Positions 1 through 64,000 of a stretch of 64,000 nt of DNA are shown here, in pieces. The stretch is from assembly GCA_014905825.1 (NCBI GenBank), contig JACGCN010000009.1, positions 186,001 to 250,000 of the forward strand. The letters run 5' to 3'. The stretch is from Lyophyllum atratum. Lineage: Eukaryota > Basidiomycota > Agaricomycetes > Agaricales > Lyophyllaceae. Positions within the stretch are counted from its first letter, which is position 1, and each line of letters starts with the position of its first letter. The position numbers were made by a program, and so were the translations under genes. The notes beneath the pieces were generated by a model that was not told where the DNA came from, ran no database searches, and was given only the letters and a program-made list of their open reading frames with translations.

Positions 1-65
1 AAGCGTAACACAAGGTAAAGAGCCAATACCGGGACCGTCACTGCGATGAGGGATTTCATGGTCAT
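1..65 (-). CDS. 5' end of a gene running off the left edge; hydrophobic N-terminus
   Basis: On the minus strand an ATG at 65 (second ATG at 59) opens a frame that stays open to the window edge. It encodes M-T-M-K-S-L-I followed by a run of Ala, Val, Leu and Pro. This looks like a signal peptide or an N-terminal membrane anchor. Only about 21 residues are visible, so the family cannot be named. The choice between the two ATGs is open. Confidence 0.4.
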   Translation of the reverse strand, partial: MTMKSLIAVTVPVLALYLVLR

Positions 66-1039
66 CTTAACGTGGCTGACGTCGCTATGAGAGATCTTTA
101 TATCGGGTCATACAAGCCTAGGACTTCAGCGGCTTTGTTCCAGACACATCATGAAGAAGCATAGCTATCAGGGGCGCGTCAGATTTAGGGATCAGACTGG
201 GAAGGACGAATGGGGACAGAAAAGGATGAAAGAATGAACGAAAGAGCGAAACCAATCAACTTAACGTACTTATAACTGCCGATGTGGGGAGACCAACTGA
301 AGCGAACATCACTGCAGATCAGGTGCCATGATGAACGAGGATAAAACAGTGATTATGTGTCATCTGCTCCCAGCTAGTCCTCTAGAGTAGATAAAGGAAT
401 GTGATTTAGTGCCTGCATCCGAGTTGGGGCGTGTGCAGAACAGGACATACAGTAATTCTCCTATACCACACGGCATTCTTCTTGTAGAGTGCTGAGTATG
501 CTTGCGTTGTGCACAAGCGATGGAATGGAAGCCGCCGGGCGTTGTGGAATCTCCACCCAAATTGCCGCGTTCAGCGTCAGCCGAGCCAAGTTCTAGGGCC
601 GCGTCCGCTACCATCACAAGCGCTAAGGGACCTTGATTCAGATTAACGACGCTCAGGCGAGACGAGGCGTGGATCAGAGTCGTCGTTTGCAGTTTTGGGG
701 AATTGGGGAAGAGATACTTACATGGTAGGCCTTGGTGTGGGAAGGTCAAGCCAAATCCGAGTTTAGCAGGGGCCCCCACCAACCCTATCTGCATTGCCTC
801 CCATCGCGTCAGATAGGAAGTTAATCAGTACCGTGAATATCGGATAAGAACGAATTTGAACAGAAACAGGCGTTAGGCGCTTCTGACCATAGAGAGTGAG
901 GAAACTACAACATCCGGCTTTCAGGACCGAGACAGTCATGAAAGGGGGTCCACAATTGATTACTCATTCCCGGTCTGTGGGTTACAAGACAGGGTATGAG
1001 TGAAGTGCATCGAAGGCACCGGTACACGCAACGCTTCTA
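66..1039. other. Intergenic stretch, no supported gene
   Basis: No recognised gene. A minus-strand open frame of 144 codons spans 360-794. It has a good donor-like GTAAGTAT near its start and no family resemblance I can name, so it is not called. The left part must hold the promoter of the partial gene at 1-65. Confidence 0.5.
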
Positions 1040-2295
1040 TCAGAACCCGTTTAGACGGTTGACAGCGGCGGGTCCCTCGCCAATTGCAACACTTAACCAG
1101 TCAAGAAGCGCGAAGGTGGGCACACGGCCGCCGGAAACGACGCGCAGCCGCCGGCATGGGCCAGAATCCTATGATATCGGATGTCAATTAAGATTCCGTG
1201 TGATAGACGGGAAGCTGCGCAGACGTACGCAAGTTGAGGCTGATGGTAGTGGACACGTCAACGCGCGATCGCCGATGAGAAAGCCGTCGCCGACTGAGAT
1301 GTTGGTGCTGAGGATGTGGTTGATCAGGTTCTGGTGCTCGTCAGTGGATGGCGGTCCATTGATATGATCGAGACGGTAAGGGAATTTCCCGTCCATCAGG
1401 ATGAACGGGTCTTCCCAGAACTGAACCTGTGTAAGCATTGCTACGTGGATGAGAAATGATACTGATAGAGGGGATGATGTCGTTTGATATCGGGGCAGCA
1501 TAAAATTGACGACGCCCCAGCACTTTTATCTACACCAGCGTCGAGAAAGACAACGACTGGTTTCGTTTGATCGATCAGCTGTCCGAGAGTGGGCCAATCG
1601 CTGCGCTTAACAGGATGCGAAGGAGGAACACAGGCGAGTGGGGGAATACCTACCGATGACACGTTGAAGCGACATAATTTCGAGCGGTGATGAACGATGT
1701 ACCCGAGTTGGCAAACACAGGCTTGCAGACATCTGAGATCAATGCTCCTTCTGGGTTCGTAAAGATGAATGTAAGAACTTCACTCGGGTCCACAGCGAGG
1801 GAGGTCTTGACTTTCTCGAGATAATCCTCGACGGTGCCGCTGTGGAAGAGACCCCATGGTCAGTGAAACGAGGTCCCCTGTTCGTTACGATGCCTACACA
1901 AGCTAGGGTATTCGTCAGATACGGGTCCCTAGGACAGCGGACTTCGAAGGAACGTACTGATCTTCACTGCCAAACGAAGGATGATATCATGATCGTTTGC
2001 CAACGAGAGAAAAGCGAGAGGAAAGGTACATGTGGCCTTGTCCTTGCAGTATTCTTGTTCCAAATTTCAACCGGGCAGCAATTTCGAATTCTTGCGTTCT
2101 CGCCGCTGCCAGTGTTGTGCCAGTGGTAAACAAAGCAGCCGACCAGCAAGCGCGTTCTCGAGTAAACTATTAATAAACCGTACGCGCGAAAGGATTAGAA
2201 CTCGACGCAAAGGAGTTCTGTGCGCCAACATAGGTAACGTTCCCGTATGAACGGCCGCATAATTCTGCGCGACCGCTGCAGACCGTGACCTTGCC
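1040..2295 (-). pseudogene. Decayed PLC-like phosphodiesterase (secreted TIM-barrel family)
   Basis: Read on the minus strand, blocks typical of the fungal PLC-like phosphodiesterase family appear in the right order. They are SYGNVTYVGAQNSFA (about 2195-2240), ARTQEFEIAARLKFGTRIL (about 2060-2115), GTVEDYLEKVKTSL (about 1800-1845), VVVFLDAGVDKS (about 1530-1560), FWEDPF and INGPPSTDEHQNLINH (about 1310-1420), ILAHAGGCASF (about 1145-1180) and GRVPTFALLDW (about 1090-1125), then a stop at 1040-1042. The last blocks lie in three different frames with no usable introns between them. At 1860-1862 a TGA falls where the family has the LCHTSW-like segment. I infer a pseudogene with several frameshifts and at least one nonsense change. 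A few lesions could be misread introns, and the signal-peptide exon was not located. Confidence 0.6.
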
Positions 2296-3093
2296 CTGAT
2301 TAGATATACTCAATGTCAGATCAGCCACAACCTATAAGCGTGGAACCTTGCCTTTCGACGCTGAACCAAGGTATACATGTCCCCAACGTTGAGGATCAGA
2401 GAAGAACAGTCAACAGCAAAGTGGGCTCAAGACACATCTAGCCTTGAGGGCGGAACGGGAGAAACTTTAGTAAGAACCACTTGCATTCTGGCATGCTAGT
2501 AAGATTATTGGAGCCTGTTGTCCTGGATAAAGTCATTGAAGGCCACCGAAGGCAATATAACCGTGGCGGTTGCGCGTGAAATCGATGCTGTAGTAGGCTG
2601 TAGTCCTCGTTGTGGTTGACGTGCAACAGTGGTTGTCATTGGCCAGCTCTTCGTTCAGTGTATGATCGAGATGGCATTGCCAAACAATGGCCGTCCCGAC
2701 TGGGAGCCGTCCGTCGCTTCACGCCGACTGCAAGGCCGACTGATATTTCGTTAATTCTTCCTTCTTTCCGGCATCATCGTTAACATTTAAGTTGCTTCCA
2801 TCTCTGTCTGGGAGACACTACCAACGAATGGGAACGCTTCAGGAGGTCGACAATACGAGTCAGCGGTGGATGAAGGCTCCAGAGGTCGCAGAAGACGGTC
2901 TTTGTGAAGGTATGAGTTGGAAATGTGGGCGCATCTTGAAACGAAGCCTCGATAAACGCAATATCTTGTTCAAAAGGTTTCAGCAGTGAGAAGTCCAAAT
3001 GCCTATAAATTTGTGGCACATAAGTTTCCATCTCTTCACGTCCACCTAAGAGATATAGTGGGGTATCTGCCTCAACACAGCACCGAATGGCCG
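2296..3093. other. Intergenic stretch, no supported gene
   Basis: No gene that I can support. It should hold the lost 5' exon of the decayed phosphodiesterase and the 3' flank of the methyltransferase. A minus-strand frame through 2780-3202 reads protein-like in places, but it overlaps the methyltransferase 3' end out of frame and matches no family I know. Confidence 0.4.
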
Positions 3094-4442
3094 CTACACC
3101 TTGTTTGCAAGCAGCAGGGCTATCGGCCATTCCACTGACACGAGTTCGTCGACTCCGTATCTTCCTCCATTCTTCTTCACTTCTTCTCTCAAATCTTTCC
3201 AAAACCTGACCGCTATATCCCCACCGCTCACATCAACATCAACTCGCTCTGTGGGCATACCTGTCACAAGATCGTGGCCCGCAGGTCCTACGACTTTATC
3301 CTCAGGGAATCGTTCATCGACCCGCTCCAGATCTTCTGGAAAGCGTTCATGGAAATTATGCAGCGCACTCCATGTCCTGAGGTACCCAAGCAGGTCCCTC
3401 CAGCGCATTGTCTTGCGCATCTCCACCGGCCTGATTTGCGTCGGAGATGGAGGTGGGAACTGTGTGGGGAAATGGGTGCCTGGAGCAGATTCACGTTAAA
3501 TCTGGGATACGAGCGCTCCGTAGCCGGTAGAAACAGAGGGGAGATGGTAAGAAGCGGAATGCTCACCCGCGAAGTAGCGCCTCTCAAAATTAACGAGCCC
3601 GCCACGCGTGTTCATCACGGACTCCATTTGCGTGGGATCGGGTACGTCAGTCAGCATGTTCTCCAGAATAGTCCTCCCAGGCCGTTCGAAATAAGGCCCC
3701 AGACTGGTGGCAGGGTCTTTTCCCTGCGCATAGGCGCTTATCAGGGATGTTGTTGTCGGATATTCTGACACACGAATTTCAGCATAAGTCTGGAGAAAGC
3801 CGAGGAAGAACGATCAGGTGCCGCGCAGACGGGCGATTTGGGTCAGGCAGTCAGGAGTACTCACCCAAAAAGCAGCGGTACCCCCCGTCCGCAAGACCCT
3901 GCTAACCTCAGGCCAAACCAGGTCCCAATCGAACCAGTGTCCTGCCTGTGCTACGAAGAGAAATTCAACCCAGAGGCCATGGGTCTTCAAGGCAAGGAAG
4001 GGTAATAACCTGAAATGACGAGATCGACGCTATCATCAGCCAATACATTTCTCAGATCCTCGGAACGACCTTGACGAAAAGTCAAGCCTCCATGTTGATG
4101 CTTCTTCTGAGCAGCGTCAATCATAGGTTGTGATGGATCGATCCCAGTAACGGATGAGAAATGGCTCTTAAGCTCGGTCGTAGCCTGCCCTGTATCATAA
4201 ATCAATGAGCACTGTAAGCCTCAGAGCGTCGTTGATCGTTGAATACACTAGACGTGGCAATGGTGCGTCAACTGAAAAATTTACACACCAGTTCCACAGC
4301 CCAAATCCACAGCGACGTCCCATCGTGCAGTTTCCGTACTACGATGATAGTCAAAAATTTCCTTGAAAAGCTTCTTGGGGTATGTTGGCCGGAAGGACGA
4401 GTAGACGGACGCGTTGAAAGCTTTCTTGGCAAACGTTGCCAT
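3094..4442 (-). CDS. SAM-dependent methyltransferase (type 11, Crg1/trans-aconitate methyltransferase-like)
   Basis: Five exons, complement(join(3094..3479,3567..3789,3865..3950,4010..4189,4289..4442)), give 342 aa in a clean frame. Near the N-terminus is FRPTYP, then the class I motif DLGCGTG at residues 46-52, split by intron 1. GIDPSQPMI follows (motif II region, the acidic residue that binds the SAM ribose), then AGHWFDWDLVWPEVSRVLR and the C-terminal block MRWRDLLGYLRTWSALH and WPIALLLA. This order is typical of basidiomycete and ascomycete methyltransferases annotated as Crg1 or trans-aconitate 3-methyltransferase, which are cytosolic small-acid methylators. The true substrate is unknown. 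All splice sites are GT-AG and the start is the first ATG of the conserved N-terminus. Its neighbour is a dead gene, so there is no cluster context. Confidence 0.9.
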
Positions 4443-4938
4443 GATCGCTGAGTCACACACGGTCACATTTGACGCAACTTTCCTCTCAATTTAAGTAGGA
4501 CCCCTCTCTAGCGCGGAGCGCGGAGCCGTACTAAGATCCGATCCTTATGCGGACGGAGATGACAGTGAAATGTGGCCCTCGTCCGATCTCTATGCGGACG
4601 GAAACCCAAAATTTCGACCGAAGGTCCGATGGAAGACGAGGACGGAGAAGGACGCAGATGCCTGGTCTATACTATATAGCGATCTATTTAAATCGTTGAC
4701 CATCACCACCAGCATCATCGTGACCGCGAAATGAATGAACTGGTTGAGTCAGTCTTTGGTGACTAGAACTCACCTAGTAAAAAGAGTTTTCCTTGAGCCT
4801 TTACTACATATATTTTGACTAAAATGAACTTGGCAACTCGCTCCACCGATATGTTCCCATTCTCTGATCAACTTGTTGCTGAAGATTCAGAAATCGTAAC
4901 ATTATCACCACCATCCTTGGCACTTGGGTATTGTTCTT
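4443..4938. other. Promoter region of the methyltransferase and flank
   Basis: No coding signal. It contains the direct repeat described at 4535-4602, upstream of the minus-strand methyltransferase start at 4442. Confidence 0.5.
4535..4602. repeat. Short direct repeat upstream of the methyltransferase
   Basis: Two near-identical copies of TCCGATCYYTATGCGGACGG lie at about 4537-4556 and 4582-4601, some 45 nt apart and 95-160 nt upstream of the methyltransferase ATG. Each copy holds an imperfect inverted repeat (TCCG...CGGA). A tandem operator for a regulator is possible, but a plain local duplication is equally likely. Confidence 0.4.
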
Positions 4939-5259
4939 TCAAGTCTGGAAGAATAAGTCCAGCCGCGCCGCCTGCGACACATTAAACACTACCTTCAGCT
5001 GCTCTCGTGAACAACCCGCCGGACACAGCGCCCATAACTCAGATATGACATGCGCCGCGAGCAGTGCAAACTCCTGTGAAGGGACATGTATGGCACTGTA
5101 GTCTTGCGCTGCGGGTGGCTTGTCGTACTAGCCCGCCAGCCAGGCGAGGGGCCGCCCATCAAGGGTCGCGGTGGCGTTGGTGAACCACTCGCCTAAGGGG
5201 ATGAACGCGCGCAGGGAGTAGTTTCTGAGCGCGAGCGACGTGTAGTCGCTATACAGGTA
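4939..5259 (-). pseudogene. Gene fragment with one in-frame stop, unknown family
   Basis: On the minus strand a frame of about 107 codons runs from 5259 to a TGA at 4939-4941, interrupted only by one TAG. Upstream of the TAG it reads NYSLRAFIPLGEWF and GRPLAWLAG. Downstream it reads EFALLAAHVISELWALCP and REQLKVVFNVSQAARLDLFF. The composition is clearly protein-like and codon bias supports past coding. An intron acceptor may lie at its upstream end. I do not recognise the family. The most likely reading is an exon of a decayed gene. Confidence 0.4.
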
Positions 5260-6023
5260 AGATGCCTAGGTTCGATGTCCAATTAGTGTGAGTTCATGGG
5301 TACGATGAGGGTGCGAGTTGTGGACTTACCGGTGTCACGTATAAAGTGGCTCCGGTGTCGCGCCTGTGCGGGTTTGGTTATTCAATATGCACGTAGGTCG
5401 GAGCATCCAAAGTCTTACCATTTTGACCCATTACAAGGGGCACTCCTGTCGTATTTGTATTGCCGACAGTTGTAATGAGCGCAAAGAGTCAAGTTATATG
5501 TCAAGGTTCCGAGGACAGCTATGACCCATGACCGCGTCGCAGAGCACCCCCAAAGCGCATATGGACCCTAGCACAGGGACCGTACGCATTCTGTCTATGA
5601 TCTGGCAGAAGGGACGGAGAGAGGCTGCGAGAGAGTTCCTATTGATGGAAGCTTCAGTGTACTCATGAGTGTGTTATACACGAGGGGCGTTGGACGAAGG
5701 TAGCCGAGAATTCCCCTGCCGTACTGGCCCTACCCATTCGCTGGCTGGCTGCAGGATTGGAGTGTTTGATGTCGAAGATATCTTGATAACAGTGGTGTAG
5801 GGTAAACGACCGCATTTAGCTGAGGTTCGTCAACGTGGGTGTGCAAGAACCCTCCATTCCCAAGATGTAGACACCATTTCGAGAGTGGACGGTAGAGGTC
5901 TGCAAACGAGAAAGGAAAGATACGGGTACTATATATACAAAAAGGAACGGAGACGATACCAAGACACAACCAGCCCACTATACACCACACACCATCATGG
6001 ACCACCCCGCGTGGGCAACGAGA
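5260..6023. other. Intergenic stretch, no supported gene
   Basis: No recognised gene. A 91-codon minus-strand frame at 5730-6005 has no family signal. The right end is the 3' flank of the peroxiredoxin gene. Confidence 0.5.
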
Positions 6024-6960
6024 TCACAAGCTCTTGATGAACTCTAACGCAAGCTTCGGGCTGCATAAACGTAAGGATTAGACGACGGTATTCGAGGATG
6101 TTTAGCAAATGACGCTGACCTATCCGCAGGCTTGACGGGGACCTTTTTATCCAACAACTTCCCACCCTTTTCGAAGATGAAATGGCTGCGCTTCGTCTTT
6201 CCTCCTTCCCCAGCCCCCAAGGCCGTGATCAGAACGCGCTTGGGGTCGGACAGCAACGGATACGGCAGTTCCTTCTGTACGGCGAAATCTGTTATGACGT
6301 GCCAGAAACAATAAAAACAAAAAATGACCTTGGTCTGCCATTTCGTCTGTGCAGTCGGGCTATCCGCGCTCAAGCAGTACACATCGTAGCCCACCGACGT
6401 GAAATCAGGGTAACTATCACGGAACCCACACGCCTGGGTCGTGCATCCAGCTAGAAGAGACACAGTCAGCTCTACGGAAGCGCCTGAGACTGCCAACTAC
6501 GTACGGGTATCAGCTTTGGGAACCAGGAAGACGACAAGGCCCTTCTCAGCCGCCAATCCAGCCACATCCACATCCTCGCCCTTCTCATTCTTGAGCATCA
6601 CACTGGGCAAAACGTCTCCAACATCGATCGGACCGAGCGTAGCAGTGTCCGCATCTTCAAGCTGATCCTCTTCCTCCGCTTCGCCCTCCGCATCGCTCTT
6701 GGCATTGCCTGATTTCGCCTGTACAAAAAAAGTTCCAATCATCCGATCGAACGCAAGGACGAAAAGACAAGACGCACCTTTTTCGCCGCCGAAGAGCCGT
6801 CTTCTGGGGCAGCCGCATCCTCAGTATCAGCCGCCACAGGCCTCTTCTTCGACGCCTTGGGCTTGGTCGGTTTCGGCTCCTCCTTGGGTTGCGATACAAT
6901 CCGCGACGAGCGCCGGGGAGGCTCGGTGCTTGCGGCCGCTGAGGTTTTCCGGGGAGGCAT
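6024..6960 (-). CDS. DOT5: Nuclear thiol peroxidase, PrxQ/BCP type (Dot5-like)
   Basis: Five exons, complement(join(6024..6060,6120..6274,6329..6450,6505..6718,6778..6960)), encode 236 aa. Residues 1 to about 65 are rich in Lys, Arg, Pro and Ser (RRSSRIV, KPKASKKRP), which suggests nuclear targeting as in yeast Dot5. An acidic linker precedes the AhpC/TSA domain. The active site reads PGCTTQACGFRDSY, with the peroxidatic Cys at 135 and the resolving Cys at 140, the C-x4-C spacing of atypical 2-Cys PrxQ enzymes. KWQTKKELPYPLLSDP and the C-terminal EFIKSL match the family. Such enzymes reduce alkyl hydroperoxides using thioredoxin. The third intron ends at GTACAG rather than the nearer ATAACAG, because only that choice keeps the frame. 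Confidence 0.93.
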
Positions 6961-7531
6961 GGTCGCTGTCGGGGAAGAAGAGGTGCCTGAGTGTGCGAAA
7001 ATAAAACCTTCGAATCTAAAGGACGGCTTGCATGATCATGACGTCCGTGCGCAAGATTTTCCCTAACATGCTGACATGCACAATGCTGGCGGGCTTCGAT
7101 TCAAGCCATGCAATGCATACTCGCTATCTGGACCTAAGCGACCCCTCGCCAAGAAATAGATCCATGCCACGGTCCACTGACACGCAGATGATTAGCAAGA
7201 GTACTTTAGGTAGCAAAACGTATGTCAGTGTAGCGTTGATCAACAATGATGTAAGGTATCGAGCTGTAAATAAATCCAAATGTAGATGAAAAGAAAAATG
7301 AGGGAGGAGGAAAGACGGGCATTATGAGATATCAGGACAACGTGACGAGAACCTTTAAAAAAAAGAAGAGACAGAAAAAAATGCCGAACGAATGGATGGT
7401 AATGCACCCATTGGCTCGAGAACGGCGGAGCCCCAGCATCTGACGAACAATTGGAGCAATAAACAGGCCCTCAACAATCCGCTCCATCCAAAGGTCAGGA
7501 AGACCGCCTAACCACCACCACACCAACCCTC
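6961..7531. other. Intergenic stretch
   Basis: It holds the peroxiredoxin promoter on the right of its start and the 3' flank of the LRR gene. A purine-rich tract lies near 7340-7385. No gene was seen. Confidence 0.5.
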
Positions 7532-10500
7532 TCACTCCGTCTCCGCACTCCCCGCCGAGCGGCTCTTCACAATCCTCGACAACGACGGCTTAATCCCCAT
7601 CCCACTCGGCGACGACGACCTCCCCCCTTGTCCCTGACCCAGTGGACTCGGGCTGCTCATAGCCGTCGGGCTCCCATGCAAAAGGAACTCGTCCGCCGTC
7701 GGCGTCGGGGAGATGACATTAAGGATAGAGTTGTTGGAGGACGAGCGCGAGCGGGAGATATACGGCCGTGGAGGGGGCTTCGACTCAGTAGGCGACGTGG
7801 GCGTCGCCTCGGAAGCGTCATTCCGTGTCTCCGACGTTCCGGTGGGAAGGTCCAGTAAAAAGTCGTCTCCCATCGTAGCCCGCGGTGGTGCGCGCTCGAC
7901 CATGGCATCCAGGAGCTATTGGCGGGGTGAAGGACGATCAACGACTGCGCGATTTCCCAGATCCAGAAAAAGGAAAGAGGAACCCACCTCTTTGCGCAAC
8001 TCCTCCCCCGCATACTCCCCCTCCATCTCCTCCGGGCCCAGCAACACATTCCCCTTCCGGAACACCTCCCCCTCCTCCGCCACCCAAATCCTCGACCTAC
8101 AGCACATCACCAAAATCAGCCACAGGGCCATTTGATTTAGAAGGCGGAGTGGAAGAAGCTCACCGATCAGTAGGCGAAGCCACACCCGTAACCGCCCCCA
8201 TCTCCATATCCAAATACCTCTCATCCTCATCCTCCGACGACACCTCCGGCCCCGGGAGCAACGACGCCGTCGGGCTCAAAACCTTCCCTAGCTCCTCCGG
8301 CTCAGGCTCCGCCCTCCCCTTGCCTTTATCCACCCTCGGCGTCGTAGGCGTCAGCTCCTCCCTCTCCCCCTCCTCCTTCCCATTCACCCCGACCCCCACC
8401 CCGTTAACACCCCCGTGTCCATTCGGCACCCGAGATCCAGCCCCAGCCCTTGGACTCCCCCCAACCCCATTCATCCCCTGCACACCACTCAGCCCCAGCC
8501 CCTTCAGCGGCAGCGTCAACACGGGCCTTCCCTGCGCAGGCAAAGTCGCAGGCGCAGGCACCTGCTTCAACAGCCCCGTCAACGCATCATTCACACCCAG
8601 GAGCTCCTCCATGGTTCCCGGATCGTCCGTGCGCTGTATCACCCCCGCGAGCTCGCCGACGAGGGCGCGGGCGTCCCTGAAGAGGGCGGGCAGAACAACG
8701 GAGGAGGTGGATTTGGGTTTGATGGTGTCGGTGCTTTTGGAGAGGAGAGTGGTGAGCTGGGATATGCATTCGCGCGCGCGGATGAGGATGTCTGGTTCGG
8801 CCTTTACGAGATTAGTGCGTTAGCTTGTGAGGAGGAGGGAAGGAGGGAGGAGGGAGGGGAACGTACCTTGAGCTCCTCTCCAAGCCTTATAGTCTTCGCC
8901 AGCTCACTCTCCTCGATCATCCCCCACACGCCCTTCCCAAGCCCCCGTCCACTCTCCCCCACCTGCGAGCTCCGTTCCGCCTCTTCCGTATTGCGCACAC
9001 ACGAGTTCAGGATATCCCTGCACATCCTGCCAAGGCACAACCATCAGCACACATCACACCACCCCAAAAGCCAAGGCCAAAACCAAAACGCAGCAAAATG
9101 TGAAAGGGAGAAGGGCGAAGCCAAAACGAAATCCCAAAGACAAACAAAACCCACCTCGCAAACCCCTCATCCCCCGGCGGAATCATCAGATCCAAACACC
9201 TCATCACATGATTCGCCTTCAACCCCGAGCTCAGCGCCATCACAGCCGCGATGTCCAAATTATTATTCGTGAGGTCCAGGTGCAGGAGGGACGTGGACTC
9301 GGGGAGGAACTCGGCGAGGGCGATGGCGCCGGCGGAGGTGAGGAGCGTGGAGGAGAGGAAGAGACGTTTGAGGGCCGTGTTGAGGGTGAATGCGGTGCGG
9401 AGGGATTGGATCTGGAGGGAGGGGTGTGGGTGTTAGCGGGAGGAGCGGGAGAAGCGGGAGGAGGGGGGGGGAAGGGAAGGGGGACGTACACCTTCGAGGC
9501 CGGGTCCGGAGCAGGGGTTCTTACTTAGATCGAGCGTCTCCAAACATGAGTTATATTTCTGTCACGGAAGAAACTCCCGTCAGCATCCCATCTTCACCAC
9601 AACGCAAAGGAAGGAGAGTGGGGAGGGGACTCACCAACGCCTCGGCAATAGCAACAAGACACGGCACATCCAGCTTATTCTCACTCAAATTCAACACCTT
9701 CAACGTTCGATTCCTCTTCAACACCTGCGCAATATACGTCACGCCCATCTACATCCCAGCAACTCAGCACACACCCAAAAAGAAAAGAAAGAAGACCAAA
9801 AAAACTCACGCGCAAATCATTCCCCCTCAAATCCAGCGTCCTCAACGCCCCCACCCTCGGCAACGCATCCAACGCCCTAACCTTATCCAACAACGCCGCG
9901 CTCGGCCCCGCCCCCGCCCCCCTCTCCCTCCCCCCCTGCCCCTGCCCCTCCCTCTCAAAGCTCGTCCCCATCATCACCGGCGCCGCACTCCGCGGCCCCC
10001 CCACCGGATGCCTCGTCGTCACCCCGCCCTGCTGGCTCGACGTAATAAGCGGAATCGGGTGCCCCGTCGCCGAGAGCGGGTTCGCCAGGGCAGGCGGCGG
10101 GCCCTTGCGCCGCGTGCGCGGGATGTACGGCGTGTACGTCGTTTGCATGCCGGTGGGCGGGTGGCGCGGGGGCGGGAGGATGGGGCCCGCGCGCGCTGGG
10201 GCGGACTGCGGGGGCGTCGGGGTGGTGGGGGTTGCAGTGGGGGATAGTGGTGTCGCGGGTGGCGTGGGGTTGGTGGGGGAGAGGAGGAGGGATGTGACGG
10301 AGGAGGTGGGGGAGGTGTTGGTGGAGGAGGTGGGGGTGGTGAAGGAGGAGTAGGAGGAGGCGGAGGAGGGGGAGGCGAGGGAGGCGGGGACGATGTCGGG
10401 GTAGTCCCGGATCATGAGGGCGAGTGCGACGGCGCCGGTGGGGTTGATGCGGTTGTGGCGGAGGGAGATGTTGCGGAGGGAGGACGTGCGGACGGCGCGC

Positions 10501-11590
10501 GCTAAGGGGTTGGGTTAGATCGGGAAGTGGGGGGAGGGCGGGAGGGCTTACATAGTGTTTCTAGAGCTGGGGGGCGGAGGGCACAGTCGTCTAGACGGAG
10601 GGAGACTAGGCCTGGGTCTGGGGCGGTGACGAGAGCGGCTACGATGTATTCTATAGCTTTCTTGTCCAAGTTATTTTGGGACAGGTCCAGGAACTGCAGG
10701 CTTTTGGCCTGCGCTGAGGTGTGAGCGAGCGTAGAAAGTAGAGAGGAAAATGGCGGCATTACCTTGGCAAGATACGCGCCGACCAGCCGAAACGCAGGCG
10801 TCTTCAGCTTCCGGTTGGACGCCACCGAGAGGAAGGAGAGAGAATCCGGGATGAGTAGGGCATGCAGCATGGGTTTGAGCACCTGCGCTGCTGTCAGATA
10901 TCTGGTACATAGAGATGCAGGTGCAACATACGTGTTCATCGAGGTCGCATTCGCGAAACACGAGCTTCCTAAGCCCCCACTCGATGGAGAAGACATCGGA
11001 CAGAATGGATGCGGAAGTCAACGTCAACTGCACGCCTGAAAAGTCGACCGACCGTGGGCTGGCCGGCGACGCATTCTACATCCGGTCAGCACACACGACT
11101 CCAGCACCAGACGCCCAAAACACACCTTGAACGCAACAGTGATGGCTGGATCTGGTTCCTCATCACATCCCGCACAGCACTCGCGATAGAATGATTCCAC
11201 CTTATCCAAGCTCCACCAATCCTCCGTCTCCTCGGCGTTCGTCGTCCCATTAGAAGACGAAGAGTTCCCTCTGACCACCCGTCTCCGTCTCTCCAGCTCC
11301 CGATCCTCAATAGCCCTCTTCTCCTCCTTGAGCGTCGGCGTCGACGGCGGGTTCACCGAGGATATGGGGTACACTATCGCAATCTGCGGCAGGATGAAGT
11401 GTGCCCTTTTGAGAGGTTTTGTCTCATCGGCACTGGCGGGCGGCGACTGCGTTTGGGTCGGCAGGAACCTGGTGATGCGCGAGAAGAGCGAGGAGGGTGG
11501 GGGCGGGGGCCGCTTGAGGATGGACTTGCCGGGGATGGGGATGGTGACGGCCGAGGAGGACGGCGAGCACGATGAGTTGGAGGCTGCCAT
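7532..11590 (-). CDS. Leucine-rich repeat protein with PP1-docking motifs (PPP1R37-like)
   Basis: Twelve exons, complement(join(7532..7915,7988..8096,8164..8801,8867..9026,9155..9411,9490..9558,9635..9748,9810..10501,10552..10708,10763..10882,10932..11075,11126..11590)), give 1102 aa. Near the N-terminus is SILK at residues 23-26, then an RVxF-like KRAHF at 61-65. This is the classical SILK-RVxF order of protein phosphatase 1 regulators. A segment WWSLDKVESFYRECC precedes ribonuclease-inhibitor-type LRRs (LQFLDLSQNNLDKKAIEYI, LRTLDLRGNDLR, LKVLNLSENKLD, LLHLDLTNNNLDIAAV). The LRRs are interrupted by a Ser/Thr/Pro-rich insert of about 150 residues. After the LRRs comes a helical region (ARECISQLTTLLSK, LLGVNDALTGLL) resembling a GAT-like bundle, then low-complexity sequence. 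The family known as PPP1R37/LRRC68 inhibits PP1; the same role here is inferred. All introns are 50-95 nt. Confidence 0.85.
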
Positions 11591-13060
11591 TCAATTGGGG
11601 TGAGCCAGCGCAATTATAGAGCCATTAATTTCGTTGCCACAAGTGGTGATGGCACAACAGCCCAAACTCGGTTGTTACCGCGTGTTTTCCTAACTTTGTT
11701 GTCACCGCGAGCACTGAGCAGACCACTTGCACACCACCATGCACAATCTATTGCCACTGTTATCTCCAGAATCAATGTCCCCCTGAGCGTCAAATCGAAT
11801 GAACTGCCACTTTGATCATCCTGCGTCCAAGAACCACAATTTACTCACGGTAAACGGTCCTGGCTTCCCTCCACCCGCCGAGGTTACCAAAAAGAGACAC
11901 AAAAATCCAATACGACTTTCCTTCCTCTGGCGCTTTGATTGAGACAACTCATCCGACGCCATCTTGCGTTCTAGAGCCTAAGCTAGCCGAATAATAAATC
12001 GGCGCGCTATGACTAGACGTCGAACTCACCCCTGTAGTCAACTCTGTTCTCGCCTCGAGGGCGATATGGGCCGCCACATTCTAAACGAATACAGTATGTG
12101 TCAATGATGATCATCGAGACCGTTCTCAAGGAAAGACAATACGGCTTGCATATAAACTGTGAGCCCAGCCGCGTCGCCGTGACCAATTTTGACGTTCCTC
12201 ACAGAATCCGTCCACCAGAAATACGACGAGGGGCGAACCATTCAGTTCGAAACGAATACTGTGCGCCTTATCCCTTAACTTTTGACTGGCGACATCATAA
12301 TAACAATTGTCCATTGTCATAGGCAATTGCGTCCAGTCGGAATCGCCTACCACTACTACACTGCTGCCTGCTGGTCACAGAAATGGGTGATCCGAACCCC
12401 ATTAGGGCCTCGTCCATCCAGCCTTACAGCTCGACGACAGGTGGCGAACCAAGCGCAGCTTGAGGGAGGACACTCCTGGGTGTGTGGCTGGGCGCTGGAA
12501 GCTACGAATGGCCCCAGCGGTGGAATTTGGTTTTGAGAGGTCCCATTGAGCGCTCATGCAGCATTCCCGTCAAACATAAGATCTGATGCTCCCCGCGCGG
12601 AAAATTGATATACCGAAGGCGGTTGATATCCTCTCTCCAACCCGTCGACTTTGTAGACGGAGCAACGAGCCTTGTTCGGGCCAATCAGACGCAAATTGAG
12701 TACTTCCGTTTTCCGTGCCTCGATGTTCCCCCAGTCGCAGGTCCACGCAGGCGGGGGATCACCACCACCACGACTATGACCAAATCTGCGGGGCATGGCC
12801 TTCACGGTCAAACTAATCGCCATTGCTATTTTAGGACCTCGCTTTGAGCGTCAGACTCGGAATCAGCGATTGGGCGACATTGGCCCGTCCCGTCGGGAAC
12901 AGTATTGAGACGATTTTTTGGTTTTAGATCTTCTACTCAGGACCTGGTCCAGTCCAACCGTTCTACTTGAGAAGGAACGTGACTACAGCTGCATGGTGCC
13001 TACAGGGATGGCGTTGCCGTTTTCCGTCCCACAGGTGGTGCACCGCCGAACAAGACCTAA
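11591..13060. other. Gene-poor stretch with remnants
   Basis: It is upstream of the LRR gene. Apart from the remnant copy at 12120-12355, minus-strand frames at 12554-12823 read protein-like (VLNLRLIGPNKARCSVYKVD) but are broken and match nothing I know. I treat the stretch as decayed DNA. Confidence 0.4.
12120..12355 (-). pseudogene. Remnant copy 1 of an unknown gene
   Basis: The minus strand reads VVGDSDWTQLPMTMDNCYYD then AHSIRFELNG. A diverged copy in the same orientation lies at 13790-14025 (see that entry). The two align at the DNA level over at least 110 bp (about 12240-12350 against 13911-14020). No intact ORF, start or splice pattern is visible, and the family is not recognised. Confidence 0.4.
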
Positions 13061-13467
13061 CACTGCTGGCGTCATCGAGAGTTTGGCAACAAACACGGTT
13101 TAACAAACATGTTTTCTTACTTAAAAATAAATATTTTGACAAACACCTAACAGATTTCTTGAGAAACTGTCGGAAAACATGTAACCTGTTTTTTATAGGT
13201 TTGCTGCCAATAAAATAACCTTTTTCTTCTTGTGTTTCTTGACGAACAGGCATTCCTTTGTTTCAGACAAAGGAATGCGTGTTTGTCAAAAAACACAACA
13301 GGAAATCTTTTTCCTGTTTTGGTACAAACCTCCAGAAAACACGTAACGTGTTTTCTGACTGTTTATTAACAAACCTTCTAAGTGTTTGTCAAAAAATTTT
13401 CTTGTAAGTACGAAAGCGTGTTAGCTAAACCGTGTTTGTTCCCAAATCTGCCATACCGCCAGCAGTG
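13061..13467. mobile_element. MITE with TIRs and TAA target-site duplication (PIF/Harbinger-like)
   Basis: A 407-bp element is bounded by TAA at 13058-13060 and TAA at 13468-13470. The left end begins CACTGCTGGCG and the right end is CGCCAGCAGTG. The inverted repeats continue inward imperfectly for about 100 bp and include a perfect block AACAAACACGGTTTA near 13089-13103, mirrored near 13427-13440. The interior is AT-rich with many ACAAACAC/GTGTTTGT subterminal repeats and no ORF. Three-base TAA duplications and TIRs with no coding capacity fit a Harbinger-type MITE; the superfamily assignment is inference. Confidence 0.75.
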
Positions 13468-14201
13468 TAAGCAGCGTTGCTTCGACCTCGGAGGGAACTC
13501 CAAGACTTATTGAGCTCGGTTCCAGGATTCCAGGGAGCGCTGAAGAAAGGACCGAAAATCATAAGGTTTGATGGTCATCGGTCCAACATTTCCCAGTCTA
13601 CACAGAACGGTCCGCTTTATCCTCCACCACCGACAGAGAATCACATAGTACAGAAGGCAAAAATGCCACTGTCCATCAGACGCCAAGTGAACGCCCCTCC
13701 GACTTGCCGTGTTGCATCAATGATCAGATGCACATTCCCACTTCTTGGAGGAGCACTTCGAGTTCTAGGGCCGAATAATGAACTGCTGAAACTCGGATGC
13801 GGTTCTATGACGCTCAAAGACGTCAAACTCGGCACCATGGCTAAATTTGGCCTTCCGTGTGCATTCCGTTCAATAGATGACAAGGCAATAGAATAAGGGC
13901 TATATTGCCCGTCCAATTGAAACGAATACGAGCATGTACGTGTCCATTATCAATATCGTTCTTTACTATGGTAATAATTGTCGATCTCCATAGGTAACTT
14001 CAACCAGTCCGAGGCGCCCGCCTCCAGCTGAAAAGGTATGTAACTATCGAAAATACATACAGAAGGTTGAATTAATAAGTAAAATAGATATAGGATGTAG
14101 TAGTGGTATCACATTGCAAGCTTTCCATCATACACAGCCGAACATAGTGAGCAACGAAACAGAAAGAAAACGAAAAGGAAAATGGGAAGAAGAGAAAGCA
14201 C
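13468..14201. other. Gene-poor stretch right of the MITE
   Basis: It contains remnant copy 2 and the 3' flank of the GST-like gene. A plus-strand frame of 139 codons at 13477-13896 lies antisense to the remnant and shows no family signal. Confidence 0.4.
13790..14025 (-). pseudogene. Remnant copy 2 of the same unknown gene
   Basis: The minus strand reads ASDWLKLPMEIDNYYH, then IRFQLDGQ, parallel to copy 1 (DSDWTQLPMTMDNCYYD, IRFELNG). Two adjacent stop codons follow the YYH block. The frame below continues for about 90 codons (13641-13916) without a recognisable domain. The copies are about 1.67 kb apart, in direct orientation, with the MITE between them. Confidence 0.4.
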
Positions 14202-14978
14202 CTAAAACTCATCCATATATTCCTTACACCGATCCCACAGCCTATGCCACCTCCCCCCGTTCCACGTCCTCACCCGCGCCCACCCATCATGCGCGGCCAT
14301 CCTCTCAATCCAAATCAACACCGAGCACAGCGCGAAATCCGCATAGCTCACATCCCGCCCCATCGCCACCGTCCCATCCCCGTCCCCCGCGTTCTTATCA
14401 AGTATCATCGCCAGAAAATCAAACTGCTCTTTCACCGCCCCCCACGCCTGCTCCCTCTGCGGGCCCGAAAGATACACAGGCTGCGGCTGCACCCCCCTGG
14501 ACGAGTGCGCGGAGTGCCGCAGCTGCAGCTGCTGGTGCGAGAGCGGCACCATGATGGGCAGCAAAGGCTTCGCGAACACTTCTTGGATATAGTGCACGAA
14601 CAGCGTCTGCACCGCACGCGCGCCCTCTGGGAATACGGGCCTCGCGGGGTAGGCCGCCTCCAAGTACTCCGCGATGTGGTTTGTGTTTGCGAGTATCTCG
14701 GGCGTCATCGGGTTACGCGTTGGGTCCACGATGACGGGGAGGGTGTATATTGGCCGCCCGTCGCTGCGGAGCGAGGACGGGGGCGCGCCAATGGAGCGCA
14801 GCGTGGCTTCGACGTCGGGGAACTCGACCCAGACGGTTCGGTAGCGCAGGCGTTTGTAGTTTAGGATGAAGCGTATGCGCCAGATGTTGGGTGCCCAGGG
14901 TTGTGGTGTGTGCCCAGGGGTATCGTATAGGGTTATTATTGGTGGGGATACTGTTGGTCGGGATGGATATCGCGACAT
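14202..14978 (-). CDS. Glutathione S-transferase-like protein (fungal UstS/URE2-like N-domain)
   Basis: A single uninterrupted exon of 258 aa; the ATG is at 14978. The N-terminal half has the thioredoxin fold expected of fungal GSTs: ITLYDTPG at 15-22, a segment with two Trp residues (PWAPNIWRIRFILNYK), YTLPVIVDP, which carries the cis-Pro strand, and ILANTNHIAEYLEAAYP. The C-terminal half is all-helical (VHYIQEVFAKPLLPIM, VSYADFALCSVLIWIERM). Homologues conjugate glutathione or act in secondary metabolism or detoxification; the substrate is unknown. It has no introns, unusual here, where most genes have many. A TATA-like TTTAAAAAG lies about 65 nt upstream. Confidence 0.88.
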   Translation of the reverse strand: MSRYPSRPTVSPPIITLYDTPGHTPQPWAPNIWRIRFILNYKRLRYRTVWVEFPDVEATLRSIGAPPSSLRSDGRPIYTLPVIVDPTRNPMTPEILANTNHIAEYLEAAYPARPVFPEGARAVQTLFVHYIQEVFAKPLLPIMVPLSHQQLQLRHSAHSSRGVQPQPVYLSGPQREQAWGAVKEQFDFLAMILDKNAGDGDGTVAMGRDVSYADFALCSVLIWIERMAAHDGWARVRTWNGGRWHRLWDRCKEYMDEF

Positions 14979-15040
14979 TGTGTCAAAGCACGAAGAGTGG
15001 TGTAGTGTGTAAATGGAGACAAAGAGTTGCCTCGTCGCGT

Positions 15041-15049
15041 CTTTTTAAA
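15041..15049 (-). promoter_or_regulatory. TATA-like box of the GST-like gene
   Basis: TTTAAAAAG on the minus strand, about 65 nt upstream of the ATG at 14978, at the usual fungal distance. Confidence 0.4.
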
Positions 15050-17283
15050 CACTTGAGTCAATGAGGGCGGCAGCCTAAGAGCCAAAATAGTGCGGGGTAG
15101 TAACTATGATGTTATGACTGGCTGTCAGTCACACCTAGTCATCAAACCGCGCATTCCAGATAGACGGGCCTTATATAGATTGCATAGGCATCGCGGGCCC
15201 AATACGTTGTATCAATATCTACGTCGGGGGGAAATAAGAGACGGAACCACGGAGATGTGGTGTGCACTGTAATTCGCCGACTGTTGTCGTGGTGCTTTTG
15301 CGTCTCCGCACGACACCTTTCGATGGATCAGAATCTGGTTTTAGATCAAGGCATAATGGATTTACCAGCTCGAAAATGAACGATTTAATCCCCATTTTGT
15401 CCCGTCCCCCAGGTGAGTCAGTCGCCTTCTACTGATGCGTGGCCGTGTCCTTACGGAGGCGATGAGGCGTGGACGCGCAGAAAAGGAATTTCAAGTAAGG
15501 CTGTGTATTTTGGTTTCCGTATCGGGATGGCGTCGCGCTGTCACGTGTGTCAATGAGATTGGCGCGTGCCCCAAAACGCGCAAGAACGACGAGTATGGGT
15601 AGATGACGATACGCATACGCATATGCTGCGCATGATACTGGCTACGGATGACTGGGGGAATACGTTTCGAGATGAGAGTAGATAGAGAGGATAACTGAAC
15701 AGGCTCAGACGCGCAGGCACTGCGCACCGCCCTGTCCGTCGTCTGCGCCTAGCCGAGATGGCGTGTATCAATTCATCAGCACATTTTGGAGATATCTGAG
15801 TCTGTTTCGTCAAGCCAGCGTTTTTCTCTGCACACAACTCGCCTCTCCACAAAATTGTAGCATCCAAATATCAGGATATTGTTCGAAGGATCTCCGCGCG
15901 GGCCCAGGCGAGTTCCGCTGTCGGGAAAATAATAACGGCCGACCGACAAAGGTCAGAGATAACGATGTAGATGTCGGGTTTCAAGATTCGAGAGAACCTT
16001 CGCCTGATATATGTCCGAGTATAAGCCCGTAATCGTCAGATAATCATCATCATACGGGAGCCGACGATATCGACAGACACTGGACCTAATCGCAGTTGAT
16101 GTCGAACAACAACGTGGCTTTGGGAAGTGGTCACGAACGTCGTGCCTAGCAACGGAGGTTCATCGAAGGACAAGGCGTTTCGTATATCCGAGCGGAAAAA
16201 AGCACGGAGCGGTGTAGGTCCGTCTCTCGACATCAAGGAGCGTAATTGGAATCGCGTGGAGATACAGCGATGGCGCGGGAAGGCGAGGGGAGACTTTGAC
16301 TAGACACAAGCGAGGTATTCTTGATAGTATAAAGGAAGGTAGGTGACAGCTTCACACTGCCCCGACTGCTGGTGGGACGAGTGTTGTGTTTGCGCCACGT
16401 AGTTTCTGAGCATTCCGCTAGCGGAACCGAGGACTCCGAACAGGGCGATCAAAGCGTTGACTAAAAGGGAATAGATGGGCCAATTGGTTATATGTATGTA
16501 CATCTCGCCAATTGGATTTGACTTGGATAGTCGGTTGATCCATCGTGCTAAGAGTCTCGAAGTGTCGGCGTGTATGCCTTCGTGGTGTTTGACTGAGACA
16601 TATTCGAGATCGACTTCCGTACAAACGCCCGTCCGTAGCGTCGCCCTTGTAGGATTCTTTAAGTGGCGTTGGCCAGGCTAGCACTGCCTCACTTCAAGTC
16701 TTGAATGACTGGCAGCAAGTCATCCTGCGCGTATTGGACGATCAGACAAGTAGATCCTGGGAATGCAATATAACGGACGCGTAGACGCATCGAGTGTCAA
16801 AAGGCCTCGAATACCTCGCCAAGTAAGTTGATGCACAGTGACATGGCATGTCGAGGGAGGACCTCTGTACGCCTGTCCAGAATAGGAGGCTGTGCAACAC
16901 AACAGCCATGTTATCACCACAACCAAGCTAGTCTGAGCCCAGGTTTTGATACACACCCCGAAGTTCAGATGTCACCACAGCACCCAGTTCTCTACATCCG
17001 CGATACCTTCCGCCGCTAGCTACCTTCGAGAGATGAATTATCTGGATGCGGCCAGATCTACAAGTATCCCTCTCGAGCATCTCCAGAACTATCGGGACTT
17101 GGGTGATCGTGAGCGTGGAAGGATAGCAAGTAAACGGGCCGATAACTCCGCGCGGTCTCACGGAGTTCAGAGGTCACATGATAATCTCCGAAATCTGACG
17201 ACTCTGATCAGTTCTGAGTAAGGCGAAAGTCCGTTTCTTCATAAATCCGCAACTCCACCACAGGTCTCTCCATAACCACCACC
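15050..17283. other. Long intergenic region between GST-like and transaldolase genes
   Basis: About 2.2 kb with only short open frames on both strands (for example 15550-15867 minus and 16418-16684 minus). None shows domain motifs, splice structure or composition that I could defend. The right end carries the transaldolase promoter. Confidence 0.5.
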
Positions 17284-18640
17284 ATGACCACATCCCTTGA
17301 CCAACTCAAACAAACCGGAACCACTGTCGTCTCCGACTCCGGCGACTTTGCTTGTAAGGACTATCCTTGATCAACAGGGACGACGCGCTTACCCTGACCT
17401 CACTTCAGCGATCGATGTCTATAAGCCACAGGTAGAGTCATCTACGAAATGATCGGGGGAAACTTGAACTCTTACTAGTCATGAATAGGATGCCACGACC
17501 AACCCATCGCTGATCTTGGCTGCTGCTGGCAAGCCCGAGTATTCGAAACTTATCGATGCGGCAATTGCGCACGGCAAGGCGAAGCCTGGCAGCATCGATG
17601 ACAAGGCCAATGCCGCTTTGGACCGTCTGGTAAGTGTGTATCCGGCTGTTATCTTATTTGGTAACCAATCCCTCCTATTAGCTCGTCGAGTTTGGCAAAG
17701 AAATCCTCAAAATCATTCCCGGTCGTGTTTCTACCGAGGTCGATGCTCGTCTATCCTTTGATAAGGAAGCCACAAAGGCCAAGGTACGCGACCATCGCGT
17801 CATGTGCACAGTGTCTTTCTCACCCGTGGGCGTTTCAGGCTAAGGAATTGATCGCTCTATACGAGTCAGTCGGTGTCAAGAAGGAGCGTATCCTGATCAA
17901 AATCGCGTCGACATGGGAAGGTATCCAGGCCGCCCGGGAGCTCGAGCGCGACGACGATATCCACTGCAACTTGACTCTCCTCTTCGGCTTCGGGCAGGCA
18001 GTAGCCTGTGCAGAGGCCGGTGTCACCTTGATCTCACCGTTCGTCGGCCGTGTAAGTCCCGGGCTTATCCCGAACCCCGATGCACGTTTGCTAACCTTAT
18101 ATTTTTCAGATCCTCGATTGGTACAAGAAGAACACGGGCAAGGACTACCAGGGTGACGATGATCCCGGTGTCCAATCAGTAAAGAAGATCTTCAACTACT
18201 ACAAGCAACATGGGTACAAGACCATCGTTATGGGCGCCTCTTTCCGCAACGTGTGTCATGTCAACGATTCTGTTTATTCCTTTACTGAAGCCCTCTAGAC
18301 GGGAGAGATCAAGGCTCTCGCTGGTTGCGATTTCCTGACCATCGCACCTGCGTTGTTGGAACAGCTCAAACAATCGACAGAGCCCGTTCCCAAGAAGCTC
18401 GACGCTGCCAAAGGTGATGTCATTCCCCATCCGGAAGAATCGGGCCGTTTGCTGACGAATCTTCTAGCCGCACAAGCCGACCCCATCCCCAAGGTTTCGT
18501 ACGTCGACAACGAGCCAGAGTTCCGCTGGGCACTCCTCCAGGACGCTATGGCCTTCGACAAGCTGCACGAGGGTATCAAGAAGTTCGCTGAGGATGGCGA
18601 GGCCCTCAAGAAGCTCCTCAGGGAGAAGCTTTCGGCGTAA
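17284..18640 (+). CDS. TAL1: Transaldolase
   Basis: Seven exons, join(17284..17353,17409..17431,17489..17629,17682..17783,17839..18051,18110..18250,18299..18640), give 343 aa. The start [10 protein letters not shown] and the block [13 protein letters not shown] are diagnostic. The Schiff-base Lys is in [11 protein letters not shown] (Lys at about 133). [41 protein letters not shown] and [11 protein letters not shown] follow in the expected order. It transfers a dihydroxyacetone unit between sugar phosphates in the non-oxidative pentose phosphate pathway, in the cytosol. Exon 2 is only 23 nt. All introns are 48-58 nt with GT-AG ends. Confidence 0.98.
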
Positions 18641-19764
18641 TTTTTCTGTTCTGATTCAGTTTTAGGATGGCTCGATGGAAGAAAGAAGAAAATGAAAACT
18701 GTATTGTTCTGTGTATTACGACAATCATAATGTTTATGTTATCAGGAGCTGTGAGCAGGCCTACTCTTCGGGGGTGATATCATCGATATCTATTCTGAGT
18801 GGGCTGGTTGGAGTGAATGCGAAGCGATGCCGAATCTGTTGTTTTTGAAGCAATTCTGAAGAGTGAAACGGCCATATTATTCTCCACCATGCACTGTCTC
18901 ACGTGGGTTAACAGGAAGCGCCCGCTTCCCTCACAGATGTCTCCTTTGGCAGTGACCAAGGCTCGAATTCTCGATGACAGGCCACCATCTCCGGCGCATC
19001 ACGCCATTCCTTACACAAGCGCAGCACACAACCATCTTGAGACTATTGGCCTTGAGTTTAGATCATGCAAAGATCATGCATCGAGTGAGGTCAAGTCCAA
19101 GATTCATATACACATTCAAAATTGATATAGAGATCAGCGAAGCAATGAGAACCACTATGAGCTGAAGAGCCATCCTTGCTTTCTGACAGTGACTTGCACA
19201 TGTAGGCACATGTGTGTCATCCTGAGGAAAGCCCTTGCCTAAATGTCGACATACATTACCTTAAGGTGCCCACAAGACCCTCTCATCCTCCAGCAAGTCC
19301 TTTGATTTGTTCAATAGCCAGGAGGTGATTTGTTCAAGAGCGAGGCTGTATCTTCTAGAGTTTTCGTTGCTTCCACCTGGTGCTGAATTGCTTCACCCGA
19401 TGGGCTGTTCACGACGGTTTTTACCAGATCAAGCTGCATCGACGCCAGGATGAGGTCAACTGTTGGCAGACTCTCGACGAAGACGGAAGAATTAACAATG
19501 ATGGGAGGATGTACATCACGAATCAATTAATCAGGCACAGCCTTGTTCTGGCAGCCATGCCTCAAGGCATACTTGCTTTACCACCACGACTGGAGCACTA
19601 CTCACCTGGCGATGCCTATATCCCGCAATTGAGACCGTTATGGAGGAATCTGAGTGAGTTTTCCCGCAATACGTCATGGCTGCTCTCCATACTGAATTTG
19701 AACGTTGAACTCCAGACCTTGGTGCTTCACTGGTAACATTATCCATAAACAACGTCGATACACG
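18641..19764. other. Intergenic region
   Basis: Transaldolase 3' flank and upstream region of the C2/TM gene. A 71-codon minus-strand frame at 19311-19526 and other short frames have no supporting features. A 5' exon of the C2/TM gene could lie here. Confidence 0.45.
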
Positions 19765-21586
19765 ATGCTAATGCCTCCCGAAGTTGTACGTACGCACGGG
19801 CTGCGGCTCATGCGCCCAGAGAAATCCTGGCGGCCTATCATCACAGTCGATGTCGATAAGCACCACTGCCACGAAACCATTATGGGTGTCGATGGTCAAA
19901 ACCCGAACCTGAAAGAGCGGTTCTACATGTACGTACTCATATGTATTCAAGGGGGCTTCTATGACTGACCACGTTACAGAAATCAGGCCTCTGGAGACTC
20001 TAAAGTCGAAATCCAAGTCTGGCACCGTTCTCAGAGCAAGAAAAAGGCCAAAAAGCGCAGCCTTGTCGCGACGGCCTCACATTCGTTAGGGGAGCTACTG
20101 AGGACGCAGGAAAGAGAGCCACGGCGAGGTGAGCCGTTTCTCCTTCCGTATTATATTGTCCTTATCTTACTTAACCTCTTCTACCTTGATCACGAAGAGG
20201 TCGAAGTTCGACTCCAGTGCCAATCTGCGTCTAAGCGCGCGATATCCAGCCGAGGAAAGCCTCAGAACGGGGCGACGCTGCTCCTCAGGATTCATCCACC
20301 ATCTTCGGCTCAGAGAAACCTGCTCATGTCGGATCAGTCTGACGGCGGGGCGTCATCTGAGGCAGAATCTTGTACGTGAAGCTACATACCCGGCTGACCT
20401 ACGATGCTCATGTAGCCCTGCCACTCAGCGACCAAAGCGTCCGAAACTCTCAGTGCACCACCATCACCAACCGACGACACGTGGCTGGACGAAGATACAC
20501 CATCAAATACTCAGCTTAGAAGGCGGCGGCGGCGGCGCGTCGTGGGATACGATGTGGGGTCCGGGGACGAACTTTACTCCGCCGAGGACGACAGCTATGA
20601 GGAGGAAAAGCCCTTCTTCGACGACAATTCGTATTATGGAGACGACGAAGAGCCTGATCCTTGCTACGACGATGACATGGCCATCCGCCCTCTTCCAAAT
20701 GGCGTCGTGAAGGTATCGACGGGGACGACGGGCTGGCTGTCAATACTACCTTCCATCCTGCCGCAGTACACGGAGAAGATCGAGGTGCCGAACGACATGA
20801 CGATAGCTGAGAGAATGCTATCAACATTCACGACATACAGCGAGTTAAAGGCGGCGCACCTGGATTCGCACTATGAGAAGGTCTTCCTTCGGCTGCAGAT
20901 GGAATGGACGTATGTTGGCGGACTGGTGAGTTCCTTTTACATCCTCATTCATAACCGTCCCTTGACTATGACATCGACGAGCTAGCTCGTCGCCCTCGCT
21001 GCGTGAGTCAGAGTATCCCTATGCCGTCACCACCAGTCCGCACTAACGACTCCGCAGTGTCAGCACTGCTGTCTTCGCCATCTCACCCGACTCCATTTTC
21101 ACGGTCCAGTCGTATGCTCGCAGCGCCATTGCTGCCAGTAGCATTGCTTCCGGGCTCGGTATCGCGTGCGATGCCTGGTTCCTTCTCCGATACAACTGGG
21201 CAGATCTCCATACCTTTATCGTACGTCGCGTTCATTTTCCGATGGAATATCTCCAGGAAGCTGACAACTCCTAGCACCGAGCCCGGGATGTCTACCAATC
21301 ATACTTCTTCTTCGCCCTCTCCGCTCGCGTCCCCGTCATATGCCTGTTCGCCTCCGCCCTCGCGCTCATGGTCTTCATGGGCTTGGTCGCCTTCCAGGTG
21401 TGGCCGATGGGTGTTCTTGTTACGTGTTTCTTCATCGGGATCATTATGACCCTCCAGTTCTTGGTCTTTGGGGCGCATTGGTGTGCACTGAGGATTGCTA
21501 GTGGGGCAAGGAGGTCTGTTATATTTTGCAGGCGAGTCACAGGCATCGCACCGAGCACGGACATGGATCAAAAGGCGAACGGGTGA
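19765..21586 (+). CDS. C2-domain protein with C-terminal transmembrane helices
   Basis: Seven exons, join(19765..19928,19980..20128,20198..20371,20429..20925,20986..21002,21058..21220,21275..21586), encode 491 aa. Residues 12 to about 145 form a C2-like beta sandwich (WRPIITVDVDKHHCHE, KVEIQVWHRSQSKKK, HSLGELL, VEVRLQCQ, TLLLRI). An Arg-rich stretch and a very acidic linker (GDELYSAEDDSYEEEKPFFDD) follow, then a conserved helical region with LPQYTEKIEVPNDMTIAER. The last 160 residues hold three or four membrane helices (LVALAAVSTAVFAIS; VICLFASALALMVFMGLVAF; VLVTCFFIGIIMTLQFLVF). This combination recurs in basidiomycete genomes as an uncharacterised protein. Lipid binding is inferred from the C2 fold. 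Exon 5 is only 17 nt. The start is the first in-frame ATG; an upstream exon is possible. Confidence 0.82.
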
Positions 21587-21961
21587 TCGCAGCAAGGTTG
21601 TGTTATGGTATAGCGTACTTACGGACTCTCTAGTCAGATTTTCTTACATTTTTAACTGATCTTTTACTTTATCCGACCAGACGATAAGCATTGCGACCAC
21701 GAGATCGGAAATACAGACTTCGGTCGGAGCTGGACCGCCTTTTGTCCCAACTCCTAGCTATACTGTGTCCTAATTATGGCCAATTCACCCCCGAGAATTT
21801 ACAGTGCTCGTAGGCAGAATCCTATAATTGGTGTTACATCGGCAGAACACATACATTGGCGGTCCGTCTATACAACATTTCGTCGAATGAACACGCATAA
21901 TACAAAGCATCAGTCGATTGCGTAATCAGAAATCGGTGCCGCAGGAATGAGAACCACTGCT
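21587..21961. other. Convergent 3' intergenic region
   Basis: It lies between the 3' ends of the C2/TM gene and the Ecm14-like gene. No gene was seen. Confidence 0.5.
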
Positions 21962-23959
21962 TTACAAAGGTCCTATGGCGGGTTGAGATGTCATTATAGA
22001 GTCTAAGATCGAGAAGACGACGCGAAGGGGTACGTACGGTGCATTTTCTTGGCGATGAACTTGGCTAGATATTTGACCATCTCTGCCGTCTCCTCACCGA
22101 CGGGACGAATCCACGTTGATGGCAGCGAGAACCCGTACTATATGACGCAGGGAACGTCAGCCCGAAACTCAGCCCGAAGGGAGAAACCATGACGCACCGT
22201 GCCCGTATCCCTCAAGTGCAACACATACGAGTATTTGATGCCCGCACGCTTATACATCCAGTCCACGACATTCCCCGGTGCACGATAGAGCATGTTGCAT
22301 AGTCGTCCCGTCTGTGATACCATTTAGGTTGGCGGAACCATCGAAAGAATTCCGCTAGCTTACCATCATCGCAGTCCCATGCACCCGCCCCATAGCCTGC
22401 GCTGCTCCGAGCCCGGCTTCGAGCTGATCCTCGCCATCCTGCGGGATACGGGAGCACGAGTAGGAGAACGGGGAGGAAACTGGGCGTGAAAAGTCAGGTT
22501 GACCGAACTCCTAGGTAGGACGCAGACGCAGACGTACGCATCTGCCCGTAGTTACGTAGATCAATGAAACCCACGACATTGGGGATCGTGCTGATCAAGT
22601 TCGCGATATTGTTCACCTCCGGCGACTCGAAGGGACGATGGCCGGGATACCAGTGTGAACAGGGGTCGACTGGCTCTCGAGGTTTGGTCGAGTCCGGTTC
22701 GTCTTCAGCTCTTGGTTTCCATTTGTACCCCTGGTCAAGGTAGAGGCGTTATAAGTGGGTCTTGATGTCGGCATTATAGACTTACCCAGTTTCTGTCGGG
22801 TTTCGAAAGCGTCATCGTTGCAGACATCTAGGGAGGGATGGCGATACTAACCGGTTCATGTCTAATCCAAAACATTTGCTCTTCGAGCCCATCCTTTGGC
22901 GCGTCTTGTACCTGGTAAACACGGTCTAAGCACCATAGCATAGACCTTCGGAGCACTTGATAGCGTACCAGAAACGATCGCTCTCCCATGTATAGTCGTA
23001 GCCGTCTGGATTGGGCACAGGAATGATGTAGAAGTCCTACTGCAAGATGAGACTCGTACGGCTGAAGCAGGACAAGCAGGACGACGTACGAAAACATCCA
23101 GAAGGCGGGAAAGGGAGTGAGCTTCGGACACATTCGTCACAAGCGCATGAGCCAGGTAGAGTGAAGTGGCGGTTGCAACCCACTATAGGAAACTTTGAGG
23201 GATGTGAATGAAGGATGAGGGATAGGACGCACCTCGCGCGCGTGCTGCGCACCAATGATTACGAACGCAAGTTTTTCGTCGTCTTCTGGGTGTCTTTCGG
23301 GCTTCTTCTTCTTCTTCCCCTGCTGGCGAGGTCCCTTATCCTCGCTTGTTGCATTTCGCCCCTTCGAGATAGTCAAGCCCAGCATCTCCCGACCCGTTCC
23401 ACTATGCCCCAGACTGTTGACTTGGACGAGATCCGGGTGCAGCTCCTCTAGTTCCCGGATAAAGATATCAATTTCGAATAGTGGATGGTACGCCGTATGA
23501 AACGTCGTATTCTTGAGTGGTAAGCGGTCCCACTCCATAGACGTCCGTGCGGCGTACGTCGTGTGCTCTGGAGTGCTGATATTGGACTGTAGTGCATGTG
23601 GAATAGCTCGTAGCGCTGGTGGCAACGCTGGAGCAGAACTGGGAGAATATACATCGACGTGTGAGTGCGCAACGTGCCACAGGTCCAGGTTGTGCTCCTA
23701 TCAACAGACGCGCCAGGTTAATACGTCAACACGGTTTGGAAGGATATTAAGCGCGCACCTCTGCAAGCGCAAGGACCTGCTTAAGAGCCTCAGAATCCTC
23801 CCCAACATCAAATCGCCATAGTTGTCCGACTGGAAGTTGCTCTGAGCCCGATTGGTGAGGCAGGTTTAAGAAGTGCTGATCGGCAACCGGCTCTGCTTGC
23901 ACCGCCAATAGCAATATGCTCGCAACCCCGACGAGAACGCGCAGCGGCCTCGTTATCAT
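21962..23959 (-). CDS. ECM14: Inactive metallocarboxypeptidase-like protein, M14 family (Ecm14-like)
   Basis: Eleven exons, complement(join(21962..21972,22038..22137,22198..22311,22364..22479,22538..22730,22786..22792,22852..22911,22969..23036,23090..23182,23233..23697,23759..23959)), give 475 aa. A signal peptide (residues 1 to about 22) precedes a pro-region and the M14 domain from about 120. The zinc motif HARE (His219, Glu222) is kept. The third zinc ligand, normally His in DLHSYGQ, is Arg357 (DLRNYGQM), and the catalytic Glu of FELRDTG is His433 (LHLRDTG). Fungal Ecm14 proteins are described as pseudo-carboxypeptidases of the secretory pathway linked to cell-wall biogenesis, so inactivity is expected. 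Exon 6 is a 7-nt microexon that completes RNW. The last 11-nt exon is uncertain: reading through would end the protein 13 residues past the KKMH block. Confidence 0.9.
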
Positions 23960-24005
23960 AGTAATGCTGTTACAACGACGAACTGCTCTCTGCTATACCA
24001 GCAGT

Positions 24006-24014
24006 CTTTATAAG
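24006..24014 (-). promoter_or_regulatory. TATA box of the Ecm14-like gene
   Basis: CTTATAAAG on the minus strand, about 50 nt upstream of the ATG at 23959. Confidence 0.5.
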
Positions 24015-25082
24015 GTGCAGGGGCAAGGGAGATAAAGGTTGGGAACAACCCACGATCGTGGGTGAATTGGTGCTCGCGTGCCGACGACTGGCCGACTCTC
24101 ACCCTCCTGGGGTCTCTCTGAACTTGCTATCTCCAACTCTTTCTCCTCGGAAGGACGACCTTCTCTATCGCGTTCGCATCATAGGGCTACAGCCAAGTTG
24201 ATAGCGGCTCAAACTTGCACCAGCTCCAAGGTACACAAGTCGACCCTTATGGCCATTGGCCCACCAAAATACTACGCCAAGAATGCTCAGGTATGCTTTT
24301 CGCTATCGAAAACGATGGCTATTAATCCTTCTAGCTGTCAGATCCGATGGATTTTGGTTTATACAGTTGCACGGCTATCTAGTTGACCCCATAATATCTG
24401 ACGGATCCATGTCAGGTCAAGAGAACCTCATGAATCTCAGCCTAGCTTTCAAATATGTCGAGCACGAAGAACTCCAACACCTCGTTTACTGCTGGCGCAT
24501 GCCCTCGTTATGGACGTAGTCGCGCTAAGACGCTCCCGGCTGATGCCTCCTCGTGGACTCCGTATTCAACTTGCTAAGGTATGCATATGAACTTTTCTCA
24601 AATTGGTACTCGTGAGCTTCTCCTTGTCCACAGCGCTGTTGGACCCAGCCTGGCCTTGGCTCCCAATCTGGGCTTTCATGTGGTAGGGATGCCTGTTGGA
24701 GCGCGGCCTCCCGCCGGGCCCTTCCGTAGGCATCCTCGTCTTCTTGCCTTGGCATGGATTATCAGCCGTCGCGGAACTTCCAAGTCGCGATGCAGGTGCC
24801 CACTGTGGTCATACGACTCCTGCAAGCCCCACAAACTGTCACTCACGTTCCCGCCTCCTATCTTCATCTTCGCGTTCAACCGACTGCGGCATGTGTGGGC
24901 AATGAATGCTCTTATGACGCCTGCCTGCTTCCAGTTAGCGTGTTCTCCGACCCGTCTAGGGCCTTCGATCTCGGCTTCTATTCGAAGAGGAGGTTACTCG
25001 CAAGGTGCTTTTTGCCCTTGGCGCGCGTCACGAGCAGTCGCCATCGAAGCCATAGTCTATGATGTCACGACGGGACAACGCC
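24015..25082. other. Possible unassigned transcribed region
   Basis: Both strands carry short frames with intron-like signals, for example GTATGC at 24579 paired with TTGTCCACAG ending near 24634 on the plus strand. No combination gives a domain, so I leave it unassigned. Confidence 0.3.
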
Positions 25083-25466
25083 CTAGGCCCGAAGAGGATG
25101 GATATCTTTGAAGTGTCGGAAGGGCTGGTGGGAAGTTGACTTCGAGATGAAAAGGAGTGGGTTGACTTCCGCAAGTGCGGTTTTGGCAGAGTCAGAGTGA
25201 GAGGGAGCGAGGACGGCAGATAATTGCATGATAGATGTGGCAAGGCGAGTCAACATCTCAGATGTCGCCTTCATAGTAGCTGTGCGAGGAATTATTTGGA
25301 TGGAATAGGTCTGTTGACGACCACAACGGGAGCTAAGGAGAAGGAGACTATATACTCTACGTTCCGTCAGAATCGAGCAATACTTACTAGGGATGTCGGA
25401 ATCAGAGGAAGATGAGCTGGAGTAGGCTGTAATAATGTAGGGAGAATCGTACTGGGAACCAGCCAT
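25083..25466 (-). CDS. Small hypothetical protein (two exons)
   Basis: The model complement(join(25083..25279,25388..25466)) gives 91 aa with a GTAAGT donor, a GCACAG acceptor and a kept frame. The N-terminus is Ser/Asp rich (AYSSSSSSDSD). The middle is predicted helical (KATSEMLTRLATSIMQLSA, then SAKTALAEV). It matches no family I can name. An unspliced frame of 127 codons also exists, so the intron is inferred from its strong consensus. Coding status is uncertain. Confidence 0.35.
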   Translation of the reverse strand: MAGSQYDSPYIITAYSSSSSSDSDIPSKYCSILTERRVYSLLLLSSRCGRQQTYSIQIIPRTATMKATSEMLTRLATSIMQLSAVLAPSHSDSAKTALAEVNPLLFISKSTSHQPFRHFKDIHPLRA

Positions 25467-26551
25467 CTTTGCAGAAAGCCAATTGAGTCACTGCACAGTG
25501 CAGGGTGCAGGCGCAAACGGGCGTTATCGCATAAGAGATGGGACATGGACTATCTCCCCACCATGCATTTGTAAATAAGGAGAATAGTAGTAAGTAACGA
25601 CAATGTGCTACGCACCATACATCCATGATATAGAAAACTGTGGGCTTGCGAACGCAAATAGAAGTAGGCGGCAGCTTGTCATTTTAGCACAAGCGAGAGT
25701 CGAAACGGCGACCATCTGGCTCCAAAAATTCAATAGCCTCAGGCGCATCGCAGGATCAGATGCCAAACGAGCGTTGTAGCAAGTTCAACTGCGCTGGCGC
25801 CCATGACTGAAAATTAAGCATTGTCAGGAACTAGATACTCGACTATTGTATCTATCTCAGAGAACCTTTGCAGTGCATCAGGCTGCAACGCCGTAAGCAC
25901 TCGTATATCTTTATTTGATGATACCAAGGTTGACTAGGAAGTAATACGATAGGGCTAATGTATCGAACGTGAAAAAAGGAAGGATACCTACCGAAGAATG
26001 CAGGAATCACAGATAGAATCCAGGGGGATTTATTGAGATCCTCGCGATTATGATGCCAGTGGATGTTCAATCATCTGTCAGTCTGATATACGGCCGCTCA
26101 GCTTGTGATCCAGTGGTGAAGGAACCAAAGGCGAACTGAATGAAAATAACTATCTTGCCACCATGACCGCTTGATAACCGCTCGGGACAGTCTTCATGTG
26201 GACCCATTTTCGTAGAAGTTCGCATCCACAAAACAGAAATTACTCCAACGGTGTCATCTGGCTGGGTACACAGGACGAGTACTAGAGTCCTTATCGTGCG
26301 CTACCCCCCAAGGTTGAAATTCGCTTCTCCAGTCCAGACAGAAGCTGTTCGCGAGACGCAAAGCTGAAGCAACGTCTTTCGATCTATCGGGAGTCGAACT
26401 CCGCAATCCCAAATGTGTCCTCATACGTTAGAGGGAAGTAGGCCAATGATTTGAGACGATAGTATGTATTTGCTTCGTCTAGTTCGCTACATTTGCATAT
26501 ATACACTGTATATAAACACCCCTTGAACAGTACGGTACATATGTTCATCGA
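25467..26551. other. Intergenic region
   Basis: No supported gene. A minus-strand frame at 25852-26070 has an ATG and a donor-like GTAGGT but no continuation I could find. The right end is the 3' flank of the repeat gene. Confidence 0.45.
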
Positions 26552-28509
26552 TCAATCAAGGTAGAGGTCATCGAAGTAGTCACGCTTCTGCTTCTTGCCC
26601 TTTCCAGCGGCGGGGTTGTCGACGCCAGACTTGCCCTTGCCGCCAGTCATGGTCTGCCAGTCACTGCGAAAGTTAGTTAGCAGACTCGATCAGAGAAGCG
26701 TTGAAGAAGACTCACGCGAAGTAGTCGTCGTCACGGCCTGCGGTAAATTTGCGGAACTCGCCTTTGGGTGTCTCAGGCTTGTTGTTACCGACGGGGTACG
26801 AGGCCTTGGAGTCCTTCTGCTTCTCCTTGGAACCGGAGTGGCCGCGAGCAAAGAGGTCATCGTCATCGAAATAATCACGCTTCTGCTTCTTCCCCTTTCC
26901 AGCGGCGGGGTTGTCGACGCCAGACTTGCCCTTGCCGCCGGTCATGGTTTGCCAGTCACTGGAAAGTAAATGAGTAAATCAAAGCGGAAGAAAGTGGAAG
27001 AAGACTCACGCGAAGTAGTCGTCATCACGTCCCGCGGTGTGTTTACGGAACTCGCCTTTGGGTGTCTCTGGCTTGTTGTTACCGACGGGGTACGAAGCCT
27101 TGGAGTCTATCTTCTTCTCCTTGGAACCGGAGTGGCCACGAGCAAAGAGGTCGTCGTCGTCGAAGAAGTCACGCTTCTGCTTCTTGCCCTTTCCAGAAGC
27201 TGGGTTGTCGACGCCAGACTTTCCCTTGCCGCCGGTCATGGTTTGCCAGTCACTGAAAAGTAAATGAGTAAATCTAAACAGGGAAGAGTGGAAGACGACG
27301 AAGACTCACGCGAAATAGTCGTCATCACGTCCCGCGGTGTGTTTACGGAACTCGCCTTTGGGTGTCTCAGGCTTGTTGTTACCGACGGGGTACGAGGCCT
27401 TGGAGTCCTTCTGCTTCTCCTTGGAACCGGAGTGGCCGCGAGCAAAGAGGTCATCGTCATCGAAATAATCACGCTTCTGCTTCTTGCCCTTTCCAGCGGC
27501 TGGGTTGTCGACGCCAGACTTGCCTTTGCCGCCGGTCATGGTCTGCCAGTCACTGCGAGAGTCAGTTAGCAGGCTGGATCAGAAAAGCATCAAAGAAGAC
27601 TCACGCGAAGTAGTCGTCGTCACGGCCCGCGGTGTGTTTACGGAATTCGCCTTTGGGTGTCTCTGGCTTGTTGTTACCGACGGGGTACGAGGCCTTGGAG
27701 TCCTTCTGCTTCTCCTTGGAACCGGAGTGGCCGCGAGCAAAGAGCTCATCGTCATCGAAGTAATCACGCTTCTGCTTCTTGCCCTTTCCAGCGGCTGGGT
27801 TGTCGACGCCAGACTTGCCTTTGCCGCCGGTCATGGTCTGCCAGTCACTGCGAGAGTCAGTTAGCAGGCTGGATCAGAAAAGCATCAAAGAAGACTCACG
27901 CGAAGTAGTCGTCGTCACGGCCCGCGGTGTGTTTGCGGAACTCGCCTTTGGGTGTCTCAGGCTTGTTGTTACCGACGGGGTACGAAGCCTTGGAGTCCTT
28001 CTGCTTCTCCTTGGAACCGGAGTGGCCGCGAGCAAAGAGGTCATCGTCGTCGAAGAAGTCACGCTTCTGCTTCTTGCCCTTTCCAGCGGCGGGGTTGTCG
28101 ACGCCAGATTTGCCTTTGCCGCCGGTCATGGTCTGCCAGTCACTGGAAAGAAACTTAGCTGATGAAAGCGAAGAAGATCGAAGAAGACTCACGCGAAGTA
28201 GTCGTCATCACGTCCCGCGGTGTGTTTGCGGAACTCGCCCTTGGGTGTCTCTGGCTTGTTGTTACCGACTGGGTACGAGGCCTTAGAGTCCTTCTGCTTC
28301 TCCTTGGAACCAGAGCCGCCGCGGCGTTCCAGCTCGAAAGCGCGCGCGAAGATTTCAGCCTCGATGTCGCGAACGTACAACGCATCGATGCCCGAATGCG
28401 TCACATCGCGGGCGGCGAGTTGGGACTGGGAAGGGATGGGGCCTGCGTTCGTCAGGGCGAATGAGGCGAGGCAGGCGATAACGGCAGGGGCGATGCTGGA
28501 AGACTTCAT
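26552..28509 (-). CDS. Secreted Kex2-processed repeat pre-pro-protein (KEP/RiPP-like precursor)
   Basis: Seven exons, complement(join(26552..26663,26716..26958,27010..27252,27310..27552,27605..27847,27900..28142,28193..28509)), give 547 aa. Residues 1-22 are a signal peptide (MKSSSIAPAVIACLASFALT then NA). A pro-region ends in LERR at 60-63. Exons 2-6 are each exactly 243 nt, flanked by phase-2 introns, and encode nearly identical 81-residue units. Each unit runs DWQTMTGGKGKSGVDNPAAG, KGKKQKR, D(Y/F)FDDD(D/E)LFARGHSGS, KEKQKDSKASYPVGNNKPE, TPKGEFRKHTAGRDDDYFA. KR follows GKGKKQ at about 133, 214, 295, 376, 457 and 538, and the protein ends DYFDDLYLD. Kex2 would release one N-terminal repeat, five repeats of 81 residues and a nine-residue acidic tail. 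The architecture matches fungal Kex2-processed repeat proteins, including pheromone, repellent and dikaritin precursors. The function here is unknown. Confidence 0.85.
26664..28192 (-). repeat. Tandem exon-intron repeat inside the secreted precursor gene
   Basis: Unit starts lie at 28142, 27847, 27552, 27252, 26958 and 26663, so the period is 294-300 bp (243-nt exon plus 50-57-nt intron). Introns fall in two types. Those at 27848-27899 and 27553-27604 are identical to each other and close to 26664-26715. Those at 28143-28192, 27253-27309 and 26959-27009 are of a second type. This shows duplication of whole exon-intron units. Because every unit is frame-neutral, copy number can change without frameshift. 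Confidence 0.9.
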
Positions 28510-28647
28510 GATGACTTGGTGTGATAAGAAAAAGCAAAGAGAGTGATAAAGTTGAGGGTGGATCCGACCAGCAGAGTGATTGAGTGAGTGGGGAGATGGA
28601 CTGTTCTGACCAGCAGAGCGATAGAGAAACTTCTTGCCTGAACCTCC

Positions 28648-28655
28648 TATTTATA
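28648..28655 (-). promoter_or_regulatory. TATA box of the secreted repeat gene
   Basis: TATAAATA on the minus strand, 139 nt upstream of the ATG at 28509. Between it and the ATG, the element GACCAGCAGAG(T/C)GAT occurs twice (about 28566-28580 and 28607-28621). The repeat lies in the predicted 5' leader or core promoter. Confidence 0.5.
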
Positions 28656-30075
28656 CCAATTGGACTCAATCACGTTAGAGCCATATGTGGAGCTTCTCAC
28701 CTATATTGCGAAGGTATCGGAATGATTGTAAGAAGAGGGAACCATGTGTGGTGATCTCAAACGTGCCTTCTCGACAACGATCTCCTATCACATTGATGCT
28801 CCATTGGATTTTAGCTTCATTACCATTGCCAGCCCCCGGCTGAACAATTTGACTGTCTCGGATCTGGATATCTACCTGGAGAAACCTATGGCGATCCAAA
28901 AGTAAACGGAGGCTATGTCGGCCTATTTCGACCTGCAACGCCTCACTGGCGCCTCCTGCACGTTGAGATACCTAGAGAGCTCGAAACACGGCATGACTTT
29001 CCAACTGTTGTCCTGGAGGCATCGGGATGTCAAGCCTACCCCTGACGATTGGCAACATGTAGTACCCAAAAAGGAATGGCGACATATGCGCTCGCATGTA
29101 GATCGCCCGCCAATTCGAAATAGGTCCTGAAACAGATACATAGAATCAGATGGATAGATCGTCGCTGCAGATCACGATCATGGACCTGATTTCTCGACAA
29201 CGATAACACTTACTCGTAGTACTCGTATAGCAGAGGAAACTACCGGCATCTCAGACTGTGGTTGGCTCTAATGGATTGCAGAAAAAAACCTTCCAGAAGA
29301 TGCGTGAAGTCCTTTGGTGAGCTCATGAATAGTGGACGACATTGGAGGACATATTGATAAGGCCCAATCCCGATTCCCGACGCATGGTCATATGGACAGC
29401 CATGATGGTGACATAAAATGAAAATAGCTGCACAGCCACTGATTAATCGTATCAGGTTACTGTCAAGTGACAGCGCCGAGGTCGTTTGGGCGCCTCGACC
29501 GTCGCGACTTGTCGACCTGTCTATTCCAAATTCTATCAAGGCAATCAAACAGTCTGCACAATACGCACACGCCGCAAATCTAAGTACCGGAACCCAGTGG
29601 ATTTAGTTTATGACGTACACATAAGCCCATCGTCCGAAGCACAAAGTCCCAAAGCAAGAGAGAACAGCGAACGACAAAGGAGCGGTGTAGGAAAGGAATG
29701 TGATGGTGGTGGTGGTGGTGGTGGTGCGCGTGAAGATCGTAAATAGTCTCAATGAAGTGAGGGGTGAAATAAATAGGTCCGTCAAGAGGGAATGAAGGTA
29801 CGTCTAAGCATAGTACAGCGAAATAAGGACCTGCTGTGTCACGCATGGTGCAGGCGAAGAAAGGCGGAAAGGAGTACAACAGGGGAAGTGCCAGTGAGGG
29901 TAGTTGGGTGTCCGTAGAATGCGAGTGAATATAGATAGGGTGGTATTAGACTGGGCGGAGGTGAGTTAATAGGCGGGAGATCGTCATTAAGCCATGATGG
30001 TGGGTATTAGATATGCTGAGAAGCCAGTAGAGCGCTGTATGTCGATGGCGCCATGCCACGATGCCGAAGGGGTAT
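28656..30075. other. Intergenic region with a GGT microsatellite
   Basis: No supported gene. Short frames near 28675-29141 have no domain. A (GGT)n tract lies at about 29704-29726. The right end is the 3' flank of the Kre6-like gene. Confidence 0.45.
29704..29726. repeat. GGT trinucleotide microsatellite
   Basis: Uninterrupted run of about seven GGT units in non-coding sequence. Confidence 0.8.
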
Positions 30076-31907
30076 TCAGAGCTTGTCGAAGAAATCCAGC
30101 CTCCGATGGCGCACTTCGTCACCTTGGCAAGACTTGACCGGTACGCCTGTTTTTTGGTAGAACCTCACATAGTCGATGAGGAGCCTCGAGTGACCGGATA
30201 TGGGCCATGGAGGGGCTGGTATGAGCAGCATAGTCAGCAATGCTGACGATTGACGTTCTGCAGTAATAACTTACCTGCGCCGATGGACAAGTGTAACGAG
30301 AACTTTCCTGACGCGCTTTCACCCATTTCTGGCATAGAGGAGGTATCCCTCCCAGTCGTCCAACTCCCCGTCCACTACAAACATTTTTCTCGTCATAAGT
30401 TCCATGGGACTATGGTCAGCATGAAGCACTCACGAAGATCTTCTGAGCTTCAGACGAGCCCCAAGGCATCACCGCAGATATCTCCACATACCCATCCTCC
30501 AAGCAATACGGACTCCGCTGTCGCAAGACATCACTAACATGCCGCCGGGGACCGCTACCGTCGGAAGGTATAGTATACGAGGGAATTATGAGATGGCCGT
30601 CGCGCGTAGTGATATGCTGAGGATCATGGTCGAGAGGGCGACCGATAGCCTCCCAGACAGGATCGTCATCTGAACATGATGGCATCAGCGACATCATAGA
30701 GCACGGCAGGAATCCAAGTTACCTTCGGAGAAAGTCCGCCCATCAGTGTTGAACTCATCTGAGAAGACCAAGGTATACAACGTCCCTTCCCTACCCGCCC
30801 GCGACAGAGCCCCCTTTGGCGTGGCAGGATCAATCACGCCCCATAACGACCTAGAAAAAGATCCAGGACAACCACTGTCAGCACTTCTGCATCACAAGAA
30901 CTTTGCACATGTCAAACTCACGTTAACGGTACCTGGCTTCTCGGGTCAAAGCTCAAAGCTTCCGCCTGCCCCGTCGCATTGATTCTCGTGTTGCCTACTA
31001 TGCGCGCCTTCACCCCATTGTCCGTGAAGAACAGGTAGACGGGGTAGAATACGAAGAGGGTGAGCAGCGCCACGATTAGCATCAACAGCGCCGCAATATT
31101 TTTGAACCCACGCCATGACATGGGGCGCCCAGCAACCTTCACCACCTTCCGTCTAGGATCATGTAGAACATCCATATCATCCATCGCTTCGCCGTCGTCC
31201 AATGAGGGATCATACGCGTATGCTATAAGCCCGCGCTCGGGTGTCATCATGCCTGCGGGGTACTTGGAGTCGGAGGATAGGGATACGAAGGAATCGCCTG
31301 AGTTCGAGATCATCGAGCTTCGGTGGGGTAGGCTGGGTGGGAGGAGGGCATCGTCCGAAGCTTCTGCGCGGCGATACAGAATCATCGAGCCACGGGCACC
31401 GGTCGAGTTCATGCCGAGCGGCGACCCTAGTGAGAGCGCGCGGCTTTCCTCGGATGGTATCCGTGTGATGTGGGCGCTGCCTCGTGAACCTGGGCGCGCA
31501 AAGGGCGAAAGAATGTGCGATGATGGAGGGCCAGAGGGGAATGAAGGATTCAGGGGGGACGACGTGACGCTCCTGTACGACCCGGCACGCGGTATTCTGC
31601 TAGAACCTGCTTCGGGGCTTGTGCCACGAGAGAGCTCTATCGGTGGCTCTTGGCTGGAGTACCTGGGCAAGCCATTGGACGTCGAGGCCGGCGTAGAATG
31701 GCTGGTGCGAGTGCCGTAAGTCGACGAGGATGCCCCAGGCGTGTTGTCCAGTCCGTACACAGGCCGCGTGGGCTGTGCTGCCTCGTCCGCGAGCATGCGT
31801 TGTCTCTCGTGCGGGGAGTTGCGACCAGAGGGTGTGGTATCGGAATAAGGCAGGTCGAATTCTACCTCTGCATAATCTTCTACCCACGATTGTGGTCGAG
31901 AGGACAT
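30076..31907 (-). CDS. Kre6/Skn1-like type II membrane protein lacking the GH16 catalytic core
   Basis: Five exons, complement(join(30076..30215,30275..30374,30434..30669,30723..30850,30922..31907)), give 529 aa. A Ser/Pro-rich cytosolic tail of about 260 residues precedes one membrane helix (NIAALLMLIVALLTLFVFYP), then the lumenal family blocks SLWGVIDPATPKGA, YTLVFSDEFNTDGRTF, DDPVWEAIGRP, ITTRDGHLII and GYVEISAVMP. After IFWTGSWTTGR, where Kre6 proteins continue for over 200 residues including the E-x-D-x-x-E active site, the frame passes straight to LLIDYVRFYQKTG, the normal C-terminal strand. So the catalytic core is missing from an otherwise open frame. Kre6/Skn1 act in beta-1,6-glucan synthesis; this copy should be catalytically dead. 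ATG 31907 is used because the open frame upstream starts with TTG. Confidence 0.8.
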
Positions 31908-34133
31908 TGATGGAGAAATCAAGGAAGGATGTGGACGATAATAAGACGGAGCGTAGTGGCCGACATGTACGCAGAGCCCGCAAGCGATGTGATACGTGAC
32001 CGATGAATTGATGTGACCTGACTTGTCGGATAACGATCCCCGTAAATAGCAACCACCATTGAAGCGTCCTGTTCATCCTGTGGACAAAGCTGAGACCCTC
32101 CCCGGAGTCGAGCAGGCCTTCCCTCCAGAACATTTGCGCAACATACGAGGCAAGTTGATAGGCGTTGAGTGCAAATTAGGCCAAATTCTGACGGTGGAAT
32201 TTTAGTGGTTCCGAACTCCGACCACAACGGGTGCAGGTGCAACACATCAACAGGCTGAGGATACAGCATGGGGAATGAAATATGGCGACATTAACCATGC
32301 GAGAGGCCAGCAGGAGAAGCGATGACACAGTGACCTCACCGGCCCACCTCGCCTCAAACGACAGTTGGAGAAACCGGATTCACTGAACAGGGTCGAAGTT
32401 TTAGCATCCCTTGCGGCCGAAAAAAGTCATATAACGTTACACCTACAGCTCACTAAAACACAGAAATCGTTGACCACCGGTTTCGCGGCGACAAAATCCG
32501 TTGTCTATTCTTAACGACACCATGAAACGCGACCGAAATGTCCAGGAAGGTTCTGAGAAAACACAGGGAATTCGGCCCGAGCTACCGAGCCTCACATGCA
32601 CCGCCCATCATCCGTTTCGGAGGCCAAAGGGGGGAGGGGGAGGAGCGGTTGTTCGAGCAGGAGGGCAATGGTACAGTAGCGCAGTCATTGGAGTAGGAAA
32701 GAGAGTTGCACACGATTTGCAAAATCCGAAGCCAACCGAAGATGTGGTGACGTCATGGGATTAGGCATTTCTTGATTTCCATGTGCTTGGGCAAGCAAAC
32801 GCATTTCTGGGTACGTATACCGTTACTATTAGAGTGTTTGGAGGAAATGCTGAAGGTATGCTTTGTCCCAGCAGATGCCCTTTTTGCCCCTATACTGTAT
32901 CTCCCTGCTTGTGGTACTATACTGACTCGGATATCGACGCTGACTGGAAGACATGCGGCGATGCCATGTCAACGTCGCGGCCAATTTGCGAGTCCACCTC
33001 CATTCTAGCTTCCAAAACGGAACTTCTTGCATCAAGGAGCATCGGACTCTTCAACGAAGCAGGTATAGTGGAACACGCAGGGGTTGAGAATCCACGAGGA
33101 GGCAGACCAAAGGTAGACTATTCATCTCATGACATGCTACATTCAACACTTGATCAATACGTTCCGTCAGGCTTCCCACACGAGCGTAAATGACTATGAC
33201 CGAATTGGAGTATATTTGACAAGTCATGAACCACCGCCAGTATTCGCTGATAGTGATGATGACGAAAGGATGTGTCCGTAAACCGCAAGGTCTACATCTG
33301 AATAGGCCTTTATCACACACCCTCTGCCCGAGCACAGGATGGTCGAGCCTTCTCAAAAATCCCTGTCTTTTTCGGCATTGGCTGAGAGGATGCAATATCA
33401 GGAAAAAGTGTATGTCATGAAATATTGTCGGCGTTACACAGGAGGGAATTCTTGACGTACAACACGTGTACAATCAGCTGTGTTTCCAGCCGACATTGTT
33501 GAACATTGCCACTGGCAACATCGTGTCATACCATCGAACGGGCCTCAAATCACAATCACCTCTGTGCACATCGTAGTCGCTAGGGAGGATGATTTTTCAC
33601 GAGATAGGTACTTCGAAACAACACCTGCTCTTGCAATTATGTGCCGAGTACCCAGAGCTATTGTGGAGCTTACGGTATCGTTCGAGGCGATGTTCATCCA
33701 TGATGGTATCTCTGCCTCACTTACCGACTCGAGACCACTGAATATGCATTCTAGACGTTTGATTATTCAAGGTGCCACACACGGAAGGATACAATCAACA
33801 GATTGACTCATCGAGCTCCACGGAGACCACCTATTTCCAATGACCTGGTAGAAATGCGCATGTGGTATTTAAACGGTATGCCATTCAGCTTCAAACGTTA
33901 CACCTAGCTGGCCTAACGAGTTCCCACTACCACCTACCTTGACGACCCCACTGTCAGCCTCTCTACCCAGTTCGACACTTTTCTTGTACTGACAACACTA
34001 ACTTCAGGGCGTTCCCGCTCCATCTCCTGTGACGACTATCATAAAAAACATCTATATTAATCTTGTGAGTCCACTCCGGCACTATGCTCACAATCATGCT
34101 AAAAAACCTATGTTCGCTATCTCCAGATACACC
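31908..34133. other. Long intergenic region
   Basis: Divergent upstream region of the Kre6-like gene and the small secreted protein gene, about 2.2 kb. Several frames of 80-140 codons (for example 32783-33193 plus and 33480-33806 plus) show no domain, signal peptide or splice pattern. None is called. Confidence 0.5.
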
Positions 34134-34651
34134 ATGCGTTTCTCGACCGTCCTCGTTCTTTCTATGGCAGCCTCTGCCAGCTCAGCGCTCGCGTACGTGT
34201 ATAACACCTCGCATCACAGTGTTTGGCTCACCTCTCGTTTACCAATAGCTACCCTACCGCGTCTCGTTCGTACGATGCAGTTTCACGTCGCGAACTCGCG
34301 GACGTTGTGGACATTCTCACCCGCGACTACGAGGAGCTCGTCAATGTCGTTGCTCGCGGCAAAGGCAAGCACACATCGAAGTCCGCCGAGGCCGCGACCA
34401 AGGGTCACGCACTCGCCAAGAAGCTCCCCAACGAGATCAAGGCGGAGATCGGGAAGCAGGGTTTGGATGGGTCGAAGCCTACTGCTGATCGCGCGAAGGT
34501 GCTTGGAACGACCCATAAGGATATTCAGACGGCCTACCACGCCAAACTGAACCAGGAAGTCAAGAGCGGACAGGTCCCTGGCGGTTCGTGGGGCCTGCAG
34601 GCCACTCTCGACGAGAACCGCCATCTGCGCCGCGCTCTCGATGCCGAGTAA
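34134..34651 (+). CDS. Small secreted protein, unknown function
   Basis: Two exons, join(34134..34192,34249..34651), give 153 aa. Residues 1-20 form a clear signal peptide (MRFSTVLVLSMAASASSALA). An RR precedes ELADVVDILTRDYEELVNVV, so Kex2 trimming is possible. The rest is Lys-rich and predicted helical (KHTSKSAEAATKGHALAKKL, NEIKAEIGKQG) with no Cys in the mature part. The intron sits right after the signal peptide, a common exon layout. I do not recognise the family. It could be a lineage-specific effector-like or cell-surface protein. Confidence 0.7.
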
Positions 34652-35105
34652 CAGGAGCTCGTTGGTCTTGTAGCATGAGGCGTGCAGGAGAATGATGTAA
34701 CGTCGTCAGTCATTGGAAAGGGCGGCAGGAATTCGTGCTACGCATAGCGAGTTGTACTATAACGCTCGTACCACACTATGACTTCGGTCGCCTCGAACAA
34801 AGAATAAATTTGGTCCACGTAACTTGGCTACATTTTGAGTAATGACAAGCAATGGACGAGGGAAAGTTTTGAGCTGACCGAGGTCATACATTTCACTTTG
34901 ACCAATTCGGGTTGTACCGATTCCCGAACTTCCGATCATCCTCCTCAAGGGCTGTGTCGGATGATCGTCTCCCATGTCTGAACCTCCAGTCTTCTGAGGG
35001 GAGATGACAGACACTGACCCCGAAGTTCTCTAACTTTCCTAGCCTTCCGCCACTCTGAGACAAAGACAGCCAGGCTTTGAATCGTTCACATCGAGAAAAT
35101 TGACT
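34652..35105. other. Intergenic region
   Basis: It contains the 3' flank of the secreted protein gene and the N-acetyltransferase promoter. No gene was seen. Confidence 0.5.
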
Positions 35106-36400
35106 ATGCCAACTGACACAGGAACCCTCCAAGACGGGCAGTTCATCAAGCAGGTTCCATCGCCATACACGCCAACTCAGATCGTGCAATGGCTGTCGCG
35201 CATCGGGTTTCCGACATCGTACAGCGAGGATAACCTATCGCGCGGCGCGTTCCCTCATACACTGGAGAATCTTGGGGCGTTGGCGAGACTGCACCTCGTA
35301 GCATTCCCATTCGAGAACACCGCGATGCACTAGTGAGTTTTTATTCGTATGGGGACGCCATTATCTACAGTTGAAAGCTGAATCTGGGTACAAAGCACGG
35401 CTGACCATTCGATGGATGTAAGCCTTCAAGGTGCATATCGGCGCTTGGTTGTCGATCGGATGGGATCCTACTGCTACGGGCAGAATGGAGTGTTCATGAA
35501 CATGCTGCGAGGGCTTGGATACCGGTACGGAGCCCTTCTTCGCTATCGCCGAGCAATTTCGAACGGATGCTGATGCCAGTACAGAGCATACGCTGGCGCT
35601 GCGCGAGTAAATATTAACACCCAGGAAAATAAAGGCAGCCCCATATTTACGTCGCTCTCGCATATGGTCATATTCGTACAGCCATTCGAGGGAAGTAACC
35701 AGACATATTTGGTAGACGTCGGCTTCGGTTCGACGGGGCTCGTGTGGCCAATCCTCCTGTCCGACGCGGGGGATAACATAGTTACAGGTACGACGCCGAG
35801 CGAGAAACACCGGCTGAGGCGGGACACGCATCCATCAACGAGCCTTGGTAGGCTTCTTACTTCCGTGTCTCCGCATATGAAATACTAAACCTCGGCAATG
35901 TCTGTAACAAAGATATCACTGGTGCCTCGTCGTCTCGAGCGGACTATGTCTGGAACCTCGAAGTATGCCACTCCAAAAGCGGTAATGCCGACGCGCCCTG
36001 GCAGCTACTCTATTCGTTTTCCGAAAATGAGTGCTTTCCCGTCGACGCGGAGAACGCCTCCTTTGTCGTATCCAAAAAACCCGAGGGCATATTCTGGCAC
36101 AATGTCCTCTGCGTCAAATCCGCATTTCTTGATGACTTAGACCCCTCAGATGACCAGGCGAAAGCGCAAGCGGAGGCGGAATACTCCCGGCATCCAGAAG
36201 AGGTGGCTGGTACATTTATGTTCAGGTATGTGATGATGGGACGAGAGGTGAGGAGGAATATTGGGGGAAGCTCGGTGGTGATCAGAAATTTGGGCAGCGA
36301 CCTCGAAAGGATACGGGCGTTGGGGGAGATTTTTGGGCTGGATATACCAGACGAAGCGCAGGTGCATATCAAGGGACGAATTACTTCTTTGGATGGATAG
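35106..36400 (+). CDS. Arylamine N-acetyltransferase
   Basis: Four exons, join(35106..35332,35396..35524,35585..35847,35913..36400), give 368 aa. The catalytic triad is visible: Cys102 in DRMGSYCYGQN, His145 in SLSHMVIFV and Asp163 in YLVDVGFGS. LENLGALARLHLVAFPFEN and GVFMNMLRGLGYR surround it as in other NATs. The C-terminal extension (APWQLLYSFSE, GRITSLDG) is typical of fungal members, which are longer than bacterial ones. NATs transfer acetyl or malonyl groups from CoA to arylamines or hydrazines and help detoxify plant- and fungus-derived amines. Intron 3 has a good branch site (ATACTAAAC). Confidence 0.95.
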
Positions 36401-37141
36401 GAGGACATTATCTGTATTGAACGAGTTAACATTAAGGAGCACACGATGTCATCGTAACCACATATCATGAAGCCGGCGCTACAAGACACGATGCGTTCAT
36501 CCGCCAGAAGGCCTGGATTTGACATGAGCAGGCTGCGAGGGAAATGTTCTGGGCAGAATTCAAGCCGTACATACTGCACGATAGACTCGTCACTAGAAGT
36601 TATCATTCGGAAAATGGTATTAGTATATTTGCAACAATATTTCAGGTCGTCGTATTCATCGGCGAAAAATTTGTGCCCGCACATGGACTTGATCGACCTA
36701 CAGGATGCGCAGCAGAGCAAAAACATTTCCAGGTATTTAACCAGGTCACCCTAGTCGCAGACTATAAACCGTTAAACCAGTCGGGCATGTGCATGGTGCA
36801 TCGGGGTCCGACATAAAAATCAGAATAGACGCGTTAAAGAACGACCTCCTGGAAGGACGAATCCGGCCTTGGTCACACCCGAAGGAACACAAATCCTGTA
36901 TCTGTGGCTGTTGTACCTCTTGGACTTAGCTCAAGTGGCAAGGTCATTAGTAGGAGTGCATGACCAATCCGTAACCAATCCGCACGGTTACTTTGATAAC
37001 CGGTACCCTCAACCTGTCAAATCACCCTCTCAACATGTCGCCATCACTAGGTTTTTATAGCTCTCTTGCTGTTGCAACGCCACACATTCCTTGACCCAAC
37101 TCCTCAGCGGATATTCACCAGAAAAGTCAGAGAAATCAGAC
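36401..37141. other. Intergenic region
   Basis: Between the N-acetyltransferase and the Old Yellow Enzyme, both on the plus strand. Short frames at 36467-36816 look non-coding. Confidence 0.5.
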
Positions 37142-38468
37142 ATGGCAACTTCTCAGCTCTTCCAGCCCATCAAAGTCGGCGACATGACCCTCCAGCATCG
37201 CGTCGTTATGGCTCCGCTCACCCGCTTTCGCGCTGACGCCCAGCACGTCCCATTGCCTCACGTAGCAGAATACTACGCCCAACGCGCTAGCGTTCCCGGG
37301 ACCCTGATAATATCGGAAGCGACGTTTATTGCACAACGGGCTGGAGGATACCCCAATGCACCTGGCATCTGGTCTGATGCTCAAATAGCTGCATGGAAGA
37401 AGGTAAGGATTTCTTATAGATTCAGCCTGTCCGACTTATAACATAACTAACGATGACCCATACTTAGATCACAGATGCGGTCCATGCCAAGGGGTCCTTC
37501 ATGTACCTCCAACTCTGGGCACTCGGGCGTGCCGCAAACCACTCGCAGCTCCTATCAGAAGACCCAAACATACCCTACGTCTCTGCCTCCGCTGTACCCC
37601 TCCCCGATGAGGGCTCAGCGACCCCGCGTGCACTGACCGTCTCGGAGATCGAGGAGTACATCGAGTTGTACGCGACGGCGGCACACAACGCAGTGCATTT
37701 GGCGGGCTTTGACGGTGTAGAGGTGCACAGTGCGAACGGGTACCTCGTCGACCAATTTCTGCAGGACGTAAGCAACGTTCGAACGGACGCGTACGGGGGT
37801 GATGTGCAGAGACGTGCACGGTTCGCCTTGGAAGTTGTTGATGCCGTCGCAAAGCGCGTAGGAGCGCGTAAGACCGCGATTCGGTTCAGCCCTTGGACCA
37901 CGGTACAAGGTATGTCCTTACTTGCAGAGTTCTCCGACCACCTATGATTACTGACACGCGTCATCAGGCATGGGTATGACTGACCCCAAACCGACCTTCA
38001 GCTACGTTGTGCAGCAGCTGCGCGCGCGCATTCCCGACCTCTCGTACATCCACGTCATCGAGCCACGCGTGAACGGCACGAGCACCCTGAAGAGCATACC
38101 CGCGGAGCAGTCCAACGACTTCATCCGCGACATCTGGAGTGGCGGCAACCGGAGGCTGATCAGTGCGGGCGGATACACAAGGGCCCTAGGGATAGCGCAG
38201 GCGGATGCGAAGGGTGATCTGATTGCGTACGGACGACCGTTTATTGCAAATGTTCGTTCCCGTTTACTTGAAACGTGGATTTTCGCTGATATACCTTCTG
38301 AAGCCGGATTTGCCATACCGCCTTGAGAAGGATGTGCCGTTGACGATTGGTGTGCGGAAGTTGTATTATCAGTATGGGAGTACGGATCCCAAGGGTTACA
38401 CCGACTATCCATTCGTCGGCGAGGAGATGGCGGCGAAGAATCTATTCCGGGCAGAAAGCAAGCTGTGA
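37142..38468 (+). CDS. NADPH dehydrogenase, Old Yellow Enzyme family
   Basis: Four exons, join(37142..37402,37468..37909,37968..38251,38304..38468), give 383 aa. The FMN-binding barrel blocks are clear: MAPLTRFRA, ISEATFIAQRAGGYPNAPGI, MYLQLWALGRAA and GVEVHSANGYLVDQFLQD. In the last, His174 and Asn177 bind substrate and Tyr179 is the proton donor. RTDAYGG and LIAYGRPFIANPDLPYRLE follow. It reduces alpha,beta-unsaturated carbonyls with NADPH. Intron 3 has a weak donor (GTTCGT), chosen because it restores FIAN-PDLPYRL. ATG 37142 is used: the open frame extends upstream, but the family begins here. Its neighbour, a NAT, is also a xenobiotic-type enzyme. Confidence 0.95.
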
Positions 38469-38875
38469 ATTCCAATCTAAGAGGCGTTTTTTACTTGGAA
38501 TAATGCAGATGTTAGAGGTCAGATATGCCTTCTTATCGTCGAGGTCGTGTCGAAGCATTCTTCATCCACATACGCGTATTCTTTGCCTGCACAAATGTCG
38601 AGTCCCGAACGCCTCTTTATGCACACCAACTGCTGAGGGCGAGTCCCCTTGAACCTACGAATGTTATAAGTACCCTGCGCCCGCTTTATCAAGGAAGAAG
38701 TCCTCACGAGTCCCCCGCGTCATAAAAAAAGGACGAGCCTGATATGGTTAGGATCGGCAGTACTTGTGTCCACGATGAATCATGATAAGAAAAATGTACG
38801 CGTCCTGTCCAAAACCTGCAGTACAACGATGCGCTCCCGACAGACAGAAAAAAATCGTCTGAGCAGTTATACAAT
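38469..38875. other. Intergenic region
   Basis: 3' flank of the oxidoreductase and, at the right, the Pol III terminator of the minus-strand tRNA. No gene was seen. Confidence 0.5.
38848..38854 (-). terminator. Pol III T-run terminator of tRNA-Pro copy 1
   Basis: Seven T residues on the minus strand, about 21 nt after the tRNA 3' end. The sequence after the run (CTGTCTGTCGGGAGCG) is shared with copy 2. Confidence 0.7.
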
Positions 38876-38979
38876 GGGCCTGACTGGGAATTGAACCCAG
38901 GACCTCCTCGATTATCGGTTGGGAGCGCGCAGGGCACCCTGTACCCTAACAAGGAATCATACTACTAGACCATCAGGCC
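38876..38979 (-). tRNA. tRNA-Pro(AGG) with a 32-nt intron, copy 1
   Basis: The minus strand starts GGCCTGATGGTCTAGTAG and ends GGGTTCAATTCCCAGTCAGG plus CCC. The acceptor stem is 7 bp (GGCCTGA/TCAGGCC). The anticodon stem CCTTG/CGAGG closes a loop with anticodon AGG, and an intron of 32 nt follows position 37. B-box GGTTCAATTCC is intact. Exons are identical to the copy at 44908; only the introns differ. Confidence 0.93.
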
Positions 38980-41262
38980 GGTGTGAGACAATTTGTCGTG
39001 GTGAAACGGGATCCATCTGCAGATCGAAGAGGCACAAGTGGCGGTCGCGGACCGCATAATCGGGGGCGAGGGTTTGTTCATGTCGGATGGGTTGGTGAGA
39101 GAGTGTCTGCTCCGGTGGTGTAAAATTGACTCCGCGATGTGTATTCTCGTGATGAAGAGGAGAGCTCGAGCTCAGAGATTGACCTTGGCATGGACGCAGC
39201 GCGATCCCTGATGTTTCTACGACCCTGGTCCATGACTCGCGTAGGCCTATCTGAATCCGCATCCGTAGGAAAGGGCGGAGGGCCGTGATTCGGGGGTATG
39301 CATACGGGATGTATCAAGGGCAGGCCGTCCCAGACGCCAATGCACCATGGTTCAATTCTTCGCACCTCGTTCATTGCCCCAGTGTCAAAACAATCCAATC
39401 CGCGTGAAAGCATCGTACTATAGAATCAGGAGACGCTAAGCCAAGCCTGGCACCCAGAACCCGTTCCGAATCCATTGGTGCGTCCTATCTCGCCCATTGC
39501 GTGGAATCCGCGTTTGTGAGCCTGGTTCCGGGAAACTGCCTTCTGTCCGGAAAGAAAGGCGCGTCCACCCCAAAACTGGAGTCGTAATCCTGGAACATCA
39601 TGTTTTCGGGCTCGATGACGATGGTGGATCGCCTACGTACCCCGGCGCGTTGTTGCAAGTGCCCTCGCCTATCCACGGACATGATGCACTCGAGATTACT
39701 TACGGCTGCCGCTCAATATTAAATACTCCCTGATCAAGGGCCAGCGCGTACGCGGGAGATTCGAATATGCAAGTAGAAAAGGCAGGTTGACGGTCAGGCC
39801 CCAGGCCCCAGAGCCAAGGGATGGGTCGGAATCCGAACGAGCAGTTTTGTAAGTAATGGGCGGGCGCCTCGTGCCCGAAACTTCCAAGTTAATATGACTT
39901 GCGACTTGCATGTCGTGCTATAGGCGGACGGGACGGGTAAGTACTACTCCTGAGTCCTGATCCAAACTTCGACGTTTTGTATCCAGGCTCCGAACTCCAA
40001 GTGGGTGGCAAGTGCGAATCATCATCTGTATATAGGAAGTCACTGTATGCTTCGAGCTTCTCAGAAGGGTTCTGACGTCGACTCGGATCAGCCGATCCGG
40101 TGGGGAGGCATGATGAAAAGCACGTTGGAGGGGAGATTGGGATGGCTCGTTGGGGATTGAGAAGGGGCTTCGGTGCGGTGCCGGTGTCGGTGTGCGTTAG
40201 GGATAATCCGTATGTAAGTCTGGAAGCAGGGGGTGCGGTAGAAATTTTCCTGAGGCGGATGACACTGGCAGAGAAGGCTGTAGAGGTGTAGAAGGTGAAG
40301 ATACTGGGATGACAAATGACTTGGACTCGGGCGTTCTTTTGGCTACTGCAAGTCTACATCCGATTCTGATGCTGATCATCTTCATCAATGCGCTATACGC
40401 CCGCGCCTTGAACTTGGCGTCCGGTCCTACACGAGGAATCGATCATACTTTGTGGGCGTCGCGGCAGGGTTAATAAACGGGCCCATATGATTGGATGCCA
40501 CTGCCAGGCTTCAGAAGTGATGTGATGTGATGGTACCGGGCGCGCGTGGTGGGATGGGACGCGTCGAATGGGCCAAGAAGTTTGAGAGACCGGAGTCGAG
40601 CTGACGCTGTGTGTCCGACGTTCAAGGCCGGGGTCGATGAGATTTGCTAGGCTGTGGAGCGAGTAGTATCGTGCATCATGTGTGGTATACTGACACTAAG
40701 GGCGGTTTGGGGGTGGTATTCGGGTCCGGAATGCTGCGATCAGTGGAGACGAGTAGCAGACGCATGAAATTCGGTGCGCCGCTATTAGGGATATTTGGAG
40801 TCTGGACAGGATAGAGGGAAGGGACCTATATGTTGTATGTTGGCGGCCATTGGAAGGGAAATGCACGCGTGATGCACTGAAGAGATGACAGGCACTTGAC
40901 CAGTGTCAGTGACTGATCATGATGGTGGTTTGATTTTTTGTGGTCCCGTAAGGTAGCAACCTGCAGACGTTTTGAATGCTGCTGGCATAATATGGAGCAT
41001 CGAGCCCCTTGCAAGGTTGGATAGCGGTGTAAAAGAACAAAGAAATTGTGAAACAAGAGGAGAGATAGTGGGACAGTCAGGAGGCCAACCTGAAGTGGCT
41101 GGCTCGGCTGACATACTTGGCTTGATTTCGCCCTGATCAGCTTTGTATCTTGAACCCACACGACGACGACAACAACAACGACAGCGACGACAGCAACGAG
41201 GGCGGCGTACGAGCATTATATAGAACAGAGCACAGAGAGTTTGCCCCTGCTCATCACGCCAC
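38980..41262. other. Long intergenic region
   Basis: About 2.3 kb with no supported gene. Minus-strand frames at 39078-39413 and 39485-39682 and plus-strand frames near 40100 lack domains and splice structure. Confidence 0.5.
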
Positions 41263-42889
41263 ATGGATTCAGGCAACGAGTCTCCTCCACTGCGCACCAC
41301 CATCCTCGGTTCCTTCCTTCGAGGACGACCACGAAACTCGTCGCAGTCGCACATCATCACCACCGACCTTCGTGAGACCTCGCCATCGCCGCCACAGCCG
41401 CCATCACCCAACGGCCTCGTGGTCGGCGGCCACCGTCGGAGCAGAGCCGCACCAGCGGCACCAACCGTGCAACCCTCAGCCTCCCATCAAGCAACCACCA
41501 CCACCACCACAGGCCTCGGTCTCTCCAACATGCTCCGCCGCCGCCGCTCAGCAGGCACTCTCGCCAGTCCCGTCGTAGGCCCCACCGCCCCACCGCCCGC
41601 AATGCCACCAACAGTGGCACAACCCCAACCCCAACCACCCCAACCCCTCGCCCCCTCAGCCTCCGCCTCCGCCAGCCCCAACCCCAACGCAACACCCTCA
41701 GGCGCCCACCGTGTCCGCCTGGTCCCCCACATCGACTCTCGTCGCACGCTTCGCTTCGACGCCATCAGCCGCGACCTCAAGGAAGGCGACCCCGCCCTCC
41801 GCATCGGGCGCTTCACCGATCGCTCAGGCCTGGGCCTGGCCGCCGTCAATGCCTTAGGCACGAATCGCCTGGCGTTCAAATCCAAGGTCGTCTCCCGCGC
41901 GCACGCGGAGATCTGGGTCGAGGCGGGCGGGCGCTTCTTCATCAAGGACACGAAGTCCTCGAGTGGCACGTTCCTCAACCATGTGCGGCTGTCCCCTGCG
42001 AACACGGAGAGCCGCCCGTATCAGATGAAGGATGGGGATATATTACAGCTTGGGGTGGATTATCAGGGCGGGGCGGAGGATATCTACAAGTCTGTTAAGA
42101 TCAGGATCGAGCTCGGGCGGGAATGGCAAGCTGGTGCCAATGCATTCAAGTGGGTGGTCTCATCACCCTATCATCCGTATCCCTAACTAAAAACGACGAC
42201 CCTTTTACAGCACCAATACCCTCAAGATCCTAAAAACCCTCGCCCTCCCAGCCGCCCCAAGCAAAGGCCCCTCCTCCGCCCCTCCGAACGCCGGCCACAG
42301 ACCCACCAAATCCTCCCAAATCCCAGACTGCTGCATCTGCCTCTTCGCCGTGACGATCCGCCAAGCCCTGTTCATCGCCCCCTGCTCCCACACCTTCCAC
42401 TACAAGTGCATCCGCCCGCTCCTCGAGACGCACCACCCCGCGTTCTCGTGCCCCCTATGCAGGACGTTTGCGGATCTGGAAGAGGACGTGGAGGTGGAGG
42501 TGGAGTATGCGGAGGAGGAGGATGAGCTGGATGGGGTCGGTGGGGAGGAGGGGCATGCGGGGGTAGGGGGGGACGATGAGTCGGTGGCGGAGGGAAGGGC
42601 GACGCCGGCGGAGGGGATGGATGGTGGGAGGATGAGGATGTCGGTGACGCGTGTGCCGGGGACGTTTGAGGAGGATGAGGACGCGGACGCGGATGACATT
42701 GATGATGTGATGCTCGATGTGCATGGGGGTGGGGGTGGGGATAGCGAGGGCAGCGGCAGCGGCGGGGACGGGCCTGGCGCTGTGAGGGCCGATAGCCCTG
42801 CGCTACTCCTTGTTGGGGAGGAGGTGGGGGAGGTCATCGATGAGATGGAGGTCGATGGGACGGTTGGCGTGAAGCGCGTGAAGCGGTGA
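41263..42889 (+). CDS. FHA-RING E3 ubiquitin ligase (Dma1/Dma2/CHFR-like)
   Basis: Two exons, join(41263..42149,42211..42889), give 521 aa. A Pro/Ser/Gln-rich N-terminus of about 140 residues precedes an FHA domain (ALRIGRFTDRSG, KSKVVSRAHAEIWV, KSSSGTFLNHVRLSP) at about 150-285; the Arg and Ser-x-x-His phosphothreonine pocket is kept. The RING-H2 finger has Cys336, Cys339, Cys354, His356, His359, Cys362, Cys376 and Cys379. The C-terminus is very acidic. Yeast Dma1/2 and fission yeast Dma1 use this FHA-RING pair to ubiquitinate spindle-checkpoint and septation targets. The same role is inferred here. Confidence 0.93.
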
Positions 42890-43696
42890 GGGCGGGGGGT
42901 GTTAGGGGGTGGATGAATGGTGGTGCTGGGCTCGCCTCTCATGGACTCTCTTTTCTATGTTTCTTTTCTTTATGTCTCTCCGTCTGCATGGTGTTATCAT
43001 ATGTCTTGTCCCTCTCGCTCAGTCCTCCTCCTGCCTGCCCACCCGGCCCTTGCTACCCCTGTTCGTCCTCAGAGCTAGGGATGCATACATTCCGTGCCTC
43101 ATTCCCCGTGCTACTCTTACAAGTACGCATCTGACGCCCTAGCTCGGCGCCTCCCTCCATCTGCCCATCCATCTGCCCATCCACGCATACATGTCTACAT
43201 ACGGACTTTTAATCGGTACCCTCCCTCGGGTCCAGGATGCCTTGGATACTTCACGACTTCTCCATTTTCCATTTCCTTGAATTTTTCATGCGTCTATCCC
43301 GTTTTTGTTTTTTTGTCCCTCCCTATACATCCTCTTTTCGCATACGCTAGTTTGGCTCCCGAGTTTCTTGTTGTAATATCACCGTTCGCTGTCGATCTTG
43401 ATTGCTTGGATGTTTTTGGTGGGTGTGGGTGTGAACCGGTTTGTCATGGGTGTTGGTTAGATGCGGTTGTGGATTTGCTTGCCGTGTGCTGATGATTTGG
43501 GAGTGTGCGGGTCGGAGGGGTGGTAAGATGGGATGGGTATTTTGTACGTAAGTTATATGTTGGTTGGGGGTATGTGGATCGTTTGCTTTGTGAGGTATGC
43601 TATCTATATAAGCCAGTTTGGGAGGTCCAGATGGATATCACTTATCGACATATTTTGTTTCCCCGCAGTTGAGCCTAACACCATTTGTCGCGAGCC
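42890..43696. other. 3' flank and intergenic region
   Basis: Pyrimidine-rich 3' region of the FHA-RING gene. Frames at 42886-43492 read as low-complexity or hydrophobic shadows and are not called. Confidence 0.5.
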
Positions 43697-44461
43697 TCGA
43701 ACCCCAGGACGAGTACGTATAACTTTAGTATTATTAGCTATTCAGCTTTTCAAATAGAATCACTAGTACTCAGTTTGAATCACTACTTGCCTGAGTGAAT
43801 CACTATTTCTGTTTTCCGTACTCTGTTGAGGAGTTACCTCATGTATTAGGTACCAACATGGCTTGCTGAACGTCGAGGGCATGACGCATCGCAAAGATGG
43901 ACAAGCACCAAATTGCCTCTTAGCTGCCGTCTATGGACGCCGTCGACATTTTTTCGGGATGTAACCTTGCAGAAATGTCCATTAAATGCTCATGTATGTA
44001 CCCGAATACTGACTTTCTATTCATTTAGCAGGCGTAGGTCTAAGGTGGCAAGAAGGCCACATGTTACATGATCCATCCTTCAAGTATACCGTCACATACG
44101 CAACATTGTACGGACACTTATCAATGAGACAGAGGACTTCGACACGATGATACTGCTGTATTTTCGTTGGACTACGCTACATCCATTCCTCATGTTCTGC
44201 CATCGTTGGTCCATAGGAAGGATTCAGGAAAACGGGGGCGTCCTGGCACCATTCACTGCTAGAATTATATAGCGGTCGCTGGCGGTGACCGAAAAAGGAA
44301 TCGCGCGCTTCTCCTGGTTCGCTCGGAAAGTAGTGATTCACTCGGAAATAGTGATTCCAGGCGAAAATAGTGATTGAGCCGCAAAATAGTTATTGATACG
44401 AATAGCTGAATAGCTAATAATACTAAAGTTGTTGTACCTCCCCCAGGACCCGGGGTGTCGA
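43697..44461. mobile_element. Non-autonomous TIR element (about 765 bp)
   Basis: A perfect 27-bp inverted repeat lies at 43721-43747 (AACTTTAGTATTATTAGCTA then TTCAGCT) and 44404-44430. It continues outward imperfectly to TCGA-ACCCC-like ends. Inside both ends, AATCACTATT-type motifs recur at least three times, also inverted. The middle has no ORF. Target duplication could not be fixed, so the outer ends are approximate and the superfamily is unassigned. Confidence 0.6.
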
Positions 44462-44907
44462 ATTCAGTCGCGTTTGTACACGTGATGTGGGGGACTAGGT
44501 CACGTTTACTTTTGATTCAGCGCGCGCGCCGCGCGAGTCCTCAGAGTTATTAAGTAGAGCACAGCCGGGCTCCAGAGGTCCCAGCAGCGATCACGATCGA
44601 TCGAGGTTTGGTTATGTCCGGGTCCGTCGAGAACGCAACGAAAAGCGAAAATACAAGGCAAGGCAAACCAGACTGAAACGTCTCGTGCTCGATTCGTGAG
44701 GCCGATCACCATGCACCTTCTTGCACAAGGACGAGCGATGAAAAAGAACAAGGAAGGAATCACTGATATCCCGAGATGTTTCGCGCGATATCATCGCTTT
44801 TGGCGCCTAATCCGGGCTACACGGCAAGCAAGCAACCCTTCTCCTCAGTTTTTATTGTCTGGATGTCGACGACTGTCTGGAGAGCTCTCGTGCAAGGGAC
44901 CAACACC
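44462..44907. other. Intergenic region upstream of tRNA copy 2
   Basis: No gene was seen. A GCGCGCGCCGCGCG block lies near 44521. Confidence 0.5.
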
Positions 44908-45000
44908 GGCCTGATGGTCTAGTAGTATGATTCCTTGTTAGGGTTCCCTCAGTTGGGACTATAATCGAGGAGGTCCTGGGTTCAATTCCCAGTCAGGCCC
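44908..45000 (+). tRNA. tRNA-Pro(AGG) with a 21-nt intron, copy 2
   Basis: It has the same 36+36-nt exons as the copy at 38876-38979 (acceptor GGCCTGA/TCAGGCC, anticodon AGG, B-box GGTTCAATTCC), but a shorter, different intron after position 37. Confidence 0.95.
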
Positions 45001-45025
45001 TATTATGTGCTCACGACTGTATGCA

Positions 45026-45033
45026 TTTTTTTT
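45026..45033 (+). terminator. Pol III T-run terminator of tRNA-Pro copy 2
   Basis: Eight T residues about 25 nt after the tRNA end. The following CTGTCTGTCGGGAGCG is identical to the flank of copy 1. Confidence 0.75.
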
Positions 45034-46180
45034 CTGTCTGTCGGGAGCGACCTTCCAACCGGGCCTTGTCAGTGCGTGCTTTCTTCTCCACGATGATATC
45101 TGCTTTAGAAGGAGCGCTGCCTGAAGGATACTTCGATGAGCGAAGCTTGGAGCATAAATACCAAGTGGAAGAATGGAGACCGGGCCGGGGGTTCAAGTTG
45201 TCGGCGCCATAACAAACATAAACATTTTTCCTTTCCTCCGTTCAAGTCGGCCAGCTTTCTGCGTACATGGTCCAGCCATATAGCACCCTCTCGAATCCAG
45301 GTTCCGAAGCACTTGGACAGTAACTGGATAGCTTCTGACTTCCTATACACTTTGATAAACTGGGACTAGACGGCCAATGGTGGTCCGAATACTATCTCCA
45401 GTTTCTATAGCTTGTTCGAGGTAGGTGTTAGACGCGTTATGAGCCCTGAAATGAATATTGAATGATATATCTAGTTGATTGCGCCCCTGAGGCACCTCCT
45501 TTGCAGCTTTCATCCAACTTTCATCTGTAACTTCTGATCCGTAGGAGCTACACACATTCCACGCCGCTAAAAGCCGCTGTCGCGAACGGCAGGCAGCGCG
45601 TCTCGGAAATACAGCGTATAACTGCTACGCGTCTCTGATAATGTACGAGGCGCTGCGAAAAGATGATGCAGTGCGTTTCTAGCCCCACGATGATGAGCTA
45701 TAGTTGTGGATATCATTAGAGGACAAGGAGTGGCCGTAACGTTGGATCCAGCGTATGGAGAGATGTGAGTGAGCTCGTACCATCTGGAAATATCGCCCAG
45801 ACCGTACTCAATGATGGATATCTAGATCTTTCCTCTATTGCTTGACGCTCTCTTCCTGGACCTGTTCATCCACCGCCTTCGAGCAGCGAAACTCTGTGAC
45901 CGCGACATATATCTACAGACATCACAGTCACGAGCAACACTTTATGCATACCAAGGCCCACTTCGCAAACACCACTATCTACTACCGATCATGCCTTCAC
46001 CGCCTAGTGTGACGTGGGGCAAGAACAAGATCTGCTTCAGAGAAACAAACTTGTGTACGCTCGTACCCATGCAAGGCACCGAACATCACCCTCCACCTCT
46101 TCAAAGATATATCTTCCCATCCTCGGCAGCTTCCGCTTCCTCATAACATCCCACACACGAGACTGTTCGCACTCGAGCGC
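45034..46180. other. Intergenic region
   Basis: No supported gene between tRNA copy 2 and the BTB gene 3' end. A plus-strand frame at 45838-46146 has no family signal. Confidence 0.5.
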
Positions 46181-47080
46181 TCAAAGCTCGAAAGCCAACC
46201 TCGCCTTTCTCTGCGGAGCCACCTCCGTTGTATAAGACTCCGGCAACGAGTTATACACCGCATGCGCCGCCTCAACCTCCTTCAGCTCCTTCTTAAACAC
46301 CTTCTTCACCTGCTCCATGAAGTTCTGGTCCTCCCTCCGCTTATACCCACTATAATACGCAAACTCCGACGAGCATATATCCTCTCTCACATGGAACAGC
46401 AACACAGTCGTCTCCAGCCCGAGGCGCACCGCCTCCGCCGGGGCGATCGGCGCACTCCGCTTCACGAGCTCGTGGTACCCCGCAAGGAGCCAGTCCGGCA
46501 CCTTGTACTCTTTGGCTAGGACGACCTTGTCGACTGGGTGGATTGTTATGTCCAAGGAGAGTTTGGCGATGGCGAGGTGCCGGATGTTGCGGAAGTTCCA
46601 CATGGTGGAGAGCTTTAGGGCTGCGATCCAGTCTTTGCGGGGGAGGGCCATGTCGGTGCCGAGATGCGGGAGTTTCCTAGTGTGGGGAGGTTTATGGTTG
46701 GTTTGAATGGATGGTGGCGATGTTAGGGGCGACTCACAGGGGATACATCACGCGGAGGAGGCCTTTAAAGTCGTCTCTGGTGACGCCTTCGAGGACAAAG
46801 GGATGGGCGTCGCTTGATCCTTCCTGTATCTGGTCCGGGCGGGGTGGGAGGGAAAACGTAGACGAGAATATGTCGGAGGCGTGGGCGAAGTAGTGGCGCG
46901 GTACGCTGAAGAGGTGGCCTTCGACCTGTGGGTTGGGGGGTCGGCATGATTCTATGGATGGTCGAGAAGGGTCTTTACCAGGAAGACTACATTCGCCATG
47001 TAATATTCATCGTCGCGGGGGAAAACATGGGTTGATGTGCTAGCTGCTGTGCTGGTGGTTTCAGACGATATCGACGTCAT
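46181..47080 (-). CDS. BTB/POZ domain protein
   Basis: Three exons, complement(join(46181..46676,46738..46925,46979..47080)), give 261 aa. A short Ser/Thr N-terminus leads into the BTB fold: VVFLVEGHLFSVPRHYFAHA, SDIFSSTFSLPP, HPFVLEGVTRDDFKGLLRVM. The second half is the helical back region common in Agaricomycete BTB proteins (WIAALKLSTMWNFRNIRHLA, VDKVVLAKEYKVPDWLLAGY). These proteins form large families in mushrooms. They may act as Cul3 adaptors or dimerising regulators, but most are uncharacterised. Confidence 0.9.
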
Positions 47081-47395
47081 CCTTGTGCGTAGATCACTGA
47101 TGCTTCAAGGGCTGGAACGGGGATACTCGAAGGTCGCGACTCCCTTATCGTTGACTGTCTCAATACTATGGCGACTAGGGGGAAAGAACTGGCCAGGCTT
47201 GAGCAGGGGGAGAGAATGACAACGTTCTGAGGTCAAGCAGGACCGGTCACCTGGCAGTGGGCACGAGAATAGCACGTGCTGCGTAAGACTTCTTTCCGAA
47301 AAGAAAGAGAACGCCCTCGTACGAAGGCATGTCAACAGTAAACAGCTATAGATGATGCAGTGTCGTAACACAACCGCTCCTCCAACAGAGCGTCC
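47081..47395. other. Short intergenic region, BTB promoter
   Basis: It lies between the TupA-like gene 3' end and the BTB start. No gene was seen. Confidence 0.5.
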
Positions 47396-48998
47396 TCACG
47401 CTTCCGGCGCCTCCGAATACAAAACCTGCCCAAACTTCACAAACTCCCGAATCACCTTCTGCCCCCCCTCCTTCTCCACCACCCACCGCATAAACCCCTC
47501 CGAAACCTCCCTATTCCCAGGGTCCGCCCTACTTCCCAGCAGGACATGCGCGGGATTGAGCAATGGGTCCGCCGGCTTCAAGTCGTGTCCCGCCATGAAT
47601 ATGTCGAGTGCGGCGGTGACGTTCGCGGGTGAGGAGAGCCAGGTGCCAAGGTCGGTGAGGGTGTATTCGGAGAGGAGGGAGGCGGCGGCGAGGGCTTGGA
47701 GGGGGAAGCGCGGGTATTGGTGGTACCATTTGGAGTATATGAGTGCCCAGGGGACCTGTGTTATACCGCATGTAAGTGGGATCCTGGTCCGCGGGCAGAG
47801 GAGAATGGGTGTACCTGGCCGATGGTGATGAAGAGCTCGGACTCTTTGATGTTCGTAGCGCTTTTATCGAAACGGGAGAGGAAGCGGGTGGCAGGGCGTT
47901 TCGTCAGGTCAGGCGGAGCCTAATGAGGTTGGGATTAAGTGAGTTACCCTTCTGAAGAGACTAATACGGGATATCTAACCGCGACATCGGCATTCCCGCT
48001 TTCAACGATCTTGTTGAACATCATCAACACATCGTCCTTCTCTTTATCCAGACCCGCCGGATTCGCTTTCGGTCCCACCAGCAGGAAATGGTCCTGCGTA
48101 CGCATCTATCAGCGCGCCTTCCCATGTAATCCAGACATTCGAAAACGTACGCGGAATCCATACACCCGCTGCACAGCTGCCTTACTATGCACCGCCTGCA
48201 TCTCAGCAGCCGCATTATACGTAACCGCGATGTCCACCGAGCCAGCCGCGAGTAACCCCAGGCTCTCCGTCGTGTCTCCCAGGTACCACCCAACCTCCCC
48301 TCACCATCAGCATCACATAAAAAAAGCAAAGACCCGCAGAAGTGAATCTCACTAAGAACGGCTCCCTCTTAAGGATCTGCACGTTATACTGTATAAACGC
48401 GTCCGCCCACGCCCCGATGAGCCCCGACTGCCCTGCACCCCCATTCGCGATGCGTAGTTTGATCTTGGAGGCGGTGGGGTAGCCGCCGTCGTAGATGGCT
48501 TGTGGTTTGAGTGCGGCGTCTTTGGTGCTGACGCCGGTGCCCGCGTAGAGCCCGTCGGGGATTTTGGCTGCGGCGTTGGGATCCCCTGAGGTGGTGATGC
48601 TTGGGAGCGATAGGTGTTAGAGCCAGGGGCAAGGAGGGAGGGCTGGGACGTGACGGACCTTACCGATTGATTCGACATGGTTGCGTGCCTCGAATGCTTG
48701 TTTCAGAGTAAAATAAACTTTTCTGATTCCGAGAGGATGGTGGTGATTGAGGTGGAGCGGGATGTGGGGTGTGGGGTATGAGGAAGGTGTTATCGATATG
48801 TAGAAGGATCCTGTCGTTCGTTATCGATGGAATGGACTTCGATGGTTCGACTGTCACCGTTCCGTTGTCGAGAGCGTCTATTTCCGTGGTATCAGTCACG
48901 AGCTTTGATGTCGGAGGAGGAAACGTGTACCTGCTATTCAATCGAGGGTATGTCTGTCCCCTGAGGGCATCGGACATATTGACGCATGAAGGAGGCAT
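47396..48998 (-). CDS. Periplasmic-binding-protein-like protein (TupA-type, tungstate/molybdate-binding fold)
   Basis: The model complement(join(47396..47755,47815..47919,47980..48093,48151..48294,48353..48599,48664..48998)) gives 434 aa. From exon 2 on it is a typical fungal PBP-like II protein: YDGGYPTASKIKLRIANGGA, GQSGLIGAWADAFI, WYLGDTTESLGLLAAGSVDI, TYNAAAE, YGFRDHFLLVGPKANP, TKRPATRFLSRFDKSATNIK, ESELFITIGQVPWALIYSKW, HVLLGSRADP. Bacterial relatives bind oxyanions for ABC uptake. Fungi lack that importer, so the role here is unknown. The first exon (111 codons, no signal peptide) is only supported by frame and a good donor. The true N-terminus may differ, since most relatives start with a signal peptide. 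Confidence 0.8.
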
Positions 48999-49253
48999 TC
49001 AGTGAACGGCCCGCGAGTTGTATAGTACCACGACCAAGTACATCCAAGTTGATGCTTTGTGAGGGTGTGGGGTGCAAAAAGAGGTCGTCGGGGTAGAGGA
49101 CCTTCAAGTTCAATGGACATTGACGACCCCGGAGGCCATAGGGCAAGACTTACAGCACCGTATCACGTGCAGAGTCGCAAAACGCTCAGCAGACGCAGAA
49201 CACCTGAACGATGTTGAAAACACAGACGGGCGTAGGAAACACACGATGAAACA

Positions 49254-50607
49254 CTATCCCTGCCCCGGCTGACCTCCTCTATTCTTTTTCCTTTTTTTCT
49301 TCTGCGAATCACCCGTCCCCGCCGTCGACCCCTCTGTCCCTGCTTCAGCCTCACCCCCACCTTCCCGAGGGCGCTTCTTCTGTGAAGGCTGAGGGGTGCT
49401 TCCAGATCGTGCAGGCGTACCTTCGGTAGAAGTTGGGCCTGTGCTTTCGGAAACGGGTCCTTCTGACGTTGGGGGTGCGGGGGGCTCTGCGCCTTCGGGG
49501 ATGACCACCACGGGTTCTGAGAACACTGCGCGATACGTGTTTCGCGTTTCTGTTCAAATTTTATTACGGAATTAGCTTGTGCACGGTGAGATCTGCCTGG
49601 GGAGACTCACGTGCTCGAAGGACAAGGGACTTCGGGACCTTCGTTAACGATGCGTGAGTGACGTCCTGAGCGAGGCCTAGCAAAGCGATACTGTCGATGT
49701 GCTTTAGCCTTTACTAAGGTAAGGGAAGCGGAAAGGGAGGACATACAGATTCCCCACATCTATGGGTGCTCTCAGGTCTGCCTCCGAAACCACTCCCCCA
49801 CTAACAACAAGGCTCCTCCCCTTAGTCACGCGCGTCAGCTCCCTCGCAGCAGCCCACCAATTCCTCTTCGCCCCCGCTCCATTCTCCGCTCCCCCCGCAC
49901 CCAGCAGCACCGGCTCGTTCTCGCCCCCCAGCGCACCGACGTAGCTGATCTCGAACACGGCGCCGTTCTTGATCGCGGTTCGGATGAGGGTGTGTTTGAG
50001 GTGGAAGGAGAGGCGGGGGAGGGTTAGGGGGAGGGAGATGATGTGGGCTGTTAGGGGGGAGGGGAGGGAGTGGGTGAGACATGCGAGGGAGAAGGTGGGT
50101 TGGGTTAGGGGGACGAGGGCGATGAGGTCGTATGAGGAGAATGTGGGGGCGTTTGCGTTTGTCTGGAAGAGTCATGTCTGGAGGTGAGATAAGGACGCGA
50201 TGTGATTTGGGGAGAGGGGTGCTCACGAGGCCGAATCCTTTCTCGCTATCCTCGTCAAGTATTATACTCAGCCTCTTGAGGTACACAATGCCAGGCCGCT
50301 TCCTTAGCTGGCTAACCAGACCATCCGCCGTGTTGACATGGCTCTTCGCGTCTACCCTTTTATGCACAACCTGGTTGAACGCAATCACAGTATATCCTAC
50401 TTGAAAATAGTCAGAGCAGAAATTCGTGAAGGTAAGACGCAACTTACAATGAACGAGGAGGTCGACCCGGGCTTCCATTCCACTGATCTGGGATGCGGTG
50501 AAGGTTGCGGGGGAGGCGGCTGGTTGCTGTTTTCCTTTCCCCTTTTTCGAGGCCTGGGTTGAGGATTGGGCCGCGGTTGGAATGGTTACATTTAGATCGA
50601 AGTACAT
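49254..50607 (-). CDS. RPP1: RNase P/MRP subunit p30 (Rpp1/Rpp30)
   Basis: Five exons, complement(join(49254..49549,49611..49690,49747..50162,50227..50399,50448..50607)), give 374 aa. MYFDLNVTIP opens the PHP-like TIM barrel. LGYTVIAFNQVVHKR, KRLSIILDE, SSYDLIALVPLTQPTFSLAC, RTAIKNGAVFEISY, NWWAAARELTRVTKGRSLVV and SGGVVSEADLRAPIDVGNL are the conserved blocks. The protein binds RNase P and MRP RNA in the nucleus and nucleolus for tRNA 5' processing and rRNA cleavage. The C-terminal 80 residues are Pro/Ser-rich and end in a basic KKKRKKNRGG, a probable nuclear localisation signal. Confidence 0.95.
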
Positions 50608-51107
50608 CCCGCCAGGCTGACCCGGGGAAACGAGGGTGAGGAGGTAAGCTAGGTAAGGACGGAACAGGCGTTGGAGGAGGAGGAGGAAGAGTTTATTATA
50701 GCTTATGTAACTAGGTATCTAGAAACCAATATTTCGAACCCACGGAACACACATCGATTGCCCAAACCCATCCAACAATTGTCCTCGGCCCTCGCGGCAG
50801 CATAGCACGAGTAAAACCCGGTGGAAGCCCAGCAGCAGTTCCCAGCATGCTGAACATAACTCCCCGTCTTCCAGGACCGCATCAATCGAGAATGTTCATC
50901 TTCCGTTGAGCATGCATGCAAATCAACCCTTTAGTCTACACTTCACCAGCCCCCATTATCGAGAATAATATGATAGACATCTCCCTGCGTGCAGTAGATG
51001 ACAGAATTCGGAAGGGAAGATAGGCTCTTTACCGCATTTTTTGGAGGTCCTCATATGAATTACAGTCAATCATCTAATGCGCCATTCGCACTGAAACCAG
51101 ATCAGAT
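50608..51107. other. Intergenic region
   Basis: Rpp30 promoter and Ndc1 3' flank. No gene was seen. Confidence 0.5.
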
Positions 51108-53525
51108 TCAACAGTACTCCAAGAACGGCTGCAACTTCTGCGCAATCCGCGGCGGAAACTTAAACGCCAACAACTTATCCCCAAACCTCCTCACAATCCT
51201 CGCAACCCCCTCTTTCAAGCCTACAAATGTCCAGTCCCACATCAGCCTCACCAATCAACCCCGACGCAAAAAAAAAAAAAACATACCACCACTCATATAA
51301 CTCAAAATCTCCCCCGCCTTCTCCACCTCTACACGCCTTGCCTCGAATTGCAGTATTTGCTCCGGGGTAAGGGCCTGGTCTGGGGAGGGCGGTGTGTACT
51401 TGGCGCGCACTTCGGCGTGGTACTGCTCGATTGCGGAGAGGAAGGAGAGCATGGCTTCGAGGACTTTGGGGATGTCGCGTTGGACGACGCCGTATTTGTC
51501 TTCCGTCAGAGACGCGCAGATCAGGTGGGACAGCACTAGCAGGCACCTTCATCAGCCCACAAACTCAGATACAAGAAAGGATGGGGGGTACCTTCAACAA
51601 TCACGACGTCAAGCTCAATGTGCGGCAAATAACTCTGCGTAACCTTATCCAACCGCTCCTCGTTCCACCACACCTCCAACTTCGCTCCTTCCCTTGCGAC
51701 TGGTGCGGGAACGACACGAGCAAGCAGCCTCCCCATCTCCTCCTTCGCTCTCTGGGGCACACGTTCCACCACGCCCGTCGCCTTTTTCACCTTGTCCTTC
51801 ACCTCCTCCTTAGTGGTGGGCGTGGGCAGGACCGCAGCCTCCACCGACCTGAACAGCTCCGGGATGTGCGCCGCCTCCGCTCCCTGATCCAGAGCCTGCG
51901 CCAGCGGGCCGTCCGAGCCCAGCGATTCTACGACGGTGTGTATCGGAGAGGACGGCTTGTCTGATCGGAATACCGACCCCCGGATGAGAGGCATGGGCGT
52001 TGCGATATGGGAAAGATCCGGGGCTGCAGAGGCACCGGCTTGCGCAGGTGCAGGAGTCGTGGGTGGGGGTTTGCCGCGGCGGAGGAAGTGTTGGTAGTCT
52101 TTGCCGAGGAAAAGGAGGCTCTCCCGGACGAGGTGGCTCCATGGGTTAGGGTTATACTTTTGGTCGTTGAAGAGGGAGGAACGCCTGGTGGTCGCTGTTG
52201 TCGAGTCGTCGGAGGCTAGAGACCTGAGCTCGCTGTATGCGAGGTAGCGGAATCCGACGTCGGAGGAGGATACGCCTGATACGAGGGTCACGTGTGGTTC
52301 GGGGGTGAAGTCGGATATGGGGACTGGCTGCAAGAATATTGGTTATGGTAGGGAGCTGGGAGGTTGAGGGCATGAGACGTACCAGGTAGATTATGCTGTC
52401 GAATATGGTGTTGGAGAACTCCCAGGTGGCTACCGTCGTAAAGGCGAGGAACCACGCTCTCATCAATAAGGAGAGATGGCGGAAGGGGAGGAATATTGTC
52501 CATGGTCCTCGGAGGAAGTGGGCCGTGAAAGGTCGGAGCACGTTGCGTAACAAGGGCACCTTATGTAGCAATGGCAGGGTGAAGCGGAGGAGACCAAAGA
52601 TTAGGGCAGCGAATGGAATGGCCAAGGTTGCGAGGACCGTTGCTATTACGATGGCTTGAACGATGTCGCTGGGGTTGAATCGTCTTCTTTGTTTGTTTGG
52701 AGGCTTGAGTGAGCGATTTCAATACAATACGAACCAGGAAAAGTAATGGACATACTTGAGCGTCGGGGGATAGTCGCGCCCAACGGAAGACGAATCTGTC
52801 GAGTGTCATGTTTCGCAGGGAATAGGCAACCGCTGCAGCCGATTGAGAGAGCAAAACAAAAAGTAGGCGTCCGTTCAGGTAATATGGATGTTTCCTAGAG
52901 GTATGACGTTAACGAGGAATAATGTGGCATGGACTCATAGGGACGTACTTCGATTTCACGAAAAGACTCAACCCATACGTGGTGTGTTCATTGACATAGA
53001 GTATCCATATGTGCAACGCTACAGCAGCTATGGCGGAGATAGCATACACCACCAACGAACGAAGAGTGACAGGCTTCGTAAAGGATGCCTTCACCAACGA
53101 TGATAATGAGGTGGCTGGCGTGCGGGTTGCTGTATCACAGAGTTTGCACCATATTGTAGTCGAATTGGAGGCAGTGGTGACTTACGTGTCAAGTATACTT
53201 TGCGTAGGACAATGGCTGGAACCGCCGCTGTACTCCAACTGAGTAGAGCACTCAACATCGTCAACGGCCGGAACGGCACAAGAAGCGTGCGCGACAATCC
53301 CAAGCTTGAGGTGCCTCCTAAACTCCATATCATCCATAACGATGTGCAGGTCCAGCAGAACAGCGCAGAATATGGAAAGACCAAGAATACAAGGCGAGAT
53401 CGAAGGATAGACTTCACGATGGGTTCGTATGTCGTGGTCGGGGGAGGGATGAACGGGGCTGATCTTGTTGCGAGCGTCGTCGTGATAGCCCGTGTGGGTG
53501 TCGTCCTTGAGAGGGGTGTCGACAT
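51108..53525 (-). CDS. NDC1: Transmembrane nucleoporin Ndc1
   Basis: Seven exons, complement(join(51108..51220,51287..51535,51592..52327,52383..52703,52756..52894,52949..53129,53186..53525)), give 692 aa. Six hydrophobic helices occupy the first 310 residues (including LVFLVFPYSALFCWTCTSLW, LRSLVVYAISAIAAVALHIW, IVQAIVIATVLATLAIPFAA). A long cytosolic region then begins ISDFTPEPHVTLVSGVSSSD and GFRYLAYSELRSLA. The C-terminus has conserved helices (HLICASLTEDKYGVVQRDIP, VLEAMLSFLSAIEQYHAEVR). Ndc1 anchors nuclear pore complexes and spindle pole bodies in the nuclear envelope. Intron 3 uses the acceptor CTCAAG, the only one that keeps the frame. The last intron holds a 13-nt T run after its donor. 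Confidence 0.92.
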
Positions 53526-53866
53526 CGGGGTCGTCGTGTACCACGTTGTCGGCGTTCGAAGAAAAGTGACAGACGCGTTGTGTCACGCAGTCATTATCAC
53601 AGTCACGCATATGTTTCTTTCTGAACTGCTCGAGAACGCCCATATAATTTGCAAAAAGACATTATTTTCAGTGAAGATTCCGACGAATATCATATCGTTT
53701 TGAATGGACCAAGTAAGGCTGAGTCCATGCGAAGCGGCGTAGCTTGAGGTCGATTATTGGGACTTGTTTGCTCTTGGGACTGCTACACATCATACGCAAT
53801 TAAATTTCGTTTATTGATGGTGCCCTTACATAGGTTCCTCGACTCCTGCCAGTTCATGCTCCCTCA
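53526..53866. other. Divergent promoter region of Ndc1 and Sae2/CtIP genes
   Basis: About 340 bp shared by two oppositely transcribed genes, both acting at the nucleus. No gene was seen. Confidence 0.55.
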
Positions 53867-56451
53867 ATGGAGGCTGGGTCGAAAACTTACTCGAAGACCC
53901 ATCTCGGGCAGCGCGATAAAGCCATGCTAGAGAAGCACCAAAAGGACCTAGACATCCGAGACCGCAAGATCGACCGCCTCAACTGGCAAAACGACGAGCT
54001 CAGGAAAGAGCTCCACGAATTCCAAGCCCGTGGAAACCTTCTCGCAACCTCTCTCGGATTTCACAACATCTACGAAGCCCAAGTCGCGATCAACATCGCA
54101 GACTGCAAGCTCTCCTACAGGGAGTGTCTCGAACGCGTCGAGATCCTCGAGCAGGAGCTTTCAGCGGCGCGAGCGCACAATGAGAGGATTCAGCTGCTTA
54201 TGGATGCGTTGGAGGACGATCAAGAGCGCGTGAAAGCGGAACTTGCAGATGCGGAGGCGAAAGCAAAGGGGCAGGAGTGAGTGGTCTTTGTCCTCGTTCA
54301 TTTCGGTTCTTCTTACACGTCGCCATCGCAGGGCCGACGCGTCTAAATACAAATCAGCTATCGCCAGGCTCTCACAGCAACTCAAGCAGCTACAAGAGCG
54401 ATTTGACGCTCTCGTGGACGTGAAGGAACGTGCCGCCGAACGCTACAAGCTCGACTACGCGAAATGGCGAAGGTTTAGAAACTGGATATTCACTGAGGAA
54501 GCGGAGCACGCCAAGGACCAGAATGAGGCCGGTATCACCGAGGATGAGAAGAGGAATCGGTACATAGCGAGTGTCATGCGGAAGAAAAAGATGATGATGG
54601 AATTAGGACCTAACCTCGGACAAGCCGATGAGGACTACAGTAAGCGACTTCTCTATCGAGCAGGCTTTTCTTAAACATACCACGCAGGCAAGACACCCAC
54701 TCAGTATTCGCGCCCACCGCCCTTGGGAGGTGTCACTAATCTGGAATGTGACAAGGAGAATCTGCCTACACCCACAGCCGAGAAGAAAGCGCGCTCGTCA
54801 ACACTCACATCGTCTTTGCGCACTTCAACCGCGTCTGCGACAGCAGTGACGACTTCGGATACCACCAAGACTATGAAGTTCAACACAACATCACGACAGG
54901 ACCCTACGCCGTCCGTACATAACAGAACCCTGTTCACGGTGGCCCAGGCGACAGCGCCCTCGTCGTCGCCTGCTCTATTTAACGATTCAACATCCTCCAG
55001 CTCGACCAGAAGACCACTTACATTCCATCCCCTCCTCCCCCAACGAAGCCCTCAAATCAAGCAAGAAATAGGGTAAGCCCGGCTTCATAATCACTTTGAT
55101 AGTTTCTGAATTTGTACCTCAGTTCCTCGCCTGCGATGCCTACTTCTTATAGGCCACCTAAGAGACAGCATTTAAGCTCAGCGTCTTCCGACACCGAGGA
55201 AGACTCCCAAGGTCCATCCCGTCAGCACCTCACCTATATCAAGTCTAACTCGCCTTCCCGTCCAGCTGCCGCACACCATTCCCCACCTATACCCCCATTC
55301 AACGTCCCCACCTCGCCAGCCACTTCTCCAGTCCACATGCCTTCCTCCCAAACCGAAGCTGACTCCCAAAGTCAATGTTCGTATTATAATTCCTTCCTAG
55401 CACCGATGCATAATGTGTAATGTGATCCTGACGACCTCTTAATCCTTCATAGTCTTCATGTTCCCGCACCCTACCCCATGTCCACCCAAGCCGTTGATAC
55501 CTGCGAATCCAAATCTTCCGGGCCGCGCTACTTTCAGTGAACCCCGGAAGGTCGTGTCCCGCGATATCGATTCCCTACAGCCCACCAAGATGCGAAGACT
55601 GAGCGATGAGCATAATCCTTCATCAGCATTGGGTTCCGCAACGCCGACGCTCAAGAAACCGCAGGCTAACGACGGGTTATCCAAGAAGGGCGGGGGCAAA
55701 ATCCTTCAAGCACCGCTGTCTACACCCGCCAACACGGTGCGCACAGGTGGGCAGAAGCACCTGGAAGACTATTCGGCTTTCAAGGGACGTGGGCGGTACG
55801 CTAAAGGTGGCGGAGCGTGAGTGCCTACCTGGTCTTACGTCAGTTGTCTTTACTGAACCCCACCCTGTCCACAGAGCCAACGAGACCATCAACGCCCGAT
55901 TCGAAATCGACCCTACTATGAACGGTGGTTTGGATTTCCAGTATGACGAGGTCGTGAGAGGGAAGGACGATCGCAGGCGGATGGATGCTGGGGATTGTGA
56001 ATGTTGCCGCGACGTGAGTGCATTTCCTCCCGCTTTCACCAGCATACCCACACGCTACACGCTAAACCAACCTCCTGTCTAGTACTACGAAGCCGTCGGA
56101 CCTCTCCCCACTCGCCTGCAAGCTCCCCTATGGCGCTCTCCCCCCACCTCACCCGCCAAGCCCTGCACTCGGCATCACCAGCCCACATCCGCCTCCGCGT
56201 CCGGCTCCAAGCACCACAAAGAGAAAGAGAACCGCCAGTCAGAGATCAACTCCCATCGACAGGCCATCTCGCGGCATCGGCACCATTGGGAAAGGGCGAA
56301 GACGCCGCCTGGGTATTGGAATATTGGGTTTCCGGATACGCAGGAGGCGGAGGAGATTAATGAGAGGGCGAGGGCGATGCATGAGGAGAAGAGGGGGGAG
56401 GTTGAGGCTGCGGCGGGGAGGGATAGGGGAAGGTATAGAAGGCGGTCGTGA
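53867..56451 (+). CDS. SAE2: DNA end-resection factor Sae2/Ctp1/CtIP
   Basis: Seven exons, join(53867..54276,54332..54639,54688..55072,55123..55376,55453..55816,55875..56013,56083..56451), give 742 aa. The N-terminal 230 residues are coiled coil (KIDRLNWQNDELRKELHEFQ, SRQ-type heptads) for tetramerisation. A long Ser/Thr/Pro-rich middle carries many SP/TP and SQ sites for CDK and ATM/ATR-type kinases. The C-terminal SAE2 domain has the C-x-x-C motif Cys615/Cys618 (DCECCRDYYEAVGP) and RHRHHWERAKTPPGYW, the CxxC and RHR motifs of CtIP. It activates Mre11-Rad50 nuclease at DNA breaks. The donor of intron 4 (GTTCGT) is weak and is the least certain junction. Confidence 0.93.
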
Positions 56452-56730
56452 GGGGTTGGAGGGTGAGGCTGACGGTTTTTTGGATTTCATGGGCACATGG
56501 GAAGGGATTCATTGTAATTTTAGGGCATTGTACAGATGATTGATTGTATATATATTCACAGGGTATCTGTCTGAAATCCTGAGGGAGGTGGCTGACCAAA
56601 GGTCGTTCGCGAAAACATTGGAAGGTGTTCAGTCAGCCTTCTCAAGTCTAGGTATAAGAATTCATCTTGCCATGGGGGCTGACTTCCAGCTCGCTTTCTT
56701 TCTTACTCTCGCCACCGACGGATCGTCATC

Positions 56731-58038
56731 ATGCCTAAAGCCCCCAAGTCTTCCAGTCGCCCTCAGACAAAGGGATGTACCCCCACCCCCACTGGCATCC
56801 GTCGATTCTTCTTCAAACTCGAGCTCCTAGGGAAGCGCCGCGCAGAGTTGATGTACGACTACAGCAACCTCGATCCAGTCGTCTCCACACCTCCGCCTCT
56901 CGAGAAAGCCGCACCCCCCGAGCCCGTCCAGTCCTTCCGCAAAAAAGACCCTTCACCACCGCCAGCTCAGCCAACTCGTCCTGTCGAACCGTGGCCCCAA
57001 GCAGAACGCGTGGCCTTGATAAACGAAGACCACACGGAGGATGCGGTGATTATCACCGCTTTCGACGACATACTGTTCTGCTGCCACGAGGACCTCATCA
57101 CGATGTCGCGCGCCCAACTCATCGACGTTGCTCTTTCCGTGAACGCCAAGCTCCCCACCGTGATGGCGATCGACATCGACGAGGTCCTTCCGACGAGCTT
57201 CATCCGCGGCTCCATCGAGCGCATCGTCGGGCTGCGGCGGGACGTCCCGCAGGCACCGAAGGCGCTTCGCTTACTTGCGGATGCTGCGTGCGACAAGGAG
57301 TTCGATATGCGGGCCCAGATGGACAAGACGCCACCGACGAGCCCGTTGGCGAGCCGCAGTCGGAGTCATGGCCAGCTCACTTCGCTCGTCAGCCCGCGTC
57401 TGGCGCGGCTTGTGGAGGAGAACGAGGATGAACTGGACGTGGATGCGGCTGAGAGGCACTTGAAAAAGCGGAAGCTCTCGTTCGATGGTCCAGGGAGCGA
57501 GAGCGAGAGTATCGATTCTGATGACATTGGTCCCGTGCACACACCTACTCCGCTCCCCCGCCTCCTGCGCTCGCGATCGCACTATATGGCTTCAACCGCC
57601 GCCTCTCCGATCGTATCAAGGGTCCTCCGTTCTCAGAGTCAAAAGCTTGAGAAGACGACGACGATCGACACTGCGTTCATTAACAATAAACGACCTACGT
57701 ATAGGTATAAGAGCAAGGCGAGGCGGACGAGCGTTGGAGCCGGATATGATCAGGTGAAGCCTAGCCCAAAGCCGATTGGTGTCCCGAGGAGGGCGGGGCG
57801 TCTGAGACCGATATCTGGCCACCGCCCTCTTGTCCCTTCCACTAGATCCGCGGGTCCGGGAAGTGCAGTCGCCGATACCTTCTCTTCGAATGAGGACTTG
57901 GGTATCCCGTCGACGGTCGTCGGAGCGAAGAGGAAGAGGAATGGGGGTCGATCGGAGGCAGAGACGCAGATGACGTCTGCAGTGGGGAGGATGAATATGG
58001 GATGCAGTAGGAATTCTGATAACATGGATATAGACTGA
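56731..58038 (+). CDS. Conserved-looking nuclear protein of unknown function
   Basis: An intronless 435-aa frame starting at the ATG of CATCATGCC. The N-terminal third has a structured core (RAELMYDYSNLDPVV, HTEDAVIITAFDDILFCCHE, DLITMSRAQLIDVALSVNAK, RGSIERIVGLRRDV). The rest is disordered, with an acidic stretch (EENEDELDVDAAERH), a basic HLKKRKLS signal and repeated RSRS/RSQS elements. I do not know the family. The basic and phosphorylation-rich tail suggests a nuclear or chromatin role, which is inference. It is downstream of and co-directional with the Sae2 gene. Confidence 0.75.
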   Translation: MPKAPKSSSRPQTKGCTPTPTGIRRFFFKLELLGKRRAELMYDYSNLDPVVSTPPPLEKAAPPEPVQSFRKKDPSPPPAQPTRPVEPWPQAERVALINEDHTEDAVIITAFDDILFCCHEDLITMSRAQLIDVALSVNAKLPTVMAIDIDEVLPTSFIRGSIERIVGLRRDVPQAPKALRLLADAACDKEFDMRAQMDKTPPTSPLASRSRSHGQLTSLVSPRLARLVEENEDELDVDAAERHLKKRKLSFDGPGSESESIDSDDIGPVHTPTPLPRLLRSRSHYMASTAASPIVSRVLRSQSQKLEKTTTIDTAFINNKRPTYRYKSKARRTSVGAGYDQVKPSPKPIGVPRRAGRLRPISGHRPLVPSTRSAGPGSAVADTFSSNEDLGIPSTVVGAKRKRNGGRSEAETQMTSAVGRMNMGCSRNSDNMDID

Positions 58039-59837
58039 TGAGTGTATCGGGGTATATATTTCGGTGGATACTTCGGATTCATTTGGCATGCTGTGATGTT
58101 GCCGAAGAAGTAGTCCACAGTCTAAAAAAAACGGTAGTTAGCTCCTGGTTGATAGTAGGTTATCGTTGTACCGGAAACGGTTCAATCGTCTTCATCCTCA
58201 TCGTCATCCGCTTCAGTCCAGGTTACCTTGCCAACAATGTCCTGCAAGGCCAGCGCGACAGTTGTAGAGATACCCCTGCATCGAACAAACTGGACATGAG
58301 TCAATCCCAATGCACCGCGTCGCCGTGGAAGGACTTCAACTAAGAAAGCCAGCTGAAATGTGTCAAAAAACATGCCGGTGACGCAAGCCGGGCAAAATGT
58401 CGTTGGAAGGTGCACTACTGCACTGGCTGTTCCAGAGGTCAGAGAGCATGGTTCCCGCGTGTGGGCGGTCGATATGGACTGTATGGATGTCCGGGCAAAC
58501 GACGAAATGATTTATTTAACCACGATATTTTCAGCGACAGGCCAATAATTGGAATGAGCTCGACGCTCGCGAGGGGACATGCATGCGCGGTTGAGACCCT
58601 GTGAGGCGAGTTTCGGGTACAAATGGTCCGTCCTCAGCCGCAAGTACAACACTGGTTTCTTCCATAAATCATCGGTCCTTCCACCGACGTCCAGCTCTCG
58701 AGAAGCAGACCAGATTCGAGAGCCAGATGCCCGCGGAGAATGTTCAGGGAACCTTGTGATATGTCTGGCAACCGGCGCTGCGAAAATGAGTCTGGAATCT
58801 ATATGAGAGTAGTTTCGCGATCCTAGGTCAAGCCTGTCAGTGACAATGCCCGTCGCGCTAGCTCTAGTCCCGACCTGCAGCTGTGCACCCCTCGATCCTG
58901 CTTGACGGTGCTGGCAGAGACTCGGCGTGGCCCAACTAGACTTCTGTGAAGCAGCTGACTAGCTGAGGGCCTGAGGGCGCATTTGGGAATGATTCGAATG
59001 AAGACACTTGTCAATACCTATGTCTTCAGGCGTAGCATCCCCTGACGCTCTGAAAATCGCCATCGCGCGTTCGCGTTCGAACTTTTTTGTTGCGCTAGCT
59101 GAGAGCCTTCTGTTTCAGGAGTCGAAGGGCTGTTGTTCGCAAAATATCGTCATGAAGTGTGCCGCAACCAAAGCTTCTCATGCCACAGACCCAAGCTGCC
59201 GGCAATTGCCGCAACCTTTCTATCGCGACCTTCATCATAACCCAAGAGTACCTCAGCCTGCGTCGTCCGTATCTTACACCATTAGATGTCCTCTCTAACC
59301 CGGAGATTGACATGTCGTAAGTACTTAGTAAGTGGGTCAGAGCATGGCCTCTTTTCATTCTACAGCGGTGATGCATTGTCAGCCCCTTGGGTCTGGCAGG
59401 CTTCTAGTATCCGCCGACAGTAGCCCCGTCCAGATCCGACCTCAACTCTACGATTTCTGCCTCGGGCGCTAATGGAACTTGTACTTTGGCTGCCCACTCG
59501 CCACATTCAAACCTGCACGCCTGGCTCTTGATGTCGTTTGAATCTCGACTACGCGACTGCAATAGAGATCCTATCTATCAATACGTGTTTAACGGCCCCG
59601 ATTCCGAGAAACATGCCTCTTTGTATCATCCCCGCCGCCGGCGTAACGCTCTCCAGACCATACGGCGTTGGGGGTGTTCGCATTAGCATCAAATATCGCA
59701 ATGGATTGCGTTTTTTCTCATTCACAAGAGCCGGCAGTCCCGCTTTCCATCTATTTCCCCGTTCCCTTCATAAGCAGCCGGGATGACCATATCATGTCCA
59801 GTATAAGTTTAACCATACCCCGACCACGTGGACAAGA
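58039..59837. other. Long region without a confident gene
   Basis: A minus-strand frame ending at 58182 reads TVALALQDIVGK and then a DDDEDEDD acidic tail before the stop. It could be the last exons of a gene, but I could not extend it. Frames at 58823-59014 (minus) and 59008-59298 (plus) have no motifs. Confidence 0.4.
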
Positions 59838-59839
59838 GG

Positions 59840-59847
59840 TATAAAAA
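59840..59847 (+). promoter_or_regulatory. TATA box of the expansin-like gene
   Basis: TATAAAAA, about 59 nt upstream of the ATG at 59899. Confidence 0.6.
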
Positions 59848-59898
59848 CCGTAACCGCAAGCTGGACATCGTAACAAGCAAGCTCCAGCCTCCCGCAGT

Positions 59899-60376
59899 AT
59901 GTTGCTCATCAATTTAACCCTCCTTGCCATTTCTACCGTCATCCCCGCCGCCAACGCCTTCACGGGAAGAGGTGCGCTCATTAGTCCTCATGCATGACAA
60001 GGACTATCAATGCTCACGAAATGAATACAGCTTCCTGGGACTCCCTGGGGACTACTCCTTGCCCCCAAGCATGCACACCTACAGACTTCCGAGTCGCACT
60101 TCCCGTCGACCTCTTCCCAAATGGCGAGAAATGCTGCCGCCAGGTCCTGGTCCAATGTAAGCCATGTCCCCCGATGCTTTGATATCCGCCCTTGACAACG
60201 GAACTCCTCCCTCATACACAGACCAGGACAGAAATGTCGAAGTAACGTTCACGGACCTCTTCCTTGCGGGTGCCCACTCGTTCAACATCAGCCTCAGCCA
60301 CCAAGCGTTTGCAGAGCTCTCCCCGCCTGAGGTCGGGTCCATCTCTCCCGTCGACTGGTTCTTCCTGTCGCGTTAG
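59899..60376 (+). CDS. Small secreted RlpA-like/expansin-like double-psi beta-barrel protein
   Basis: Three exons, join(59899..59971,60031..60156,60222..60376), give 117 aa. Residues 1-20 form a signal peptide. The mature part follows the barwin/RlpA-like pattern: FTGRASWDSLGTTPCP, DFRVALPVDLFPNGEKCCRQ, NVEVTFTDLF, and the end ISLSHQAFAELSPPEVGSIS then PVDWFF. Relatives are loosening or cerato-platanin-like wall proteins, abundant in mushrooms. The usual VVDECPGC segment is replaced by VTFTDLFLAGAHSFN, so the central Cys pair is missing. A strong TATA box lies close upstream. Confidence 0.8.
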
Positions 60377-60624
60377 CGTAGCGGGAGAATATCGTGTCTC
60401 GCATTGAAATCTTCGTACATGGAATGCTTCTATAATGCAATTCCGACTACAAGCAGTGATGAGGGTATTAAATGTGAATAATGAGTAATCCGATGTGTAT
60501 GTGGCGTCAGCGTCGTGGCGCGACGCATCAAGGCATGAAAGAAAACCATGTAAAGGAGACCAATGTCGTCTCTTCGTGAGGGCGATGATAAATGGCCCAT
60601 CCAGCTCCATCTAACTTTCCTTCA

Positions 60625-62930
60625 TCACGTCTTGCGTGCATATTTGCTTTTCATGCGTATCTGCTTGCCATATTTCCAGAAGAACCAAGGTCTGAAGTAC
60701 ATGTGAGTATCAGGTCCAAAAGGAATCGTCAAAAGACGGAGAGCTCACGCAGGACATCCAAGAAGCACCGCCACCGCTGCTAGGATCGTGTCACCTTTGC
60801 CATAACCGAGCGCTTTGTACATCGCTGGCGCGAACAGCGGAAATCCGAACCCACACAGTGAGCGCAAGCATGAGACGGCAGCCAGGGCTGACAAGGAGAA
60901 AGCCTGAAGTTAGTGGCGCATCGACACTCCGAATACATTGACTAACCGGACGCAGCGTGCAGCGTGAACGCATCAACCGTGTAGGTTTGGATTGCCTGGA
61001 ACAATAGGATGATACCCCCTCCCACGAGTGCGATTCCCTGAGTGTAACTCAGACGTGCCAACAACAACGTAGAAGAAACATACGTACGATATCTGTGACG
61101 ATCCAGTGGACGTGCTTCTCGGCCGCCCAGCCAGCCATAACGAGGCCTATGGGTAGAAGGATCGTGCCTGGCACCATAGATGCTACAACAGGTATCAGGC
61201 TCCGTCTGCTGAAGACGCCTGGATCAGCACTTACGGAGGCGAAACTCGGGCTCGCCGACGTCACTGTTCTTTTTCTTGAAGTGTATATAAATGCGATCCA
61301 TATACCGCGCATTCGTCTGTGAGGCAAGGGAAAGGCCGATTCCAAGTGCGATATAGTGAAGGCCAGCAATACCCGGCTTCTCGCCATAGGTGCCTTCGAA
61401 TATCGCAGGCATCGTGGTAAGAAATACTAGATGTTCGCGTTGAGTTCGAAGTCGGAGCGATGGAAGCACAGGACTTACGATAGAAGATTCCGTAGCAGAA
61501 GGCCATATAGACCCCGAAAAGCTGGATGATCTGCTCCTGGGCGAAAATTTGGAATGGTCGGGTGAGAGCTTTGGAGAATATTTGTCCCCATCTGATGGAG
61601 AGAACGCCACAGCTGGAGATGAATGTAACGGGTATGACGTCGCAGATGACTCACGATCGCTCCCCTTTAGCTTCATAAATAGTACGCACGTCTTTCTGCT
61701 GGCCCTTTTCCGCGTCCATTGTTTTCCTCATTTTCTCGGCTTTGCGCTCGAGAAGAATAGGTGCAAAAGCTGACAGAAAGCGAGATTAGAAAGTAAACAT
61801 TGGCATACTGAGAGAACGAACATACTTTCTTGCAGGAAAAAAAGACCGGAAATTTGAATAGCAGCATCGACGATACTTGTTGACCAAAACTGTGTCGTTG
61901 TTGGTATCCAAACCTGCTGGAGATGGAATGAAGCTTACCACCCAACGCCAAGTGGACCGTGCAGCAATCCTAAATAGGAAGAAAATGAGGTCGCATATTG
62001 AAAGAAGGTCCAGGAGTCTTTTAGGAACTCACCACGCGCCGCAGACGGGTCCGACAACGGGTCCTAGTAAAGGTGCGAGAGAGTAAATCGCAATAGCTCG
62101 TCCTCTTTCCTCCGCATGCCATACATCTCCCAGGACGCCGCCACCAATCTGAATAAGGTAGTTAGATTAGAAGCAAGTTATTCGATATCTAGTGAGAAAC
62201 GCACAGCTAGGGGCGCACTTCCACCCAGACCAGACAAGAAACGAAACGCGATAAACTGTCCTTTGGTTTGTGCGAAACCACCTCCGAGATTCCACGCTAA
62301 ACGCAATGGAGTTGAGACCTGGGTTTCCGGAGGTGACTGCCGGCTTACCGAGATAAAAAAGATTCGATAACTGGAGGACCCGTGACCTTCCAAAGATCTC
62401 GCTCAACGGGCCCAAAATCTGCGGCGGCCTTAGAATACGGCAGGAGGAAGGTTGCGGGTAAGACGTTACTTACAAGAGGACCAAATGCTATGGACACGCT
62501 CATGTCATGTTCAGGACAAGGTATTGAGGCCAAGGGATAAATTAATCCTCACCATAACCCAAAACGAAGACGGACGTCATCATCGCAATGACTACACTGT
62601 CTGTGACTCCAAAATCAGACGCGACCTGCATCGTCGCGGGCGCGACCATAGACGACGAAACGGGCGATATGAATGTGAATGACGAGACGACCAAAGTGGC
62701 CGCCCATTTTCGGCGATACGACCAGCTGTTGCAAAATAAGGCAAGGTAGTGTACATTCAAGTTGAATTCACTCACTTTTTGGGATTTGCGGGGTCTTTGG
62801 GGCCGTCCCAGTCTACGAGGATGAGGTCGTTTGACTCCTCTGTGGCCCCATCTGTGGCCCCGTGTGTGGTATGTTTTCCTTCGTTGTCCAGGGTGGGCGT
62901 CGGACTTGTTTCGTCAGGGTCGTGAGGCAT
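60625..62930 (-). CDS. MFS multidrug-type transporter (DHA1 family)
   Basis: Fifteen exons, complement(join(60625..60691,60749..60887,60947..61037,61088..61182,61235..61426,61479..61591,61655..61769,61826..61889,61939..61969,62033..62148,62205..62296,62349..62418,62474..62487,62553..62725,62776..62930)), give 508 aa. It has a soluble N-terminus of about 50 residues, then 12 predicted helices. Family blocks: VSSSMVAPATMQVASDFGV, AFGPLILGPLSEIFGR (the D/G-rich loop 2-3 motif), SGLGGSAPLAIGGGVLGDVW, EERGRAIAIYSLAPLLGPVV, GPVCGAWIA (motif C of drug:H+ antiporters) and LFGVYMAFCYGIFY. It is a plasma-membrane exporter; the substrate is unknown. Exon 3 is only 14 nt and exon 7 is 31 nt. A TATA box sits 54 nt upstream. 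Confidence 0.93.
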
Positions 62931-62983
62931 GACAAGTGAAAGCGGGGATGAGCGTGGGGGAGGGAATGGCCTCTCCAGTTGTG

Positions 62984-62991
62984 TTTATATA
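62984..62991 (-). promoter_or_regulatory. TATA box of the MFS transporter gene
   Basis: TATATAAA on the minus strand, 54 nt upstream of the ATG at 62930. Confidence 0.55.
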
Positions 62992-64000
62992 GATTTCCAC
63001 ATGGACAGCGGAAGGATAACCGGTCATGACATAGTTCTGCGTTGATCGAGCTGCCGTTCCCTGTGCCGATTATAAAAATAGACCCATGCGTTTCTGAGAG
63101 GTTTATGAGATAGATGGTTGCAGCCGAACTTGAAGGGGAAGAAGTACAAGTCTACATCCTAGGGAGAAGATATCGTAGTCGGCATGAGATTTTCCAGCAG
63201 CTTTGAATAAGGGAGGGCTAGGCTGTAGTGGTATACGGTCAGAGTATTTGCGAAGAGAGCCCTCACAAATAATGAAACTTTACATGGTGTGGAACAGATT
63301 TTAGATGTGAATTCTGGCTTGACGGGTCCACATCGTTGACGAGTAGCAGCGCGGCATCTGTCGTAGCTGCTGCTGGAGGTCGAAACGTTGAGGACAAGCC
63401 GGATGACCAGCCAAAACTTTGACGTAATGAACGTGAGGTCATGCCTCACGTGGCCATATTTATTGGTTCCTGGGCTGTCAGTGGGCGGCCCGTTCCACCG
63501 ACCAGCATCGGCAGGTTTTCGCGAGTCGCGAACACCAACGGCCAACACGGTGCCCTCCAAGCCTATTTCAGGCTCATTCCACTCCAGGACAGTCTCCACA
63601 CTAGTCAAAGCATCGAGTTAGCCACGAACTACAACTACGCGGCGGAGGCTCTCATACGGCAGGGGGACGCCGCTGACAGGTGAAGTCCTGATGACATTCT
63701 GTAAGGTACAGGTAGAGGCACCGTCCAGTGGTGGGATAGCTCTGGGGCCGAGATATGTGATGCTGCGATTATCAGGGAGATTAGCGCTAGGATGAGGGAA
63801 GGACGGGGAGAGTGCTCGAGGCAAGGGCTTCCGTGTGCGTGGACAGTGATGATACAAGGTGTGTGCCCATTAAAGGTGCGCACGTCGCTCCTGCTTCTCT
63901 AGCCTCGTAACCTGACGCGAATTACCTTCAAAAGTGCCCAAAAGCAAGGACACTGAAACTCTCGGGCTGAATCAATGTGCAGAGTCAAAACGCGTATTTT
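62992..64000. other. Right-edge stretch, no supported gene
   Basis: Frames on both strands at about 63160-63680 read partly protein-like (minus VLEWNEPEIGLEGTVLAV), but no start, splice chain or domain could be fixed. A gene may continue past the edge. Confidence 0.4.

Follow-up and report, generated by a model that had tools for sequence, protein, structure and literature searches.

A seven-exon gene on the reverse strand of a 64,000-nucleotide stretch of Lyophyllum atratum DNA (the window) very probably encodes a precursor of the Kex2-processed repeat protein (KEP) type. In the preferred reading, which was given a probability of about 0.6 from sequence comparison, each repeat unit would be cut at two kexin sites, i.e., after KR and after LxxR, freeing cationic cores of about 68 residues and short acidic spacers. 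The gene represents a new family of a known general kind, the KEPs, and is set apart from Rep1, Rsp1, Ece1 and the Coprinopsis cinerea KEPs by the descriptions of those proteins.

The gene is real, and its exons, joined from the ATG at 28509 to the TGA ending at 26552, form one open frame of 547 amino acids (Table 1). The six introns are alike, each 50-57 nt long and of the form GTGAGT...AG (GT-AG). Each internal unit consists of a 243-nt (81-codon) exon plus one intron at a fixed place, so duplication of units keeps the frame; the array was detected by TRF at 26567-28323 (period 295, 5.9 copies, 89% matches). The seven-exon splicing is predicted from the DNA, with support from P0014, a public 133-aa protein of L. 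atratum (100% identity over 93% of a 142-aa query) that reads through the junction of exons 1 and 2; the predicted sequences of homologues continue across that junction as well. The P0014 model stops after one unit, and the repeat array is therefore missing from at least that annotation. At exactly the intron position of the window gene, protein P0011 has 20 inserted residues and protein P0015 has 16. These would most simply be retained introns, in which case the within-unit intron is apparently common to other species. Upstream of the ATG, CCAATTGG and TATAAATA are plausible candidate promoter elements; a bacterial-type promoter scan was empty, its model not being relevant to this fungal gene.

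Table 1. Positions of the gene, its predicted parts and neighbouring frames in the window (arrows mark putative cuts)
Feature	Position	Strand	Remark
Whole gene, ATG to stop	26552..28509	-	seven exons, 547 aa
Exons	28509-28193, 28142-27900, 27847-27605, 27552-27310, 27252-27010, 26958-26716, 26663-26552	-	
Six introns	28192-28143, 27899-27848, 27604-27553, 27309-27253, 27009-26959, 26715-26664	-	same place in every unit
Signal-peptide-like N-terminus, residues 1-22	28444..28509	-	boundary set by eye; homologues start alike
Pro-region, residues 23-63	28321..28443	-	sites LAAR, LYVR, IFAR, LERR
First core unit, residues 64-133 (G...KR)	28061..28320	-	split by intron 28192-28143
Six KR sites	28066-28061, 27771-27766, 27476-27471, 27176-27171, 26882-26877, 26587-26582	-	
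Six LxxR↓G sites	LERR 28332-28321; LFAR 28039-28028, 27744-27733, 27449-27438, 27149-27138, 26855-26844	-	
Five acidic spacers D(Y/F)FDDD(D/E)LFAR	26844..28060	-	between KR and next LFAR↓G; net charge -4 each
Free acidic C-terminal tail DYFDDLYLD	26555..26581	-	
CCAATTGG adjoining TATAAATA	28648..28663	-	pattern positions; ~140-155 nt 5' of ATG
Frame with SKN1/KRE6/Sbg1 match	30918-32072	-	upstream on same strand; sub-cut-off, E 1.8e-5; beta-glucan synthesis family
Frame matching zinc carboxypeptidase M14	23137-23697	-	
Frame matching transaldolase	17665-18156	+	
Frame matching FMN oxidoreductase	37468-37947	+	
FHA and RING domain matches	41224-42889	+	

By appearance the protein has the plan of a secreted, repeat-bearing Kex2-type precursor, as had been proposed in an earlier note on this DNA: a signal-like start, a pro-region closed by LERR at residues 60-63, and six KR pairs starting at residues 132, 213, 294, 375, 456 and 537, a spacing of exactly 81. 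The note also placed an acidic aromatic element after each KR, which held for five of the six; the sixth is followed instead by the nine-residue tail that the note had listed separately, and the tails of other species are unlike it (DLFEEEFDLD, DFFDSELELS, GLLDFDLDLD). Cutting after KR or RR past residue 22 would give fragments of 41, 70, 81, 81, 81, 81, 81 and 9 residues. In the scheme of Le Marquer et al. (PMC6339444), a KEP gives four or more KR/RR fragments, of which three or more are similar, and its repeats cover at least 15% of the protein; by these repeat criteria the window gene is included, with eight fragments of which the five of 81 residues are nearly identical. The KEP repeat motifs given in the same source range from 3 to 352 aa, some being over 51 aa.

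The part that the note did not pick out is a conserved basic segment of about 68 residues running from LxxR↓G to KR. Leaving out the allele, 11 genes offered 32 internal junctions, and arginine stood at both ends of the acidic spacer in every one. The spacer began after KR in 28 and after PR in four, and it ended in LxxR in 29 and IxxR in three, followed by Gly in every case. Where the pro-region gives way to the first core, the border was likewise LxxR↓G in the 12 genes in which it was reached (the window gene and 11 homologues, leaving out the fragment P0015 and P0012, where it was not reached); it was the dibasic LERR in four of these and LITR in P0003. P0012, a diverged Tephrocybe rancida paralogue, stands outside the 32 junctions because the pattern recognised a single unit in it; there KR↓D is followed by LEDR↓D, and its pro-region ends in FETR↓G. 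The junction of P0009 has KK, PR and RR in place of KR, and P0010 (Mycena) ends in GKGKY where its other units carry KR, if the gene model is complete.

Within the basic segment lies a conserved block of 50 residues, KASYPVGNNKPETPxGEFRKxTAGRDDDYFxDWQTMTGG...NPAA. Over the 55 possible pairs of the 11 genes that have internal junctions, mean identity was 0.758 for this core, 0.412 for the acidic spacer and 0.432 for the residues from R↓G to the core. The core was the more similar part in 52 of the pairs, the spacer being at least as similar in three. The note's choice of D(Y/F)FDDDxLF as the core was thus not borne out, since that element is among the least conserved parts and is closed by LFAR↓G, another Kex2-type site; it also resembles DIEAEIFAR of the pro-region and the homologue spacers DLFDEELEVR and DEIVEIEAR. 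Among the units recognised in 14 genes (allele excluded), TAG was kept in 46/46, DDYF in 46/46, NPA in 45/46 and GEFR in 43/46. Twenty positions were invariant in 13 hand-picked units, and the second unit of P0006, outside the 13, breaks some of them.

The units of the two L. atratum copies gave a core pN/pS of 0.041 (pS 0.25, pN 0.010; 13 units, two haplotypes, 78 unit pairs), compared with 0.188 for the 31-residue inter-core stretch (55 unit pairs) and 0.111 for the acidic 11 residues alone (within genome), all ratios being drawn from non-independent unit pairs and open to distortion by gene conversion. Codon by codon in 11 units, 21 of the 50 core codons varied only synonymously and two by replacement; the corresponding counts were four and two of 11 in the acidic spacer, and one and three of 12 after R↓G. 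Introns averaged 75% identity and core exons 94%. Purifying selection on the protein core is clear. The acidic spacer is also constrained within the genome, and may therefore matter itself.

These observations bear on whether kexin would cut at KR only, which is close to the view of the earlier note. That would yield the C-terminal nonapeptide together with peptides of 79-81 residues, each opening with the acidic aromatic stretch. The canonical Kex2 site is KR, here evenly spaced, LFAR has Ala at P2, and the within-genome constraint on the acidic stretch is consistent with its being part of a product. However, that stretch is poorly kept between genes, yet its LxxR↓G end is present at every junction counted, and the first core, encoded in exon 1, has no acidic stretch and begins directly after LERR↓G, so that equal products require a cut at R↓G. 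Cleavage at KR only therefore appears rather unlikely. If the LxxR site is cut, the KR-bounded repeats whose masses the note had proposed to search for would give wrong predicted masses.

The number of KR pairs was also compared with chance. Six were present against a shuffle mean of 4.2, and 438 of 2000 shuffles reached six; the regular spacing follows from tandem duplication. For [LI]xxR the nine sites present, five of which are copies of one site, compared with a shuffle mean of 0.79, and none of 2000 shuffles reached nine. As the KR count does not exceed what is expected for so basic a protein, what argues for processing is the placement of the arginines together with the precursor plan. 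A KR number near chance would suit a secreted repeat protein that stays uncut, i.e., a disordered basic matrix or wall protein whose Lys-rich KR tail binds anionic polymers. Such a protein is improbable, because arginine is kept at both spacer ends while its neighbours drift, with only PR replacing KR over the 32 junctions, and because the spacer that follows the basic tail is net acidic at all of them. Charges across the 11 genes were +4 to +10 for core segments and -1 to -6 for spacers.

Cleavage at the second site would be in keeping with what has been described for kexins. LxxR is given as an expanded Kex2 motif (PMC8528282), yeast Kex2 is described as strongly preferring LXXR, and Ece1 of Candida albicans as cut in a Kex2-dependent manner after IVAR and LITR (PMC6258133); products of C. 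cinerea KEPs made in Pichia were apparently cut after single arginines (PMC9769878). The P2 residue of the LxxR sites here was Ala in 22 and Val in seven of 32, and neither belongs to the five alternative P2 residues given as best in PMC8528282, so cutting may be partial or slow, although IVAR is one of the sites described as cut. Kexin-type P-domain matches were found at four places in the two-haplotype assembly.

The two-site reading would run as follows. After removal of the signal peptide the precursor would reach the Golgi kexin, which would cut each 81-residue unit twice, once after LxxR and once after KR (replaced by PR in some relatives), and a carboxypeptidase would trim KR from the released cores. 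The predicted products are six copies of a Cys-free cationic peptide of about 68 residues, G(G/H)SGSKEK...KASYPVGNNKPETPKGEFRKHTAGRDDDYFADWQTMTGGKGKSGVDNPAAGKGKKQ, with a net charge of +5 after KR trimming (+7 with KR) and a GRAVY of about -1.6 to -1.7. The spacers, DYFDDDDLFA, would be discarded as small propeptides that partly offset the core charge. Secretion, cleavage, trimming and the role of the spacer are all predictions from sequence. An AlphaFold model of the homologue P0007 (11 sequences) had a mean pLDDT of 48, a pTM of 0.17 and a pLDDT of about 38-52 over the block, with cores lacking a fold and the pro-region forming a long helix at moderate confidence. The core is probably a linear, unstructured peptide, although an 11-sequence alignment is too shallow to prove disorder.

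These properties also bear on a possible likeness to Rep1 of Ustilago maydis, whose repeats would find their counterpart here in a hyphal surface peptide assembling on the wall. The precursor plan is shared with Rep1 and Hum3, which likewise have Kex2-separated repeats of tens of residues in many copies, and a frame 2.4 kb away matches SKN1/KRE6, of wall glucan synthesis, below the cut-off, which is a weak pointer. Rep1 peptides of 35-53 aa are described as arising from 34-55-aa repeats (PMC4617103). The same source describes amphipathic repeats in Rep1 and Hum3 and amyloid-like fibrils made of Rep1, whereas the cores here are very hydrophilic and have no predicted fold, with no strand predicted in the low-confidence model; a repellent-like role accordingly has a low probability. 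Rsp1 of U. maydis, also compared by description, shares hydrophilic imperfect tandem repeats with putative Kex2 motifs between them, but its repeats, of 18-21 residues, are shorter than the units here. Ece1 is similar in being a polypeptide with KR sites, seven in its case, and with further Kex2-dependent cuts, after IVAR and LITR (PMC6258133), but its repeats are described as less conserved and one of its products as cytolytic. Among C. cinerea KEPs, 497993 is alike by description in its signal peptide, its repeats between Kex2 sites and its apparent single-Arg cuts; the C. cinerea peptides described are about 7-19 residues long (PMC9769878), compared with about 68 here, where cores alternate with acidic spacers.

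The earlier note had also named dikaritin RiPP precursors as a known group, and a precursor of that type, with cyclised core peptides, would share the Kex2-repeat plan of ustiloxin and asperipin-2a and could draw on the Tyr-containing acidic stretch. Dikaritin cores are short, and a UstYa (DUF3328) gene is expected near their precursors. The genome gave at least 13 UstYa matches in an exon-by-exon search (a lower bound), none of which lay on either contig carrying the gene (C141 and C67), and dikaritin cores are much shorter than the conserved core; this origin is very improbable. The gene does not resemble an alpha-type pheromone precursor: the STE13 signature (XA/XP) is absent after the Kex2 sites, KR being followed by DY or DF in 6/6.

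Three protein searches, two of which scored the best 7995 and best 7994 candidates, yielded 15 related proteins, three of them with query coverage of 96-100%. They came from Lyophyllum shimeji, L. atratum, Tricholomella constricta, Tephrocybe (four), Asterophora parasitica (three), Crucibulum laeve and Mycena floridula, together with two JGI proteins and P0013, a weak partial match (E 2e-3). According to a taxonomy look-up, L. atratum, T. constricta, T. rancida and A. parasitica belong to the Lyophyllaceae, Mycena to the Mycenaceae and Crucibulum to the Nidulariaceae, all within the Agaricales. The persistence of a long core across these three families points to a specific target and away from a peptide that changes fast. 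At that search depth the 15 matches included none from Hypsizygus or Termitomyces.

The assembly (64.8 Mb, 151 contigs) carries the gene on C141. A second copy lies at 519900-522000 of C67 and is 94% identical over 6.4 kb, the match extending past both gene ends. The second copy encodes 628 aa and has seven units versus six in the window. Since 10 of 13 UstYa matches and four of four kexin matches were paired on two contigs, C67 was read as the other haplotype. Unit number is polymorphic within one assembly, with six and seven units on the two haplotypes. No further paralogue was found beyond these two loci among the best candidates scored.

The earlier note did not recognise the core sequence from a described family, and the searches agreed. 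The window protein had no Pfam match above cut-off. When six homologues were searched, HphA_N exceeded the cut-off on P0004 and P0010 and DCD_C on P0010; both were judged repeat-inflated matches to short stretches, as HphA_N stayed under its cut-off in P0002 and P0007 and was missing from the matches listed for P0001 and for the window protein. A PDB sequence search with P0002 gave a best E of 0.54, which is chance level. Six sequence words from the conserved block occurred in none of the 5.39 million papers searched, whose scope excludes supplements, figures and subscription journals, and titles and abstract starts on Lyophyllaceae with Kex2 or effector topics contained nothing on this peptide family. 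As supplements and figures lie outside that scope, homologues may well stand in KEP tables such as Umemura's (PMC7329392), where the widespread type G-1 (#7) is described as containing Termitomyces, Hypsizygus and Crucibulum; the present family might correspond to that type. The LxxR sites suggest that surveys cutting only at KR, RR or KK, like that in PMC6339444, misplace peptide borders where such sites are used.

KEPs are described as numerous in fungi, with functions largely unknown, and knock-outs of six C. cinerea KEPs as giving no phenotype, with roles in biotic interaction suspected (PMC9769878). By analogy with these other Agaricomycete KEPs, a role in contact or communication with other organisms, or at the fungus's own wall, is a guess, and confidence in any specific function is low. 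The conserved linear peptide would act extracellularly, at a dose set by unit number. A fuller proposal is put forward tentatively: an undescribed Agaricales family in which each cationic unstructured core of about 68 residues is made with an acidic mini-propeptide between KR and LxxR kexin sites. One precursor would then release a conserved peptide, acting as hormone or effector, and an acidic partner in near-equal numbers, the dose being tuned by unit number (six versus seven).

The gene neighbourhood is mixed, as judged from 20 scanned of the 63 open frames of at least 150 aa in the window (Table 1). In Asterophora parasitica, P0006, P0008 and P0011 end in runs of acidic ELEAR↓D-type spacers (in P0008, for example, ...ELEARDFFESELEARDFLAELEARDFIDELD), the spacer having been multiplied without the core. 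Their DFIDELD tails look like the DELD motif, a feature of Serendipita effectors.
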